Of a stretch of 64,000 nt of DNA, positions 1 through 64,000 are shown in pieces. This DNA comes from Asanoa sp. WMMD1127 (GTDB taxonomy: Bacteria; Actinomycetota; Actinomycetes; Mycobacteriales; Micromonosporaceae), in the NCBI RefSeq assembly GCF_029626225.1, contig NZ_JARUBP010000001.1:5022001-5086000 (forward strand), written 5' to 3'. The notes under the pieces are model-generated. The model was not told the origin of the DNA, searched no databases, and saw only the letters and a program-made list of their open reading frames with translations. Each line of letters starts with the position of its first letter. Within the stretch, counting starts at the first letter, position 1. Position numbers and translations under genes: made by a program.

Positions 1-184
1 GATCACCGCGGCGCTGGGCTTCGGCCATTGGTTTCCGTACGCCGTGCCTTCCGTCGTCAGTGGCGCGGCGGGTGAAAGCGCGGCGCACGTCGGCGCGGTC
101 GGCTATGGCCTGGTGCTGCTGGTCGCGGTGGCCAGCGTGGGCGGCACGGCGGCGGTCTGGCGGCACGCCGACCAGTCCGGCTGA
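1..184 (+). CDS. ABC-2 type transporter permease, C-terminal fragment
   Basis: Only the last 60 or so residues lie in the window; the reading frame is open from base 2 to a TGA at 182-184. The peptide contains a GFGHWFPYAVPS stretch followed by a hydrophobic helix (about residues 38-55) and a short charged tail. This resembles the C-terminus of actinobacterial ABC-2 permeases, which commonly carry a 'RWFPW..P' motif before the last membrane helix. The substrate cannot be deduced. The ATPase partner would be expected upstream, outside the window. Confidence 0.6.
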   Translation, partial: ITAALGFGHWFPYAVPSVVSGAAGESAAHVGAVGYGLVLLVAVASVGGTAAVWRHADQSG

Positions 185-263
185 CGTATCGATAGGGCAC
201 GGACCCTAGCGGCACGGGAACGGATGCGGTGGTATAGAGAAACCCCTTCTTTGGATCGGTCCG

Positions 264-611
264 ATGTCCACTGACGAGAAGCACCCCTACTCGATCATCC
301 CGGCGACGCTCGGCGGCTGCGTCGCGGTCGCCCTCACCGCGCTCGCCGTCCGCGTCGCCGTCCCGGGCACCGCCGAACGAGTGGTGATCGTCGCCGTCGC
401 GGTGGGCGTTCTCTCGGCGTTGTTGCGCGACACGCGGCCGTGGTTGGCGGTAGTCGCCGTCGGGGCGGTCGCAGTGGTCGTCCTCGCCGGTGCCGCCTAC
501 CTCTTCACGATCGGCGTCGCCGCGTTCCTGGGCCGCGGACAGCGCTGGATCCGTTCGCCCCGAACTCTCGCCCTCGATTGGCACACGCCGCCCGACGCCC
601 GACGCCGGTGA
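264..611 (+). CDS. small three-helix membrane protein, unknown function
   Basis: This 115-residue protein has about three hydrophobic segments (roughly residues 13-33, 38-55 and 60-90) and a basic tail. The opposite strand is also open here, but its product is low-complexity Arg/Asp/Gly sequence, while this frame gives an ordinary membrane protein. I do not recognise a family. It stands alone between the permease end and a convergent operon. Confidence 0.6.
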   Translation: MSTDEKHPYSIIPATLGGCVAVALTALAVRVAVPGTAERVVIVAVAVGVLSALLRDTRPWLAVVAVGAVAVVVLAGAAYLFTIGVAAFLGRGQRWIRSPRTLALDWHTPPDARRR

Positions 612-614
612 GCG

Positions 615-1031
615 TCACCTGTGCGAGATGCGTCCGGCTCCCGCCGGGGGCCGGGTCTGGCCTGCCAGCGCGAGCGAGGCGATGAGGACCCCGGCCAGGA
701 CGCCGCCCCAGGTCAGCGACTCCCGCATCGGGAACGCGAGCGAAGCGACCACGAGCCACGCCCCGGCGATGATCAGAGCTCGGCCCAGCACCACCCGATG
801 TCTGGTCAGGACGCCGAGCAGGGCGGCCAGCAGGAGCACAACAAGGCCGGTCACGAAGGTGATCCAGCGTCCGGCGGCCCGCTCGCCGAGTACGAACGGT
901 GAGACCATCACCCAGCAGGCGACCAAGGCGATCACGGCGGCCGCCACGGTCGGGTAGCCCACGCGGCTGAGTCGCCGGCGCGGCCGCTCCGGTATCCCGG
1001 CCCGGTTCGTGGGGCTAGCGTCGCTGGTCAT
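615..1031 (-). CDS. four-helix membrane protein, SPW-repeat-like
   Basis: The product is 138 residues with a basic N-terminus and four hydrophobic segments (about 27-47, 56-74, 80-97, 107-124). The spacing and the 'WVMVSPFVLG' motif resemble the SPW-repeat family of small bacterial membrane proteins, whose function is unknown. A longer frame upstream only overlaps the preceding gene, so I start at the ATG at 1031. It overlaps the 3' end of the PRC-barrel gene by 17 bases, which implies translational coupling and a shared promoter. Confidence 0.7.
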   Translation of the reverse strand: MTSDASPTNRAGIPERPRRRLSRVGYPTVAAAVIALVACWVMVSPFVLGERAAGRWITFVTGLVVLLLAALLGVLTRHRVVLGRALIIAGAWLVVASLAFPMRESLTWGGVLAGVLIASLALAGQTRPPAGAGRISHR

Positions 1032-1485
1032 CTGGCCTGTCCTCGCGAGAGACTGGCGGCGGCTCGAACGCGACGGGGGTGGGGAAGCCCGGGTACAGGT
1101 AGCCGGGGCTCCAGTAGGGCATGTATCCGTAGTAGCCGTAGAGGCTCTCGAAGTAGGGTCGTTGGTCGACGAGATCGGGGTCGTACGCCGGCGCCTCCGC
1201 GACGTCCTTGCCCGCCCGCGACAGGTGCACCTCGTCGTCGGTGACCCGCGCCACCGCGTCGACCGGCACGAACGATGGCGTCGCGCCGAATCCCAGGATC
1301 CCGCCGTGTTCGACGCGGAGGAAGCGCACCTCCCGCGCATCTGCGTCGATCAGGAGATCCTCGACCTTCCCGACCTCTTCACCGGCGTGGTCGCGAACGG
1401 TGCGGCCGCGTACGTCCTCCGCAGGGTCGGCGACCGTCTGCCCGCTGTCGCTGAGCCGGACGAGTGTCCCGGTCCGGTCCGTCAT
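1015..1485 (-). CDS. PRC-barrel domain protein
   Basis: A 156-residue protein. Residues about 22-90 form a PRC-barrel ('DVRGRTVRDHAGEEVGKVED', then 'VRFLRVE'), a small beta-barrel found in RNA-processing and photosynthetic proteins and in many uncharacterised stress proteins. The C-terminal third is proline- and aromatic-rich and contains YGYYGYMPYWSPGYLYPGFP, a motif shared with the second PRC protein at 9704-10114. A sigma-B/F-type promoter lies 44 bases upstream. The next gene overlaps its end. No catalytic function is suggested. Confidence 0.85.
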   Translation of the reverse strand: MTDRTGTLVRLSDSGQTVADPAEDVRGRTVRDHAGEEVGKVEDLLIDADAREVRFLRVEHGGILGFGATPSFVPVDAVARVTDDEVHLSRAGKDVAEAPAYDPDLVDQRPYFESLYGYYGYMPYWSPGYLYPGFPTPVAFEPPPVSREDRPDDQRR

Positions 1486-1528
1486 GCCTCTGCCCTCCTT
1501 CGTTGTCGGGTGGGCTCTTCTCGACCGG

Positions 1529-1554
1529 CTACCCGGATCGGCCGCGCCTTACAC
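1529..1554 (-). promoter_or_regulatory. sigma-B/F-like promoter of the PRC-barrel/SPW operon
   Basis: Read on the minus strand: GTGT, 16 bases, GGGTAG, then C. The actinobacterial SigF/SigB consensus is GTTT-N14..17-GGGTA(T/C). The -10 is 44 bases upstream of the ATG at 1485. The -35 deviates at one base. Eight more such elements occur in the window. Confidence 0.6.
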
Positions 1555-2920
1555 CGCTGGTCGGCGAGGGGCACGGGTCGGTGACCGTGTGCTGGGCCGT
1601 TCGGGCGGCGGCGCCGTCGGCGGCCCGGACGGCCACCCACCATTCCGTGGTGTACCGCAGGGCCGGGCGTTCGCCCCGCGCGGTCGTCCCGGCGTGGACC
1701 AGGGCCGTGCGGGTCGGCGTGGTGGCGGGACCGCGCAGCACCAGGGTGGCCGAGGCCAGCTGTCGGGTGGCGTCGACGAAGACGGTCAGCCGATAGGAAC
1801 GGGCGCCGGCGGAGCACGCGACGCGGGCCGTGGCCGCGACGGCGAAGGGCACCGACGGTCCGGGGGAGTCCAGGCTTGCCGCCGGGCTGGCAGGCCTGGG
1901 TGGCGGTCCGGTCGCAGGTGGGGGGAGCAATCGCGGCTCGGCCTCGTCGGCGGCCGTTGCCGGGCTCTCGGTGGTCGAGGGCGTGGGCGCGGGGGAGCGG
2001 GCGGCGACCGGAGGGGTCCGCGAATCGGCCACGGCGCTCTCCACCGGCGGCGGAGCGGGTCTCGAGAGCAGCAGCGCCAGCGCGATGACGACGGCGGCGG
2101 CCGCCGCGACGGTCATGCCCCCACGACGGTGCCGCCGGCGCACCGGGAAGCCGGTTGCCCGGTCCAACTCGGGTGCGTCGGGCGCCGGTCGGTCGCGCAC
2201 GGTGACCACCACGGCGAACGGACCCGCGGTGTACGCGCCGATCAGCGCCGACGGGCTCAGCAGAGCGCCTCGGGTGGCGCGGCATCGGTCGCAGTCGTCG
2301 ATGTGGCGCGACAGCCGCTTGCGCAGCAGCGGGTCGAGTCGACCGTTCCAGCCGACCAGCAGCGCGCGCAGCGGTGGGCAGGTCGCCGACCGCGCGACGA
2401 GCAGGACGCCGAGCGACCGCTCGAGGGCGGCCCGGGCTCGGGAGAGTCGGGCGTGGACGTGGTTGGCTGGCAGGCCGAGGACGGCGCCGAGGTCGTCCGG
2501 CCGCAGCTCGTGCCGCAGCGCCAGGTGCAGGATCTCGCGGTCCCGGGCTGCCAGGCCGTCGATGGCGGCGTGCACCAGCTGACGGACGTGCGCCGTCTGG
2601 ACGTCCCTGGCGAGGTCGGGGTCGGTCGATGGCTCGTCGAACTCGGCGGCCGCCTCGCGGCGACGGGCCCGCGCCTGGCGCAGGCACTCGTGCCGGGCGA
2701 TGGCGTACAGCCAGGCGAGTAGCCGCTCGGGCGCGCGGAGTTGGGCCGCCCGCTGGCCGGCGATCAGGAAGGTGTCCTGGACGACGTCGGCGGCCAGGTC
2801 GGCATCGCGGAGCAGCGAACGGCAGTAGGCGTGCAGCCGGGGCGCGTAGCGGTGGTATGCGTGTTCGAGCCCGCGCGGATCACCCGCCACCATCGCCGCC
2901 ACCACGGCCCGGTCGTCCAT
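1529..2920 (-). CDS. ECF-type sigma factor fused to zinc-finger, membrane and extracytoplasmic domains
   Basis: 463 residues from the ATG at 2920; a longer upstream frame is Arg-rich and non-homologous. Residues 1-95 hold sigma-70 region 2 (DVVQDTFLIA, LLAWLYAIARHECL). Residues 120-175 hold region 4 (LAARDREILHL, then a helix-turn-helix). Next comes an H-x3-C-x2-C motif (RHIDDCDRC), as in zf-HC2 anti-sigma factors, one membrane helix (about 275-292), a Pro/Thr-rich linker and a small extracytoplasmic domain. Sigma and anti-sigma functions therefore appear to be joined in one membrane-tethered protein. How the sigma part is released (proteolysis or conformational change) is unknown. Confidence 0.85.
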   Translation of the reverse strand: MDDRAVVAAMVAGDPRGLEHAYHRYAPRLHAYCRSLLRDADLAADVVQDTFLIAGQRAAQLRAPERLLAWLYAIARHECLRQARARRREAAAEFDEPSTDPDLARDVQTAHVRQLVHAAIDGLAARDREILHLALRHELRPDDLGAVLGLPANHVHARLSRARAALERSLGVLLVARSATCPPLRALLVGWNGRLDPLLRKRLSRHIDDCDRCRATRGALLSPSALIGAYTAGPFAVVVTVRDRPAPDAPELDRATGFPVRRRHRRGGMTVAAAAAVVIALALLLSRPAPPPVESAVADSRTPPVAARSPAPTPSTTESPATAADEAEPRLLPPPATGPPPRPASPAASLDSPGPSVPFAVAATARVACSAGARSYRLTVFVDATRQLASATLVLRGPATTPTRTALVHAGTTARGERPALRYTTEWWVAVRAADGAAARTAQHTVTDPCPSPTSGVRRGRSG

Positions 2921-3000
2921 CCCTGGCACGGTAGGTGCTCGCTTCTCGCGGGGCGGCGGCCCTGCCTGCTTTCCGACAGGCAGGACCGCCGGCGTGCCGG

Positions 3001-5013
3001 TCAGAGGATCAGCTCGCCGATGTACTCGGCGATATCGGTCGCATGGTCCGCCGGGTCGGTCAGCTCCGCCCGGTTGATCATCACCGCGACGACCACGTCG
3101 TCGTCGGGGTAGACGATCAGGTGGGTGTCCGAGCCCAGCTGACCGCCGTTCTTGGCGGCCGCCCGATGACCGTCCTGTGTATACGTTCCCCAGCCGTACG
3201 CGTAGCTCCAGCCGTTGGCGCCGCCGTTCCACACGTACTCGGTGTCGGCGTACACCTGACCCTGGACCACCGCCCGGCCGAAGCGCGCGAGGTCACGGAT
3301 GTCGCTCTCCACCCCGCCCCCGAGCGTCTTCCAGGTGGTCTCGTCCGGGTCGGCCGCGTCGTTGTCCGCGCCGGTGTAGAGCGTCGCGCGCCGCACGCTG
3401 GTGTCGGTGATCTGCTCCTGGCGCAGCGTGTCCAACCCGAGCGGCTCGCTGATCTCCTCGCGCACGAGCTGCTCCACGGTCCGGCCGGTCGCTGCCTCGA
3501 GCCCGGCGCCGAGCACGGTGTAGCCGTGGGTGCTGTAGAGCGACGAGGCGCCTGGCACGCAGGTCGTCGAGACGGTGTCCGTGCCGCTGTCGTAACTGCG
3601 CAGCGGGTCGTCGTCGAACTCCTCGACCGCGGTGGCCGCGTCCGGGTACCAGGTCTGCGCGAGCTGACTGTCGGTGGTCTTCTCCTTCTCCCACTGGACA
3701 GCGTCGACGTCTTCGAGCGTCGAGCTCTCGTTGTTGGCGTAGTGCCGGACGCAACCCCGGTTGGCGGCGAGTTGTTCGAAGGTGGCGGAGTGCTGGACGG
3801 CCAGCCCGGTGGCGTGGTCGCGAACGGGATCGTCCCGCTGGAGGGCGCCCTGTTCGTGCAGGCGCATCGTCAGCGCGCCGCCGGCCGCCTTGCTGATCGA
3901 CGCCCAGCGCAGCACGTGACCGGAGTCGAGCCAGACGTCGTCGGCGATGTCGGCGTGGCCGAAGCCGCGGGTGTAGGTGAACTCGCCGCCCTCCAGCACG
4001 GCCACGGCGACGCCGGGCACGTCGTCCTCGGCCATCTCCTGGGCGATGTGGTTGTCGACGGCCCGCTTGTGTTTCCATATTGGACGATCGCTGTTCTGGC
4101 GCTAGATGGCGGCGTAACGCACGCCGGCGGTCGTCTCGTACCGGCCGACGAAGATCTGCCGGTAGCCCTCGTCGGCGTCGCGGTGCCAGTTGTTCGCGTA
4201 ACTGTGCGCGGACATCTCGCGCCGTTCGATCCAACCACGGTGGGTGCGGTTCTCCACCCAGATGCCGCCGAACAGCTGGGTGCCCGCCGAGGCCCCGGCC
4301 GCGGCGCCGATCGCCGAGTCGAACGACAGCATCCGGAACTCGCCCTGGTATGCCGCGAACGTGGTCGCGAACTGGGCATCGGTGAGATCGTCGTGCAGGT
4401 GCCAGGCGAGGTGCTCGGGATTGTCGAGCACGACGACGCCGTAGCGCAGACCGGCGCTCGTGCGGAACATGTCGAAGTCGATCGGCATGCGACCGGCGCG
4501 CTTCTGGTCCTTGACGAAGGTGCGCAGCTCGCCGACGGTCAGCCCGTAGCGGGCCGCCCACCCGAGTCCCTCCTTGTTCTCCACCCAGGCCGCGGCGACG
4601 TACCACTGGCCCTTCCACGGGTAGAGCTCCCGGTCGACGAGGCGCAGCCCGTCCCGCTCGGCTTCGGCGAAGGCGGTGTCGTACTCGGGTTCGGTCATCA
4701 CCGTGTCGACGAACCAGCGGCGCTTGTCGGCGTTGTGCTGGAAGGCGCCGCCGAAGGACGGCTCTCCGGTGAACGTGTCGACCTCGAGGTCGACGGGCAG
4801 AAACCCGCCCTCGACACCCCATTTCTGCAGATCGGCGTCGAACTCGACCATCGTGCGGTCCCGCAGGCCGGCCCATGCGGTCTCGTCAGGGTCGAAGACG
4901 GCGGACGGCTGGCCCGGATGCCCGCTCGCGGCGGGCGCTCCGACCAGCAGAGCGGTCATGGTCGCTAGGGCCACGCCGAAGCGGACGGCCCGTCTGGACC
5001 CGATGTGGATCAT
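3001..5013 (-). pseudogene. secreted serine hydrolase (beta-lactamase/PBP-like), interrupted by an in-frame amber codon
   Basis: The 5' half (5013-4105) encodes a signal peptide (MIHIGSRRAVRFGVALATMT) and W/Y/F-rich repeats like the N-terminal repeats of polyglycine-hydrolase-type serine hydrolases. A TAG at 4102-4104 ends it. The same frame then continues without a shift as RQNSDRPIWKHKR and runs to 3001. That part is a class C beta-lactamase/DD-peptidase-like domain with the S-x-x-K motif 'WASISKAAGG' and YSTHGY (Y-x-x/S-x-N position). Relatives usually have Trp at the stop position, so a TGG-to-TAG change is the simplest reading. The start at 5013 follows a GGGAG ribosome site. Expression as two polypeptides or read-through is possible but less likely. 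Confidence 0.75.
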
Positions 5014-5114
5014 GGTGTTCTCCCGGTTCGGTCGGTGTGTGGACACCGACATGAGCCGGGGTAACGCCGGTCGCCAACGAGTTCTTCGTGTCCGCTAGCC
5101 GACAGCTTGTGGGA

Positions 5115-5486
5115 TCACCCGCCGCCCCACGGTCGGGTCGGCTGGAGCACGGCCTCGCTCAGGGCGCGTGTACGCAGGTGCGTGATCCGCTGGTATTCCG
5201 GGTCGGCCACCATGGCGCTGAACGCCCGGCGGGACGGGTAACGCACGAGCAGCACCGCGTCCCACTGCTGTCCGTCCTCGGCGACGAGCGGCGAGGCGCC
5301 GTTGCCGGCGTAGAGGACCTCCGCTCCGTGCCGTGGCGCGATCGTGTCGCGGAAGGCCTGCGTGTACTGGCGGTAGAGGGCGCGTCCGCCCTCGGCGAAC
5401 CGCAGCAGGTTGAGCATCACCACCGGTTCGTCGGGGCTGTCGGCCAGAAACTCTTTGAGGGCGGAACCGGTCGGATCGACGGCCAT
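5115..5486 (-). CDS. DUF1330 family protein
   Basis: 123 residues starting at the ATG at 5486, eight bases after a GGAGG ribosome site. The sequence 'PVVMLNLLRFAEGGRALYRQ' and the later 'WDAVLLVRYPSRRAFSAMV' match the DUF1330 ferredoxin-like fold (dimeric alpha/beta-barrel). Members are small cytosolic proteins of unknown activity. It is divergent from the potassium channel gene, and the shared intergenic region is only about 100 bases. Confidence 0.85.
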   Translation of the reverse strand: MAVDPTGSALKEFLADSPDEPVVMLNLLRFAEGGRALYRQYTQAFRDTIAPRHGAEVLYAGNGASPLVAEDGQQWDAVLLVRYPSRRAFSAMVADPEYQRITHLRTRALSEAVLQPTRPWGGG

Positions 5487-5591
5487 TGCCAACCTCCGGA
5501 CGCGTGGAAGAGCAGTAGGCCGCAGTATATGCACTGGCGATGCAACAATGCGCCCACGCCCGGTGTGCGGGCGTGCGGCATGCTGGTCCGC

Positions 5592-6398
5592 ATGTCCGAC
5601 GACGCGCGACTGGTCCGCTGGGAAGATCGGACGGCGGCGGCCCTCACCGCGTTGGCGTTGCTGTTCATCGTGGTCTACGCGGCGCCGATCCTGCGGCCGG
5701 ACCTGCCCGCGGGATGGCGCGTGGCCTGCGAAGCGGCCAACCTGGTGATCTGGGGGCTGTTCTGGCTCGACTACCTCGTGCGGTTCGTGCTGAGCCCGGA
5801 CCGCCGCAGGTTCATCCGGACCCACCTGTTCGACCTCGCCGTTCTCGTGCTGCCGGTGCTGCGACCGCTGCGGATGCTGCGGCTCGTGACGGCGCTGCTG
5901 GTGCTCAACCGGCGCACCGAGCGGTGGACCCGCGGCCGGCTCGCCCTTTACGTCGGCGCCAGCACCGTCCTGCTCGTGCTGGTCTCCGGGCTCGCCGTGC
6001 TCGACGCGGAGCGGGGCAGTCCGGACAGCAACATCGGCAGCTATCCGCAGGCGCTCTGGTGGGCGGTCGTCACCATCACGACGGTCGGATACGGCGACCA
6101 CTATCCGGCGACGGGGGTCGGGCGGCTCGTCGCGCTGGGCCTCATGATCGGCGGCATCGGGTTGATCGGTTTCGTCACCGGGTCGCTCGCGAGCTGGATC
6201 GTCGAACGCATCTCGGAGGCGGATCGTCCGGGCGAGGCCACCAAGGACGACATCGCCAAGGTCCTCGCTGAGCTCAGCGCGCTGCGGGCCGAGGTCGCCG
6301 CACTGCGTGGCGAGGCGGACCCGGCGCCGGTCACCCGGCCACCACCGGCCCGGCCAGCGGCCGGTGGCGAGCGCTTCGTCGACGCCGCCGAAGGCTGA
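5592..6398 (+). CDS. voltage-gated-like potassium channel
   Basis: 268 residues with a 6-TM layout: helices around 15-33, 47-66, 78-95, an Arg-spaced S4-like segment (RPLRMLRLVTALLVLNRR), then S5, a pore loop and S6. The selectivity filter TVGYGD is at residues 164-169. The C-terminus has a short coiled coil (LAELSALRAEVAALRGE) that could mediate tetramerisation. An alternative ATG at 5580 adds four residues; neither start has a clear ribosome site, so a leaderless or short-leader mRNA is possible. Confidence 0.9.
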   Translation: MSDDARLVRWEDRTAAALTALALLFIVVYAAPILRPDLPAGWRVACEAANLVIWGLFWLDYLVRFVLSPDRRRFIRTHLFDLAVLVLPVLRPLRMLRLVTALLVLNRRTERWTRGRLALYVGASTVLLVLVSGLAVLDAERGSPDSNIGSYPQALWWAVVTITTVGYGDHYPATGVGRLVALGLMIGGIGLIGFVTGSLASWIVERISEADRPGEATKDDIAKVLAELSALRAEVAALRGEADPAPVTRPPPARPAAGGERFVDAAEG

Positions 6399-6475
6399 CG
6401 CTCGCCGGCGGCGGGGCCCGCACCGGGGTCCAACCGTCCCTGCGAATGTGGGCATTGTTCTAGTATCATACAAAC

Positions 6476-6826
6476 ATGTTGATCGTCGTGGACCATGCGG
6501 CTCGCGAGACGCTGGCCGATCAGATAGCCGCGCAGGTCAGGCGCGGAGTGATGAGAGGCGAGCTCGAGGTCGGCGAGCGGCTGCCCGCCGCACGCGAGTT
6601 GGCGTCCGCGCTCGGCGTCAACATGCACACGGTGCTGCGCGCCTATGCGGTGCTGCGTGACGAGGGCGTCATCGAGCTCCGCCGAGGTCGGGGGGCGGTC
6701 GTGCGCTCCGGGGACGCCGCCCGGCTGCGGCTCGAGGACCAGGCTCGGACGTTCCTGCGCGACGCACGCCGGTTCGGCCTCGACGACGCCGACATCGCCG
6801 CGTTGCTGCGGCGGGCACAGTCATGA
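6476..6826 (+). CDS. GntR-family regulator, YtrA type
   Basis: 116 residues: an N-terminal winged helix-turn-helix ([20 protein letters not shown], then [19 protein letters not shown]) and only a short C-terminal dimerisation segment, as in the YtrA subfamily. It overlaps the next membrane-protein gene by ATGA, the usual layout in which the regulator controls its own operon. The AT-rich TAGTATCATACAAAC just before the ATG looks like a -10 box or operator and would give a nearly leaderless transcript. Confidence 0.9.
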
Positions 6827-7770
6827 GCTCGCATTCTCGTCGGCAGATCGGCCGAGTCGTCGCCGCCGCGACGGCGGCCTGGCTGCCGGCGGCGCTCCTC
6901 ATCGCTGTCGGACCCGGCCGCTGGCCCGATCTGCCCGACGTGCTGCCCACCCACTGGGGCGGTTTCGGGCAGGCCGACGGGTTCGCGCCCGCCGGCAACG
7001 TGTGGTGGACGCTGTTCGGCCTCGCCGCCGCCGGCGGCGGACTCGCCGTCGTCGGCGCGCTGGCCCATGTCCGGCGCCGCGCCGCGGCAGGCATGGCGCT
7101 CGCACTGGCCGGTGGGCTGGCGGGCGGCGCCGCCGCCGTCTGGTGCATCTCGGCATCAGCCGCGACCAGTGGCACGCAACTGGGTTGGCGGTTGGTTCTC
7201 TACCCGGTCGGCTTGAGCTACGCCGCGGTTGTCTACGCGCTCGCCGGCCGCGGCCACCTGCGCAGGGCAGACGGGACGCCCAGACCGCCTGGCGATGGCG
7301 CCGGGGCGCTGTCGGCGACGCAACGGGCCGCGTGGTCGGTGGTGTCGCGGTCGCGGTTGTTCGTCGTCGTCGCGGGGGCGGCCCTGCTCGTGACGACTTT
7401 CCTGGCCGCCTACGTCGCCCCCGGCGCCTGGTTGGGAGCGGCCGCGGCGGCCGTCACGCTGATGTTGTTCGCCGAGACCCGGATCACAGTGGACAGTCGC
7501 GGGTTACGCCTCACGGCCGGCATCGTGCACGTGCCGATCACCCGGATCCCCTTGACGGAGATCGTCGAGGCGCACGCCGCGCACATCGACCCGATGGCCT
7601 GGGGCGGCTGGGGCTACCGGGTGGCGCCGGGCCGCTCCGCGCTCGTGCTGCGGGCCGGGCCCGGGCTTGTCGTCCACCGTCGGGACGGGCGGAAGTTCGC
7701 CGTCACCGTCGACGATCCGGAGACCCCGGCCAGGTTGCTCAACGCGATGCTGTCGAACGGGCGCCCCTGA
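6823..7770 (+). CDS. DUF1648-containing membrane protein
   Basis: 315 residues. After a first membrane helix (about 10-28) comes '[18 protein letters not shown]', the DUF1648 signature. Several more helices follow (about 60-80, 87-110, 118-137, 178-195, 200-215), then a soluble C-terminal domain with a PH-like beta pattern. DUF1648 proteins are often partners of YtrA-type regulators, sometimes in antibiotic-response operons. The start codon overlaps the regulator's stop, so the two form an operon. Confidence 0.85.
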
Positions 7771-7778
7771 GGTCGCTG

Positions 7779-7804
7779 GTTTGGCCTGTCTGCGATCGGG
7801 GTAG
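7779..7804 (+). promoter_or_regulatory. sigma-B/F-like promoter of the HesB-like/BON/DUF998 operon
   Basis: GTTT at 7779-7782, a 16-base spacer, GGGTAG at 7799-7804, followed by CC. This is a full match to the SigF/SigB-type consensus. It lies 60 bases upstream of the GTG at 7864 and probably drives three closely spaced genes to 9132. Confidence 0.7.
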
Positions 7805-7863
7805 CCGCCCCGCCCTGAGCGACACACCGTTAATCGCTCACTGCCCGACGGAGGCCCCCGACT

Positions 7864-8145
7864 GTGTTGACCGTGACCGACAAGGCGCTGGCGGCGATCT
7901 GCGTGCTGCTGACCCAGGACGGCGTGCCCGACGGTGCCGGCCTGCGGGTTTCGACCCACCCGGAGCACGGTCTGCGCCTCGGGCTGGTGGGCGAGCCGGC
8001 CGCCGGCGACTCCGTCTTCGACCGGTCAGGCGCGCGGATCTTCCTCGATGCCGAGGCTGTCGAGATCCTGCGCCACACGGCGCTCGACGCCGAGCCCGAC
8101 GGTGCCGGCGGCGTGCGGTTCGCGGTCATGCCCGCGGTGTCGTGA
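7864..8145 (+). CDS. HesB/IscA-like fold protein without the cluster-binding cysteines
   Basis: 93 residues starting with GTG. 'MLTVTDKALAAICVLL' and 'GAGLRVSTHPEHGLRLGLV' follow the beta-sandwich pattern of HesB/IscA Fe-S carriers, but no C-x-C pair is present at the C-terminus; the single Cys is near residue 13. It is probably not an Fe-S carrier. Many actinobacteria carry such degenerate copies near stress genes. First gene of a small operon behind a sigma-B/F-like promoter. Confidence 0.65.
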   Translation: MLTVTDKALAAICVLLTQDGVPDGAGLRVSTHPEHGLRLGLVGEPAAGDSVFDRSGARIFLDAEAVEILRHTALDAEPDGAGGVRFAVMPAVS

Positions 8146-8158
8146 TCGAGGAGGAAAC

Positions 8159-8455
8159 GTGATCTTCCCGTTTCCGCCGCCGATGCCCGGCGACGGCTGG
8201 TTCCAACGGCCGCAGGGCGCCCGTCGTCCCAGCCAGGACGACCTGCTTGCGATCGCGGTGCTGAACGAGCTCTCAGCGGACACCCGACTCGCCGGCGGAG
8301 AGATTCTCGTCGAGGTGCAGAACCGGGTGGTGATCCTCGACGGTGTCGTCCCGTCGACGTACACGCGGCACGCCGCGGGGGACGCGGCGTGGCGCGTCGA
8401 CGGGGTGTTCGACGTCGCGAACCGGATCGCGGTGGAGTCGCCCCACCGCCGCTGA
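8159..8455 (+). CDS. BON-domain protein
   Basis: 98 residues from the GTG at 8159, preceded by a strong GAGGAGGAAAC ribosome site. After a Pro-rich start, residues about 28-95 form a BON-type alpha/beta fold (LAIAVLNELSADTRL, ILVEVQNRVVILDGVVPS, WRVDGVFDVANRI). BON domains are thought to bind phospholipid or envelope components. No signal peptide is seen. A close paralogue is encoded at 13366-13638. Sits between the HesB-like gene and the DUF998 gene with 13- and 17-base gaps. Confidence 0.85.
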   Translation: MIFPFPPPMPGDGWFQRPQGARRPSQDDLLAIAVLNELSADTRLAGGEILVEVQNRVVILDGVVPSTYTRHAAGDAAWRVDGVFDVANRIAVESPHRR

Positions 8456-8472
8456 CGAACGGAGGGCACACG

Positions 8473-9132
8473 ATGAAGGCTCAGCGCGTGGACGTGTCCA
8501 CCGCCCTGGTGAGCGCCGTCGCCGGTCAGGTGCTGCTCGTCGGAACGGTGTGGCTGCTGCCATTCGCCTCCGCGCACCGCGTTACCGACGACACCATCGG
8601 CGAGCTCGTGCTCGGCCCGTACGGGTTCCTCCTGACACTCGCCTTCGCCGTCGCCGCGCTCGGCCTGGTGACCCTCGCGATCGCCATCCGCAAAGCGATC
8701 CCGCTGACGGCGGGGGCGCGGGCCGGCAGCGGGTTGCTCGCGACGGCCGGTGTGGCGCTGCTGATCGGCGGCCTGTTCGACACCGACCGGCTGGACGGCG
8801 CGATCGACTGGGATTCGTTGAGCGCCAACGGCGTCGTACACCTGCTGGCGGTGGCGGTGTCCTTCATCTGCGCCGTCGCGGCGATGGTGGTGCTCACCTG
8901 GACCTTCGCCCGGAGCGCGCGATGGCGACCGTTCACGCCCTGGTCCGGCCTGCTCGCCACCGGATCGGTGAGCCTGCTGCTGGCTCAGGGTGGCCAGCAG
9001 GACTCGTCCACCGGGCTGCTGCAGCGTCTGCTGGTCACGTTGGTCGCCGCGTGGGTGGTCGCCGTGGCCTGGCGGGTGCGGTCATCGGCCACCGACGCGC
9101 ATGAGGCGCGCTCCACCGTCGCGCGGCCATGA
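8473..9132 (+). CDS. DUF998 family membrane protein
   Basis: 219 residues; start at the ATG after GGAGGG. Six hydrophobic segments (about 10-35, 45-68, 78-97, 117-140, 152-170, 180-200), with the polar loop 'FDTDRLDG' after the third, fit DUF998, a family of six-helix proteins of unknown function. Last gene of the HesB-like/BON operon. Its 3' end overlaps the convergent membrane-protein gene by about 50 bases. Confidence 0.75.
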   Translation: MKAQRVDVSTALVSAVAGQVLLVGTVWLLPFASAHRVTDDTIGELVLGPYGFLLTLAFAVAALGLVTLAIAIRKAIPLTAGARAGSGLLATAGVALLIGGLFDTDRLDGAIDWDSLSANGVVHLLAVAVSFICAVAAMVVLTWTFARSARWRPFTPWSGLLATGSVSLLLAQGGQQDSSTGLLQRLLVTLVAAWVVAVAWRVRSSATDAHEARSTVARP

Positions 9133-9546
9133 CCGCTGCCACGAAAGGGCGAGCCCCGGAACGAGTACGGCCGCGACGGCCAGGTGCATGCCCGCCAGAG
9201 CCAGCATCGCGGCCGTCGTGGTGGCCATGAACGGGCCGGCGAGCGAGAGGATGAAGGCGGGCAGCGCCACTCCCAACCAAACGGGTCCGGCCAGCGGCGT
9301 CAACCGCTCCAGCAGGGAGAACAGCACCCAGCCGGCCAGACTGGCGGTCGCGGCGGCCACGACGACGGCGGGCAGACCTACTGTCACCGCGTGCCGCGCG
9401 GCGGTGCCCGGAGTGGCCGGTGCGGGCATCGACGCCACGATGTCGAGGCCGCCGATCGGCACGGCTGCGAGCCAGACGACGGCCGGCGCCGCGGTCGCCG
9501 CCACCGCGACCGCACCGCGCCGCCTCGTCTCCCGTCGCAGCACCAT
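9082..9546 (-). CDS. DUF6069-like four-helix membrane protein
   Basis: 154 residues from the ATG at 9546; the longer frame upstream is Arg/His-rich and lacks homology. Four hydrophobic segments (about 12-33, 50-72, 83-103, 112-135) and the spacing 'SLLERLTPLAGPVW' fit small DUF6069-type membrane proteins common in actinobacteria. A sigma-B/F-like promoter lies 44 bases upstream. Function unknown. Confidence 0.65.
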   Translation of the reverse strand: MVLRRETRRRGAVAVAATAAPAVVWLAAVPIGGLDIVASMPAPATPGTAARHAVTVGLPAVVVAAATASLAGWVLFSLLERLTPLAGPVWLGVALPAFILSLAGPFMATTTAAMLALAGMHLAVAAVLVPGLALSWQRSWPRDGGARLMRVGGR

Positions 9547-9589
9547 GCGTCTCCACGATTCGACTCGAAGGGTTCTCGGGGGCGGGCGG

Positions 9590-9615
9590 CTACCCGAGTG
9601 CCCATGCCGCCAAAC
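9590..9615 (-). promoter_or_regulatory. sigma-B/F-like promoter of the DUF6069-like gene
   Basis: Minus strand: GTTT, 16 bases, GGGTAG, CC. Full consensus match, with the -10 44 bases before the start codon at 9546. Confidence 0.7.
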
Positions 9616-9703
9616 GCCGTCGCTGGGCCGTGTTCGCCGATGACCATCCACAGTGGTAGGTGCGTCGGCTGGCCCACCCGAAGCCGGGAGCTAGGACGGT
9701 TAT

Positions 9704-10114
9704 TCAGCGGTGCTGGGGGAACGGCGGGTACACGTGGCCCGGCGACCAGAACGGCGGATAGTCGTAGTAGCTGTAGAGGACCCGGTAGAACGGCAGCTGG
9801 TCGCCACTTTGCGCGTCGGAACGCGGCGCGCCGGTGATCCGGGTCAACGTCTGGTCGACCTGGATCTCGTCGGACCGCACCAGCGTCACCGCCTCGACCG
9901 GCACGCAGACCGGTAGCCGTCGGGGCCCGGCGGCGCCGGAATCGCCGACGCGAAGGAACCGCACCTTGCCCTCGCCGGTGTCGACGAGCAGGTCGGTGAC
10001 CGTCCCGACGAGCAGGCCGTCGCAGTCGCGCATCCGGCGGCCTCGCACGTCCTCCGCCGCCGAGACGGTTCGCTCGGTGTCGCTCAACGTAACCAACATC
10101 GCGTCGGCTGTCAT
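9704..10114 (-). CDS. PRC-barrel domain protein, second copy
   Basis: 136 residues; ATG after a GGAG ribosome site. The PRC-barrel covers about residues 18-88 (EDVRGRRMRDCDGLLVGTVT, VRFLRVGD). The C-terminus has YSYYDYPPFWSPGHVYPPFP, closely matching the end of the first PRC protein at 1015-1485, so the two are paralogues that share an unusual aromatic tail. Preceded by a perfect sigma-B/F-like promoter that is back to back with that of the next gene. Probably a cytosolic stress protein of unknown activity. Confidence 0.85.
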   Translation of the reverse strand: MTADAMLVTLSDTERTVSAAEDVRGRRMRDCDGLLVGTVTDLLVDTGEGKVRFLRVGDSGAAGPRRLPVCVPVEAVTLVRSDEIQVDQTLTRITGAPRSDAQSGDQLPFYRVLYSYYDYPPFWSPGHVYPPFPQHR

Positions 10115-10148
10115 CGTGCTCCTTGCCCGCGGTCGAAGGGCTGGGCGG

Positions 10149-10174
10149 CTACCCCGTCCGCGGCCGCGCCAAAC
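10149..10174 (-). promoter_or_regulatory. sigma-B/F-like promoter of the second PRC-barrel gene
   Basis: Minus strand: GTTT, 16-base spacer, GGGTAG, CC. Full match. Its -35 is separated by only six bases from the -35 of the divergent promoter at 10181-10206. Confidence 0.75.
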
Positions 10175-10180
10175 GTGAGC

Positions 10181-10206
10181 GTTTGAGCATTGGAGCGCTC
10201 GGGTAG
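10181..10206 (+). promoter_or_regulatory. sigma-B/F-like promoter of the F420-type oxidoreductase gene
   Basis: GTTT at 10181-10184, 16 bases, GGGTAG at 10201-10206. The GTG start at 10216 is only ten bases further on, so the transcript would be leaderless or nearly so. Confidence 0.7.
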
Positions 10207-10215
10207 CTGCCCGCC

Positions 10216-10704
10216 GTGCGTGTTCGCGAACCCGGGCACCGTCCCGGCCGTCTCCTGCGTGCGCTGTTCCGCGTCCCCGTGCCCCTGCTGCGGTGGCGGC
10301 TCGGCGCGATCTTCGGCCACCGCGTCGTACTGATCGAGCACTTCGGACGGCGGACCGGTGTCCGCCGGCAGACGGCGGTGGAGGTGATCGGGCGGGACCG
10401 GCGGTCGGGCACGATCACGGTCGCGTCCGGCTACGGTGGCCGCGCCGACTGGTACCGCAACCTGCGTGCCAACCCGAGGGCGACCGTCGTCGACGGCGCA
10501 CGGCGGCGGACCGTCGAGGCTTTCGTGGTGTCACCTGACGACGCCGCGGGCACCATGGTCGGATACGCCCAGCAGCATCCCCGGATAGCCCCCCGCGTCG
10601 CGCGCATGCTCGGCTACGAAGTCGACGGTACCGACGAGGACTATGCCGCGCTCGGCCGGGCACTGCGCTTCCTCGAGCTCGCGCCGGTGCGTCGGCTCAC
10701 CTGA
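10216..10704 (+). CDS. deazaflavin (F420)-dependent nitroreductase-family protein
   Basis: 162 residues. The pattern 'VVLIEHFGRRTGVRRQTAVE', then 'TITVASGYGGRADWYRNL', 'NPRATVVDGARR' and a C-terminal helix 'YAALGRALRFLEL' is that of the DDN/FDOR split-barrel family, which uses reduced F420 (or FMN) to reduce small molecules. The substrate is unknown. Transcribed from a sigma-B/F-like promoter, so probably stress-induced; DDN-type genes are part of dormancy regulons in mycobacteria. Confidence 0.85.
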   Translation: MRVREPGHRPGRLLRALFRVPVPLLRWRLGAIFGHRVVLIEHFGRRTGVRRQTAVEVIGRDRRSGTITVASGYGGRADWYRNLRANPRATVVDGARRRTVEAFVVSPDDAAGTMVGYAQQHPRIAPRVARMLGYEVDGTDEDYAALGRALRFLELAPVRRLT

Positions 10705-10813
10705 ACTGCCGGCGGCAGCCGGCACAGTGCCGGGCGGAAACTGGCCACTGTGGATCGTGCCTTGGTGGTGGTGTGACAGCCGGTCCGACTGCTGGACAGG
10801 GGTCACGCCCCGA

Positions 10814-11843
10814 TCAGTCGTCGCTGCCGCTCTCGGGCCGGACCTCGCGCTTGCCGATGCCGAGCCGGTGCAACGGACCGTGCCACGCGGGGGCTTCGGC
10901 CGGATCGTCGAAGCCGCGGGCGACGACGACGTCCGTGGAGGAGTGCAGCAGGATGGACAGCACGATGGCCGCCGCGACGACTTCGAAGATCTCGAAAGCG
11001 CTGGCGATGCCCGAGGTGAGCACCAACAGTCCGTAGACGACGGAAGCGAATCCCTTGGGGCCGAACCACATGGCGGCGAGTTGCTCGCGCGCGGTCAGGC
11101 GGGCGCCCAGGAACGACACCCACAGTGCGATCGGGCGGGCCGCGACGATCGCGAAGAGCACGAACAGCCAGCCCTGCCAGCCGATGTCGCCCAGCAGCGC
11201 CGGCGTCAGCAGAGCCCCGAACACCAGCAGCGCCGCGAGTTTGAACAGCTCGGCGATCAGCTCCCCGAACTCCTCGAACGCCTCCCTCTGCCGTGGCCCG
11301 AAGGAGGCGACGGTCATGCCGGCGGCGAACGCGGCCAGGAACAGGTTGCCGTGGGTGACCTTGCCGAGCGCGAGCACGAGCAGCCCGATGGCCACCGCGT
11401 TGAGCGGCAGGTACTGCGTGGACGCGGCGAAGAAGCGGCTCTGCTCCAGCCGCAACGCCAGCCACGGCACCGCCACGCCGATGACGATGCCGAGGATCAA
11501 CTCCAGGGCCAACGAACCGAGGTGGAGATCGTCGGTCCCGGCCGCGACGGCCAGGAACACGACCACGAACGGCAACGCCAAGCCGTCGTTGACGCCGGAC
11601 TCGACGTTGAGCAGCTGACGCAACCGGGCGGGTACCCGTTCGTTGCCGACCAGCGCCGCCGCGAACACCGGGTCGGTGGGCGCCAGCACGGCGCCGATGA
11701 GGCACCCAACCGAGCACGCCCTCGCCCGCGAGGAACCCGGCGACGAGGAAGACCACCGCGGTCGAGAGCACCGTGCGGTTGGCGAGCGCGGACACCAGGA
11801 CGGCCAACAGCAGCACCCCGGCGAAGACGAGCAGGAGTGTCAT
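10814..11843 (-). pseudogene. CPA-type cation/proton antiporter with an internal deletion and frameshift
   Basis: The gene begins at the ATG at 11843 with a normal first membrane region (TLLLVFAGVLLLAVLVSALA, then AGFLAGEGVLGWV). At about 11705 it jumps into another frame at IGAVLAPTDPVFAAALVGNE, a signature normally found some 70 residues further on (helices 2-4 lie between). The rest (LNVESGVNDGLALP, then helices 6-12) is intact to 10814. The Asp motif VNDG of the ion site is present, but loss of about 70 residues plus the frameshift should inactivate the protein. The 3' part could be translated alone from an ATG at 11689. Confidence 0.8.
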
Positions 11844-11953
11844 CGAGGTGAGCCCTTCGCCGGTGGTGGGGCGCCGGCGCGCATCCCGGCGGACGACACC
11901 GTACGGGATGGGACCGCTTCCTACGAACGATGTATGTGTGCAATAGTTGGCTC

Positions 11954-12439
11954 ATGGCCGGCCAACGGAGCGTCCGGGAACGCCCGTGGCCCAGCCTGCG
12001 CACAGTGCCCCCGTGGCTCGGGCTGGTGCTGGCTCTCGTCACGCTCTTCGCGCCGGCGCTGCCGAACTCGGCCGCGGCGCGGGCTGACGCGGTGCCCGCG
12101 GGGGCGGAGGCGCCGATTCGACCGGGCGCCGCGCAGGCGATCCGGCAAACGGGACCGGACGTGCACGCCGTCGCCAGGTCTGCGGAACGGCGGCTCGCCG
12201 CCGCCGTGGCGGGCTCCAAGGACGACGACGCGGGGGAGGGTCCGCACGACGTCCAGCGGGTGCGGCAGCCACCGGCGACGCCCGGGCTCGTGAGCCGGGC
12301 CGTGCTGCCCGACCCGTGCGCCGCCGGCGACCCGCCGCACACCGGGGCGGGGTCACGGCGCACCGTGGCCGATGAAACACCGCCAGATTCGGTGTTCCGC
12401 TGCAATCCGGACGGACGAGGACCACCGCGGCGTTCGTGA
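11954..12439 (+). CDS. hypothetical protein with one N-terminal membrane segment
   Basis: 161 residues from the ATG at 11954. One hydrophobic segment (about 20-40, LGLVLALVTLFAPALP) ending in Ala-rich sequence could be a signal peptide or anchor. The remainder is Ala/Pro/Asp-rich with no recognised domain. Codon bias is normal for the region. An element at 11930-11946 resembles that before the gene at 15999 and is at the same distance from the start. Confidence 0.5.
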   Translation: MAGQRSVRERPWPSLRTVPPWLGLVLALVTLFAPALPNSAAARADAVPAGAEAPIRPGAAQAIRQTGPDVHAVARSAERRLAAAVAGSKDDDAGEGPHDVQRVRQPPATPGLVSRAVLPDPCAAGDPPHTGAGSRRTVADETPPDSVFRCNPDGRGPPRRS

Positions 12440-12496
12440 CGCCCCAGGTCCCGTCCACCAGCCGCCAACCGCCGGCGGCCCTGTCCCGGAGAAACC

Positions 12497-13327
12497 ATGC
12501 CTTCCATCACCCGACAGTCCCGCGTGCCCGCGCCCAGGTCGTGGCAGCGCGAGCGGGTCGAATCCAACCAGGTCGCCACCGCCGCGTTGAGCGCGATGGC
12601 CGCTCTGCCGGCCGACGATCCCAGCCGCGAACGGTTGCGCGAGACCGTCATCTCGACCTATCTGCCCATGGCGCGTCGGCTGGCCAAGCGTTACCACTCC
12701 GGTCGCGAGCCGCTCGACGACCTCAACCAGGTCGCCGCCGTCGGACTGATCCACGCGGTGGATCGGTTCGACCCGGGTCGGTGCGACGTCTTCCCCGCCT
12801 TCGCGGTGCCCAACATCGTCGGCGAGCTGCGTCGGCACTTCCGTGACAAAGTCGGTGACCTCCGGATCCCGCGGTCCGTGCAGGAGCTCGGGCCCAAGCT
12901 GGCCAACGCCCGGGAGGCGCTCGCCCAGGAACTCGGGCGTGAGCCGACGTCCCGGGAGGTCGCTGAGCGGGTCGAGGTGACCGTTGGCGAGGCGGCGGAG
13001 GCGAATGCTTACGCCGGTGTGCACCGCAGCGCGTCGCTCGACAAACCCGCCGAGTCCGATCCGGTCGGCGCGGCCGGCCCGGACCGCCTCGGCGCCGACG
13101 ATCCCGAGTTGGCCCGGGCCGACCTGCGGCTCACAGTGCACCCACTCGTCGCCGGGCTCCCGGCCCGTGAGCGGAGCATCGTGTGGCAGCGGTTCTGGCT
13201 CGACCGCAGCCAGTCCGAGATCGCGGCCGATCTCGGCATCTCCCAGATGCATGTCTCGCGGCTGCTGGGGCGGGCCATCGAGGCCATGCACCGGCAGGCA
13301 GACGGTCCATCCATCCAGCCACGCTGA
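12497..13327 (+). CDS. RNA polymerase sigma factor, SigB/SigF/SigG family
   Basis: 276 residues; ATG after GGAGAAA. Region 2 (about 50-115) includes YLPMARRLAKRYHSGREPLD, then LIHAVDRFDP and FPAFAVPNIVGELRRHFRD, typical of SigB/F-type sigma factors. Region 3 (about 130-175) has ELGREPTSREVAERVEV, and region 4 (about 220-265) has LPARERSIVWQRF and an HTH ending ISQMHVSRLL. These sigma factors are held by RsbW-type kinases and freed by STAS proteins, one of which is at 16197-16535. Nine matching promoters in the window make it the obvious candidate regulator. No SigF-type promoter is visible for its own gene. Confidence 0.92.
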   Translation: MPSITRQSRVPAPRSWQRERVESNQVATAALSAMAALPADDPSRERLRETVISTYLPMARRLAKRYHSGREPLDDLNQVAAVGLIHAVDRFDPGRCDVFPAFAVPNIVGELRRHFRDKVGDLRIPRSVQELGPKLANAREALAQELGREPTSREVAERVEVTVGEAAEANAYAGVHRSASLDKPAESDPVGAAGPDRLGADDPELARADLRLTVHPLVAGLPARERSIVWQRFWLDRSQSEIAADLGISQMHVSRLLGRAIEAMHRQADGPSIQPR

Positions 13328-13335
13328 TCGTCGGT

Positions 13336-13365
13336 CCGGCGGTCGCGCCCACGCGCGGCCGCCGG
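13336..13365. terminator. GC-rich inverted repeat between convergent genes
   Basis: CCGGCGG at 13336-13342 pairs with CCGCCGG at 13359-13365. A nested CGCG/CGCG pair lies in the loop. It fills the gap between the sigma gene stop and the convergent BON gene stop, so it may terminate both. No T-tract is present. Confidence 0.5.
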
Positions 13366-13638
13366 TCACCGGACGCGTAGGAGGTTGCAGACGTCGAACA
13401 CACCGGCCACACGCCACGCGGAATCGCCGGCGTGGATCCGCACCTCGGGAGACGGGACGACGCCACCGAGCAGCACCACCCGGTTCTGCACCGCAACCTG
13501 GATCTCGGCGTCCACCAGGCCCGGGTCGACGGAGAGCCGCCCGACCACGGCGGTTGCCAGTTCCACGTCGTCGGCGTTGCGGTGGGGCCGTGGCGTCGGC
13601 CGCCACGAACCGTCGTCGGGAAGCATCGAGGGAAACAT
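13366..13638 (-). CDS. BON-domain protein, second copy
   Basis: 90 residues from the ATG at 13638 (GAAGGAC ribosome site); an upstream extension of the frame is Arg/Cys-rich and overlaps the promoter. The BON fold (ELATAVVGRLSVDPGLVD, IQVAVQNRVVLLGGVVPS, WRVAGVFDVCNLL) aligns along its whole length with the protein at 8159-8455. Both begin with a short 'FP..P.PxDG.W' segment. Preceded by a sigma-B/F-like promoter, convergent to the sigma gene. Probably a stress-induced, lipid- or envelope-associated protein. Confidence 0.85.
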   Translation of the reverse strand: MFPSMLPDDGSWRPTPRPHRNADDVELATAVVGRLSVDPGLVDAEIQVAVQNRVVLLGGVVPSPEVRIHAGDSAWRVAGVFDVCNLLRVR

Positions 13639-13676
13639 CAGCGTCCTTCGGCAGCGGGGGTCAGGCCGGCGGACGG

Positions 13677-13702
13677 CTACCGCCAGGCATGGCCGCCCAA
13701 AC
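13677..13702 (-). promoter_or_regulatory. sigma-B/F-like promoter of the second BON gene
   Basis: Minus strand: GTTT, 16 bases, CGGTAG, CC; one mismatch in the -10. The -10 lies 39 bases before the ATG at 13638. The rest of the 375-base gap up to 14013 holds no gene. Confidence 0.6.
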
Positions 13703-13976
13703 ATCCAATTAGCCCTACAGGTCGGGGCCGATCGGCAAGGTCGCATCCCGCGTATGTCGGCTCCTTCCGCGCCCGACTGGGCGCCGCGGTATGCGAGCTG
13801 GCGACACCGCGGCATGGTCGCCGACCCGTGCGTACGTCGTGATGGGCGACGGACGGACGCGCAGACGGCCGGCGCCGTCGGCAGATGGCCGGCGACGTGC
13901 CCAAAGGACTCAGCCACCTCGCCTTGACCAACGCCACCTTCGCCGTTCGGCGCCTACCCCAGTCGAAGTAGAACGC

Positions 13977-14001
13977 GTTTCACTGCCAGGCAGCGGGGTA
14001 G
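13977..14001 (+). promoter_or_regulatory. sigma-B/F-like promoter of the GGDEF-EAL gene
   Basis: GTTT at 13977-13980, 15 bases, GGGTAG at 13996-14001. The GTG start at 14014 is 12 bases downstream, which suggests a very short leader. Confidence 0.65.
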
Positions 14002-14013
14002 GCGATCTTTCTG

Positions 14014-15930
14014 GTGGAGTTCGAGGCGGTGACCGTGCTTCAGGCTGGATTCTGGATCCTCGCCGCCATCGCTGTCGTCTCCGACCTTCGACCGCTGGCC
14101 GGATGGGATCGGCGGCACGTGGCGAGTCCCGTGTTTCTTTCGACCTGTTTCAGCTTCGGGATCCTGCTCGTCTGGGGACTGGGCCCCGCCTTGGCCGTCC
14201 AGGCCACCGCGAACCTCGTCGGCTGCGCGCGCCTGCGGCTCTCGCCGTGGGAGTCCGCGATAGTGCTCGTCCGCAACGCCGCGGGGATCGGGGCCGCGGG
14301 CGGCCTCCTGCTCGCCACCGGCGTTGGCCCGTTGCGCCGCGCCGAAGGCGTGGACGGGTCGATGATCGGTCAGGTCGTGGTGGCGGTGCTGGCGGCGTTG
14401 CTGGTGAGCTACGGGATTCTGGTGATCGCGGACCGGTTCGCGACCGGGCGGCCATGGCACACCAGTTTCACCCGTGGCCTCGGTCTCAACGTGCTCGCCA
14501 GCGCATCACTCCTGTTCCTGGGTCCGGTGATCGTCGCCGAGCCACGTGGTTGGACGTTCGCACTCCTGTTGCTGCCCATCGGAGCGCTGACTGGCATGGT
14601 CCGGCTGATCGACCGACAGAACCGAGCGCTGCGGCGGGATGCGTTGACCGGCGTGCTGAGTCAACGCGGCCTGGACGAGGTGGTCAACCGGATGCTCGGA
14701 CGCGACGACGCCCGCTCCGAGCCCGTCGAGTTCGCGTTCCTGTTGTTCCACGGCGCGCGGCTGCGGGACATCAGTGAGTCGTACGGCCGGCGCATCGGGG
14801 ACCGGATCGTGATGGAGATCGCCCGCCGCCTGCGAAGCGCTGTCGGTCCGCAGGATGCGGTCGGCCGTCTCGAGGGCAACGAGTTCGGGATCGTCCACGC
14901 CGGTCGCCGCGACGCGGACGCCGCGGTGGCCGTGGCGAGGACGACCGTGGCGTCGCTCGAGGAGCCGGCGGTCGTGGCCGGTGTGCCGTTCGACATTCGT
15001 GGGACGGTCGGCATCGCGCTGGCGCCCGAGCACGGCGCTGACCTGACGACCATCGTGCGGCACGCCGACTCCGCGGCCCACGAGGCCGCGCGGGCTGGTG
15101 TGCCGGCTCTGGTCTACACGCCGGCGCCGGTCAGCGACCCGGCGCGCCGTCTCGAGATCCTCAGGGACCTCAGCGCGACCCTCGACGGTCGCTCCGGCGG
15201 CGGAACGATCAGTTTCGTCTACCAGCCCCAGGTCGATCTGGCCAGCGGCGAACTGGCGAGCGTCGAGGCGTTGCTGCGGTGGCAGCACCCCCGACGCGGC
15301 GCCGTCGACACCGGCACGATCGTGGAGGTCGCGGAGCCGACCGCCTTGATGGGCCGGATCACCGAGCGGGCGGTGGAGGAGGTGACGGCCCAGCTCCGAC
15401 GATGGAACGCGGAGCACCGGCCGATCGCGGCCGCGGTCAACGTCAGCATGCGCGACCTCCAGCGGTCCGGCTTCGTCGACCACCTGCTCGCCACGGTCGC
15501 CGGCGGCGGCATCAGGCCGGATCAGCTGACGGTGGAAATCACCGAGGGCGAGCTGATCTCCGAGGCCGGGCATGTCGAGCGAGCCGTGGCCCGCATCGCG
15601 GACGCCGGCATCGGCCTCGCCGCGGACGACTTCGGCACGGGGTTCTCGTCTCTGCAGCACCTGCGCCGGCTGGCACTGACCGAGGTGAAGATCGACAAGA
15701 GTCTGGTCGGCGGCATCGCCGATCGACGGGACGACCGGGCGCTGGTCCGCTCCGTCATCGAGATGGCTGCCACCTTGGGGCTGCGAGTCGTCGCCGAAGG
15801 AGTGGAGGACGAGCGAACCCATCAGGTGCTGCTGGATCTCGGCTGTCCCACGGCGCAGGGTTGGTACTACGGCCGGCCGCGGACGGCGGCGGGTATCAGT
15901 GACTGGATCGGCGGGGAACGGGTCGGCTAG
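14014..15930 (+). CDS. membrane-bound GGDEF-EAL protein, probably a c-di-GMP phosphodiesterase
   Basis: 638 residues. An N-terminal membrane region of about six to seven helices (residues 8-190) is followed by a GGDEF domain (about 205-365) and an EAL domain (about 375-635). The GGDEF signature is degenerate (RLEGNEF in place of GGDEF/GGEEF), so cyclase activity is doubtful. The EAL domain keeps EALLRW, the Asn of NVS, the DDFGTG metal motif and EGVE, so c-di-GMP hydrolysis is likely. The start is the GTG at 14014. A sigma-B/F-like promoter lies directly upstream, linking c-di-GMP breakdown to stress. Confidence 0.9.
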   Translation: MEFEAVTVLQAGFWILAAIAVVSDLRPLAGWDRRHVASPVFLSTCFSFGILLVWGLGPALAVQATANLVGCARLRLSPWESAIVLVRNAAGIGAAGGLLLATGVGPLRRAEGVDGSMIGQVVVAVLAALLVSYGILVIADRFATGRPWHTSFTRGLGLNVLASASLLFLGPVIVAEPRGWTFALLLLPIGALTGMVRLIDRQNRALRRDALTGVLSQRGLDEVVNRMLGRDDARSEPVEFAFLLFHGARLRDISESYGRRIGDRIVMEIARRLRSAVGPQDAVGRLEGNEFGIVHAGRRDADAAVAVARTTVASLEEPAVVAGVPFDIRGTVGIALAPEHGADLTTIVRHADSAAHEAARAGVPALVYTPAPVSDPARRLEILRDLSATLDGRSGGGTISFVYQPQVDLASGELASVEALLRWQHPRRGAVDTGTIVEVAEPTALMGRITERAVEEVTAQLRRWNAEHRPIAAAVNVSMRDLQRSGFVDHLLATVAGGGIRPDQLTVEITEGELISEAGHVERAVARIADAGIGLAADDFGTGFSSLQHLRRLALTEVKIDKSLVGGIADRRDDRALVRSVIEMAATLGLRVVAEGVEDERTHQVLLDLGCPTAQGWYYGRPRTAAGISDWIGGERVG

Positions 15931-15998
15931 GGGGCCGAGACCGGCGAAAGCCTTGGTTTCCGCTCCCCCGGACGATGTACGTATGCAAGAATCGGTCG

Positions 15999-16211
15999 AT
16001 GAGCATGCGGTCCCGGCCATCGCCCGGCGTGCCCGCCGCAGTCGTGCTCGTGTGCGACGGTTGCGAGAGCGAGCTGTCCGCCGCGGTCCATCTGCGCGAC
16101 TGGTACGTGCTGTGGCCGTTGGCCGTCGGCGCGGGCTGGCAGGGGGAGCCGCACCCGTTCGGCGCACACCGGTGCGCGCAGTGCGCGGGATCGGACTCAG
16201 CCTCGGGGTGA
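15999..16211 (+). CDS. small Cys-pair (zinc-ribbon-like) protein
   Basis: 70 residues from the ATG at 15999. Two Cys pairs, CDGC near residue 20 and CAQC near residue 60, with a His before the second, suggest a zinc ribbon. 'LRDWYVLWPLAVGAGWQGE' lies between them. The family is not recognised. It converges on and overlaps the STAS gene by 15 bases. The upstream element at 15975-15991 resembles that before the gene at 11954. Confidence 0.55.
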   Translation: MSMRSRPSPGVPAAVVLVCDGCESELSAAVHLRDWYVLWPLAVGAGWQGEPHPFGAHRCAQCAGSDSASG

Positions 16212-16535
16212 GGCAACGACCGCCGGCGGCGCCAACCCGAACAGGCCCAGCAAGCCGGAGACCCACAGCACCCGGCGCACGAACGGCGACGGCGCCTGGA
16301 TGGTCAGCGTGGCCCCGGCGGCCGCGGCCGCCCGATGGCAGGAAACCAACGTGCCCAACGCCGTCGAATCAACCAGTGTCACCAGGTGCATGTCGATGAT
16401 CATCCGGCTCAGCTGATCGCGGGAAAGCAGGGCGAGAACCTCATCGAGCAGCAGGCCCGCGTTGGCGGTGTCAAGCTCGCCCGCGACCCGGATCCGGGCG
16501 GTGCCGGCGCCGACGTGCGCGCTCTCGATCTGCAT
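16197..16535 (-). CDS. STAS-domain anti-anti-sigma factor
   Basis: 112 residues; the AGGAGG ribosome site is well placed. It is a single STAS domain: 'TARIRVAGELDTANAGLLLD', then 'IIDMHLVTLVDSTALGTLVS', where the Ser of DSTAL is the usual site phosphorylated by RsbW-type kinases. Such proteins free SigB/F-type sigma factors when dephosphorylated. The likely target network includes the sigma factor at 12497. The kinase gene close by (18683-19036) is broken, so an intact kinase must be elsewhere. Confidence 0.88.
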   Translation of the reverse strand: MQIESAHVGAGTARIRVAGELDTANAGLLLDEVLALLSRDQLSRMIIDMHLVTLVDSTALGTLVSCHRAAAAAGATLTIQAPSPFVRRVLWVSGLLGLFGLAPPAVVASPRG

Positions 16536-16604
16536 CGTGGCAACCTCCTCGTGGTGCGACGCACGAGTGTCCTAGCGCCTCGGGGTGCTGCCGGAGCGTA
16601 GCAT

Positions 16605-16620
16605 GTATTCATACAAATAC
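16605..16620. promoter_or_regulatory. dyad upstream of the MarR gene, possible operator
   Basis: GTATTCATACAAATAC: five-base arms GTATT/AATAC around CATACA. AT-rich in a GC-rich context, it lies between the divergent STAS and MarR genes, a typical position for a MarR autoregulatory site. It may equally overlap a -10 box. Confidence 0.45.
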
Positions 16621-16673
16621 CCTGTGCCGGTTCGTCGGCCACGACGATGGAGACAGCCGAGGAGGGCTCCCGT

Positions 16674-16703
16674 ATGCGAGCATGGGCCCGTGGCCGTGTC
16701 TGA
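16674..16703 (+). other. possible nine-codon leader peptide overlapping the MarR start
   Basis: The best ribosome site here, AGGAGGG at 16660-16666, is seven bases before an ATG that reads MRAWARGRV and stops at 16701-16703. The MarR frame opens at GTG 16690 or 16696, inside this ORF. This suggests translational coupling through a leader ORF. Confidence 0.35.
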
Positions 16704-17196
16704 GACGATCAACCGGGGTGGCGCCCTCGACGCGCTGGTCGACGACCTGCTGGCGTTGTCCCGCGTGCTGGTTGGCCTGACGGCGCGCACACTGGCGGCG
16801 CTCGACACCGACGTCACGCTGCCGCAATACCGGATGCTGGTTGTGCTCGCGGGACGGGGTCCGCAACGCCCGGTCGACCTCGCGACCGAGCTGGGGTTGC
16901 ATCCGTCCACCATCACCCGCACGTCGGACCGGCTGGTGCGGCGCGGCTTGGTGCACCGCCATCGCACTGAACACGACCGCCGGACCATCCGGCTCGGCCT
17001 GACCGACGCAGGGAAAGAGCTCATCGGCGAGGTGATGCGCCGTCGCGCGGCCGACATCCGAGAGCTGATCGAGCCGTACGGTCCGGATCTCGACCTCCCC
17101 CAAGCGGTGCGCGCGGTCGTGTCCGCCACCGGCGAGCCCTCCGAGGCGGAATGGTGGCGCCGCTGGTCGGAGTCGGCCCGGCCCGCGCCAGCCTGA
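16690..17196 (+). CDS. MarR-family transcriptional regulator
   Basis: 168 residues from the GTG at 16690. The winged-helix core is clear: LPQYRMLVVLAGRGPQRPVD, LATELGLHPSTITRTSDRLV, then RRGLVHRHRTEHDRRTIRLG, with the wing Asp-Arg-Arg. Long flanking helices form the dimer interface. The ligand is unknown. It is divergent from the STAS gene with a dyad at 16605-16620 between them. No adjacent effector gene is intact; a transposase remnant follows. Confidence 0.9.
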   Translation: MAVSETINRGGALDALVDDLLALSRVLVGLTARTLAALDTDVTLPQYRMLVVLAGRGPQRPVDLATELGLHPSTITRTSDRLVRRGLVHRHRTEHDRRTIRLGLTDAGKELIGEVMRRRAADIRELIEPYGPDLDLPQAVRAVVSATGEPSEAEWWRRWSESARPAPA

Positions 17197-17251
17197 GCGC
17201 TCGGCGATGTTCATTCAGAACCTCGGTGAGGCCGCGGCACTAGCTTGATTT

Positions 17252-18514
17252 TTAACCTGTGCGGCGTGGTCTTGGAGCCGTCGATTTCGTGGGTTTCTTG
17301 GTGCCAGGGCCGGGTTTCGGGCTGGTGGCTGCGTGGACGTCGTGGCGGGTGGCGGGGTGGTGGTTGCGGTGGCCGGGTGGGCGGCCGGGTCTTGGTCGGG
17401 AGGGTTCTGGTGCGGTGGCGGGATTGCCGGCTGTGCCGCGTAGGTTCCGAAACCCTCGCCAGACGCGGTCGTGGGGATAGTCGGTTGGCTGGCGGGCGTC
17501 GTTCCCAGGGGCGGCGTCGGCCGGTGACGGCGGTGCGGGCGAGGCGGAGTTGGGTGTAGGCGGCCAGCACGAGCCAGGTCCACCGGTCGGCGGCATCGGG
17601 GTCGCGTAGTTTCGGGGTGGTCCAGCCGAGGGTCTGTTTGAGCATGCGGAAGGTGTGCTCGATGTCGCACCGGCGCAGGAACGCCTGCCAGAGCAGGTCA
17701 ACCTCGGCGGTGGTGGCCTCGGGTTGGGACCACCACAGCCAGACCGGTTTCGCGGTCGCGCCCGAGGGCAGCCGGTCAACATTCAGCAGGACCACGGTGC
17801 CTTCGATGATCGGCAGCGCACCGGCATGCGCGACCCAGGCGGTGCGGTGGGTCAGCCGGGGATGCAGCCGATGCCAGGCCCGCGCGGTCGCGGTCCTGTA
17901 AAGGCGGGTATCGGTACGGTCGCGGTGTCCGGGTCGCTCCAGCTGGCCGGGTCGCCGAAGACGAACTCGCCGCCGTGGCGGGGTTTGCGTCCGCCACCCG
18001 CGCGCGGTGTCCAGGGCGGTGGCGGCCGGCGCAGGACCCGATCCGAACGCATCCGCACTAGCATCCGGACGGGCAGATCGGCCAGCAGGAACGCCAACCG
18101 CGGGCCGTCATAGCCGGCGTCGGCGACGATCCAGATATGCGGATCGCCGGGCCGCCATTGCCCGGCAGCGATCAGCCGCGCCACGACCTCGCGTAGTTGG
18201 CTGGCGGTGACGGTCGCCGCGTCCGCGCCCGGCGCCAGGCGGCGGGCATCCAACGGCGCGGTCCACGAGCCGCGGCCGGTCTCCAAAGTGGTGACCAGCG
18301 AATACGGCCAGCCCGGAACCATGATGTGGGTGTCTTTGCCGCGGCCGTAGGTGTGGCAGAGGACCCGCTGCGGGCTGGTATGGGCCTCCGGCCGCAGCCA
18401 GCACGTCACGTCCACCGCCAGGACGATCCGCCCGTCCGCGGCCCGGGGCACCGCCACCGCGGCCAGGCTCGTCTTCTCAGCTGCCCGGCACATCCTCCGA
18501 CGCAACCTGACCAC
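17252..18514 (-). pseudogene. DDE (IS4-like) transposase remnant, 5'-truncated and frameshifted
   Basis: The protein starts mid-way: about the first 100 residues of the family are missing. Frame 1 (18514 to about 17915) holds LAVDVTCWLRPEAHTSPQR and IVADAGYDGPRLAFLL with two catalytic Asp. At about 17915 the frame changes to RLYRTATARAWHRLHPRLTH and continues with the IS4-type signature region (CDIEHTFRMLKQTLGW). A second shift at about 17490 leads to the conserved C-terminal VWRGFRNLR and Pro-rich tail, ending at 17252. Two frameshifts and the truncation make it inactive. No terminal inverted repeats were identified. Confidence 0.85.
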
Positions 18515-18682
18515 CGTGCCGTGGAAACAGCTTCGCTTTCAGGGCGGCCGCGTCGCCCTTACCTGACCGCGCGACGCTGTTGTGTAAGTTCCCGCGCGGC
18601 GGGTACGCCGACCCAACAGCGACGGGCAAAGGAGCACCGTGCAAGCTGATGGCGGCGAGCAAGCGGAGACCTTCTACCGGAT

Positions 18683-19036
18683 TTGACCGAACAGCTCCTG
18701 CCGGTGCGAGGAGCTGGCCGTCGTGCGCGCGAGGTGGTCACCGAGGCGTGCCTGCTGTGGGACCTGCCGCCTCTGATTAGTCCCGCCTGCATCGCGGTAT
18801 CGGAGTTGGTCGCCAACGGCGTGGTCCACGCCGGCACGATGCTCACGCTCACTGTGGCCCGGCAGGGCGAGCAGCTCTGCGTCGCCGTGGAAGACGGCTC
18901 GCCGCACCACCCCGCAGCCGGACACCGGCCGTGATTTCAGCGGTCTCACCCTCGTAGCGGCCGCCGCGACCGCCTGGGGTTCCCGCCCACCGACGGGGGG
19001 AAGGTCGTATGGGCGGCGGTTGGACCGCAAGGGTAA
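18683..19036 (+). pseudogene. RsbW-like anti-sigma ATPase, frameshifted
   Basis: A GHKL-type ATP-binding domain is recognisable: SELVANGVVHAG (N box) and VAVEDGSP (G1 box). The frame ends early at about 18932. The expected continuation DFSGLTLVAAAATAWGSRPP lies in a second frame, and GGKVVWAAVG, ending at TAA 19034-19036, in a third after a run of six G at about 18996-19001. Two frameshifts over about 100 bases indicate a pseudogene (or a poor-quality sequence). It sits between the transposase remnant and a broken sigma gene. Confidence 0.7.
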
Positions 19037-19136
19037 GACCTGATCGAGTTCCGGGAAGCGCTCGACGGGGCGTATCGTCGCTGCGCTTTGGGTAGGACAG
19101 CCTGGACCGGCGCGTACCGCCAGCCAGGAGGCGTGG

Positions 19137-19711
19137 ATGGTGGCAGCTCAGAACGGCTCGGTCGGTGGCTTCGACCGCTCGCTGGACGAAGCGGCGCTCG
19201 TTACGTTTCGGCGGTCGCTGACGGTGAGATCGCGAGGCGACAGGCGCGCGATGCGTTGATTTCGGAGGCGCTGCCGCTTGCCGACCGGCTCGCGCGGCGT
19301 TACTTCGGACGTGGCTTGGCCGACGACGACCCACGGCAGGTGGCTCGCCTGGGGCTGGTCAAGGCGGTCGACAACGTCGACCCGGACCTGGGCTCATTCA
19401 CGGCTTATGCGGCGGCCACGGTGCGCGGAGAGCTACGCCGGCATTTCCGTGATGCGGGCTGGGACGTGCACGTCGCCCGGCCGATCCAGGAGCTCGCGTT
19501 GGCGGCATGGCGGGCCAAGGAACAGCTGACGCAGGAGTTGTCCGGCGCTCCGACGCGTCGGGAGATGACCGTGCGACGGGGCGTTCCCTTGTCCGAAGTG
19601 GACTTGGCTGCGCAGGCGGTGCTCGGCTACAGCTTCCTCACTAGTCACGGTCCGGTGCAACGGTGGGACAACGGCCTCGTTCGTAGAAGCCGACGGCGTC
19701 TGGTCAGGTGA
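19137..19711 (+). pseudogene. SigB/F-like sigma factor, frameshifted and truncated
   Basis: A good start (GGAGG, then ATG 19137) opens a frame that reads MVAAQNGSVGGFDRSLDEAA, but sigma region 2 lies in another frame from about 19225 (ALISEALPLADRLARRYFGR, FTAYAAATVRGELRRHFRD). Region 3 follows in part (LTQELSGAPTRREM), then similarity ends and region 4 is missing. A weak sigma-B/F-like -10 (GGGTAG at 19090-19095) precedes it. With the broken RsbW-like gene it looks like a decayed sigma/anti-sigma pair. Confidence 0.75.
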
Positions 19712-19779
19712 TCGCGAACCCGAGTGGTGGTACTCCTTCGGCAGTGATTGCTTGACGCTACTTCGCCGTCATCTCCCGG

Positions 19780-20208
19780 CTATCGGCGGGCCACAAACTT
19801 GATCTCCACGACCTGCCCGGGCAGCGGCAGCGCAGGCGTGCCGACGATGGTGTTCGTGACCTTGGGCTTGTCCCCCAGGTAGAACTGCTGGCGCACCTCG
19901 CGCATGACCGCGAGCGCGGCCCCGATGTCGACGGCGAACACCACCTCCTCGACGACGTTGTCGAAGGTGCAGTCGAAGTGTGCGAGCACGGCACGGGCGT
20001 TCAGGTACGCCTGGATCATCTGGTCCTTCATCCTCGACTGCTCGTCGCCCTGCTGGCCGTCGATGGCTGGGGAGACCAGCGTTCCGTCCGCTCGGTGGCC
20101 CGATTGTCCGGAGATGTAAAGCCAGTTGTCGACCAGCACGGCCTGGGCGTAGCCGGCCGTGTCCTCCCACGGGACACCGAGGTCGAAGGTGGTCTTCTGA
20201 ATAGCCAT
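19780..20208 (-). CDS. RidA-family protein
   Basis: 142 residues. The RidA/YjgF fold is evident from 'GYAQAVLVDNWLYISGQSGH' at the N-terminus, then MKDQMIQAYLNARAVLAHF and a C-terminal VGTPALPLPGQVVEIKFVA. RidA proteins deaminate reactive enamine/imine intermediates or act as chaperones under oxidative chlorination. The conserved Arg before the C-terminal strand of true RidA appears replaced, so it may belong to a Rid subfamily with another role. The ATG overlaps the Hsp20 stop (TGATG); the two are cotranscribed. Confidence 0.85.
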   Translation of the reverse strand: MAIQKTTFDLGVPWEDTAGYAQAVLVDNWLYISGQSGHRADGTLVSPAIDGQQGDEQSRMKDQMIQAYLNARAVLAHFDCTFDNVVEEVVFAVDIGAALAVMREVRQQFYLGDKPKVTNTIVGTPALPLPGQVVEIKFVARR

Positions 20209-20690
20209 CAGCTCGCTTGCTGCCCGCCCTGGGTCTCGTGGATCTCGATCCGGCGCGGTTGCGCGTCCTGCGCCTTGGGCACGCTGATCCGCAGGACACC
20301 ACGGTCGTACGTCGCGTCGACGCGGTCGGGATCGAGGTCGCTGGGTAGGTCCACCACATATTCGAACTCGCCCTGCTGGCGATTCTGCCGGCGCATCACG
20401 CCGGAGCGCTCGCGCTGCTCGAACCGTCCTGAGATCCGCAGTTCCTCGCCGCGCATCTCGATGGTGACGTCGTCCGGGTTCACGTTCGGAAGGTCGACGT
20501 CGACGACGTAGGCGTCGTCGGTCTCTTCGATGTCGACCGGAATCGCCAGGGCGCTCTGCGCGGTGAGGCCCGGTGCATCGGCGAAGAGGGTGCGGACCAG
20601 CTGGTCGAACCGGTTGGCGTCACGGTACGGGTCCCAGCCGACCTGTCCACCGCCGCGACGTTGCATGGATGTAAAGGGTGCCAGTGACAT
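20208..20690 (-). CDS. Hsp20/alpha-crystallin small heat-shock protein
   Basis: 160 residues. The alpha-crystallin domain spans about 48-145 (IPVDIEETDDAYVVDVDLPN, MRGEELRISGRFEQRERSG, YDRGVLRISVPKAQ), with a short N-terminal arm and a C-terminal tail containing RRIEIHE. It acts as an ATP-independent holdase that keeps unfolding proteins soluble for DnaK/ClpB, both encoded downstream at 26-33 kb. First gene of an operon with RidA. No HAIR or CIRCE operator is recognised; a different dyad lies upstream. Confidence 0.93.
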   Translation of the reverse strand: MSLAPFTSMQRRGGGQVGWDPYRDANRFDQLVRTLFADAPGLTAQSALAIPVDIEETDDAYVVDVDLPNVNPDDVTIEMRGEELRISGRFEQRERSGVMRRQNRQQGEFEYVVDLPSDLDPDRVDATYDRGVLRISVPKAQDAQPRRIEIHETQGGQQAS

Positions 20691-20820
20691 GGTTGGATCT
20701 TCCCTTCCGGAGTCCGAACAGCTACGCCACCCATGCTCGTCGGGTGTGGGTGAGCGCGGTTCCCCCGCACCGGATGACCAGTGCCGCCGGACGGTCCCGG
20801 AACCGGTTCGCCACCCTTGC

Positions 20821-20841
20821 GGGGTGAGCCTCCTTCACCCC
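20821..20841. promoter_or_regulatory. perfect inverted repeat between divergent Hsp20 and DUF2267 genes
   Basis: GGGGTGA at 20821-20827 and TCACCCC at 20835-20841, separated by seven bases. It lies in the shared promoter region and could be an operator for both directions. It does not match the HspR (HAIR) or HrcA (CIRCE) consensus. Confidence 0.45.
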
Positions 20842-20883
20842 GTGACATGCGACCGTCGAGACCTGAAGGCGGGAGGTTGAGCG

Positions 20884-21315
20884 ATGGTCGATGCCGGTTA
20901 CGCGGCCTTCAGCACGACGGTCGATCGGACGAATCGCGTGCTCAAGGAGATCGAGCAGGCCTACGGATGGCCGAAGGAAAGGCGCAGCCAGTCGTACGCC
21001 GCACTGCGCGCGGTGCTGCACGCGTTGCGTGACCGGCTCGGCGTCGACGAGGCGGCACAGCTGGCCGCCCAGTTCCCCGTCTTGATCCGTGGCGTCTACT
21101 ACGACGGCTGGGACCCCAGTCGCGTCCCGCAGCGAATGAACCGGGACGAGTTCCTGGGGCGGGTGCGTCGGGAGTTCTCGTACGACGTCGACGGCGGCAT
21201 GCCGCGGCTCGTCCAGACCGTGCTGCACGCTCTCCGGCCGCACGTGAGCCACGGCGAATGGGATGACATCCGCGCCGGAATGCCGAGCGACCTGGCAGCC
21301 GTCGTCGCTGTCTAG
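20884..21315 (+). CDS. DUF2267 family protein
   Basis: 143 residues; ATG preceded by GGGAGG. The all-helical DUF2267 pattern is clear: 'SYAALRAVLHALRDRLGVDE', 'LAAQFPVLIRGVYYDGWDP', and a second helical half ending 'MPSDLAAVV'. DUF2267 proteins recur beside Hsp20, thioredoxin and dormancy-type genes in actinobacteria, but their function is unknown. Starts a run of four same-strand genes to 22621. Confidence 0.9.
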   Translation: MVDAGYAAFSTTVDRTNRVLKEIEQAYGWPKERRSQSYAALRAVLHALRDRLGVDEAAQLAAQFPVLIRGVYYDGWDPSRVPQRMNRDEFLGRVRREFSYDVDGGMPRLVQTVLHALRPHVSHGEWDDIRAGMPSDLAAVVAV

Positions 21316-21334
21316 GCAGTCGTAAGAGGAAGCG

Positions 21335-21769
21335 ATGGACTCCCGCGTGATCGAGTGCGTCCACTGCGGGCGCAAGAACAGGGTGCCGGCCGTCGCCGAC
21401 GGGATTCCGCGGTGTGGGAACTGCCATGAGCCGCTGCCCTGGGTGGCAGACGCACACGACGACGACTTCGGCGATGTTGCCGAGCGCGCGCGGCCGTTGG
21501 TGCTGGTGGACATGTGGGCGACCTGGTGCGGCCCGTGCCGGCAGGTGAGCCCGGCGCTGGAGCAGGTGGCCCGCGATCTGGCCGGGAAGGTCAAGCTCGT
21601 GAAGGTCGACGTCGATGCCGCACCGTCGCTCGCACAGCGGTTCTCGGTCCAGGCCGTGCCGACGCTCATGCTGATGCGCGAGGGTCAGGTCGTCGCGAGG
21701 CGGGCGGGCGCCGCACCGGCGCCGGTCCTGCGCAGCTGGGTGGAACAGACGCTGCAGAGCGCGGCGTGA
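21335..21769 (+). CDS. trxC: thioredoxin with N-terminal zinc ribbon (thioredoxin-2 type)
   Basis: 144 residues. The N-terminus has two Cys pairs (CVHCGRKNR and CGNCHEPLPW) that bind zinc in TrxC/Trx2 proteins. A canonical thioredoxin domain follows, with active site WATWCGPCR and cis-Pro in VQAVPTLM. It reduces protein disulfides and is typically induced by oxidative stress. It lies between DUF2267 and DJ-1/PfpI genes with short gaps, so probably part of one stress operon. Confidence 0.92.
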   Translation: MDSRVIECVHCGRKNRVPAVADGIPRCGNCHEPLPWVADAHDDDFGDVAERARPLVLVDMWATWCGPCRQVSPALEQVARDLAGKVKLVKVDVDAAPSLAQRFSVQAVPTLMLMREGQVVARRAGAAPAPVLRSWVEQTLQSAA

Positions 21770-21801
21770 GGGCATTACTCACACACATCGGGAGGTTTCC
21801 C

Positions 21802-22365
21802 ATGCCACAGGCACTGCAAGGCAAGAAGATCGCGATCCTCGCCGCCGACGGCGTCGAGCGCGTCGAACTCGAGCAGCCGCAAGGCGCGGTGCACGGCGCC
21901 GGCGCCACGACCGAGCTGCTTTCCATCCATCCGGGCGAGATCCAGGCGCGCCAGTTCGACCTCGTCTCCGCCGGCACCTTCCCGGTCGACAAGCAGGTGC
22001 GGGACGCCTCGGTCGACGACTACGACGCGCTGCTGCTGCCCGGCGGCACGGTCAACCCGGACCAGTTGCGCATCAGCAGCGACGCGCTCGGCTTCGTCAA
22101 GGCATTCGTCGCCACCGGCAAGCCGGTTGGCAGCATCTGCCACGGCCCCTGGACACTGGTCGAGGCCGACGTCGTGCGCGGGCACCGGCTGACGTCCTGG
22201 CCCAGCGTCCGCACTGATCTGCGCCACGCCGGCGCCGACGTCGTCGACCAGGACGTCGTCGTCGACCGCCAGTTCACGACCAGTCGTGGGCCACAGGACC
22301 TGCCGGCCTTCTGCGCCGCGATCGTCGAGCAGTTCGCGAAGACACCGCAGCGCGCGTCCGGCTGA
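21802..22365 (+). CDS. DJ-1/PfpI family protein
   Basis: 187 residues from the ATG at 21802 after GGGAGG. The class I glutamine amidotransferase-like fold is shown by 'KKIAILAADGVERVELEQP', 'YDALLLPGGTVNPDQLR' and the nucleophile elbow 'GSICHGPWTLVEADVV' with the catalytic Cys-His. Relatives act as intracellular proteases, glyoxalases or deglycases; which applies is uncertain. Member of the DUF2267-thioredoxin operon. Confidence 0.9.
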   Translation: MPQALQGKKIAILAADGVERVELEQPQGAVHGAGATTELLSIHPGEIQARQFDLVSAGTFPVDKQVRDASVDDYDALLLPGGTVNPDQLRISSDALGFVKAFVATGKPVGSICHGPWTLVEADVVRGHRLTSWPSVRTDLRHAGADVVDQDVVVDRQFTTSRGPQDLPAFCAAIVEQFAKTPQRASG

Positions 22366-22387
22366 CCTGAGCGACGGGAGACCCGCG

Positions 22388-22621
22388 ATGGCCCGCTCGG
22401 ATGGGACGGCCGGTTCGCCGATGCAGGCGCTCCGCACGTTCGTTCATCGCCGCGACACGCTGATCGCCGCCTTGGAAACCGCGGTCGCCGCCTATGGCGA
22501 GGAGTCGGACGAGGTCAGCGCGGCGCACAAGGCCGGGATCGAATATGCGTTGCGCATGGTCCGCCAGTTCCTCGACGTGGACGTGATCGACATTCCGGGT
22601 CTTGACCCGTTCCGGCCGTGA
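22388..22621 (+). CDS. small hypothetical helical protein
   Basis: 77 residues; ATG at 22388 with a GGGAG site. Two amphipathic helices (about 10-35 and 42-62) and an acidic end DVDVIDIPGLDPFRP. No family recognised. It ends nine bases before the convergent FUSC gene stop and is probably the last gene of the thioredoxin operon. Confidence 0.6.
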   Translation: MARSDGTAGSPMQALRTFVHRRDTLIAALETAVAAYGEESDEVSAAHKAGIEYALRMVRQFLDVDVIDIPGLDPFRP

Positions 22622-22629
22622 GCCGCTGG

Positions 22630-23658
22630 TCAGACCGGCCCACGCCGACCGCCGCCAGGCCAGGCTGTGCGAGAGGCTGGGAGCAGTTCGCCCGCCGCGC
22701 GCTGGCGATCGCCCACGGCCAGGCCCACGAGGTCCTCTGCTCGGGCGGCCGCCCGCTCCGCCGCGGCGGAAGCCGACGGCCCCAGCAGCGTCGTCAAGGC
22801 CTCGTCCACGGCCCGCGCCAGCCTCGCCAGCGCCTCGACCATGCCGTTCGGCGCCACGGCGGCGATCTCCTCGGCCTCGATCCACAGCGCGACCTGCGCC
22901 CTGTCGATCGCGCCGTCGAGGTGGGCCAGGGTGGCTCGGGCTCCCGCCAAGCTCAGCCGCGAGCGCCGGTGCAACAGCGCGACCGAGATCATGTTCGCGG
23001 CCCGCTCGGCATCCTCGGTCAACTGTCGCAGCAGCGGCTCCGCCGACTCGAGTCGCGCCGCAGCGGCCCGCGTCACTCCCCGGTCGGCCGCGTCGAGTCC
23101 CGCCCGGCCGCCGGCGAACGCCTCCGCGAGCCGCTCGCGCAGCACGTCCGCCGAGCGGCGCACGGCGGACAACGGCCGGAGCGGCACGATCGCCAGGCGC
23201 ACGCCGAAGGCCACGCCCGCGCCGATCAGCGCGCCCAGCCAGCGCTCGTAATAGACCCCGTTTCCGGCCGACGGATACAGCGCGACGATCAGGACCGCCG
23301 TCGTGGTGGCCTGGTTGAGCACCATCTTCCCGCCGCTGACCAGCAGCGCCGCGCTGGCCGCCAGCACCACCACCAGAGCGAGCTGCAGCGGGCCGTGCCC
23401 GAGCAGGTGCACCAGCCCATCGGCCAGGATGAGCCCCACCGTGACGCCCGCGACCAGCTCCAGGGTTTGCCGCAGCTGCCGGCCGATCGAGCTGCTGACC
23501 ACGAGCACCGCGGCGGCGGGCGCGAAGAAAGCGCTGGTGTGGCTGATCGCGCCGCGGGCTACGAACCAGGCCAACCCGGCGGCGACCCCGATCTGCAACA
23601 CGATCCACCGGTCGGCCCAGGTGGCGGCCAGGCGTTGCCGCAGCCACCCGTTGGACAC
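22630..23658 (-). CDS. FUSC-family (aromatic acid exporter-like) membrane protein
   Basis: 342 residues. The N-terminal half has five to six hydrophobic helices (about 20-165) with the FUSC-type patterns 'WIVLQIGVAAGLAWFVARG' and 'LELVAGVTVGLILADGLVHL'. The C-terminal half is a helical cytosolic domain with long amphipathic helices. FUSC proteins export aromatic acids or other small acids, but the substrate here is unknown. Single gene, convergent to the thioredoxin operon. Confidence 0.85.
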   Translation of the reverse strand: MSNGWLRQRLAATWADRWIVLQIGVAAGLAWFVARGAISHTSAFFAPAAAVLVVSSSIGRQLRQTLELVAGVTVGLILADGLVHLLGHGPLQLALVVVLAASAALLVSGGKMVLNQATTTAVLIVALYPSAGNGVYYERWLGALIGAGVAFGVRLAIVPLRPLSAVRRSADVLRERLAEAFAGGRAGLDAADRGVTRAAAARLESAEPLLRQLTEDAERAANMISVALLHRRSRLSLAGARATLAHLDGAIDRAQVALWIEAEEIAAVAPNGMVEALARLARAVDEALTTLLGPSASAAAERAAARAEDLVGLAVGDRQRAAGELLPASRTAWPGGGRRGPV

Positions 23659-23783
23659 GCTGCCTCCCAGTTCCCACCTTGCCGCCCAGGCACCTGGACA
23701 AGCGACGAGATCTGTCGGTCAGGAACAGCGTCCGCGCTGGACGGGTGAGCGGGCCTCACCCACCGCGGGCGAGGCGTGGAGCC

Positions 23784-26282
23784 TCAGAGCAGGTGCAGCT
23801 CGCGGGCGCGGCGCACGGCGTCGCGGCGGTGGTTGGTGTCGAGCTTGCGGTAGATGTTGCGCAGGTGCGTCTTGACCGTGTTGACGGAGACGGTCATCTC
23901 GGTGGCGATCTCGCCGTTGGACAGGACGCTCTGCAGGTACCGCAGCACGGTGAGCTCACGGTCGGTCAGCGGATCGGATACGGCCTTCGGCGCGGCGGTG
24001 GGCAGCACAGGCGCGCCCATAGCGCCGATCAGGCTCTGCACGGTCGCCCAGTACGCCGTGCCGGAGTCCAGGTGGTCGAGGAGCAGATCCCGCAGCGGTT
24101 GACCGGCTCGGGTGAAGACCCGCCGGTAGCCGTCGGGTTCGGCCATCCGCAGCAGGCTCTCCAGCAGTCGGGACGCTTCCTTCCGGCGGCCGCATGCCCG
24201 CTGTGCGAGGGCGGCGACGACCCCGGCCTCCAGCCGCGGGCCCAGCGGGCCACCCGACCCGGTTTCCCAGCTCGGTAGCAGCTCGAGAGCCCTGGTGGGC
24301 TCGCCCTCGTCGAGCTGGGCCCGGGCCGCGTCAACGGCCGATCCCGGTTGACTCCGGTCGTGGAAGCCGGCCGGGAGGCGCTCCGGCGGGGGCCGCTGAG
24401 CTACCTGGATGGCAGCCCTGTCGCCGATCTGGGCACGCAGCGTCGCGGCTGGTCCGGTGATCTCCGGCGGCGGGAGGACCCCACCGGCGCGGGCGGCGAT
24501 GTCGAGGTGGGCGAGAGCGTCGGGCACCAGGTCGCGGTGTGCGTCGACGATCGCCTGCGCGAGGTGGGCATGGGCGCGATGGACGGGTGGCGCCTGGCCG
24601 GGGCATGGGGACAGCCGGCGGGCGGCGTCGACGGCCTGGTCGGCCACGGACAGCTCGCCGCGTTCCGCCTTGATCAACGCGAGCCGGCTAGCGCAAATCA
24701 ACTGCTGGCAGCGCAGGCCGGACCGTGTCGCGGCTGACCAGCCCGACGACAGGTCGTCTTCGGCGTCCACGACGTTGCCAAGTCCGAGCTGGGCCGCGCC
24801 GTGCGCGGCCAGCGCGATCGCCGCGACCGCGTCTTCGCCGGGACCGCCCGGCCAGTTGGCCGAGTCCAGCTGGTCGAGCAGCCGGTCCGCGGCTGTGTAG
24901 ACGGCCGCCGGGTGGCCGCTGCGCTGGGCGCGGAACAGCCGGACAGCCTCGACCGCCCGGCCCAGTGGCGGGCACCGGTCGGCGGTGGCTTCCAGCGCCT
25001 CGTCGCTGAGGCCGGGCTCGTCCTGGTCCAGCCGGTCAGTCGCGTACGCCAGTGCCAGCGCCGGGTCGTCCTCCGGCGCGGCGCTCGGAACCGGGACGGA
25101 GGCGGCCGCCTCGCCCGGGTGCTCCGCGGTGCCCAGCCAGGGCCAGCAGCGCAGAACGAGATCCACGGCAGCGTCGCGGTCACCGGCGTGCAGCGCGTGC
25201 CGCAGCGCTGGCCGGAGCATGCCGCTGGCCGCGAACCAGGCCGCCGCCCGGCGGTGCAACGGAACTACCAGGTCGGGATGGCGACGCGCCAACTCGGCGC
25301 GGAGCACGTCGCGGAACAGGTGGTGGAAGCGGTGAGTGGTCGGAGTTCCCCCGGTCGGCACGACGTAGGTGTCCGAACGGTTGAGGTCGGCGAGGACCGC
25401 CGCTCCGTCGTTGCGGCCGGTGAGCGCATTGATCAGCCCGCCGCTGAGCTGGTCCGTCACCGAGCTGCGCAGCAACGCCTCGCGGAGGTGGGACAGGCGC
25501 CGCTCCAACACCTCGGTCACCAGGTAGTCGACCGCCGCGTCGGGCGCGTGGGCGACCGTCTCCGCCGGGTCCGCCGGCTCTGCCCGGTCGAGGAGGTCGA
25601 GGACGGTCAGCCGCACTCCGGCCGGCCAGCCCTCGGTGTGCCTCCAGAGATCGTCGACGGTTTCCGTCGTCACCGCCGCCCCGTGCATGCGCAGCAGCTC
25701 TGCGGTCTCGTCACGGGTGAGTGCGAGCTCCCGGGTCCGCAACTCGGTCAGGTGCCCGGTCAGCCGCCAGCGTTGGAGCAAGTGGGTCGGTTCGACCTGG
25801 GTGGCGGCGACCAGGTGGAGTCCGCCGGATGCGTGACCGACCGCGAACTCCAGGCCGGCAAGGGCCTCGTCGTCCGCTTCCTGGAGGTCGTCCAGGGTGA
25901 GAATGATCGGGCGGGGCAGGCGGCTGAGCCCGTCGGCGAGGTGCTCGTAGTAGGCGTCGGCGGAGACCGCGGCCGGAGCCGGCACCCCGGCGACCGCCTC
26001 CGGCGACGCGGTGCGCAGGGCGGCGTGCAGGTAGGCCCGGAATCGGCCGCCCCGGTCGTCCGCCTCGACCGACAGCCAGGCCGGCGTGCCCAGCTGACCT
26101 GCCACGGATCGGCCCCAGGAACGCAGCAACGTGGTCTTGCCCCAGCCCTCAGGCGCCACGAGCAGGGTGAGCGCCCGTTCCGCGGCGCGGTCGAGCGCGC
26201 GGTGCAGCCGCGGGCGCTCCAGGAGATAGGCGGGCCCGGGCGGCGGCGCGAGCTTGGCGAGCAGCAACACCGAGTCAGACAT
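23784..26282 (-). CDS. LuxR-family ATPase regulator (MalT/LAL type)
   Basis: 832 residues from the ATG at 26282. A P-loop near residues 43-51 (APEGWGKTT) begins a STAND-type ATPase domain. '[14 protein letters not shown]' is the Walker B region. A TPR-like helical middle follows (about 480-750), and a C-terminal LuxR HTH ([20 protein letters not shown], then [15 protein letters not shown]). The inducer is unknown. It is divergent from dnaK and is preceded by a sigma-B/F-like promoter, so it may regulate the chaperone operon or other stress genes. Confidence 0.93.
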
Positions 26283-26341
26283 GCCCCCGACCCCCGGCAA
26301 TGGCGAGAGGTCCGGGCCGGGCGTCCGGACCCGAGATGTGG

Positions 26342-26366
26342 CTACCCGCTCCCGCCGCGCTGAAAC
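26342..26366 (-). promoter_or_regulatory. sigma-B/F-like promoter of the LuxR-family gene
   Basis: Minus strand: GTTT, 15 bases, GGGTAG, CC. Full consensus. The -10 ends 60 bases upstream of the ATG at 26282. A perfect seven-base inverted repeat (GGTCCGG 26309-26315, CCGGACC 26325-26331) lies in the leader. Confidence 0.65.
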
Positions 26367-26473
26367 GACGCCGGCGGCGGGGTCGCGCGGGGATTCGCCC
26401 GCTGCGGGGGAGACGCACTCACCCGGACCGCGCCAAGGGTTGGTGGTGCACAGCTCGAGCGGAACGGGAGCGC

Positions 26474-28387
26474 ATGATGGCCAAGGCGGTAGGAATCGAT
26501 CTCGGCACGACCAACTCGGTGATCGCGGCGCTCGAGGGCGGGCAGCCGGCGGTCGTTCCCAACGCCGAGGGCTCGCGGACCACCCCGTCGGTGGTCGCGT
26601 TCGCCGACAACGGCGAGCGCCTCGTCGGACAGCTTGCCCGCAGGCAAGCAATCCTCAACCCGAAGGGCACCATCTATTCGGCCAAGCGATTCATCGGGCG
26701 CCGCTACGACGAGGTGCGGCAGGAGGCGGAGACCGTCACCTTCGACGTGGTGCCCGGACCCGACGGCGTGGCCCGCTTCGACGTGCGCGGCAAGCAGTAC
26801 ACCCCGGAGGAGATCAGCGCGCAGATCCTGCGCAAGCTGGCCGACGACGCGGCCAAGGCGCTCGGTGAGAAGGTCAACCAAGCGGTGATCACGGTTCCCG
26901 CGTACTTCAACGACGCGCAACGGACGGCGACCAAGGACGCCGGCCGGATCGCCGGTCTGGAGGTCCTGCGGATCATCAACGAGCCGACCGCGGCGGCCCT
27001 GGCCTACGGCCTGGACAAGAAGGGCCACGAAACGGTCCTCGTCTTCGACCTCGGCGGCGGCACGTTCGACGTGAGCATCCTCGACGTCGGCGACGGGGTG
27101 GTCGAAGTGCGCGCGACCTCGGGCGACACCCACCTCGGCGGCGACGACTTCGACCGGCGACTGGTCGACCACCTGGCCGGTCAGTTCCAGCAGGAACAGG
27201 GCATCGACGTCCGCACCGACCCGCAGGCCCTGCAGCGGCTCTACGAGGCGGCCGAGAAGGCCAAGGTCGAGCTCAGCTCGGTGACCCAGACGCAGGTCAA
27301 CCTGCCGTTCCTGACGGCCGACGCGAGCGGACCCAAGCACCTCACCACGAGCGTGACCCGCTCGACGTTCGAGCAGCTCACCGCGGATCTGGTGGAACGG
27401 ACGTTGGAGCCGGTCCGGCAGGCGATGGCCGACGCGAAGGTGACCGACAACGACCTCGACGAGGTCATCCTGGTCGGTGGCTCGACCCGGATCCCCGCGG
27501 TGCAGGCGCTGGTGCGCCGGCTCACCGGCGGCAAGGAGCCGAACATGTCGGTCAACCCGGACGAGGTGGTCGCGCTCGGCGCCGCCGTCCAGGCCAGCGT
27601 GCTCACCGGCACCGGGCCCGACGTGCTGCTGCTCGACGTCACACCGCTGTCCCTCGGTCTGGAGACCCTCGGCGGTGTGATGAGCAAGGTGATCGAGCGG
27701 AACACCACCATCCCGGTGCGCCGGACGGAGACCTTCTCGACCGCGGAGGACAACCAGACCGCCGTCGACATCGTGGTGCTGCAGGGCGAACGGGAGCGCG
27801 CCGCCGACAACCGGGTGATCGGCCGGTTCAGGCTGGAGAACATCCGACCGGCGCCGCGCGGCGTGCCGCAGATCGAGGTCACCTTCGACATCGACGCGAA
27901 CGGCATCCTCAACGTCTCGGCCCGCGACCGCGACACCGGCGCCGAACAGACGATCACGATCACCGAGACCAGCAACCTGGACCGGTCCGAAGTGGAGCGG
28001 ATGGTCGCGGACGCCGAACAGCACCGGCAGGAGGACGCCCAGCTGCGCGAGCTGGTCGATGCGCGGAACATGCTGGAGTCGCTGGCTTACCAGACCGAGC
28101 GCCGGTTGGGCGAGTTGGGCGATGCGGCGCCGAGCCACGAACGCTCCCGTGCCGAGATGCTGATCACCGACGCCCGGCAGGCGCTGCAGGACCAGGCGGG
28201 GTTGGACCGGGTCCGCGAGCTGACCGGCGAGCTGCAGCAGGTGCTGCAGGGGCTGATGGCCCGCCAGCCCGGCGAGGGCGGTCCCGGCCCGGGCGACGCC
28301 GGTCCGCAACCGGGGCCGGCGGCCGGTGACGACCGTGGCCCAGGTCCGGACGACGACGTGATCGACGCCGATTTCACCCCGCGGTGA
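26474..28387 (+). CDS. dnaK: chaperone DnaK (Hsp70)
   Basis: 637 residues starting at the ATG at 26474 (or 26477), after GGGAGC. All ATPase motifs are present: [66 protein letters not shown]. The substrate-binding domain has [14 protein letters not shown]. The C-terminal tail is Gly/Pro/Asp-rich and ends in VIDADFTPR. It refolds proteins with GrpE and the J-protein encoded next. The first gene of a dnaK-grpE-dnaJ-cbpM-clpB operon; probably one of two or more DnaK copies in the genome (inference). No HspR-type HAIR site was seen upstream. Confidence 0.97.
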
Positions 28388-28394
28388 GGTAGCC

Positions 28395-28922
28395 ATGCGC
28401 GCAGGCGACGAGCCGGTCACCCCGAACGGTGGGAACGGCGGGCAGCCGGTGGACGTGCCGGCGCCCCCTGAGGAGGAGCACGTCGAACCCGCGGTGCTCG
28501 ATCTCGAGGACCGGTTGCGCCGCACCCTCGCCGACCTCGACAACCTGCGCAAGCGGTACGCCCGGGAGCTGGCGGCCGAGCGCGCGGCGGAACGGGCACG
28601 CGTGTGCGCGCAGTGGCTGCCGGTGATCGACAACCTCGAACTCGCGCTCGGGCACGCCACCGGCGACGACGATCCGGTGATCCAGGGCGTGCGCGCGGTC
28701 CGCGACCAGGCGGTCGCCGTGCTGGCGATGCTCGGCTTCCCGCGGTACGGGGACACGGGTGTGCCGTTCGACCCCCGCCTTCACCAGGCGGTGGCGACCA
28801 GGCCCGCGCCGGACGTGCCGCCCGGCACGGTGGTGGAGGTCCTGCGTCCCGGCTACGGCGACGGAGACCACCAGCTGCGCCCAGCCACGGTGGCGGTCGC
28901 GGTCCCAGCCGGCGAGGAGTAG
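28395..28922 (+). CDS. grpE: nucleotide exchange factor GrpE
   Basis: 175 residues, seven bases after dnaK. A disordered acidic N-terminus (about 1-35), a long coiled-coil helix (LRRTLADLDNLRKRYARELA) and a C-terminal beta-domain (GVPFDPRLHQAVATRP, TVVEVLRPGY) are typical of GrpE. It releases ADP from DnaK. The conserved sequence is shorter and more diverged than housekeeping GrpE, consistent with a dedicated stress set. Confidence 0.93.
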   Translation: MRAGDEPVTPNGGNGGQPVDVPAPPEEEHVEPAVLDLEDRLRRTLADLDNLRKRYARELAAERAAERARVCAQWLPVIDNLELALGHATGDDDPVIQGVRAVRDQAVAVLAMLGFPRYGDTGVPFDPRLHQAVATRPAPDVPPGTVVEVLRPGYGDGDHQLRPATVAVAVPAGEE

Positions 28923-28925
28923 GCG

Positions 28926-29864
28926 ATGGCCCGCGACTACTACGACGTGCTCGGCGTGAGCCGCGACGCCGACCCTGACGAGCTGCAGCGGGCGTTCCGG
29001 ACGCTGGCCCGGCGGCACCACCCCGACATCAGCAAGGCCCCGGACGCCGAGGAGCGGTTCAAGGAGATCAACGAGGCGTACCACGTCCTGTCCGACCCCG
29101 AGACCCGCCGCCGCTACGACCGCTTCGGCCCGGACTTCCGCAAGATCCCGGAGGGCTACGAGGGCGCCGCGCGGCCGGGCGGCGGCGGGCGGCCGTACGA
29201 GGACGGTGAGTGGACGTTCGACACCGGCGGCGTCGACATCGGCGACCTCTTCGGCGATCTCTTCGGCGGTCGGACCGGTGGCGGCCGGCGCCCATCGTGG
29301 ACGGACGCGACCGGCGCCGACCGCGAGGCCGAGCTGACCCTGACCGTCGAAGAGGCCTACCGGGGCGGGCGCCGGACGATCAGCCTGCGCGGACCGGGCG
29401 GCGTGCGCTCCTACGACGTCGACATCCCGCCCGGTGTCGTCGACGGCCAGCGCATCCGGCTGGCCGGCCAGGGCGCACCGGGCCGCGGCCAGGGCGCCGC
29501 CGGCGACCTCTACCTGGTCGTGCGGATCGCGCCCGACCCGCGGTTCCGGCTCGACGGCCGGGACGTCGTCGTCGACCTGCCGGTCGCGCCGTGGGAAGGC
29601 GCGCTCGGCGCCGAGGTGCCGGTCGAAAGCCCCGGCGGCCGACCGAGGGTGACCGTCCCACCCGGCAGCTCCTCGGGGCGCCGGCTGCGCCTGCGCGGCC
29701 AAGGCATGCCGAACTCCAACGGCCCGCCCGGCGACCTGTACGCGGTGGTCAAGGTGATGGTCCCGCGGGACCTCGCGCCACGTGAGCGGGAGCTGTTCGA
29801 GGAACTGGCCAAGGTGTCCACTTTCGACCCACGACGGGAGGGTGCGGCATGGCGTTCGCGTTGA
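28926..29864 (+). CDS. J-domain co-chaperone, DnaJ/CbpA type without zinc finger
   Basis: 312 residues. The J domain is at 4-68 with HPD at residues 32-34 (RRHHPDISK). A Gly/Phe-rich linker containing [12 protein letters not shown] follows, then two C-terminal beta-domains ([57 protein letters not shown]). The four CxxCxGxG repeats of class I DnaJ are absent, so it is a class II (CbpA-like) protein. The end overlaps the cbpM-like gene by 16 bases. Confidence 0.95.
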
Positions 29865-30135
29865 TCCGCAGTCCGATGCTCAGCCTCGACGGCTTCGCCG
29901 CCCGCTGCGAACTGCACCCCGACCTGGTGCGCCGGTTCGTGGCGCTCGGGCTGCTGCGCGCCGACCGGGACCTGGCGGGGCGGCTGTGGCTGGCTCCGGC
30001 GGAGCTGGTCACGGTGGCCCGCGTCCAGCGCCTACATGACGGCCTCGCCCTCAACTACGCGGCGATCGGCGTCGTGCTCGACCTGCTGGCCCGTATCGAC
30101 GAGCTGGAAGCAGCGCATCAAGGAGGAGGCCCACA

Positions 30136-30154
<19 letters not shown>
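29849..30154 (+). CDS. cbpM: MerR-like chaperone modulator CbpM
   Basis: 101 residues. One winged-helix-like MerR fold ('[20 protein letters not shown]', '[19 protein letters not shown]') and a short C-terminal helix ('[15 protein letters not shown]'). CbpM-type proteins bind the J domain of CbpA and inhibit it; the related HspR is a repressor. Its place directly after a class II J-protein supports the CbpM role, though autoregulation is possible. Overlaps both neighbours. Confidence 0.8.
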
Positions 30155-32765
<2,611 letters not shown>

Positions 32766-32766
<1 letters not shown>

Positions 32767-34445
32767 TGGACGTCGCCCGGCTGACCGAGAGCCCGGACGA
32801 CGGCGGGGCGTTCGCCCGGCTGTCCCCGGAGCAGATCGAGCACCTCGCGCGGTTCGGACGGCGCCGCCCGACCCGCACGGGCGAGGTGCTGTTCCGCGAA
32901 GGGCAACGGGACCGGCCGTTCTTCGTCGTCACCGCTGGGCTGGTCGCCGTGGTCGAGGACTACGGCGGTGACCGGGAGCGGGTGGTCCGGGCACACGGCG
33001 CCGGCCGTTTCCTCGACGAGCTCGGCCTGCTCACCGGGCAGCCGTCGTTCGTGACGGCGGTGGTCGCGGTGCACGGAGAAGTGGTCGAGGTGTCCGTCCC
33101 CGCGCTGCACGAGGCGGCTCGGCAGGACCTCCGCCTCGGCGACCTCCTGCTCAGTGGCTTCGTCGCCCGGCGCGAGCTGCTGCTGGGCAGCATCGCCGGA
33201 ATCACCATCATCAGCTCCCGATTCAGCCCGGACACCCGCCGGCTGCGCGAGCTGGCCGCCCGCAACCGGGTCCCGCACACCTGGATCGACCTCGAGCAGG
33301 ACGCCCAGGCCGAGCGGCTGCTGCGGGAGCTGTCGATCGCACCGGAGGACACCCCGGTGGTGATCTGGCGACACCGGGTGCTGCGGAACCCGTCGAACGC
33401 CGAGCTGGCCGAGCTGGCCGGGCTGCGCGCGTTCGAGGACGACCCGTACCGCGATCTCGTCGTCGTGGGCGCGGGGCCGGCCGGGCTGGCGGCAGCGGTC
33501 TACGGCGCCTCCGAAGGGCTGCGGACCGCGGTCGTCGACGCCGTGGCGACCGGCGGACAGGCCGCCAGCTCGTCGCGGATCGAGAACTACCTGGGCTTCC
33601 CCGCGGGCATCTCGGGCGCGGAACTGGCCGACCGCGCGGCGGTGCAGGCCCGCAAGTTCGGCGCCACGTTCACCGTCCCGGCCGAGGCGGTCGGCCTGGA
33701 CAGCGACGACGGCGGTCACGTCGTACGCCTCGACGACGGCACCCGGCTGCACTGCGGCGCCGTGGTCGTGGCGACCGGCGCCCGCTACCGGAGGTTGGAC
33801 GTCGACCGGCTGGCCGAGTTCGAGGGGACCAGCGTCTACTACGCCGCGACGATCATGGAGGCCGGCGCCTGCGCCAGCCGGGAGGTGGCGATCGTCGGCG
33901 GCGGCAACTCGGCCGGCCAGGCGACGGTCTTCCTCTCCGGGCACGCGTCGACGGTCCACCTGGTGATTCGCCATGCCGACCTCGGCCGGGACATGTCCCG
34001 ATACCTGGTCGACCAGATCGCGCGGCTGCCCAACGTCGAGCTGGTCACCGAGGCCGAGGTGCGCAAGCTCGACGGCGACCGCGGCCAGCTGCGGTCCGTG
34101 GTGATCGAGCACAAGGGCGAACGCCGTACCCTGCCGGTCTCGGTGTTGTTCGTGTTCATCGGCGCCGAGCCGCGCACCGGTTGGCTGGCCGACTCCCTGG
34201 CCCTCGACGAACGCGGGTACGTGCGCACCGGGCCGGACGCAGACGGCGGAGCGACCACGTTGGAGACGAGCCGGCCCGGCGTGCTGGCGGTCGGCGACGT
34301 GCGCAGCGGCTCGATCAAACGGGTCGCGTCCGCGGTCGGCGAGGGCGCGATGGCGGTCCGGGTGATCCACGAACTGCGCAGCGGTACCGGTCCCCTCGGG
34401 TACGCCCGCGCAGCGGGACCAGGCGCCCGGCCGGCGTTATCCTGA
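32766..34445 (+). CDS. cyclic-nucleotide-domain/thioredoxin-reductase-like flavoprotein
   Basis: 559 residues. An N-terminal cNMP-binding-like domain (about 20-135; FREGQRDRPFFVVTAGLVAV, FLDELGLLTGQPSF), a linker with a thioredoxin-like segment (about 140-220), then an FAD/NAD(P)H oxidoreductase (VVVGAGPAGLAAA near 232, GGQAASSSRIENYLGFP near 262, GGGNSAGQA near 377, C-terminal VLAVGDVRSGSIKRV). Where thioredoxin reductases carry CATC, this protein has YYAATIMEAGAC, so the redox disulfide is missing and it may pass electrons to another acceptor. Joined to clpB by TGATG. Confidence 0.88.
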
Positions 34446-34511
34446 CCTTGCGCGACGGGCACGGTGAGCGCCGACGGGTGGTTTGTGCTCGGCCACCGGT
34501 GAGGAGCACAG

Positions 34512-35621
34512 GTGACCCACAGTGAACAGCACCGGCCGGAGATCGTCGTCGGACTCGTCGCGACGCCCCCGGACTATCCGGCTCGCGTGGCCACGAAGCT
34601 CGCGGCCGAACTGGCTGGCCGGCTCAGCGAGCAGGTGGGCGCGAATGTGCGGTGGACCGTCCGGGAAGGCTGGGGTGAGGTGGCGCCGCGCCGCGACGGC
34701 GGCGTCGAAGCGCTGCTCGACGACGTTGCCCGCCGGCGCGCCGACGAACGGTGGGACGTCGCGATCTGCCTGACGGACCTGCCGCTGCACGTGGAGCGGG
34801 CGCCACTCGTCGCGCAGACGTCCGCCGGGCGCCGCGTCGCGCTGGTCTCTCTGCCCGCGCTGGGACTGCGCCAGCTGCGCGCCGTTCGCATCGTCGTTCC
34901 GGACCTGGTGGGTCGGCTGCTCACCGAAGCGTCCGAGGAGCGGTTGCCGCGACCCGGCCGGGAGCCGGCCGAGATCGCGAGCCGGGTTTCGCCGATCCAC
35001 CGGGTGGTCGGCGAGACCGATGCCGGAGAGGTGCGCTACGTCGCCTCGCGGGTGCGCGGCCGGGTGCGGCTGTTGACCGGGATGGTCCTGGCCAACCGCC
35101 CGGGACGCGCGCTGCTGGGCCTGTCCAAGCTGCTGGTCGGCGCGTTCGGCACGGCCGCGTTCGCGCTCACCACGAACACCATCTGGCAGATGGGTGATGC
35201 GCTCGGCGGACTCCGGCTCGCCGTGATCATGCTGCTCGGGCTGACCGCGTTGGTGGCCTGGCTGATCGTCGCGCACGACCTGTGGGAGAAGCCTGACCGG
35301 GATACGTCCGCCGAGTTGGCCCGCATGTTCAACATCGGCACGGTGCTCACCCTCGGGCTGGCCACGGCGGTGTCCTACCTGGTGCTGTTCGCCGGAACGG
35401 CGCTGGCCGGAGCGCTGCTGATCGACACGTCCGTGCTGGAGCAGACCCTCCAGCGGCCGGTGGTGTGGACCGACTACCTGACGCTCGCCTGGATCATCAG
35501 CTCGCTGGCCACCGTCGGCGGCGCGATCGGCTCCGGGCTGGAGGACGAGAAGACGGTACGAGCCGCGGCGTACGGCTATCACCCAGAGCCCAGCGGTTGG
35601 CGGGACGAGCAGGACAGGTAG
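34512..35621 (+). CDS. membrane protein of unknown function with soluble N-terminal domain
   Basis: 369 residues from the GTG at 34512 (GAGGAG site). Residues 1-190 form a soluble alpha/beta domain (EIVVGLVATPPDYPARVATK, then WDVAICLTDLPLHVERAPLV). The second half has four or five helices (about 207-228, 234-254, 282-310, 325-345). I know no function; similar proteins occur in actinobacterial stress clusters. It follows the flavoprotein gene after 66 bases and may be the last operon member. Downstream to 35813 there is no gene. Confidence 0.75.
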   Translation: MTHSEQHRPEIVVGLVATPPDYPARVATKLAAELAGRLSEQVGANVRWTVREGWGEVAPRRDGGVEALLDDVARRRADERWDVAICLTDLPLHVERAPLVAQTSAGRRVALVSLPALGLRQLRAVRIVVPDLVGRLLTEASEERLPRPGREPAEIASRVSPIHRVVGETDAGEVRYVASRVRGRVRLLTGMVLANRPGRALLGLSKLLVGAFGTAAFALTTNTIWQMGDALGGLRLAVIMLLGLTALVAWLIVAHDLWEKPDRDTSAELARMFNIGTVLTLGLATAVSYLVLFAGTALAGALLIDTSVLEQTLQRPVVWTDYLTLAWIISSLATVGGAIGSGLEDEKTVRAAAYGYHPEPSGWRDEQDR

Positions 35622-35813
35622 CCCGGGTTCAGCGCTTGGGCGGTCAACACGGCACGCGGACGGGGTCGCGGATGCCGTCCATCGCGACCATCCGGTTCGC
35701 GACGATCGTGAACGCGATGGCGGTTAACGGTCGACCGTGGAGGGTGATGACCGTCCCGGTCGTGCCGTTGACGGCCCGCGCGGTCGGCGTCGGCCTCACC
35801 GCGGATCGGGTGG

Positions 35814-35838
35814 GTTTATGTGGTGTCTCGACGGGTAG
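35814..35838 (+). promoter_or_regulatory. sigma-B/F-like promoter of the SRPBCC/alcohol dehydrogenase operon
   Basis: GTTT at 35814-35817, 15 bases, GGGTAG at 35833-35838, CC. Full consensus, 75 bases upstream of the start at 35913. Confidence 0.7.
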
Positions 35839-35912
35839 CCGGCCCCAGATCAGAACTGCCCCCGCCGGGGCCTACCCGGACGTTCAGGGGCGGTCGGATG
35901 CGGAGGCCCGCC

Positions 35913-36902
35913 ATGCCTCGAATGGCAACCGTACAGATGACGAAAACAAGGCAGGACAAGGTCGCGCGGCGCGGGCGCGGACTCGGCTGGATGAGTCTCG
36001 GTCTCGGCGTGGCACAGCTGGCGGCGCCGGACACGATGCGCCGGATCAGCGGCGTGGACGACTCCGCGACGTCGCGGGCGGTGGTGCCGTTGGTCGGTGC
36101 GCGCGAGCTCGTGCACGCGGCCGGGCTCCTGACCAGCCGGCGCAAGGGGGCCTGGACGTGGTCCCGGGTCCTGGGTGACGCGATGGACCTGACCGCGCTC
36201 GGGATGGCCATCGCCCACCGTGACGGGCAACGCCAGCGGCGGCTCGTCGGTGTGACCGGCATGATCCTCGGAATCACAGTGCTGGACGTACTGACCGCCG
36301 TGCAGGCGACGCGGGCGAGAGAGACCGTCGTGCCGCCGGGCACGCGCAAGGGAGGATCCATGGAACTGACGGCCACGACCACCATTCGTCAACCCGTGCA
36401 CGTGGTGTACGAGTTCTGGCGCGATCTGGAGAACCTACCCACGTTCATGGCGCACCTCGAGCGGGTCCGCGTCACCGGCGACCGCACGAGCCGCTGGTCC
36501 GCCGCCGCACCGTTCGGCACGGACGTCGCGTGGGACGCGGAGATCATCGAGGACGTGGCCGCGGAAGTGGTCGCGTGGCGCTCGACCGGCGACGCCGACG
36601 TGCCGAACACGGGCGCCGTCCGGTTCGTGCGCGCCCCGGACGGGGTGAGCACCGAGGTCCACGTCGTGCTGGCATACGACATCCCGGGCGGCGCGATCGG
36701 CAAGGCGGTCGCCAGGTACTTCGGCGAGGAACCGCACCAGCAGCTCGACGACGACCTGCGCCGCCTCAAGCAGGTGCTGGAGACCGGCGAGGTGGTCCGT
36801 TCCGACGGCGCCCCGTGGGGCAAGCGGGCCCGAAAGGAGTTCCCGCAGCGTCCGGCGCAGCCGCTGTCGGACGCCGAGCTCGAGAAGGGAGCGGACCAGT
36901 GA
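35913..36902 (+). CDS. fusion of a DUF4267-like membrane domain and an SRPBCC (START-like) domain
   Basis: 329 residues from the ATG at 35913 (GGAG site eight bases before; ATGs at 35898, 35922 and 35937 are alternatives). Residues about 20-140 hold three to four weak helices with 'GVAQLAAPDTMRRISGVDD' and 'GARELVHAAGLLTSRRK', as in DUF4267-like proteins. Residues about 150-290 are an SRPBCC lipid/ligand-binding domain (TTIRQPVHVVYEFWRDLENL). The ligand is unknown. The stop overlaps the next start (GTGA), so it is coupled to the dehydrogenase. Confidence 0.85.
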   Translation: MPRMATVQMTKTRQDKVARRGRGLGWMSLGLGVAQLAAPDTMRRISGVDDSATSRAVVPLVGARELVHAAGLLTSRRKGAWTWSRVLGDAMDLTALGMAIAHRDGQRQRRLVGVTGMILGITVLDVLTAVQATRARETVVPPGTRKGGSMELTATTTIRQPVHVVYEFWRDLENLPTFMAHLERVRVTGDRTSRWSAAAPFGTDVAWDAEIIEDVAAEVVAWRSTGDADVPNTGAVRFVRAPDGVSTEVHVVLAYDIPGGAIGKAVARYFGEEPHQQLDDDLRRLKQVLETGEVVRSDGAPWGKRARKEFPQRPAQPLSDAELEKGADQ

Positions 36903-38074
36903 GGGCCAACACCTGGGCGGGCCGCAACAAGGTCGAGGTCCGGGACGTGCCGGACCCGAAGATCCTGAACAACCGCGACGCCATCGTACGGATCACCTCC
37001 ACCGCGATCTGCGGCTCGGACCTGCATCTCGTCGACGGGTACGTACCCACGATGCAGGACGGCGACGTCCTGGGTCACGAGTTCATGGGCGAGGTGATCG
37101 AGGTCGGCCCCGACGTCGACCCTGACCGGTTGCGGGTCGGCGACCGGGTCGTCGTGCCGTTCCCGATTGCCTGCGGCGCGTGCGCCGCCTGTGCCGCCGG
37201 GTTGTTCTCGTGTTGCGAGAACAGCAATCCGAACGCCGGGATCGCGGAGAAGATGTTCGGGCATCCGGTCGCCGGGATCTTCGGCTACTCGCACCTGACC
37301 GGCGGTTTCGCGGGCGGCCAGGCCCAGTACGCGCGAGTGCCGTTCGCCGACGTCGGCCCCCTGAAGATCGAATCCAATATGGCCGACGAGCAGGTGCTGT
37401 TCCTGTCCGACATCCTGCCCACTGGCTACATGGGCGCCGAGATGTGCGACATCCAGCCCACCGACGTGGTGGCGGTGTGGGGTGCCGGCCCGGTCGGCCA
37501 GTTCGCCATGGACAGCGCCGCCATGCTCGGCGCGGCCCAGGTGATCGCGATCGACAAGGAGCCGTACCGGCTGCAGATGGCCGAGGACGCGGGCCACACG
37601 CCCGTGAACTTCGAGGACGTCGACGTCCGGTCCCGGCTGCTGGAGCTCACCGGCGGGCGAGGACCGGACAAGTGCATCGACGCCGTGGGCCTGGAAGCCA
37701 CGCACGGCAGCGCGCACATCGCCGCGTACGACCGCGTCAAGCAGGCCGTCAGGTCGGAGACCGAACGCCCGCACGCCCTGCGCCAGGCGATCATGGCGTG
37801 CCGCAACGGCGGAATCGTCTCGGTCATCGGCGTCTACGGCGGCCTGATGGACAAGTTCCCCGCCGGCGCCTGGATGAACCGATCACTGACCCTGCGTACC
37901 GGCCAGTGCCACGTCCAGCGCTACATGAAGCCGCTGCTGCAGCGCATCGAGCGCGGAGAGATCGATCCCACTCGGATCATCACCCACACCCTCCCGCTCG
38001 ACGAAGCGGAGCGCGGCTTCGACATCTTTAAGAACAAGCAGGAGAACTGCGAAAAGGTCGTTCTGAAACCGTGA
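36899..38074 (+). CDS. zinc-dependent alcohol dehydrogenase (glutathione-independent formaldehyde dehydrogenase-like)
   Basis: 391 residues from the GTG at 36899. The medium-chain dehydrogenase motifs are complete: catalytic zinc ligands in ICGSDLHL and GHEFMGE, structural zinc Cys cluster CGACAACAAGLFSCC, and NAD-binding VAVWGAGPVGQFAMDSA. The long form with 'EATHGSAHIAAYDRVKQ' resembles the formaldehyde dehydrogenase-like subgroup that often follows SRPBCC genes in actinobacteria. It probably oxidises a toxic aldehyde or alcohol; the true substrate is not deducible. Confidence 0.92.
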   Translation: MRANTWAGRNKVEVRDVPDPKILNNRDAIVRITSTAICGSDLHLVDGYVPTMQDGDVLGHEFMGEVIEVGPDVDPDRLRVGDRVVVPFPIACGACAACAAGLFSCCENSNPNAGIAEKMFGHPVAGIFGYSHLTGGFAGGQAQYARVPFADVGPLKIESNMADEQVLFLSDILPTGYMGAEMCDIQPTDVVAVWGAGPVGQFAMDSAAMLGAAQVIAIDKEPYRLQMAEDAGHTPVNFEDVDVRSRLLELTGGRGPDKCIDAVGLEATHGSAHIAAYDRVKQAVRSETERPHALRQAIMACRNGGIVSVIGVYGGLMDKFPAGAWMNRSLTLRTGQCHVQRYMKPLLQRIERGEIDPTRIITHTLPLDEAERGFDIFKNKQENCEKVVLKP

Positions 38075-38289
38075 CGGGCACCCACCTGCGACCCGGATCC
38101 GCTTGGCGGACCAGCCGCCGACAACAGCTGAACAGGATCTAACCGCGCCCGGATCCGCTGCTAATCGGGCGACGCGGTCAGGCCGCGTTGAGCCAGGCGA
38201 CAGCGACGCTGACGTGGTCTGCGGACGGGCCCGCCGCCGTTGGCGGCGCTCGCGCCGGAGGCAACCGGGCGGGCCGACACCGTCTACGC

Positions 38290-38405
38290 ATGACCGCGGT
38301 TGACCGCAAAGGGCGGGTTGCCGCCCGCGGCATCGTCGCTGCGCTTGGCTGGCCGCCGGGGACCCAGCTGGATGTTCGGGAACGGGCCGGGCTGTTCACG
38401 CTTAA
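38290..38405 (+). pseudogene. AbrB/SpoVT-like DNA-binding protein, 3'-truncated
   Basis: The ATG at 38290 opens MTAVDRKGRVAARGIVAALG and WPPGTQLDVRERAGLFTL, a swapped-hairpin AbrB-type pattern. After residue 38 the similarity stops and the frame runs into DNA that is coding on the other strand (EAL domain). The protein has lost its C-terminus. Such small regulators are often part of toxin-antitoxin or development loci. Confidence 0.5.
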
Positions 38406-38633
38406 CGCGCCGCAGAGCCAATCCAACTCCGCCGCCCTGCCCTCTCGAGCGGCGGCGGCGAACAACGCCGACGCCTCATGGAAGCGTCCTTCAGGGCCGC
38501 GGGCCAGGGCCTCGAAACCGACCGGCCGCGCGTCAGCCAGCGACACGATGGGCTGGAAGACGGGCTCGATCAACCGCCCGGCGAGAACCGCCGCGAAGCC
38601 CTCGTCGTCGCGATACCGGACCTCGGTGGGCAA
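38403..38633 (-). pseudogene. EAL-domain protein, N-terminal fragment
   Basis: Starting at a TTG (38633, GGAGG just upstream), the frame reads RLIEPVFQPIVSLADARPVG, FEALARGPEGRF, LFAAAAREGRAAELDWLC: the first 75 residues of an EAL domain. It then breaks at about 38403, exactly where the AbrB-like fragment on the other strand ends. The metal-binding and catalytic loops of the phosphodiesterase are absent, so it is a remnant. Confidence 0.7.
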
Positions 38634-38689
38634 TACTCCTCCCTGACCGAACCGTCGTCCCGTGGGCCTCATCGACCACAGGCATTTGA

Positions 38690-38733
38690 TTTGCTTGCTA
38701 CGCGTGGGTCTTTCCCTCTAGCCGGCAAGCAAA
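38690..38733. repeat. inverted repeat TTTGCTTGC...GCAAGCAAA
   Basis: Perfect nine-base arms at 38690-38698 and 38725-38733, with 26 bases between. It lies upstream of the EAL fragment (minus) and of the alpha/beta-hydrolase (plus). It could be an operator of the former EAL gene or a scar of a mobile element. Confidence 0.45.
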
Positions 38734-38857
38734 CCGCAGCGCGGGTCAAGACGGAGGTACGGCGCCGCGAGGCCTCGGGTGGACGGCCGAAGCTGAGGTC
38801 CTTACGTTGGAAATGCCGCCTTAGCCAACTGGCGCGGCTTAACCAAGGGACTGAGCG

Positions 38858-39688
38858 ATGACTGAGTTTCTGACCGTGGATGCCGGCCGTATCGCCTACG
38901 AGGTAACGGGTGAAGGGCCGTTGGTCGTCCTGGCGCCGGGCATGGGTAACAGTCGTGATGCTTACCGCTTCGTCACGCCGAAGTTGGTGGCTGCCGGCTA
39001 CCGCGTCGCCGAGGTCGACCTTCGGGGGGCCGGCGAGTCGAGTGCGCGGTGGCCGTCCTATACCCGCTCGGACATGGCCGGTGATCTGGTCGAGGTCATC
39101 CGTCACCTCGGTGGCCCGGCCGTGCTGGTCGGTCACTCGATCTCGGGCGGCGCGGCCACCATCGCGGCAGCCAAGGAACCCGGCCTCATCCGTGGCGTGG
39201 TCGAGTTGGCGCCCTTCACCCGTAAACAGGCGATGAAGCTGGGTGACTTTCGCAGCTCCGGATACCGCAAGGGCGCGCTGCGGCTGGCGGGCACCACGTT
39301 GGGCAGCGTGGCGTCGTGGAGGAAGTATCTCGACCTGGCTTACCCGGGTGCCAAGCCTGCTGACTGGTCCGCCGACCAGGCCGCCACCGAGACGATGTTG
39401 CGCGAACCCGGTCGGATGAAAGCGCTGCAAGGCATGTTGAAGTCGACACCGGCCGATGCCGGTACGCAGCTGGGAAACGTACGCTGCCCGGTGTTGATCA
39501 TCGAAGGATTGCTCGATCCGGACTGGGTGGACCCCAGGGCCGAAGGTGAGGCGATCGTGGCTGCGATGCCGGCCGGCGTGGCTCGGCTCGAGGTGGTCGC
39601 GGATGCGGGTCACTACCCGCATGTTCAACAGCCGCAGAAGGTGGTGAACCTGCTACTGGGCTTCCTGCGGGCGAACGCTCGAGGCTAG
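38858..39688 (+). CDS. alpha/beta-fold hydrolase
   Basis: 276 residues. The alpha/beta hydrolase pattern is complete: LVVLAPGMGNSRDAYRFVTP (oxyanion region), nucleophile elbow VGHSISGGAA, acid in VLIIEGLLDPDWVD, and His in VVADAGHYPHVQQPQ. It resembles epoxide-hydrolase/haloperoxidase-like esterases. Substrate unknown. Codon use is slightly less GC-biased than in the chaperone operon. Confidence 0.9.
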   Translation: MTEFLTVDAGRIAYEVTGEGPLVVLAPGMGNSRDAYRFVTPKLVAAGYRVAEVDLRGAGESSARWPSYTRSDMAGDLVEVIRHLGGPAVLVGHSISGGAATIAAAKEPGLIRGVVELAPFTRKQAMKLGDFRSSGYRKGALRLAGTTLGSVASWRKYLDLAYPGAKPADWSADQAATETMLREPGRMKALQGMLKSTPADAGTQLGNVRCPVLIIEGLLDPDWVDPRAEGEAIVAAMPAGVARLEVVADAGHYPHVQQPQKVVNLLLGFLRANARG

Positions 39689-39703
39689 CGAGCCACGCCA
39701 GGG

Positions 39704-40501
39704 TCAGTGCTCCTCGGATACCGCGCCCTGGATGTAGCTCGCGGTCAGCACGGTGAAGACGTAGGCCTGCAGAAGGATCACCAGTAGCTCGAGCAGTGTC
39801 AGCGCGATGGTGGCGAACCAGGACAGCACCGAGATAGGGACGAATGCCACATTCGCCTGCAGTAGCGCGAACCCGCCGAGGGTGAAGACGAGCAGCAGCA
39901 TGTGCCCGGCGAACATGTTGGCGAACAACCGGACGGCCAGCGAGAACGGCCGCACGATGAAGGTTGAGAAGAACTCGATCGGGATGAGGATCGGCAGGAC
40001 GAACCACGGCGCCGGCGGGATGAGCGAGTTGCGCATGTATTTGCGGAACCCGAACTTCTTGATGCCGACGTAGTTGAAGAGCACGTAGCTGATCAGCGCC
40101 AGGAACGCCGGGAACGCGATGTGCGAGTTCGGCGAGATCTGCGCGATCGGAACGATGCTCCACAGGTTGTTGAAGACGATGAACAGGAAGAGCGTGGCGA
40201 GGTAGGGCGCGAATCGTAGGCCCAGCGGGGAGCCCAGCATCTCGACGCTGATGTTGTTGCGCACGAACCCGTACGCCGACTCGGCCAACCACTGTGCCCG
40301 CCCCGGAACCAGCTTGGGCTTCCGATAGGCGACCAGGAAGAAGACGATGAGCAGTGCGGTGGTGACCCACACCAGTGCCGTGATCTTGGTCAAGAACAGG
40401 GAGTTGGGAGCGCCGTAAGGCACGATCGCGGGCAGATAGAAGTCGCCCACACCAGGTGGAAAGGGAACGTCGCTCCTGAGAGCGACCACCTGACCGATCA
40501 C
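39704..40501 (-). CDS. atpB: orphan F0F1 ATP synthase subunit a
   Basis: 265 residues, GTG start. Five to six helices; the essential stator Arg is in RPFSLAVRLFANMFAGH (residue 191), and NNLWSIVPIAQISPNS lies earlier in the pattern. In ATP synthase, subunit a forms the proton path against the c-ring. Here there is no atpI, atpE, atpF or catalytic gene next to it: a hydrolase and a reductase fragment flank it. So this is an extra, isolated copy. It could be expressed as a spare subunit, be part of a horizontally moved piece, or be a silent relic; the sequence itself looks intact. Confidence 0.9.
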   Translation of the reverse strand: MIGQVVALRSDVPFPPGVGDFYLPAIVPYGAPNSLFLTKITALVWVTTALLIVFFLVAYRKPKLVPGRAQWLAESAYGFVRNNISVEMLGSPLGLRFAPYLATLFLFIVFNNLWSIVPIAQISPNSHIAFPAFLALISYVLFNYVGIKKFGFRKYMRNSLIPPAPWFVLPILIPIEFFSTFIVRPFSLAVRLFANMFAGHMLLLVFTLGGFALLQANVAFVPISVLSWFATIALTLLELLVILLQAYVFTVLTASYIQGAVSEEH

Positions 40502-40617
40502 CGCGTCCCTACCCTTGTGAACTACTGGGCCAGGTGGTGGGGCCTGACGCCCGGCGCTTGATCACCACACTCCTGCACTGCCACCCAGACAACGACCACA
40601 CCATCGCCAGGTCATGC

Positions 40618-40740
40618 CTATGGCGTGACCGCGATGACGACCTTGCCGTGGACGCCGCCGTCCTCCAGGCGCCGGTGAGCGGCCGCGGTGGACGCCAGCG
40701 GGTAGACCGTTTCGACGACCGGGCGGATCGTGCCCGATTC
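40618..40740 (-). pseudogene. quinone oxidoreductase-like C-terminal remnant
   Basis: The last 41 residues of a zinc-type NADPH:quinone oxidoreductase remain: GTIRPVVETVYPLASTAAAH, then RRLEDGGVHGKVVIAVTP and a stop. Upstream similarity ends abruptly, and the toxin fragment begins nearby on the other strand. Likely a deletion scar. Confidence 0.65.
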
Positions 40741-40811
40741 GACGCTTCCGGTGGCCCACCGGTCGGACCCCGCAACGCCCATCGACACGGCAACACGCAC
40801 CCGCGACGGGC

Positions 40812-41057
40812 GTGCCCTTCGACGCGCAGGGCTTCCCCGACTTCTCGGCCCGGCGCCATCCCACAGTCCCCGACGTCCGGATCCCGCTGTCCGGATCGCG
40901 ACCGGTCGACTTCAGGTTGGCGAACGCCGCCGCCGGGCTCAAGAGCACACCCGTCGGCTATACGTGGCACCGTCACCAGGACTGCGGCCTCATGCAGCTC
41001 GTCGACAGCAAGGTGCACGGCAAGACCGGCCACACAGGTGGGTTCTCGATATGTTGA
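40812..41057 (+). CDS. orphan HNH/Endo VII-type nuclease toxin domain
   Basis: 81 residues (GTG start). 'VPFDAQGFPDFSARRHPTVP', 'PVDFRLANAAAGLKSTPVGY' and then TWHRHQDCGLMQLV...HGKTGHTGG match the C-terminal nuclease domains of polymorphic toxins (RHS/CDI/WXG type) of the HNH/Endo VII superfamily, with the His triad likely binding metal. It normally sits at the end of a large secreted protein, but here no delivery domain precedes it. The last residues (FSIC) may be mutated. An SMI1-type immunity gene follows 13 bases later. Confidence 0.7.
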   Translation: MPFDAQGFPDFSARRHPTVPDVRIPLSGSRPVDFRLANAAAGLKSTPVGYTWHRHQDCGLMQLVDSKVHGKTGHTGGFSIC

Positions 41058-41070
41058 GTGGGCAGCCAGA

Positions 41071-41553
41071 ATGATCGAGTTTGAAGACGAGGACTACTAC
41101 ACCGGCGCTCCGCTCAATCTCGAGACGGTGCGGCGGGCGGAGGAGACGTTGGGCGTGCGACTGCCGCGCGCCTACGTCGAGACCCTGTTGGTGCGCAACG
41201 GCGGCATCCCGAAGCGGCGGTGCGTGCCGACGTCGTTCGCGACGTCGTGGGCGCCGGACCATTTCGAGATTCGCGCACTGCTCGGCATCGGTGGCGATTG
41301 GGGGATCGACACGTTGGCTACGCAGGAAGGCGGCGGCATTCTTGCCGAGTGGGGATATCCGGACATCGGAGTGGTCATCTGTGATCTGCCGTCCGGTGGC
41401 CACGACACGGTGATGCTCGACTACTCGGACTGCGGCCCGGACGGTGAGCCATCCGTCGCGTACGTGGACGAGGACCGTGTTCCGCGCCGTGCGGCCGCGT
41501 CCTTCGACGACTTCGTGAACCGCCTGGTCGAGTGTGACGGGCTCGCCGGATGA
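41071..41553 (+). CDS. SMI1/KNR4-family immunity protein
   Basis: 160 residues. 'NLETVRRAEETLGVRLPRAY', 'LLVRNGGIPKR', and a C-terminal 'AASFDDFVNRLVE' follow the SMI1/KNR4 (SUKH) pattern, with the Asp/Gly-rich middle (DLPSGGHDTVMLDYSDCG) typical of the family. SUKH proteins neutralise many polymorphic nuclease toxins. Given the preceding nuclease tip, it is likely the cognate immunity protein. Overlaps the next, broken ORF by ATGA. Confidence 0.88.
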   Translation: MIEFEDEDYYTGAPLNLETVRRAEETLGVRLPRAYVETLLVRNGGIPKRRCVPTSFATSWAPDHFEIRALLGIGGDWGIDTLATQEGGGILAEWGYPDIGVVICDLPSGGHDTVMLDYSDCGPDGEPSVAYVDEDRVPRRAAASFDDFVNRLVECDGLAG

Positions 41554-41814
41554 GGGCCCGGTTCCTCGCGCTCGGGCTGGTGCTGACGGCCGCCGTTACG
41601 GTGTGTGCCTGCGCACGGCCGACGGACGGGTCGACGGTGTCCGCCGGTGGACCGCGCCGCGGCGTGCCGCTCGGCGGTCGCGGCGATCGACGACGCGGAG
41701 CGGGACCCATACCCAACGGCAGCTCAGAGCGCTCGCGTCGTCATCGAGTTGAACCCCCGCCTCGGCTTCGAGCCGGCTCCGAGCCTCGTACGTGACCCAA
41801 GTCGCAGCCCGTAA
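41550..41814 (+). pseudogene. small lipoprotein-like gene, probably frameshifted
   Basis: An ATG overlapping the SMI1 stop opens MRARFLALGLVLTAAVTVCA, a signal peptide with a Cys near the cleavage site. At about 41665 the sense continues better in another frame (RSAVAAIDDAERDPYPTAAQ, SARVVIELNPRLGFEPAP), ending at 41814. I cannot name the family. It probably belonged to the toxin-immunity cassette. Confidence 0.45.
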
Positions 41815-41844
41815 AGGACCTGCTAGCCCGTAGCTTGCGGGCTC

Positions 41845-41891
41845 GCCAACGCGAGGCGGCGCAGGACCACCGGGCGCGCCTCTGCTTCTGG
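41845..41891 (+). repeat. copy A of a 46-base imperfect direct repeat
   Basis: The first 27 bases match 24 of 27 with 45878-45904, and a CTCTGCTTC segment also recurs. The two copies bracket the three-gene module at 41970-45238. It does not code for a recognisable protein. Confidence 0.5.
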
Positions 41892-41969
41892 CCTTGCGGC
41901 GCCGCTGAATCGGCGGTCAGTCTCACTGGTGTGCTCGGACCGCTGTTCCACTAATCGGCTGGAAGCGCG

Positions 41970-42923
41970 ATGGTGTGCGCCATGCGGTCAACTTCGCCTC
42001 CCTATGTTTTTGCAATGGGTGACATGAGTTTGCGCGCGCCGTCGCGGGCATCTTTGCTCCTCAAGGTGGTCACCACGGACGGCGAGCTGCTAGTGCTGCA
42101 GGACAGCGCCACCGGTTTGTTCGCGCGGCCATCGGTGTTGCAGCCCGACCGGGATATGCAGGTGCTCGCCCTGTCGGCTGATGGCGCTCAGGTGGTGTTG
42201 TCGGCCTACACGTCTGACGGGACGCGTGTTGGTCTACACGACCTCGCTACCGGCCGGGAGCGGTGGGCGGACCTGCCCTACAGCGGGTGGGTGCCCAATG
42301 GGGGTGCTGCTGTTGACGGGGACACCGCGGTCGTCCTGGCATACACGGACGACGAATCGAAGTCGGACGACCCGGACGCCACGGTCGTCATGATCAGCCT
42401 CGTGCATGTCGACTCAGGACGCTCCGAGGTTCTTTACTCAACGCCAGGGGGGTTCCGAGCCGAAAGCACCATCGCGCTTTCCCCGGACCGCACCCATCTC
42501 GCGGCGTCGATCGACACGCCCCTGTCCGCGGACAACGGCCCTGAGTCACACACGGTCATTGTCAATCTAGGCGGCGCCGTGATTAGAGACATCGTCCGGT
42601 CTGAGATGGTGCCACCCGGTAACACCGGATGGCTGAGCGAGACGAATTTGGCGTGCGTTCGCTACGACGAGAACGACGTCATGGAGGCGCACCTCGCGAA
42701 CGTCGACGTCTTCTCCGGGAGACGGCAACCATTGCGGTCTTCAGCCCGCAGGCCGATCGCCCGTCTCGACGACCGATTTCTCTTCCAGGTGGGCGCGCAG
42801 CAGGGCGACCTGGCGACGCGGCTCGAAAGCGCCGCCCTCGAAGGTGACGACTGGCGACCCTTCCTCGCCTTCGACAGACCGGGCTTCATCGCTCATGCGG
42901 ATGTAGCGACCAGCGACGTGTAA
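41970..42923 (+). CDS. hypothetical protein with beta-propeller-like pattern
   Basis: 317 residues; ATG after GGAAG. Repeated short strands with 'VLALSADGAQVVLSAYTSDG', 'LHDLATGRERWADLP', 'IALSPDRTHLAASIDTPLS' suggest a beta-propeller of the WD40/TolB type. No signal peptide. Codon bias is weaker than in the stress genes. Function unknown; it is the first of three genes between two direct-repeat copies. Confidence 0.6.
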   Translation: MVCAMRSTSPPYVFAMGDMSLRAPSRASLLLKVVTTDGELLVLQDSATGLFARPSVLQPDRDMQVLALSADGAQVVLSAYTSDGTRVGLHDLATGRERWADLPYSGWVPNGGAAVDGDTAVVLAYTDDESKSDDPDATVVMISLVHVDSGRSEVLYSTPGGFRAESTIALSPDRTHLAASIDTPLSADNGPESHTVIVNLGGAVIRDIVRSEMVPPGNTGWLSETNLACVRYDENDVMEAHLANVDVFSGRRQPLRSSARRPIARLDDRFLFQVGAQQGDLATRLESAALEGDDWRPFLAFDRPGFIAHADVATSDV

Positions 42924-43323
42924 CCCTCTTACAAGGTTTCGTCCTATTCGTTGGATCCCGCAGATGAGGTGGCGCCGGGCAACACCCCACGCTGGCACGT
43001 AGCAGCGTGCTGCCAAGGCTGTGCCTGTCACCCGAGCGTTAATCGTTGACGGGACCTCCGTTGCTGATCCCCCCGGCTGCCGCACGCCGCCGCTGCGCGG
43101 CGGGCCCACAGTCGGACTGGACGGCATCCATCGACGGTGACTAGCGCCGCCCGGCGGTGACCGTCGATGTGCGGTTGCCTCTGATGAGCGGGTATTCGTC
43201 CGCTTTTCAAACTCTGAAATATGGACGACCTGGGAGGCGATTAGCGGGACTATCACGTGAAGCCGCATCCACACCAGCCGTTCCGGCCGGTACGGCGCTC
43301 CTGCGGCGTCGAGGTGAGATCCG
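42924..43323. other. non-coding gap
   Basis: About 400 bases with no convincing gene. The minus strand is open across part of it (42741-43400), but the product is low-complexity and unrelated to known families. An AT-rich stretch at about 43198-43230 could be the promoter of the next gene. Confidence 0.4.
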
Positions 43324-44256
43324 ATGTGGACGCCTTCAGATCGAAGCAGGTTGCCCGTCGTCGTGGTCGCGGCGGTGGTTCTGGTGCTGACGCTCTCCAC
43401 CGTCGGCTACACCGTGTTCGTTGCGGAGAACCAGCCGGTCGACACCGGCGGTGGCCAGGCGCTGCCGCCTCTGCAGGAGAGCCCGACCGTGGACTCGTCG
43501 ACCATGTCGAACCGTGGCGGGCCGGCGGCCACGCAGCCGCCTGAGCCGGACGACGAGGAGCACGCCACCAGCGCGCCCCGCAAGGAGCCGAAGCCCGAGG
43601 GCTCCGTCCTGATCAGGTGGCTACGGAAGTTCACGCCTGCCGGCGGCGGTGACCTCGACCTGTCGTACGTGTACGCCGCCTTCATGCAACGTGACTGCGC
43701 CGATGTTCTCTTTGTCGCACAGAAGACGGCGGAGGAAGGCTTTGTGCCTCTCGAGGAGCCGTATCGGACCCTCTATGAGGGAGCGGGTGCCGCGTGTCTG
43801 GCCGGGCTGGACGGCGTCAGCGAGATGTGGGATGTCGCCATGGCCCGCTTCCCGGAGGTGGACGTCAACGCGCTCGACTGCTGGAACCAGCAGGTCTACA
43901 CGGTGTTCCAGGCGCTGGTCGAAGCCCACCGCGCGGGACAGCGCGCTGTGTTCCGCAGCGATGCGACCCTTCCCGGGAACTGTCCGGAGCTGACCGGATT
44001 AGATCCCGACCACGGACCGCGGTCCGGCGGCTATACGGTCCTCGTCCACGGCCGCAACCTTCCGGAGTTCCTGCCCCTGTACTGGTGGGACGCGAATCAA
44101 GAGGTTATCGCCGAACGCCAACCGGACGGGACGATGACCGTGGTCGTTCCTCCAGCGGCCGAGGAGACCGAGTCAGGCAAAGACGGCGTCGTCAAGATCT
44201 CAGGAGCGCCGCGGATCGACGCACCGCTCTATGCCAACTTCCGATATGACGATTGA
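43324..44256 (+). CDS. membrane-anchored protein with C-terminal IPT/TIG-like domain
   Basis: 310 residues. One N-terminal helix (about 10-32) and an acidic Pro-rich linker lead to a helical middle domain (about 95-215) that includes conserved Cys (FMQRDCADVLF, AACLAGLDG, ALDCWNQQVY). The end (about 230-305) is IPT/TIG-like: LDPDHGPRSGGYTVLVHGRN, LPEFLPLYWWD. Such domains bind surfaces or other proteins. Overlaps the next gene by 26 bases, so the two form an operon. Function unknown. Confidence 0.7.
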   Translation: MWTPSDRSRLPVVVVAAVVLVLTLSTVGYTVFVAENQPVDTGGGQALPPLQESPTVDSSTMSNRGGPAATQPPEPDDEEHATSAPRKEPKPEGSVLIRWLRKFTPAGGGDLDLSYVYAAFMQRDCADVLFVAQKTAEEGFVPLEEPYRTLYEGAGAACLAGLDGVSEMWDVAMARFPEVDVNALDCWNQQVYTVFQALVEAHRAGQRAVFRSDATLPGNCPELTGLDPDHGPRSGGYTVLVHGRNLPEFLPLYWWDANQEVIAERQPDGTMTVVVPPAAEETESGKDGVVKISGAPRIDAPLYANFRYDD

Positions 44257-45238
44257 GCACACGCCAGCGGACCATGGCCCGTCGCGGAGCGCCCGAAGCG
44301 TTCAGCGGCGGGCTCGCCGGCAGCAGGCTCGCGGACGGACCCCCGGAACGTCCCTTCAACCGGTGCGCCAGCCGCGCCGGTCGGCGCCGGAGCAGGCGGC
44401 TGGTGACACCGATGACGGCATGCGTCAGCTTCTGGTGGCGATCGGGTCAGAGCTGACGGTCATCACCGCGCTGCTCTACTACTTCGGCTGGGTTCGCACG
44501 CGAGTGCAGGCGGAGAATCTCGGTTTCCCGTCCGGCGTACTCAACCTTTCGATCGCCGATTACCTGCTCAAGAGCGTGAACGTTCTCTTTCCACTCCTGA
44601 CCGCGCTGCTCGTGCTGTTGATCATCGGCCATGTTGTCTTCGACGTTGTCCTGCCCAGGCGGTGGCGGGTGGGTATCAGCCCCAGTCGGCTACGCCGTTA
44701 CGCCCGAGTCGCGAAGGGTGCTGCCTTCGGATGCGCGGTCCTCGCCGTCGTGGGCTCCCTGCCACCGGCGAACAACCGCTACTCGCTGCCGGCTGGCTTG
44801 ACCATGGCCGTCCTGCTCGCCATCGCGGCGCGCGGGTTGGAGACGCGTGTTCTGGGTCGCGATCCGTGGACCAGACCGAGGCGCTGGATGGTCACTCTGC
44901 TGCTCTTGCTCCTGATGTTCTGGAACACCGAGCGGGTGGCGCTCTTTCTGGGGGAGCAGTTCGCCGCCGACTACAAGGCACGACCGGAGCAGTTTCCGGC
45001 GATCGTCCTGTACAGCAAGGACGATCTTCGCATCGACGCCGATGGCGTCGTTGCGGAACCGCCAGTCGGTGAACCGGGTTCGTACCGGTACCGCTACACC
45101 GGCCTGCGCGTCATGGAAAGCGTCGCGGATCGCTACGTGCTGATAAACCCAGAGTGGACCGGTGGAAACGGTCGGGTGTATGTGATCACGCACAGCGACG
45201 CGATCCGTGTCGAGTTCGTCGGTCGCGACGCCGGGTGA
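44231..45238 (+). CDS. multi-spanning membrane protein, unknown function
   Basis: 335 residues: an Arg-rich cytosolic N-terminus (1-60), about five helices (69-88, 115-140, 165-183, 190-207, 222-240) and a C-terminal soluble domain (about 245-330) with strands such as AIVLYSKDDLRIDADG and YRYTGLRVMESVADRYVLIN. No family recognised. Probably works with the overlapping IPT-domain protein at the membrane. Confidence 0.7.
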   Translation: MPTSDMTIEHTPADHGPSRSARSVQRRARRQQARGRTPGTSLQPVRQPRRSAPEQAAGDTDDGMRQLLVAIGSELTVITALLYYFGWVRTRVQAENLGFPSGVLNLSIADYLLKSVNVLFPLLTALLVLLIIGHVVFDVVLPRRWRVGISPSRLRRYARVAKGAAFGCAVLAVVGSLPPANNRYSLPAGLTMAVLLAIAARGLETRVLGRDPWTRPRRWMVTLLLLLLMFWNTERVALFLGEQFAADYKARPEQFPAIVLYSKDDLRIDADGVVAEPPVGEPGSYRYRYTGLRVMESVADRYVLINPEWTGGNGRVYVITHSDAIRVEFVGRDAG

Positions 45239-45652
45239 CGATTGCACGTGCCCGCGCGCAGATGCCGGGGCCCCTATTCCAGAGAGGTTTCGACAATGGC
45301 CGGCGTCAGGCCGTCGTCGCGGCGCCATTGACCCGGCACCAGCCCTCACCGATGTGGGCGAGGACCTCGCCTTCGGGTCCTTCGAGGGACGGCGCGTCCC
45401 GCACGGTCTGAAGACCCGGACGCTCAGCCCAACGCGAGCGTCTCAGCCGCTTGCACCAGCGGATCGCTGCGGTCATCGCCGGTGCGCCCGGTTCCGAGAC
45501 GATCAGCTGGTCTACGACCCAGCAGTTGCTGCCATTCATCACTTTCGCCAAACTCCTTCCACCGGGCCAGCAAGCGGCCGACTAATCGATGTTGGAGGAG
45601 GCTCTCCAAATGCACCGCGGTGGCCGTGGGCGATCGAGATGTTGACGGCCCG

Positions 45653-45741
45653 CTAGTCGGGCAGCAGAATCCTGCCTGTCAACCGATACCCCGGTTGGGT
45701 ATCGGTTGTTGTCGCCCCTCGATATGAACCCAAACCCAACG
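45653..45741 (-). pseudogene. C-terminal tail of a large serine recombinase, remnant copy
   Basis: Minus strand reads TTDTQPGYRLTGRILLPD and stop. The recombinase remnant at 47510-48376 ends with RTDTQPGYRLAGTILLPD. The DNA is about 70-75% identical over 89-90 bases and has the same orientation. Only the last 25-30 codons are left. Confidence 0.75.
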
Positions 45742-45877
45742 CAGCTCAGAGCATGTCCTCGTCAGCGAGATGAACCTCCACGCCTCGGCCTGATGCAGGC
45801 TTCGAGCCTTGGATGCGGAGACCTTCCGAAGCAAGCCGGGACCCGTGGAGGACCACCTGCCCTGAGTTCGCCGGCGT

Positions 45878-45925
45878 GCCATCGCGAGGCCGCGCAGAAC
45901 CACCATTGGGCGGCGCTTCTGCTTC
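45878..45925 (+). repeat. copy B of the 46-base imperfect direct repeat
   Basis: GCCATCGCGAGGCCGCGCAG and following bases match 24 of 27 positions of 41845-41871, and GGGCGGCGCTTCTGCTTC matches with one or two differences. Same strand, 4.0 kb apart. Confidence 0.5.
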
Positions 45926-46121
45926 CACCGTAGGGCGGATCGTTGTGTACTGGCTCGACGTTGATCGAATCGATCGCCACCCGCACCGCTGCGCGCGAGT
46001 TGGAACCGAGTTGCCTTAGGATCCTCTGAACGGCTCGCTCAGCGGCGAGATCTCTCGCAGTGCGCGAGTCCCGAGGCACAACGCCATGACGTTGGCGCCA
46101 AGTTTGGTCCTGGAGGGCGCA

Positions 46122-47513
46122 ATGAACAGCGGCGAACGACTCGGGCGCTGGCACCTTCTGGAAAAACTCGGCCAGGGTGGCAACGGTGAGGTGTGGCGCT
46201 GCCGTGGCCAAGACGGCATCGATGCAGCTATCAAAGTGCTTCTCAAGCAAGGGAACCGAGAGCGGCTCGGCCGGTTTCGCAATGAGATCGAGTTTCTCCT
46301 AGGTCCCGGCCAGCGCAAAGGCGTGGTGCCGATCCTTGATCACAACTTAGGCGGCATCGGCAAGATCTGGTATGTAATGCCCCTGGCGGTTCCAATCCGC
46401 TCGGCTCTCGGTGCTGACCCCACCCCAGAACGGGTAGTTGACGCCATGGCGGCCATCACTCAGACGCTGGCAGCGCTCGCCGAAGAGGGGATCGCTCACC
46501 GGGACGTCAAACCGGACAACCTGCTTTCGCTAAGGGGCGTCTGGTCCATAGGGGACTTTGGCTTGGTCAAGTACCCTGCTGGTCAAGCGCTGACGGAGCA
46601 CGGCCGCAAGCTCGGCCCGACGGACTTCATGGCTCCCGAGATGCGCGAGTCACCCGACTTAGCTGATCCCGAGGCGGCCGACGTCTACTCGGTTGCGAAG
46701 ACGTTGTGGGTTCTACTCGCTGGAGTCAACCTGCCCCTTCCCGGCCAGCACCGCGCCGACGACGACATCTGCCGCTTGACCGCTCGACTCGACTACCGGT
46801 GGGCGCCTCAGCTCGACCTGCTCATCGAGCGTTGCACGGTCAATGACCCCGGCAGGCGTCCGCGGATGCGGGACGTTGCGAACGAACTGGTTGCAATGAT
46901 CAAACCCAACATGGAGCCGGTGGTAGTGGGAGATCTGGCGGACCTGGAACGGCGCATCGCGGCGATGACTGAGCTGCACCGCCGCCGGGACGAAAGCCGA
47001 GACGCCTTCAACAACCGCGTGGCCCAGGCGCACAACCGCCTCGTCGACGAAGTCGCCAAGCCAGCCTACTGGGACTTATCGCGCCGGTTGCCTACGTTCG
47101 GAACCCAGCACCCAACCCAGGTCGCAATGCCTCGAGCCTTGGTCACCTCGCCCTCTCGGGGTTTCGGCAGCCACGTGTGGGGCGGCATGATCGTCGCGCC
47201 CGGGAGCGCTGGCGTTCGAATTGAGCTCGGCGTGGCGCTGCAGGTGGGTGACGGTTCGGGCAACTCCACAGTCGCGGCCGTCCTGAACGTTCACCGGCGA
47301 AACCAAGGCCGCGGATGGAGCTTCTCGATCCTGGAACGCATAGCCGAGACCACCATCGACTCGGCGCATTTCGCCACACTACTGACCGAGTTCCAGGACG
47401 CCTATGCTCGGTGCCTGCCTCAGGCGCTAACCGCGGTAGCAAAGGCGTTGGAGGACGAAAGCGTCAACGGTGCAGCGGCGGATGGAGCCATGTCGCCCTT
47501 GCGGCTGGACTAG
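46122..47513 (+). CDS. soluble Ser/Thr protein kinase with unknown C-terminal domain
   Basis: 463 residues from the ATG at 46122 (GGAGGG site). All kinase motifs are present: Gly loop GQGGNGEV (18-25), Lys38 in AIKVL, HRDVKPDN (126-133), DFG (145-147), APE (171-173). After the kinase domain (about 270) comes a linker with a coiled coil (LERRIAAMTELHRRRDESRD) and an unrecognised domain (about 300-450). No membrane helix, PASTA or other sensor is seen, unlike housekeeping PknB-type kinases. It lies exactly between two recombinase 3' ends. A role in phage defence or element maintenance is possible but unproven. Confidence 0.9.
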   Translation: MNSGERLGRWHLLEKLGQGGNGEVWRCRGQDGIDAAIKVLLKQGNRERLGRFRNEIEFLLGPGQRKGVVPILDHNLGGIGKIWYVMPLAVPIRSALGADPTPERVVDAMAAITQTLAALAEEGIAHRDVKPDNLLSLRGVWSIGDFGLVKYPAGQALTEHGRKLGPTDFMAPEMRESPDLADPEAADVYSVAKTLWVLLAGVNLPLPGQHRADDDICRLTARLDYRWAPQLDLLIERCTVNDPGRRPRMRDVANELVAMIKPNMEPVVVGDLADLERRIAAMTELHRRRDESRDAFNNRVAQAHNRLVDEVAKPAYWDLSRRLPTFGTQHPTQVAMPRALVTSPSRGFGSHVWGGMIVAPGSAGVRIELGVALQVGDGSGNSTVAAVLNVHRRNQGRGWSFSILERIAETTIDSAHFATLLTEFQDAYARCLPQALTAVAKALEDESVNGAAADGAMSPLRLD

Positions 47514-48376
47514 TCGGGCAGCAGGATCGTGCCTGCCAGACGATATCCCGGTTGCGTATCGGTTCGTGTAGCTCCTCGGACACCAACCGAATCCCAACGG
47601 TGCGGCCCAAGATCGATCTGGGCACGCACCGTTCTCGTTTCTGCCTCGTAGGTCAGGTGCAGGCCGAGGCTGCGGTAGACCTCGAGTTTGTGTTCGGGCT
47701 CGGCGTCGCGGATCGCGGTGACCAGATTGCCGAGGTCTTCGACGATCGCGGTGATCTGCTCCGCGGTTGGGATGGTGGTCGTCGACTCCGGCGGTGCTTG
47801 GTTGGTTTGGCGCCGAAGCGCCTGTTCGCGTTCGAGCTGGGTCTCGGCGATCCAGGTTGCGACCACGGCGGGGTCGGCGCCGGCGTCGAGCGCGGCGCGA
47901 TACCGGGCGAGCTTCGCATCGCACTCGGCCATAGATGGCCCGGGTGGCGTCGAAGTGCTCGGTGCGGGGATCCCGGTTTTGGCTTGTTCGATGAGTTTGG
48001 CGATGGTGCGTTGCCGCTGGGCTGGGTTGAGCTCTTGGACGAGCCAGGTGTCCAGCGGCCGGATGAGTTTGTCTTCGCGCATGATGACGGTGCGAGGGTG
48101 GTTGATGGTGTTGGCGAGGGCGTATTCGCGCGGGTAGCGGCACCGGTAGTAGGCGATGCCGTGGGCGTGCATGCCCTCCATCTTCCGGTGGCAGGCGCCG
48201 CAGTGAACGAGGCTCTTGAAGATGTAGGGATGGCGCGAGCGGTGTGCCCGCTTGGGTGAGGTCGCGGTCCGGGCGTGGATGCCGAGCATCGTTTGGGCTT
48301 GGTCGAACACGGCTTCATCGATGAGGGGCTCGTGTGCGATGTCTTTGGAGACTATCCACCGTTCCCGGTTGTTCCA
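47510..48376 (-). pseudogene. large serine recombinase, catalytic domain lost
   Basis: The remaining 288 codons hold the recombinase domain end (WNNRERWIVSKDIAHEPLID), a zinc ribbon (HCGACHRKMEG...YYRC), a long helical region (LEREQALRRQ, coiled coil) and the C-terminal tail. The N-terminal catalytic domain (with the Ser nucleophile) and first DNA-binding part are missing; upstream of 48376 similarity ends. Its stop codon overlaps the kinase's stop on the other strand (CTAG at 47510-47513). No intact integrase for the region is present. Confidence 0.85.
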
Positions 48377-48776
48377 GCCCGGGCCAGGGGCGAGGTGAAG
48401 GAAGGGTCGCTGCAGGGGCGTCGGCGGTGAAGACAGGTTCGTATCGGCAGGCCTCGGTCGGGTCATTCAGGCTTAGATAGCGGCGCCACGCATCGGGCCC
48501 CGTTCTGTTTCGGTGAGCGTCCGGGTTGAGGTATCGCTCGTAGGGCCCGCGGGCGCTGCGCCATGCGTGCCTAACCGAGCAGATCTGCAACACCCACCTC
48601 GTGGAGCACCTACGGTTCCCGCCGGGTGCCCGCCGACCTACGACTCGGTCACGGCGCCATGCTCGGCAGCCGCGCGGTGACAATGCTGATGCACCGGCCG
48701 GCATCCGTAGCTGCCTGGCAGCCGCTGTAGACGACGGTCAAAGCGTGGTTGGCAGGGACCCTCTACAGTGGCGTGT

Positions 48777-48992
48777 ATGAGCCGACGGCAGCGAGCGTGG
48801 CGGACGCCCCCGCTGCTCGTCGCTGCCCTGTCGGTCCTCGGGCTTACCGGGGCAGAGGCCGCCAAGATCGTGGCTGGATTCGAAGAGCAGCCGACCGCGT
48901 TGCAGGTTAGTTGCCTGCTGGCAGCGATGGCTTTGACCGCCGCCTTGGCCGCCGCGTCGCTCAAACGATCAAAAAAAACCACCGCCATCTGA
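48777..48992 (+). CDS. small two-helix membrane protein
   Basis: 71 residues from the ATG at 48777. Two hydrophobic helices (about 12-30 and 42-60) with a short acidic loop and a basic end (KRSKKTTAI). The family is unknown. It stands alone in a remnant-rich region; a GTG or upstream ATG could add three residues. Confidence 0.45.
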   Translation: MSRRQRAWRTPPLLVAALSVLGLTGAEAAKIVAGFEEQPTALQVSCLLAAMALTAALAAASLKRSKKTTAI

Positions 48993-49171
48993 AATCCAAC
49001 TTGGCTGTTCGGTGTCGCAAGCTCGCGGACTTGAGTTAAAACCTTTGCCCTCGAACGAGCCACCATTTCCTGGGCGATCTGTCCGGCTTTGGGACCGTCC
49101 CTCGCAGATAGTCAACCCGATTTCCGCCGCCATGCTCATCCTGGCGTTCATCGCTGCGATCGGAGGCGCGA

Positions 49172-49723
49172 GTGGCCACCTTCGGCGTCTCGATGGCCAA
49201 AGGACGAGCCGACGTCATCGAGCGGCGTGCTTACCAGCACCGGCGTCCACGTCACGCCGGTCGTGCTGACCAACCACTTCTGCACCGCGCTGGATCCGGC
49301 CGGCCGCGACCCGTCCGTCACCATGGGGCGGCGGTCGCCGAAGCCAGGCGACCTGGCGAAGGTCACGTTCCGGTGGCGTTGCGACGCGGTCATTCACCAG
49401 GGCAACCACGGCGTCACTCTGCCCGACCGGAGCGGTGGGGCTACCGGCCTCGTCGAGGTGTGGCATTTCCCGTACCGGTCGGCTAAACAGCTCGTCAGCA
49501 TGCGGTCAACGGCGCGGCTGCGTACCGCCTGACCGACCTCCCGCCGACCGAGGGCGCGCACTGGCGCGCCTACGGCGACACGCACGAGCAGCACCGAGCC
49601 GTCGACGCCCTCGTCGACGTCTTCCGCGCCCATTTCCGGCACCGCGACCCGGTCGCTGCCGGACTGGTCGACGACCCGGCGCCGTACCGGAGGTTGCAGG
49701 CATTACCGCCGCTGGGTGAGGCA
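49172..49723 (+). pseudogene. glycosyltransferase family 2, internally deleted and frameshifted
   Basis: The GTG at 49172 opens ATFGVSMAKGRADVIE, like the first strand and helix of GT2 enzymes (VSMVKDEADVIE type). The sense then shifts to a C-terminal part (TPVVLTNHFCTALDP, VWRHFPYRS-like motif VEVWHFPYRSAKQLV), and shifts again at about 49500 to LTDLPPTEGAHWRAYGDTHE. The central catalytic region with the DXD motif is lost. Clearly non-functional. Confidence 0.65.
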
Positions 49724-50557
49724 TTTCCCCGTCCGGCAGGTCGTCCGCGCGGGAGCTTGTGACGGCCCGCAGCGGAAACGGCGTGCCCCGTTGCTGGTGC
49801 GATTGGAGCCAGATGGTGCCGGGTCGACCTGCTGGATCGGGCACCCAGAGCTAAACGCCGTAGTGCGAAGAGGGGGATACGTCATGCCGAACTGGCTGCC
49901 GTAGATCACGCTGCGGCTCGCCGAATAGGGCAAGCTCAGCGCCGCTCTCTCGCGGCGTTGAGCGGGAGGTTGAGCGGCTCGCCGAGCGGCCCACGGTTGA
50001 TGGCCTCCGTGGCACCCGCGACGACCCGTGCGAAACCGGACCGCCCAGCGGGCCAAGCGATGAACCAGACCCGCGCCATCTCCCTCGCGGTACAAACTGG
50101 CGGGCGGCGGACGCTAGTATCCCGGAGGGATCGCCGGCCGTCGTCAGACCAGATCCTGTGTTGGTGCGCGGCGGCCTGCGCGAGGTGTGCGAGGAAGGGC
50201 CAGTCGCCAGTTGGTGGGCCTGCCGCCTCGTCGTGGACGATCGAATTTCCGGTTGAACATCTCCCTCAACGACCTGGTGCCGTGCTGGCTCCTGCGGTCA
50301 GATGAACGAGTCTCTTGCGATGCTCCATGCGTTGATTCGGTTTCTTTCGACGATGAGGGAGAGTGACCGGCACCTTCGTAAGATATTCGACGTAAAGACG
50401 CCGCACGTGGAAAAAATTGGACCACGACACCCGGCGCGTACCTAGTGTCTCCGTTCGGCAGCGGTGCGCCAGATCGAAGCGATTCCGTCAAGTTCAAACC
50501 GCCGGGGATCCAGGACGCAAACGTAAGAAACCATTTCTGATCCTCTCGGAGCAAATC
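49724..50557. other. gap of lower GC content
   Basis: About 830 bases without a convincing gene. From about 50280 on, A/T-rich stretches appear (GTGGAAAAAATTGG at 50407-50420). A 47-codon ORF at 50302-50445 has no ribosome site and little G/C bias at codon third positions; I do not call it. The region contains the presumed promoter of the MauE-like gene. Confidence 0.4.
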
Positions 50558-51103
50558 GTGTCGTATTTCGCGGAGTTTGGCCGATGCCTCGTCTGGGCGG
50601 TCTTTGTCGTCGCGGTCATAAGCAAGTCGCGAGGTCGCCGGCAATTTCGAGAATTCGTCGACTCTCTCGCCGCGCTTAATTACATTCCAAATCGTCTTGT
50701 CGCGGCCGTAGCTGCCGGCGTGGTCGCGGCCGAATGGGCCGTCGCGGTGCTGCTCGTCGTATTGCCGGTGCCGGAGCTGAGGACTTTTGGGCTGGGTCTG
50801 GCCGCCGCACTCCTGACGTGTTTCGCGGTGGCGATCGGCTTGGTCCTCCGCCGAGGGACGTCGGCGGCGTGCCGCTGCTTCGGCGGCAGCGCGTCCGCGC
50901 CATTCGGGTGGCATCACGTGGTCCGCAACGGGGCTCTGGGCCTGATCGGCCTGGCAGGGTGCTATGCCGGTTGCCAGCAGACCGCTCTCGACCTCGGGGC
51001 GCTAGCCGTCATGGCGCCCTTCGGCTTGTTGGCCGCATTCTTAGTGATTCGGTTGGACGAGGTGGTCGCGCTCTTCAAGCCGGCGTCGGCGGCTGGCCGT
51101 TAG
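50558..51103 (+). CDS. MauE/DoxX-like membrane redox protein
   Basis: 181 residues from the GTG at 50558 (GGAG site nine bases before); a longer frame upstream is Arg-rich. Four helices (about 8-24, 48-72, 78-97, 125-175) and the motif AACRCFGG (Cys105, Cys107) are those of the MauE family, relatives of the membrane part of DsbD. Such proteins pass electrons across the membrane to TlpA-like partners. A second Cys pair CYAGC is at residues 135-139. It converges with the exporter operon and overlaps the S26 gene end by 63 bases. It likely supports disulfide chemistry of the peptide locus. Confidence 0.85.
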   Translation: MSYFAEFGRCLVWAVFVVAVISKSRGRRQFREFVDSLAALNYIPNRLVAAVAAGVVAAEWAVAVLLVVLPVPELRTFGLGLAAALLTCFAVAIGLVLRRGTSAACRCFGGSASAPFGWHHVVRNGALGLIGLAGCYAGCQQTALDLGALAVMAPFGLLAAFLVIRLDEVVALFKPASAAGR

Positions 51104-51625
51104 CTGGCCTTGGCGAAGGTCGTTGGCTGGTCCGCTGCTCGAGCGCATGTCGGCCGTCGCCGGGCGCGCCAATGGGCCGCCGCCGAACCTGCGCACCACG
51201 ACTCCGAGAATGCCCGCTGCCGGAACCGCGCCGAAATGACGTGAGTCGTTGCTCGCCTCAGGGTTGTCACCCAGCACCACGAACGTGGCGGGCTCGACCA
51301 ACCCAGAGGTCTGCGCCCAGGTCGGCAGGGCTGCCGGCACCGGCTCGCCCGGGCCGGCAGCGACACGCTTGATAAGCAGAGGTGCGTGCCGGTCACCTTC
51401 CGGGTCGCCGGGCCGGCACGGCCCTGCGACGCGCAGCACGACAACATCGCCCTGGCGGATCCGCGCCATCGGCACCCGGCGCACCACTACCCGATCTCCT
51501 GGCAACAACGTCGGCGCCATGCTCGGCCCGAGCACTGTTACCACCATCGTCCGGCGGCGCAATACGATCAGACCGCCCGCGAGCAGCATCGTCGCCCCGG
51601 CGCCTAGCAGCAGCATCATCATCAT
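51041..51625 (-). CDS. signal peptidase I-like protease (S26 family)
   Basis: 194 residues. One N-terminal membrane helix (about 4-22) anchors the protein. Box B GPSMAPTL has the catalytic Ser35; the Lys86 general base lies in LLIKRVAAGPGE; box E is VVLGDNPEASNDSRHFG. The catalytic dyad is thus complete. It is shorter than housekeeping LepB, as in dedicated S26 peptidases of secretion clusters. Its ATG overlaps the ABC exporter stop (ATGA). The probable substrate is the Cys-rich precursor at 54104-54289, which has an Ala-x-Ala site. Confidence 0.92.
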   Translation of the reverse strand: MMMMLLLGAGATMLLAGGLIVLRRRTMVVTVLGPSMAPTLLPGDRVVVRRVPMARIRQGDVVVLRVAGPCRPGDPEGDRHAPLLIKRVAAGPGEPVPAALPTWAQTSGLVEPATFVVLGDNPEASNDSRHFGAVPAAGILGVVVRRFGGGPLARPATADMRSSSGPANDLRQGQLTASRRRRLEERDHLVQPNH

Positions 51626-53442
51626 GCTATGACCTCCTTGGTCGAGGCGCGGTATCCGGCCGCTTGCAGGGCGAACAGGCCAGCGTAAGCGCCATCCGCC
51701 CCGACCAGCTCGGCGTGAGTGCCCCGTTCTGTGATCTCGCCGTCCGCGAGCACGACGATCATGTCGGCCTCCCGAACAACGCCTAAGCGGTGGGAGATAA
51801 GCAGGCCGGTTCGGCCTCGGCGGTGCTCACGCAATCTGCCGTGAACGTCGTGTTCTGCCTCGGCGTCCAGTGCCGAACTGGGTTCGTCCAGGATGAGCAG
51901 ATCAGAATCTTCGAGGATCAGTCCGCGCGCGATGGACAGACGCTGCTGTTGACCCCCAGATAGCACCACACCCGTTCCGGGCTCATCTTGATCGGACTCA
52001 CCGAGGAAGACCCGAGTCAGCAATGTCTCGTACGCACGGGGGAGGTTCGCCAGGACGTCGTGCACACCGGCCGTGCGTGCCGCTGCCTCGATGCGATGCT
52101 GATCACTCAGAGCGGTGAGGTCGCCGATGGCGATGTTCTCGCGGACCGTCAGATCGTAGGCTGCGGCGTCTTGAAAGACGGTGCGGATCCGTCGACGCAG
52201 TTCGGCCGGATCGACGTCCCGCAGATCGACGCCGTCCCAGAGCACAGCCCCGCGGGTCGGGTCGTAGAGCCGGCACAGCAGCTTGACCAACGTCGACTTC
52301 CCCGCTCCGTTGAGCCCGACCACCGCGGTCGTCCGACCCGCGGGAAGAAACAGGTTCACGCCGCGAAGGACCCAGGGCTGGTCGTCCGCGTAGCGGAACC
52401 ACACGTCCCGTAACTCGACTCCGGTGCGTAGCGGGGGCACCGGGTGCGGACGTGGGCGAACGATGAGGTCGGGTCCGGTGTCCACCACGATCATGAAATG
52501 ACGGAACAACAGCAGCGCCTGGTATCCGGAGACGGTATCGGTGATCATGCCGGCAAGAGCGCTCTGGACGCTGCCTACCGCGGCTACCACCAGCACAACG
52601 TCACCGACCGAGAGCTCACCACTCACCGCGGACCGCACCGCGAACAACAGCAGTCCGCCGATCACGGACGCACTCAGCAGAGCCAGCCCGGTTTGGACGG
52701 CCAACTCTCGGCGGTCGACCCGGGCGTGTTGCAGGTTGATACCGCGGATCTCAGCGGCCATGCGTTGCCACAGATAGCGGCCCACTCCGAACAGGCGCAC
52801 CTCTTTGGCCGCGTCTGGGTTGGTGAGCAGGCTGGAGTAGAACACCTCTCTCCGTTGCGCTGGCCCTATCCGCGCCATCATCGTGGCTCGGCGACGGCTG
52901 ACAGCTACCTCGGCGAGCATCACTGGCACGGCGCTGGACAGCACTACCACGGCTACCCATGGCCCAAGGCCGAACAGTGTGCCGGCAAAGCCGAGCACGA
53001 TGAGCAGTGACCGCAGCATGCCGAGTCCACTGTCCACCACCTCGCCAGGTCCGTTGACACCAGCGGATTGGGCGGTCTGCAGGTGGTCGAGAAAGGCCGG
53101 GTCCTCGAACCGGCGCAGGCCGACGAACCCGTCGACGGCGGCGTACAGCTGGCGTGTGCATTCCAAACGTACCCGGCGGTCCAGCTCCAGTCGTAGGTAG
53201 CGGATGGCATGTGGAGCGAGCGTGGCCGCGACGCCCACCGAGGCGAGTGCACCGGTGAGCCCCACGATGTCCGCCCAGCGGACCTGCCCCGTCGCTAGTC
53301 GATCCACCACCGCCTTTGTCAGCCAGGCCACTGCGAGTGGCGTCAGACCAGCAATCGTCTCGACGGCCAGGTAGCCGGTGAGGTGCGCAGGGGCGGCCCG
53401 TCGGGCAAGCGTCGCCGCCCGACCAGCGGCGCGAGCAATCAT
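51622..53442 (-). CDS. ABC exporter, fused membrane and ATPase domains
   Basis: 606 residues from the ATG at 53442, ten bases after the redoxin stop; an upstream extension only overlaps that gene. The first 340 residues hold six helices (ABC type IV exporter fold). The nucleotide-binding domain has Walker A GLNGAGKSTLVKLL (near 378), signature LSGGQQQRL (near 496) and Walker B LLILDEPSSALD (near 518). There is no N-terminal C39 peptidase domain, so cleavage of a leader must be done by another protein, fitting the S26 peptidase next door. Probably a homodimer exporting the Cys-rich peptide. Confidence 0.92.
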   Translation of the reverse strand: MIARAAGRAATLARRAAPAHLTGYLAVETIAGLTPLAVAWLTKAVVDRLATGQVRWADIVGLTGALASVGVAATLAPHAIRYLRLELDRRVRLECTRQLYAAVDGFVGLRRFEDPAFLDHLQTAQSAGVNGPGEVVDSGLGMLRSLLIVLGFAGTLFGLGPWVAVVVLSSAVPVMLAEVAVSRRRATMMARIGPAQRREVFYSSLLTNPDAAKEVRLFGVGRYLWQRMAAEIRGINLQHARVDRRELAVQTGLALLSASVIGGLLLFAVRSAVSGELSVGDVVLVVAAVGSVQSALAGMITDTVSGYQALLLFRHFMIVVDTGPDLIVRPRPHPVPPLRTGVELRDVWFRYADDQPWVLRGVNLFLPAGRTTAVVGLNGAGKSTLVKLLCRLYDPTRGAVLWDGVDLRDVDPAELRRRIRTVFQDAAAYDLTVRENIAIGDLTALSDQHRIEAAARTAGVHDVLANLPRAYETLLTRVFLGESDQDEPGTGVVLSGGQQQRLSIARGLILEDSDLLILDEPSSALDAEAEHDVHGRLREHRRGRTGLLISHRLGVVREADMIVVLADGEITERGTHAELVGADGAYAGLFALQAAGYRASTKEVIA

Positions 53443-53452
53443 TGGGGTCAGT

Positions 53453-54013
53453 TCAATTCGCGGGTAGGCCGGCGTCGTCCGCATCCGTGATCGAGATGAG
53501 CTCGAAGGTCGACACCTCGACCCTGCCATCCTTCACCAGCACGAATGCGGGGAAACCGGTGACCGCGAAAGCTTGCTGCACCGGGCCTTGGTCAGCTTCC
53601 ACCACCACGGTTGCAACGGGTCGTAGCTGATCGACCAGGACCGCGGACTCCTCGGGGCTGCCGGCGACGACGGCCAGGATGCTGTCTCGTCCGCCGGGGC
53701 GCGCTGCGGCGTACGCGACGAAGGCGGGAAGCCGTTCCTTGCACGGTCGGCACGTCGGGGAGAAAAACGCCACCAGGGGCCGCGTTCCCAGACTGGAAAG
53801 TTCGACCGAGTGTCCGTCAATGCTTTCCGCGTGGATTGGACCGACAGAGGTGCCGACGGGCAGCGCGATGGCGCTGTCAGGACCGAAGGTGTCGCCTCGT
53901 CGGGCCAGTTGTTCGGTGTGCTCGCGCAGTCGACGGACGACGCCGAACGTGAACAGGAGATTCGCTGCTGCCAAAAGTCCAATTAGGATGGTTGTCATCG
54001 CCAGGTAGAACAT
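53453..54013 (-). CDS. TlpA/ResA-like membrane-anchored thiol oxidoreductase
   Basis: 186 residues; TAGGAG ribosome site. One N-terminal helix (about 5-25) anchors a thioredoxin-fold domain (about 55-175) on the outer face. The active site is SPTCRPCKERLP (Cys88, Cys91), and a cis-Pro motif FPAFVLVK follows. TlpA-like proteins reduce or isomerise disulfides, taking electrons from DsbD/MauE-type proteins. The position right after the Cys-rich precursor indicates disulfide quality control of that peptide. First of three genes with short gaps or overlaps. Confidence 0.9.
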   Translation of the reverse strand: MFYLAMTTILIGLLAAANLLFTFGVVRRLREHTEQLARRGDTFGPDSAIALPVGTSVGPIHAESIDGHSVELSSLGTRPLVAFFSPTCRPCKERLPAFVAYAAARPGGRDSILAVVAGSPEESAVLVDQLRPVATVVVEADQGPVQQAFAVTGFPAFVLVKDGRVEVSTFELISITDADDAGLPAN

Positions 54014-54059
54014 GGGGCTCCTATGCGGACGTGCGGGTGTTTACGACCGGCGGCGATCA

Positions 54060-54088
54060 CCGGAGCCGGCGGGTTTGCCCGGCTCCGG
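54060..54088 (-). terminator. intercistronic hairpin after the precursor gene
   Basis: CCGGAGCCGG and CCGGCTCCGG form a perfect ten-base-pair stem with a nine-base loop. It lies between the precursor stop (54104) and the redoxin start (54013). No U-tract follows on the minus strand. It could allow partial termination or protect the 5' precursor mRNA, so that the precursor is made in excess over the machinery. Confidence 0.65.
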
Positions 54089-54103
54089 TGATCTGCTTTA
54101 AGG

Positions 54104-54289
54104 TCAGCAGCCGTCACCGACGCGTCGGCAGGCCTTGCACCCGAAGCCAGGGCAGCAGTACTGCGTGTACAGCGTGATGCCGCGGCAGTAGCAGAACTTC
54201 TCGTAGCACACGTTAGCTGCGCGAGCCTCCGTTCGGGGCACCACGACGCCGACGACGCGGTCGGCAAGCATTGTCACCATCCGACTCAC
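54104..54289 (-). CDS. Cys-rich secreted peptide precursor
   Basis: 61 residues from the GTG at 54289, five bases after AAGGAGG (54295-54301). Later ATGs at 54280 and 54271 are too far from that site; an earlier ATG at 54337 has no site. Residues 1-24 (MSRMVTMLADRVVGVVVPRT, then EARA) form a leader without the long hydrophobic core of a Sec signal. An Ala-x-Ala site precedes residue 25. The predicted 37-residue product has eight Cys (28, 33, 35, 45, 46, 51, 54, 61), enough for four disulfides, and ends in Cys. Redoxin, ABC exporter and S26 genes follow. No family recognised. Confidence 0.8.
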   Translation of the reverse strand: MSRMVTMLADRVVGVVVPRTEARAANVCYEKFCYCRGITLYTQYCCPGFGCKACRRVGDGC

Positions 54290-54307
54290 CGGAACCTCCT
54301 TGAGTTG

Positions 54308-54326
54308 GGTCGCGAGAATCGCGACC
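54308..54326 (-). promoter_or_regulatory. 5' UTR hairpin just before the precursor ribosome site
   Basis: GGTCGCGA-GAA-TCGCGACC (plus strand) is a perfect eight-base-pair stem with a three-base loop. In the minus-strand mRNA it ends six bases before AAGGAGG. It could stabilise the mRNA or tune translation. Confidence 0.55.
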
Positions 54327-54365
54327 GCATTGATCACTGACGACTCATCACACCGCGCGGATCAC

Positions 54366-54399
54366 AGTTGAGCCAGGACGTTCAACACGACGTTGAACA
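54366..54399. promoter_or_regulatory. direct repeats resembling a SARP binding site
   Basis: GACGTTCAACA (54377-54387) and GACGTTGAACA (54389-54399) match at 10 of 11 positions, 12 bases apart. CAGTTGAGCCA at 54366-54376 looks like a weaker third unit. SARP regulators bind direct repeats spaced about one helical turn. The site is 77-110 bases upstream of the precursor start and on the side facing the SARP gene. It also forms a GTTCAA/TTGAAC dyad. Confidence 0.5.
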
Positions 54400-54685
54400 G
54401 GCTTTTTAAGCGGCGCCCTATGCCGCAGACGTCGGTGGCGGCAGGTAGGTCCTCAGCCCGCGACTGGCCAACGTCGCGCGGTCATGGCCGAGAAATGTCC
54501 AGATCAATTTCCTGGATCACCTTCCCGCCTCGCGTTTTGATACGTCGAGCCGGGGCGCGAATACCGCGTCCGGTGGAAGTGGTGGGACGCGCACCCGAGT
54601 GGCGTTCCGCCGCTCGCCAGCAACACCGTTGACCTGCCCACCAGGGCTGGCCACAGCTGTGCGGCGGTATAACAGGCGGGGCGAT

Positions 54686-56611
54686 GTGGTGAATCTGCGC
54701 GTACTCGGTGACATGCAGGCGTTGGTGGGCGGCCGCGCCTTGGAGTTGGGGCCGGCGAAACAGCGATTGGTGTTCGCGGTGCTCGCCGTCGACGCGGGTC
54801 GCAATGTGTCTATCGAGGCGCTGCTCGACCGTGTCTGGGATGATGCGCGGCCGGCCGATGCCCGAGGGGCGCTCTACACGTATCTCACCCGGATCCGCCG
54901 GATCCTGACCGACGCGCAGCCCGGTGCGGCGGCGCCGATCACCGTAGTCCGGGGGCGCGCCGGCTACCGCCTGGACACCAACCCGGACAACGTTGACCTG
55001 CACCGGCTTCGTCGACTCGCCGAGCGGGCCTTGGCGCTCCCACCAGGGGATGCCGGCCGCTCGGCGCTCCTTCGCGAAGCAATCGATCTCTGGCGTGGGG
55101 AGCCGCTGGACGGCCTGCCGGGTGGATGGGCGGCCCGCGTCCGCGAGAGTGTGCGGCTGCAGCTCATGCGGGTTCTGCTCAGCTGGGCCGACGGGGAGCT
55201 CCTCCAGGGCCGGCCTTGCCCGGTCGCCGACCGCCTCGCCGAGGCCGTCGACCACCATCCATACGTCGAACCGTTGGTGCTCCGGCTGATGCGCGCCTTG
55301 TATGTCGGGGGGCGCCGCGCCGAGGCGCTTGAGCTGTACGCCCGCACCCGCGCGAACCTGGCCGATGAGTTCGGGGTGGATCCGGGAGCGGAACTTCAGG
55401 AACTGCACCGGGAAATTCTCCGCGGCACGCTGCGTGGGCCCCTGACCGCTGTCTCGGCCGGCCAGCCGCGGGCCGCCGCCGCCCTGCCGCTGGTTACGGT
55501 TCCGTCGACCGCGGGGATAGGGGAGACCGCGCACTCGCTCGGCTGTCACCTGCCGGCCGACCTGCCCGATCACGTCGGATGCGATCCAGAGATCTTGTGC
55601 GCGATGCGTGTTCTCCAGGTCGAAAGTCCCCGTTCCGGAGCCGCGGCCGGGCCGGTAGTGGTCCTGTCCGGACCGAGTGGAGTGGGCAAGACCGCATTGA
55701 GCGTTCGGTTAGCGCATCTACTGCGACCCTCTTATCCGGACGCCCAGATCTTCGTGGGTCTTAGTGGTCGCCGCAGCGATCCGGATGATGCTCTGGACCA
55801 GGTGCTGAGGGCCCTTGGCGCGACGGACTTGGCAGGTCTGTCCACACTGGATCAGAAGGTCGGGCGGTATCGATCTTTGCTCAGCCACCGGCGGGTGCTC
55901 ATCGTGCTCGACTCGCCGTTCAGCGCCGACGAGGTGCGGCCGTTGATGCCTGGAGGCCCGGGTAGCGCACTCATCGTGTCCAGCCGGACCCTGCTGACCA
56001 CCCTCCCGGGGGCCGAACATATCGACGTGCCCCTGCTCGACAGAGCCAACGCCACCGCGCTGTTGGCTAGCATCGTCGGACCGCAGCGGTTGCGAGCCGA
56101 GCCAGAGGCGACTGACGCGCTTGTCGCGATGTGCGCCGGACTCCCGCTGGCGCTGCGCATCGTCGGCGCTCGTATCTCCGCCCGACCGCACCGCCTGATG
56201 GCCCGGCTCGTCGAACGGATGAGCGATGATCACGCGCGCTTGCACGAGCTGACCGCTGACGGGCTGAGCGTGCGGGCCAGCATCGCGATCGGCTACCGGG
56301 CGCTCAACTCGGCCGCCCGGCGGACGTTCCGGCTCCTCGGTTACCTGGGCGTGCCAGCGGTCACCGGAGAGGTGGCGGCGGCGCTTGTCGATGGTTCGGT
56401 GGACGAGGCCGACGAACTGCTTGAACAGCTTGCGGACGGGCGTCTCGTAAGCGCGATACACGGCCCGGTCTTCGGCGTGCCCTCTTACCGGATGCACGAT
56501 CTCGTGCGGATCTTCGCCCGCGAGCGCGCGCTAGCGGAGGAGTCACAGGAGTCGCTGGCAGCGGCGATAGCCCGAACACAGGCTCTGGGAGTCGTCGACG
56601 ACACCGCGTGA
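54686..56611 (+). CDS. SARP-family regulator with NB-ARC ATPase domain
   Basis: 641 residues from GTG 54686 (or 54689). Residues 1-95 are the OmpR-like DNA-binding domain (LRVLGDMQALVGGRALELGP, SIEALLDRVWDDARPADARG). The bacterial transcriptional activation domain follows (about 100-250; ALYVGGRRAEALELYARTR, LADEFGVDPGAELQELHREI). Then an NB-ARC ATPase (SGPSGVGKTAL near 331) with a winged helix at the end. No C-terminal TPR part, unlike the larger AfsR. SARPs switch on secondary-metabolite clusters. It diverges from the peptide operon and is the likely activator. Confidence 0.92.
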   Translation: MVNLRVLGDMQALVGGRALELGPAKQRLVFAVLAVDAGRNVSIEALLDRVWDDARPADARGALYTYLTRIRRILTDAQPGAAAPITVVRGRAGYRLDTNPDNVDLHRLRRLAERALALPPGDAGRSALLREAIDLWRGEPLDGLPGGWAARVRESVRLQLMRVLLSWADGELLQGRPCPVADRLAEAVDHHPYVEPLVLRLMRALYVGGRRAEALELYARTRANLADEFGVDPGAELQELHREILRGTLRGPLTAVSAGQPRAAAALPLVTVPSTAGIGETAHSLGCHLPADLPDHVGCDPEILCAMRVLQVESPRSGAAAGPVVVLSGPSGVGKTALSVRLAHLLRPSYPDAQIFVGLSGRRSDPDDALDQVLRALGATDLAGLSTLDQKVGRYRSLLSHRRVLIVLDSPFSADEVRPLMPGGPGSALIVSSRTLLTTLPGAEHIDVPLLDRANATALLASIVGPQRLRAEPEATDALVAMCAGLPLALRIVGARISARPHRLMARLVERMSDDHARLHELTADGLSVRASIAIGYRALNSAARRTFRLLGYLGVPAVTGEVAAALVDGSVDEADELLEQLADGRLVSAIHGPVFGVPSYRMHDLVRIFARERALAEESQESLAAAIARTQALGVVDDTA

Positions 56612-56716
56612 TCAACACATCAAGGTTTCGTCCAGATCTGAGACAGATCGTCTCTCTACCGTCGGTGCCTCGTCGGGCATCGCTGCGGTGCTTGCCATTC
56701 GAACGAAGGGTCGTTT

Positions 56717-57262
56717 ATGACGCTCCGACTCAAGCTTCTGCCAATCCTGGCCATGGCTACCATCCTCGGTCTTGCGGGATGCGGTCATCCGGACAACCGG
56801 ACCGCGGGGGCCTCCAGTACGCCTAACGCGTCTAGCCCGTCGGGTGCGGACGATCCCACTCCGGAGCTGTCCGCGGGGACGACGAACACCTTGCCGGCGG
56901 CTTCCCCCGCTGCGAGCGGGCCAGGGCCGACCGCCACGAGCACCGAGCCAACCGTCGCCGCCGCTGCGCCCACCATCGACTCGGATCCGGCGTGCCGGCC
57001 CCAGGTACTTCAGGAAGCGGTCGCCGCCGCGGTAAGCGGGCAGACGGTGAACGGTGTAGAGGTGTTCGCCTGCCGCAACGGTTTCGCGAGGCTCATCGCG
57101 ACCGTCGCGAGTTCCACCGAGCTCGCCGGCGGCAACCAGGTCTTTCTGCGGCGAGATGGCGACCGACAGTGGCGTGTGGTGGCGCGCGCCCCGGCGTCGG
57201 TGGACTGTGGAGACGCCTCTGTAACGGTCGAGATGAAGGCCGTTTGCGCTGGCCTGCGCTGA
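56717..57262 (+). CDS. secreted lipoprotein with a Cys-containing C-terminal domain
   Basis: 181 residues. A lipoprotein signal peptide with lipobox LAGC (Cys22), a Ser/Thr/Pro/Ala-rich linker (about 25-90), and a C-terminal domain (about 95-181) with four Cys (PACRPQV, VFACRNGFARL, VDCGDAS, KAVCAGLR), probably two disulfides. No family recognised. It is 105 bases downstream of the SARP gene, so it may belong to the same cluster. Confidence 0.75.
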   Translation: MTLRLKLLPILAMATILGLAGCGHPDNRTAGASSTPNASSPSGADDPTPELSAGTTNTLPAASPAASGPGPTATSTEPTVAAAAPTIDSDPACRPQVLQEAVAAAVSGQTVNGVEVFACRNGFARLIATVASSTELAGGNQVFLRRDGDRQWRVVARAPASVDCGDASVTVEMKAVCAGLR

Positions 57263-57419
57263 GCCGATAGTCGGCCCGTGATCATCAAGAATCCGTTCAG
57301 ATTCGCTACCGGATCTCGCCGCGATGATTTGCCCAGACACAGCCTAGGCCTCGTCACCGTCGCCGATCCGATGCTGCGTCTGTCCTTTTCGGATCAACTC
57401 CTTGCGAAAGGAAGCCTTC

Positions 57420-58988
57420 GTGCAACGAACTTTCCGCCGCGCTCTCGGCCGCTCGGCAGCTTTCTCCGCCCTGGCGCTCGTCGCAGGAGGTTTGGTCGGG
57501 TTGACGCCCGCGCCTGCCCAAGCCTCGTCGATCGACGGACCGATCGGTCGCAGCGAGATCCTTTCCCGCGCGCAGAACTGGGTCGACCGTAAGATCACCT
57601 ATACCCAGACCGGTCCCTATGCCAGCGACCCTGAGGGCGCGCACACCTACCGGCGCGACTGCTCCGGCCTGGTATCGATGGTGTGGCACCTGAACCGAAG
57701 CTACGTGACGGGCGACTTCCAGAAGAGCAACTCCCGGTGGACCACTCTCGCCAGCATCGACGCTTTCCAGCCTGGCGATGCGATGGTCCGCACCGGCCAC
57801 ATTGAGTTGTTCGCCTTCTGGAAGGACAAGGGCGACCACAGCAAGGGCGCCTATGTCTACTCGTTCAACTCCGATGGGCAGACAGTCCAGAACCCTTACG
57901 CGAGAAACAACGCCGGCGCTCTAGGTTTCAATGACGCGGACGACCTGCGGACGTACAAACCGATCAGGCGGACGGGACTGACGAGCGGGCCGGCCGGGCG
58001 GAAGGCGCCGGCGCTGGTCCGAGACGACGGTGACGGGACGATGAGCATCTACCGGTGGAACTCCACCGGCAGCGCCTTCGACCACACGACCGACTACAAG
58101 GGCGATGGTGGTTTCAACGTTTCGAACGTCGGTGAACGAGTCGCTTCCGGCGACGTCGACGGCGACGGCAACGATGACATCGTCATGGCCTACCAGCTCG
58201 CCGACGGCAGCTTCGGCTTCTACGTCTTCGACGAGGGCCTGTCCAGCAAGGGCCGCTGGTACACCTCGGGCCCGTTCGGCCTGGGCAGCGTCGGCGGCCG
58301 TCTGGTGGTGGGTGACTTCACCGGTGACGGCAAGGCGGAGCCTGCGCTGGTCCGTGACAACGGTGACGCCACGACGACCATCTATCGGTGGGTCTCCACG
58401 GGTAGCAGCTTCGCGCGTACCACTGACTATGTCGGTGAGGGTTCGTTCTCGCTGGGGAACGTGGGTGACCGTGTCGCGGCCGGCGATGTCACCGGCGACG
58501 GCAAGGCCGACATTGTGATGGCGTACCAGATCAGCGACGGCACGTTCGGCTACTACGTGTGGAGTGCCGGCCTGACCAGTCTCGGCCGCTGGTACACCTC
58601 GGGCCCGTTCGGCCTGGGCAGCGTCGGCAACCGCCTGGTGGTGGGTGACTTCACCGGTGACGGCAAGGCGGAGCCTGCGCTGGTCCGTGACAACGGTGAC
58701 GCCACGACGACCATCTATCGGTGGGTCTCCACGGGTAGCAGCTTCGCGCGTACCACTGACTATGTCGGTGAGGGTTCGTTCTCGCTGGGGAACGTGGGTG
58801 ACCGTGTCGCGGCCGGCGATGTCACCGGCGACGGCAAGGCCGACATTGTGATGGCGTACCAGATCAGCGACGGCACGTTCGGCTACTACGTGTGGAGTGC
58901 CGGCCTGACCAGTCTCGGCCGCTGGTACACCTCGGGCCCGTTCAACTTGGGCAGCGTCGACGGTCGCCTGGTCCTCGGCAACTGGTGA
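57420..58988 (+). CDS. secreted NlpC/P60-like hydrolase with FG-GAP/VCBS repeats
   Basis: 522 residues from GTG 57420 (AAAGGAAG site). A signal peptide (about 1-35, ending PAQASS) precedes an NlpC/P60-type domain with catalytic Cys in RRDCSGLVSMVWHL and His in RTGHIELFAFW. From about residue 195 there are about three FG-GAP/VCBS-type repeats (Asp-rich, GDFTGDGKAEPALVRDNGDA), likely a calcium-binding beta-propeller. Two of the repeat units are nearly identical in DNA. Predicted role: cell-wall peptide hydrolysis. Ends in RLVLGNW like the lysozyme that follows. Confidence 0.85.
   Translation: MQRTFRRALGRSAAFSALALVAGGLVGLTPAPAQASSIDGPIGRSEILSRAQNWVDRKITYTQTGPYASDPEGAHTYRRDCSGLVSMVWHLNRSYVTGDFQKSNSRWTTLASIDAFQPGDAMVRTGHIELFAFWKDKGDHSKGAYVYSFNSDGQTVQNPYARNNAGALGFNDADDLRTYKPIRRTGLTSGPAGRKAPALVRDDGDGTMSIYRWNSTGSAFDHTTDYKGDGGFNVSNVGERVASGDVDGDGNDDIVMAYQLADGSFGFYVFDEGLSSKGRWYTSGPFGLGSVGGRLVVGDFTGDGKAEPALVRDNGDATTTIYRWVSTGSSFARTTDYVGEGSFSLGNVGDRVAAGDVTGDGKADIVMAYQISDGTFGYYVWSAGLTSLGRWYTSGPFGLGSVGNRLVVGDFTGDGKAEPALVRDNGDATTTIYRWVSTGSSFARTTDYVGEGSFSLGNVGDRVAAGDVTGDGKADIVMAYQISDGTFGYYVWSAGLTSLGRWYTSGPFNLGSVDGRLVLGNW
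58281..58946 (+). repeat. tandem 333-base near-identical FG-GAP repeat
   Basis: Bases 58281-58613 and 58614-58946 are two copies of a 111-codon unit. They differ at only a handful of positions, mainly near the first 20 bases and at the final junction, and synonymous sites are also conserved. This implies recent duplication or gene conversion. Confidence 0.9.
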
Positions 58989-58994
58989 TCCCCG

Positions 58995-59024
58995 CCGTGG
59001 GGTGGCCTCGCCGCCACCCCACGG
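58995..59024 (+). terminator. strong hairpin after the NlpC/P60-like gene
   Basis: CCGTGGGGTGGC (58995-59006) and GCCACCCCACGG (59013-59024) form a perfect 12-base-pair stem with a six-base loop, followed by CTTTCC. It ends the upstream transcript just before the lysozyme gene. Confidence 0.85.
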
Positions 59025-59082
59025 CTTTCCCCGCAATCACCCCTTCCGGCCTAGCTGGCCAGTCCGTGAGATGGGACAACTC

Positions 59083-60816
59083 ATGCGTTTCCGATCCTGG
59101 TTAACCAGGTTTCTTCCGCTGCTGGCCCTGTCGGTGGTCGGGTTCGCGTCGCAGCCCGTAGCCGCACAGGGCGCTCCCACCGGCTATTCCGTCACCGGCA
59201 TAGATGTGTCGCACTACCAGGGCGCCATCAACTGGGAGGCGGTCGCCGACTCCGGTGTGGACTTCGCGTACGCCAAGGCAACCGAGGGCACCGGCTTCAC
59301 CGACCCGACGTATGTCACCAACCGGAGTGGTGCTCGCGCCAACGGCATCTACTTCGGGGCGTACCATTTCGGCCGGCCCGACCAAGGCGACCCCCGCGGC
59401 CAGGCCAACCGGCTGGTCGACACCAGCAGGTACAGCTCGGACGGCACCACCCTGCCGCCGATGCTGGACATCGAGTGGTCCGCGAGCCAGCCCACCTGCT
59501 TCGGCCTCTCGACCAGCGCGATGGTGTCCTGGATCAGCCAGTTCCTCGACCAGGTCAGGGCCCGCACTGGCCAGAAGGCGATGATCTACACCAACCCGAA
59601 CTGGTGGAATCCGTGCACCGGCAACAGCACCGCGTTCGGCAGCTACCCGCTGTTCCACTCTCGCGATGCCGACACCCCGGGAGCACTTCCGTCTGGTTGG
59701 TCGCGCTTCACCCTGTGGCAATGGACCTCGAGCGGCAGCGTGCCCGGAGTGTCCGGTCGCGTTGACCGGGACGTCTTCAACGGCTCACTCGCCGGCCTCC
59801 GCGCACTGTGCAACGCGACGACAGGGCGTAACGCCCCGGCGTTGGCGCACGATGACGGCGACGCCACGATGACGATCCACCGTTGGCGGTCGACCGGCAC
59901 GTCTTTCGCACGCACCGCCGACTACTCCGGAGAGGGGGCATTCTCGCTGGCGAAGGTAGGTGACCGGGTCGCTTCCGGCGACGTCGATGGTGACGGGACG
60001 ACCGACATCGTGATGGCCTACCAGATCAGCGATGGCACATTCGGGTTCTATGTGTTCGACGAAGGCTTGTCCAGCGCGGGGCGTTGGTACACCTCCGGCC
60101 CATTCGGCCTCGACAGCGTCGGCGGCCGCCTCGTAGTGGCTGACTTCACCGGCGACGGCAGGGCCGAACCCGCTCTTGTCCGTGACAACGGCGACGCCAC
60201 CGTGACCATCTACCGCTGGACGTCGACTGGCAGCAGCTTCGTCCGCACGACCGACTACGTCGGTGCTGGCGCCTTCACGATGTCCAATGTGGGTGACCGT
60301 GTCGCGGCCGGCGACGTCACTGGGGACGGTAAGGCCGACATTGTGATGGCCTACCAAATCAGCGATGGCACGTTCGGCTATTACGTGTGGAGCGCTGGTT
60401 TGTCCAGCCTCGGGCGCTGGTATACCTCTGGCATCTTCAACCTCGACAGGGTCGCCGGCCGGTTGGTCGTGGACGACTTCACCGGTGACGGAAAGGCTGA
60501 ACCCGCTCTGGTGCGCGACGACGGCGACGCGACCATGAGCATCTACCGCTGGACCTCCACCGGGAGCGGATTCGCACGCACGACCGACTACCTGGGCGAC
60601 GGCACCTTCATGGTGTCGAACATCGGCAACCGGGTCGCGGCCGGTGACGTCACCGGCGACGGCAAGGCTGACATCGTGATGGCCTACCAGATCAGCGACG
60701 GCACTTTCGGCTATTACGTCTTCAACGCCGGGCTGACCGACGCTGGCCGCTGGTACACCTCCGGCCCGTACAACCTCGATCCCGTGGCCGGACGCCTCGT
60801 CCTCGGCAACTGGTGA
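59083..60816 (+). CDS. secreted GH25 lysozyme with FG-GAP repeats
   Basis: 577 residues from ATG 59083 (59071 possible). Signal peptide (MRFRSWLTRFLPLLALSVVG), then a GH25 muramidase domain (about 30-240) with the catalytic Asp in GIDVSHYQGAINW and acid pair in PPMLDIEWSAS, plus 'FTLWQWTSSG'. Three FG-GAP/VCBS units (about 250-577) follow, closely similar to those of the preceding NlpC/P60 protein. It would cleave the glycan backbone of peptidoglycan. The shared repeats suggest a common binding or folding role. Ends in RLVLGNW. Confidence 0.93.
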   Translation: MRFRSWLTRFLPLLALSVVGFASQPVAAQGAPTGYSVTGIDVSHYQGAINWEAVADSGVDFAYAKATEGTGFTDPTYVTNRSGARANGIYFGAYHFGRPDQGDPRGQANRLVDTSRYSSDGTTLPPMLDIEWSASQPTCFGLSTSAMVSWISQFLDQVRARTGQKAMIYTNPNWWNPCTGNSTAFGSYPLFHSRDADTPGALPSGWSRFTLWQWTSSGSVPGVSGRVDRDVFNGSLAGLRALCNATTGRNAPALAHDDGDATMTIHRWRSTGTSFARTADYSGEGAFSLAKVGDRVASGDVDGDGTTDIVMAYQISDGTFGFYVFDEGLSSAGRWYTSGPFGLDSVGGRLVVADFTGDGRAEPALVRDNGDATVTIYRWTSTGSSFVRTTDYVGAGAFTMSNVGDRVAAGDVTGDGKADIVMAYQISDGTFGYYVWSAGLSSLGRWYTSGIFNLDRVAGRLVVDDFTGDGKAEPALVRDDGDATMSIYRWTSTGSGFARTTDYLGDGTFMVSNIGNRVAAGDVTGDGKADIVMAYQISDGTFGYYVFNAGLTDAGRWYTSGPYNLDPVAGRLVLGNW

Positions 60817-60829
60817 ACGACCTACGTGG

Positions 60830-60851
60830 GGCCTCGACCATCGTCGGGGCC
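60830..60851 (+). terminator. hairpin after the lysozyme gene
   Basis: GGCCTCGAC (60830-60838) and GTCGGGGCC (60843-60851) form a nine-pair stem with one G-U pair and a CATC loop. It lies 14 bases after the stop. Confidence 0.65.
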
Positions 60852-60895
60852 TCCACCTTGTCCATGTCAAACGTCCGTTATCGATGGAGGTTGTG

Positions 60896-61504
60896 ATGTT
60901 CGTGCTGTCCCTCACGAGGTCAGCTGTCCTGCGTCCGCTTGAGCCTTGGCATGCCGAGGAATTCTTCGAGCACCTGGGCCGCGCTCGCGAGCACATCCTG
61001 CCGTGGGTTTCGTCCAGCTTCGTCGCCCGCGACGTCGCCGCGGCTCGTGTTGTATTGCAGCGTTACGCGGATCGACGTGCTCAGGACGGCGGCGGAATCT
61101 GGGGCATATGGCTGGACGGCGCCCTTGTCGGCGGTGTCCTTTTCGTGTCCTTCGACAGCGCGTTGGGTTTCTGCGAAGCCGGCTGCTGGTTGGAGCCCGG
61201 TGCGCAGGGCCGTGGGCTGGTCACTCGTGCCGTTGAACGGATCATCGACTGGGCTGTCAACGAGCGCGGCATCGTCCGCGTGGAGTGGCGCGTCAAGTCA
61301 GGCAACGAGCGCAGCGTCGCGGTCGCGCGGCGACTCGGGATGAGGCACGAGGGCACGTTGCGTGAGGTCTTCCCGGACGCGACCGGCGAACGCATCGATC
61401 TCGAGATTTGGGCCATGCTGGCCAACGAATGGCGGGCCCGCCACAACGCGAGCGATGAAGAGGGAGCGGTCAAGTCCGTCGTAAAGGGGATCTTGACGGC
61501 CTGA
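60896..61504 (+). CDS. GNAT acetyltransferase, RimJ/RimL type
   Basis: 202 residues from the ATG at 60896, five bases after GGAGG; an ATG at 60884 includes that site. The GNAT pattern is complete: LRPLEPWHAEEFFEHLGRAR, GCWLEPGAQGRGLVTRAVER (acetyl-CoA loop), then SGNERSVAVARRLGMRHEGT. RimJ/RimL-type enzymes acetylate N-terminal amines of ribosomal or other proteins, or small molecules. Substrate unknown. Single gene behind a terminator. Confidence 0.88.
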   Translation: MFVLSLTRSAVLRPLEPWHAEEFFEHLGRAREHILPWVSSSFVARDVAAARVVLQRYADRRAQDGGGIWGIWLDGALVGGVLFVSFDSALGFCEAGCWLEPGAQGRGLVTRAVERIIDWAVNERGIVRVEWRVKSGNERSVAVARRLGMRHEGTLREVFPDATGERIDLEIWAMLANEWRARHNASDEEGAVKSVVKGILTA

Positions 61505-62112
61505 CACACGCACGTTCTTTGGCGCATCCCGTCACGATGAGCCACGCGCCTCCGAGGAAGCGCCACCGACATCCGGCACAACGTCCGGTTGAACATCCTA
61601 ATGTGCTGGAGCTGCGGCGCTTGGACCGGCATTGAGCAGTCCGCCGGCGCGCGGACGATTCCTCCGGCGCGTCGACTCTCGGGTCGGACTGGATGATCGC
61701 GGACAAGGCGGCCCATAGGGGAGGGGATGGGCTAGCGGCGGGACCTGCGGTGTGCGTGCCCGCGGGGGAAGGTAAGTGCGGCCCAGAGCCTCCGGATCCT
61801 GTTCGAGTTGCTGGCCCATCAGGATGGCCGTGTCGTCGAGGCGGAGGAGATGCTGACCGCGGCCGTGGCGACCTTCAGCGAGTGGTACGGGCCTGGAGCG
61901 TGGCGCGTCGGAGCTGACGCTCGGAGAGATCGAGGTTCGCCGTGGCTCGCCGCAGGGGGTGAATCGGCCCAGACGGTTGCTGCGGTACTGGGCGGACAAG
62001 AACGTACCGCGAGCTCGGCGCCCCGGAAGCCGCCGAGCTCGCGGACCGTCTCGGCTTGACAGGATCGGCGCTGTCAGCCGGACGTTGAACCCTCGAACGC
62101 GGTCACGAACGG
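61505..62112. other. gap with a possible TPR remnant
   Basis: About 600 bases. The plus strand at about 61775-61920 reads ILFELLAHQDGRVVEAEEML and TAAVATFSEWYGP, like one TPR unit of SARP- or kinase-type proteins, but no start, no continuing repeats and no stop fit a gene. Otherwise no gene is seen. Confidence 0.35.
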
Positions 62113-62673
62113 TCAGGTCAAGCCCGATGTCGATGTCTTCTGATGTATCCATGTTCGGAGGGGATCCTGAAGATCGCCCACCTCGTCGCGAACCGGCTTG
62201 AATCCGGTTGCGCGGGCAACCCCCACGCTCGCGGCGTTAGCAGGATCGATGCGCAGGAGGACTTTCTCCATTTGCAATCGTCGGTAGGCGTAGTCGGTCA
62301 TGAGACGAACCGCGCGGCTGGTCAGGCCTTGGCGACGATGTTCCGCGCCGACCGCGTAGGCGAGCTCGGCGCTCGCGCCCGCCGGGTCTCGTCCGCCGGG
62401 TCCAGTAGGGAAAAGGAGAATCTCCCCGAGCGCTGTGTGTCCGTCCGTGGTGATGGCGAGTTGGATGCTGCGACTTTCGGCACGGCGGTGTCGCGCGTTA
62501 TCGAGGTACTTCTGAGCGATCGCCAGGTCGAACGGACCCCGCAACGGCGTCCACCGGTCGACCTCGCCGTCGTCGAAAAGTCGTCTCATCGCGGGCACGT
62601 CGGCGTCGGACCACTCGCGGAGCTGGATCCCCAGCCCAGTGATCTGGATCGCCGTCTCGAAGCGGGCGCTCAT
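62113..62673 (-). CDS. GNAT acetyltransferase
   Basis: 186 residues from the ATG at 62673, which overlaps the stop of the GH16 gene (ATGA). GNAT signatures: LREWSDADVPAMRRLFDDGE at the start, AELAYAVGAEHRRQGLTSRA (acetyl-CoA loop) and ANAASVGVARATGFKPV. It belongs to the RimJ/RimL-like group, but is only distantly related to the one at 60896. Substrate unknown. Probably co-translated with the glucanase. Confidence 0.87.
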   Translation of the reverse strand: MSARFETAIQITGLGIQLREWSDADVPAMRRLFDDGEVDRWTPLRGPFDLAIAQKYLDNARHRRAESRSIQLAITTDGHTALGEILLFPTGPGGRDPAGASAELAYAVGAEHRRQGLTSRAVRLMTDYAYRRLQMEKVLLRIDPANAASVGVARATGFKPVRDEVGDLQDPLRTWIHQKTSTSGLT

Positions 62674-63977
62674 CGCGTCGTGCTCCGCTGGTACACCCGG
62701 ACGTAGTCCACGACGAAGTCGGCGGGGAAAACGGTGTTGCTGTCCGGGTCGCCGAGCCAGCCGCCGACCTGGAAGTTGAGGCGCAGGTGGTAGGGCTTGT
62801 GGAATACCTCGTTGAACCACGGGGTGGTCGCGGGGCTCCGGGTCCAGATGAGCTGTCCGTCGACGTACCAGCGGATGGAAGTGGCGTCCCACTCCGTCGT
62901 ATACGTGTGGAAGCCGTCGCCCGGGTAGCCCGTACCAGGGAAGGTCCATCGGAAGTCCTGTTTGGTGGGTGTGTAGTCCCTGAAGATCGCGGAGGTCGAA
63001 GCCCGGTAGTACTGGCTGCCGCCGGGGAGCTCGGTCACGTCGATCTCGCCGTTGAGTCCGTCGTCCGGTCGCATCCAGAAGGCGGGCCAGAGTCCTCGGG
63101 AGTTATTTGGTCCGTTGGGGGACTTCGCCCTCATTTCGAATTTGCCGTAGGTGAAGGACTTCTTGCCGATGGTGTCCAGGTAGCTCGTCGTGAAGGCGCG
63201 CGGTTGGCTGCCGCAGGTGTAGTTCTCGCGCTGCGCCCGGATCGTGAGCGTGCCACCAGAGACGAAGACGTTCTGGGACCGGCTTGTGGCACAGGAGCGG
63301 TCGTAGTCCGTCCACGCGTTGTGTCGTGCCCGCCACTTCGATGTGTCCAGGGTGGAGCCGTCGAACTCGTCGCTCCACGCGAGGCTCCAGCTCGGCGGAG
63401 CGGTGTCGTAGGCGATGACTATTCGTGGGCGATTGGCCGCCGCCGTGTTGTCGGCCGCCGCCCAGTAGGTGCGGTCGGCCGGGCTCGTCTGTTGCAAAGC
63501 GAACGTGACCGGCCCGTTGCCCGCGACGGCGGCGGTCACGTCGAAGGAGTTGAACCCGCTCGTGACCGAGGTTCGCTGGGCCAACGCTGGCCCGAGCGTC
63601 GGCCTCCTGGACCACAACCCCGGATCGTCCGCGCCGCCTGACGCCGAGTGCGCGGTGACGGAGGCCGTTCGTGCGGTCCATGAGTAGACCTCGAGGCTCG
63701 CACGGGTGACGCGCGCACCAGCGGGTACGCCGGCGATGGAGAAGCGGACGAGGGCGTCACGCTGGCCGTTGTTGTTTCCTTCGCAGACGCGCGGGCACGT
63801 CGCGAGGGTCGTCTTGACACTGTTGTCGCCGTCCTGCGGCACCATGGTGAACGTCGTGTCCGCCGCGGCGGACACGGTCACAGTGCCGGTGGCGGCATGA
63901 GCGGTAACGCCGGGCAGCAGGCCTGCGAGCAGTGCCGCGCCCACTCCTGCCATCAGCCACCGAGATGCGCTGCGCAT
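62670..63977 (-). CDS. secreted GH16 beta-glucanase with N-terminal DNRLRE-like domain
   Basis: 435 residues from the ATG at 63977 (AAAGGG six bases before; a GTG at 63983 is possible). Signal peptide (MRSASRWLMAGVGAALLAGL), then a beta-sandwich domain (about 32-190; AADTTFTMVPQDGDNSVKTT, RDALVRFSIAGVPAGARVTR) like DNRLRE/CBM modules. The GH16 domain (about 200-430) has the active-site motif GEIDVTE and 'WSDEFDGSTLDTSKW'. GH16 enzymes of this type hydrolyse beta-1,3- or mixed-linkage glucans, so the target may be fungal or plant wall. Stop overlaps the GNAT gene. Confidence 0.93.
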   Translation of the reverse strand: MRSASRWLMAGVGAALLAGLLPGVTAHAATGTVTVSAAADTTFTMVPQDGDNSVKTTLATCPRVCEGNNNGQRDALVRFSIAGVPAGARVTRASLEVYSWTARTASVTAHSASGGADDPGLWSRRPTLGPALAQRTSVTSGFNSFDVTAAVAGNGPVTFALQQTSPADRTYWAAADNTAAANRPRIVIAYDTAPPSWSLAWSDEFDGSTLDTSKWRARHNAWTDYDRSCATSRSQNVFVSGGTLTIRAQRENYTCGSQPRAFTTSYLDTIGKKSFTYGKFEMRAKSPNGPNNSRGLWPAFWMRPDDGLNGEIDVTELPGGSQYYRASTSAIFRDYTPTKQDFRWTFPGTGYPGDGFHTYTTEWDATSIRWYVDGQLIWTRSPATTPWFNEVFHKPYHLRLNFQVGGWLGDPDSNTVFPADFVVDYVRVYQRSTTR

Positions 63978-64000
63978 GGTCACCCTTTCTGATTGCGGGC

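Follow-up and report, generated by a model that had tools for sequence, protein, structure and literature searches.

Architecture of the locus

The window analysed here, a stretch of 64,000 nucleotides from Asanoa sp. WMMD1127 (contig NZ_JARUBP010000001.1), contains the candidate peptide locus described in an initial annotation, and that observation is confirmed: the eight-Cys open reading frame and the TlpA-like, ABC, S26, MauE-like and SARP proteins named there are all present. The frame called mechanically for the peptide (54104-54337) is overlong, and a GTG at 54289, with AAGGAGG five bases upstream (54295-54301), gives a precursor gene of 61 codons (54104..54289, reverse strand), a reading supported by the family alignment and the leader model and in agreement with the residues 25-61 previously taken as the product. 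The leader (residues 1-24, 54218..54289, reverse strand), delimited in an alignment of 39 rows, runs to ...LADRVVGVVVPRTEARA with an AxA motif at its end; the core (residues 25-61, 54107..54217, reverse strand) has eight Cys and a computed monoisotopic mass of 4141.71 Da with four disulfides. AlphaFold2 models this core as three-stranded, with pLDDT values of 83-86 at residues 31-60 in a model whose overall mean pLDDT is 68.7 and pTM 0.43, and a Foldseek search of the PDB gave no significant structural relative (best E 1.8). Neither Pfam nor NCBIfam holds a model for the precursor family.

Three further genes lie on the same strand. A TlpA-like protein of thioredoxin fold (53453..54013), with a CRPC motif and a hydrophobic N-terminus recognised by eye, matches Pfam Thioredoxin at 24.7 bits (cut-off 23.5). 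It is followed by an ABC exporter with fused membrane and ATPase domains and, in the Pfam scan, no C39 peptidase domain (51622..53442), for which the ATG that fits the family was taken as start, and by an S26 signal-peptidase-like enzyme with a Ser/Lys dyad in GPSM and IKR motifs (51041..51625; Pfam Peptidase_S26, 66 bits; NCBIfam signal peptidase I, 64.6 bits, cut-off 47). On the forward strand, a MauE-family membrane protein carrying CRCFG, an instance of the CxCFG motif (50558..51103; Pfam MauE, 84.3 bits), is convergent and stands outside the operon, and a divergent SARP/AfsR-like regulator with BTAD and NB-ARC domains in Pfam and NCBIfam scans (54689..56611) has a start that was likewise chosen by us. 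In line with the initial annotation, no lanthionine, YcaO or radical-SAM tailoring enzyme was found by Pfam among ten window proteins between 46 and 59 kb, nor does any such family occupy a fixed place beside the 80 clusters described below.

Recurrence of the cluster

A first scan of genome contigs with the window peptide itself returned no relative, because the cores are too variable, and a leader profile combined with a TlpA anchor succeeded. TlpA-like proteins served as the sole bait; 212 stretches yielded 147 relatives, of which the best 80, all loci in named genomes and in cases several per genome, were retained. The leader model was built from 39 precursors, mostly found through a filter for frames with at least six Cys near matches, and contains no core columns. 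With this model precursors were recognised in 75 of the 80 loci, part of the searched genomes and loci having also supplied training rows, and there were 0 matches on reversed DNA, a simple control in which codon structure is not kept. The ABC protein accompanied the bait in 74 loci, S26 in 72, MauE in 51 and SARP in 49, each out of 80. In 73 of the 75 loci with a precursor, no more than 600 bp separated it from a machinery gene, and the most frequent gene order, precursor-MauE-TlpA-ABC-S26, was seen in 17. Two of the five loci lacking a recognised precursor belong to genomes with scattered precursors. When loci were anchored on the ABC protein instead (flanks of 1.5 kb, the window included), precursor, S26, TlpA and MauE were found in 22, 26, 25 and 16 of 30, respectively. 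The cluster recurs in several families of actinobacteria.

The motifs already noted in the window recur in the relatives: Ser and Lys are kept in 71/71 S26 matches (3 short ones of 74 set aside), CxCFG in 49/49 MauE matches (2 short ones of 51 set aside) and CxxC in 81/82 TlpA matches. Beside the 80 clusters, no additional recurrent gene at a constant position turned up, either among frames of at least 90 residues or among those of 35-150 residues near the precursor. Three smaller fixed-place groups, which overlap or adjoin the SARP frame in eight close relatives (L191-L198), were taken as shadow frames, and two neighbour groups, at 21 and 19 loci, were regarded as generic, their distances being scattered.

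At the genome level, precursor and TlpA-like protein occur together in 117 of 354 genomes of the window's family, the precursor by itself in 4, the TlpA-like protein by itself in 21 and neither in 212 (Fisher P 1.2e-65; TlpA scored on 10 candidates per genome). The precursor profile matches 121 of these 354 genomes, and 161 of 341 genomes of another family. MauE follows the system even where it is missing from the cluster: in 23 genomes the sampled clusters had no MauE, and 22 of these genomes carry it elsewhere and one showed none, in a search that took in 28 of the 29 MauE-less loci (L242, assigned to G012, was left out). It is present in 8/8 system-bearing genomes of the window's family and in 0/19 system-free ones, the two preceding counts (22/23 and 8/8) serving as positive controls; these 19 are drawn from the 20 named genomes among the 212 double negatives, G485, 77% complete, having been left out.

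Some genomes, such as those of the Actinorhabdospora type, hold many precursors alongside a single ABC exporter. One ABC copy was found together with at least 12 (G009), 14 (G774), 17 (G012) and 8 (G775) precursors, numbers that are lower bounds with 15-31 candidates scored per genome, and with one or two copies each of TlpA and MauE (a single MauE in G012). Eleven loci with orphan precursors were compared, and the only neighbour to recur was an ABC ATPase, in three of them.

Leader and core of the precursors

The conserved leader reads LADRxLxxxVPKxxAxA, ending in a signal-peptidase-like AxA; P15 and A19 are invariant in the 39 aligned rows, and P-x(3-5)-AxA is found in 89 of 91 precursors. 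The cores behind it are hypervariable, hardly more alike than shuffled cores (similarity 0.38 versus 0.35). The number of Cys per precursor ranges from 4 to 12 (8 in the window), and both number and spacing vary by subfamily while leader and even parity are kept: 175 of 183 distinct cores have an even number and 8 an odd one, a count made after six leader matches lacking P-x(3-5)-AxA, one of them odd-Cys and broken-looking, had been dropped. Parity is likewise even in 84 of 88 cores of the TlpA-anchored set and in 51 of 55 at below 50% core identity (binomial P 1e-11). The initial annotation had made the reality of the peptide depend on conservation of the five-gene neighbourhood with its short frame, and of the Cys pattern. 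This test came out in favour of a real peptide: precursors lie in 75 of the 80 TlpA loci, and of the Cys pattern the even parity is kept, number and spacing being variable.

Close precursor pairs are under purifying selection. In 55 overlapping pairs, preselected to match in length and in the positions of their Cys, and not independent of one another, dN/dS is 0.11 in the leader and 0.23 in the core, with a pS of 0.26 in both. Diversifying selection was looked for in these pairs without being found.

Discussion

The association of these genes, the leader with its AxA end, the Cys parity, the kept catalytic residues, the co-occurrence across genomes, MauE included, and the genomes with many precursors and one ABC gene are established at the level of sequence. 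Their best explanation, and in our judgement a likely one, is a production line, directed by the leader, for secreted peptides rich in disulfides. The interpretation put forward in the initial annotation, namely export by the ABC protein, cleavage by a dedicated peptidase and folding with four disulfides, is thereby supported, since genomics bears out that the genes are associated, that the precursors form a family and that they share a cleavage motif. In the model that we propose, the SARP would switch the cluster on, and the short charged leader would direct the precursor, in reduced form, to the ABC exporter, which would carry it across the membrane. On the outer side, the membrane S26 peptidase would cleave after AxA. 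With MauE recharging it, the TlpA-like protein would then pair the Cys of the core, forming four disulfides in the window peptide; the order of the steps and the redox direction are provisional, and TlpA and MauE could bring about either net oxidation or isomerisation. The leader would thus be the constant address and the core the variable product. A ribosomal precursor with leader and core, as RiPPs in general require, is found here, and the predicted RiPP modification and leader removal are disulfide formation and cleavage at AxA.

Concerning the products, the peptides would act as secreted effectors, and we incline slightly towards an antimicrobial role, with signalling or development as the alternatives. 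The antimicrobial reading is weakened because no recurrent immunity gene was found among frames of at least 90 residues beside the clusters or of 35-150 residues near the precursor. The same finding favours an account in which the same line serves signalling or development in filamentous actinobacteria and its products are not weapons, as do the purifying selection in close pairs and the filamentous growth of the named host genera. However, the hypervariability of the cores and the 17 or more precursor matches in some genomes are more in keeping with effectors than with a conserved signal, and a SARP suits secondary metabolism; we give this account a real but clearly smaller share of the probability. 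A role in defence was dropped, because the exporter gave only ABC ATPase-type matches in PADLOC.

AxA together with an S26 enzyme is a hallmark of Sec, and Sec (or Tat) might export the peptide, in which case AxA would be an ordinary signal-peptide site and the ABC protein would move another substrate or the mature peptide. The NCBIfam signal peptidase I model does score the S26 protein above its cut-off, and 9 of 186 leaders have uncharged runs of at least 11 residues. Nevertheless, the same 186 leaders carry a median of five charged residues, their longest run free of D, E, K, R, N, Q and H has a median of 7, the consensus of the 39-row alignment contains no twin-arginine, and an ABC protein is present in 74 of the 80 loci; we regard this route as unlikely. 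Less likely still are cores that bind metal, like metallothioneins, or bear a cofactor, like the quinone of the mau type, with TlpA and MauE keeping the Cys reduced, even though the solved structures closest to the TlpA-like protein include that of ResA, a reductant. Also in favour of such cores, MauE belongs to methylamine dehydrogenase maturation, as outlined in the decRiPPter report (PMC7794033). Against them stand the even Cys parity, which suits pairing, the failure of the window TlpA-like protein to match NCBIfam MauD at E 1, and the methylamine dehydrogenase light chain, considered as possible kin on account of a resemblance, which matched 0/89 precursors in Pfam (E 0.1) and none in the PDB. 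Finally, that the short frames are chance Cys-rich frames in GC-rich DNA, where several spurious ones were indeed listed, can be dismissed in view of the leader-only model (75/80 loci versus 0 on reversed DNA), a dN/dS well below 1 and the ribosome-binding site.

Within the production line, the pairing of one ABC gene with at least 8-17 precursors suggests a hub addressed by the leader. We advance tentatively, as a proposal falling just short of an even chance, that this is, in some actinobacteria, a general bacterial hub for secretion and folding in which the leader of some 24 residues alone addresses a repertoire of hypervariable disulfide mini-proteins. If so, a core swapped in behind the leader would be exported, trimmed and folded, and the layout would be comparable to that of the prochlorosins and the products to the repertoires of defensins or venoms. 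Repertoires of disulfide-rich peptides are commonly tied to animals and plants; the present results point to a large bacterial precursor family, with 183 distinct cores in the retrieved loci. The leader model can be used for mining such precursors, and the cluster may offer a production route to disulfide-rich peptides, a candidate case of an S26 peptidase replacing C39 in peptide export, and a setting specific to the MauE protein, the role of which is termed speculative in the decRiPPter report (PMC7794033).

Comparison with known systems

The mau cluster resembles the present one in that MauE (84.3 bits in the window) and a thioredoxin-like protein serve a Cys-rich polypeptide; it differs in its light chain, which has no counterpart among the 89 precursors, and in MauD, which the present TlpA-like protein does not match in NCBIfam. 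In prochlorosin-type systems, one enzyme acts on many dispersed precursors with a conserved leader and a variable core, and what the precursors would have in common in the present case is their export, cleavage and folding with disulfides instead of lanthionine synthesis. Sublancin is a disulfide bacteriocin with a dedicated oxidoreductase and an ABC exporter, and exporters of the pediocin and sublancin type bear a C39 peptidase that cuts after Gly-Gly. Pediocin PA-1, as described with its oxidoreductase PedC (PMC4919988), shares with our system a small Cys-containing peptide, a leader, ABC export and a thiol-disulfide oxidoreductase. Unlike the pediocin type, the present system has no C39 domain (Pfam), AxA instead of Gly-Gly (89/91), a separate S26 enzyme, a MauE partner, and a single type of leader that precedes very many cores. 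TMcin, compared by its description (PMC13252029), is similar in that a membrane protease removes the leader, a dedicated DsbA-family protein makes one disulfide and an ABC protein exports the product, and different in its membrane-inserted helix precursor and its S2P-clan protease.

The initial annotation could name no described system of this make-up. A wholly undescribed one it is not, as decRiPPter, a genome-mining study of 2020, flagged similar mauE clusters as candidates, and no account beyond that one turned up in the open-licence literature searched (PMC7794033). The relevant section reports three candidate Streptomyces RiPP families with mauE, one of them also with mauD, whose precursors have at least eight Cys; the window shows the same combination, with mauE and a gene for a mauD-like protein next to its eight-Cys precursor, and the decRiPPter filter likewise demands a transporter, a peptidase and a regulator (PMC7794033). 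Compared by description, the leader motif, the Cys parity and the hub layout do not appear in that section, and the words S26, signal peptidase, SARP and thioredoxin are absent from the main text (PMC7794033). As its text states, decRiPPter mined Streptomyces genomes only, whereas the present cluster is found in several actinobacterial families (PMC7794033). Streptomyces viridosporus T7A is named in the decRiPPter report (PMC7794033), and another strain of this species has the present cluster: in S. viridosporus NRRL 2414 a contig of 4.4 kb (L218) carries a 10-Cys precursor together with MauE, TlpA and a partial ABC gene.

Conservation of the peptide cluster

The cluster in the window is real and widespread, and is probably a peptide production line. 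Every gene that the initial annotation had listed for biosynthesis, export and folding was found there: the precursor (54104-54289, minus strand), the TlpA-like protein (53453-54013, minus), the ABC exporter (51622-53442, minus) and the S26 protein (51041-51625, minus), with a convergent MauE gene (50558-51103, plus) and a divergent SARP gene (54689-56611, plus). There is a 4-base overlap between the ABC and S26 genes. The precursor, of 61 amino acids, begins with the GTG at 54289, which an AAGGAGG motif precedes by five bases. Neither Pfam nor NCBIfam has a match for the window peptide, and its relatives (sets of 39 and 89) gave just stray single-member matches, with E up to 0.1.

In the main test, TlpA-like proteins were the sole bait and the best 80 of 147 relatives were kept as named loci. 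The leader model found precursors at 75 of these 80 loci, which also carry genes for the ABC exporter (74), S26 (72), MauE (51) and SARP (49), versus no match in the reversed DNA of the same loci; the short ORF first proposed as the peptide gene is thus conserved beside the machinery genes in other genomes. The precursor lies less than 600 bp from a machinery gene in 73 of the 75 loci, is absent by the leader model from L241, L242, L244, L256 and L262, and occurs in 22 of 30 ABC-anchored loci with 1.5-kb flanks.

Other ORFs of the window were also noted. That at 47510-48466 (minus), a few kb from the cluster, has a recombinase zinc-ribbon domain as its sole Pfam match, resembles the C-terminal portion of a serine recombinase, and may be what is left of a mobile element. 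The ORF at 46086-47513 (plus) encodes a protein kinase domain whose C-terminal extension lacks a Pfam match, and, downstream of SARP, one protein (57402-58988, plus) contains several FG-GAP repeats, some near-identical by eye.

One leader, many cores

A peptide search of 101 genomes gave matches, mostly weak, in 18, own genome included; inspection of ORFs around peptide and ABC matches brought to light precursors that share the leader LADRxLxxxVPKxxAxA, behind which lies a Cys-rich core. The leader profile, built from 39 precursors, matched 24/394 genomes across the class, 121/354 in the window's family, 161/341 in a second family and 2/198 phylum-wide, of which one is the window's genome and the other a weak match containing stop codons. 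Species taxonomy suggests Micromonosporaceae as the window's family and Streptosporangiaceae as the second. Among the TlpA-anchored loci, those with a precursor come from genera such as Nonomuraea, Microbispora, Streptosporangium, Actinomadura, Micromonospora, Dactylosporangium, Pseudonocardia, Nocardiopsis and Streptomyces. One cluster of Rhizohabitans arisaemae (L240:6778-12661) holds seven different precursors, six before TlpA and one after.

Across 55 close, overlapping precursor pairs, dN/dS is 0.11 in leaders and 0.23 in cores at equal synonymous divergence, so that cores change about twice as fast, with no sign of positive selection. Judged by their sequences, the precursors are coding genes under purifying selection.

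Genome-level partners and two layouts

With precursors called at E to 1e-4 and TlpA at E to 1e-20, the 354 genomes of the window's family divide into 117 with both, 4 with the precursor only, 21 with TlpA only and 212 with neither. Judged by clusters alone, MauE seemed optional, but of 23 genomes whose sampled clusters lack it, 22 carry MauE elsewhere (top matches with E of 1.5e-35 or lower), and within the window's family it is present in 8/8 system-bearing genomes, own genome included, and in 0/19 system-free ones. MauE therefore behaves as a genome-level partner of the system.

The own genome has one match each for ABC, TlpA, MauE and precursor. The 14-Mb genome G777, with 17 or more precursors, holds 19 exporters of the cluster type against just 3 MauE, an expansion of dedicated clusters that would share these few redox partners. 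Its coordinates are identical to those of G1264, the genome of loci L199, L200 and L251.

Four further genomes show many precursors versus little machinery: at least 12 in G009, 8 in G775 and 17 in G012, each with a single copy of ABC, TlpA and MauE, and at least 14 in G774, with one ABC, two TlpA and two MauE. The G012 machinery is dispersed, with TlpA, ABC with S26, and MauE at three separate places (C1:29104, C4:636860 and C4:773478). The precursor closest to ABC lies about 80 kb or more away among the 12 listed of 17 in G012, and about 195 kb or more among the 7 listed of 12 in G009, where the 1.5-kb ABC flanks contain no precursor. The one-ABC, many-precursor genomes fit a putative leader-addressed hub.

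Predicted disulfides, cleavage and export

The number of Cys is even in 175 of 183 distinct cores, where random parity would give about half; the same holds for 84/88 precursors of the TlpA-anchored set and for 119/124 of an earlier set (51/55 of that set at <50% core identity). CxxC is present in 81/82 TlpA-like matches and CxCFG in all 49 MauE matches of sufficient length. Together, these features are the strongest sequence evidence that the Cys are probably fully paired. AlphaFold2 models the window core as three strands (pLDDT 83-86 over residues 31-60), without a significant match in the PDB; for the whole peptide, with its poorly defined leader, mean pLDDT is 68.7 and pTM 0.43. The TlpA-like protein has ResA and a sporulation thiol-disulfide oxidoreductase among its solved relatives, and TlpA and MauE are predicted to act as either an oxidising or an isomerising pair.

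The pattern P-x(3-5)-AxA occurs in 89/91 precursors, and the S26 Ser and Lys are kept in 71/71 S26 matches of sufficient length. As the leader is charged and mostly lacks a hydrophobic core, Sec export appears unlikely. The natural carrier of the precursor would be the ABC exporter, in which a peptidase domain is absent.

Relation to known systems

The initial annotation could name no described system of this make-up, a view that holds in part. The genome-mining study decRiPPter (PMC7794033) describes three candidate families from Streptomyces in which mauE is present, accompanied in one of them by mauD, and whose precursors have at least 8 Cys; it proposes for them a role in the modification of RiPP precursors. 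It names S. viridosporus, a species of which another strain carries the present cluster (L218). Judged by their description in the text, these families are probably at least partly the same system. The passages on them mention no leader, S26/AxA, Cys parity, occurrence outside Streptomyces, genome-level partnership of MauE or hub layout, and in the literature searched we found no tests of the peptide products. With its function predicted from genes, the cluster is best filed as a new variant among disulfide peptide export systems.
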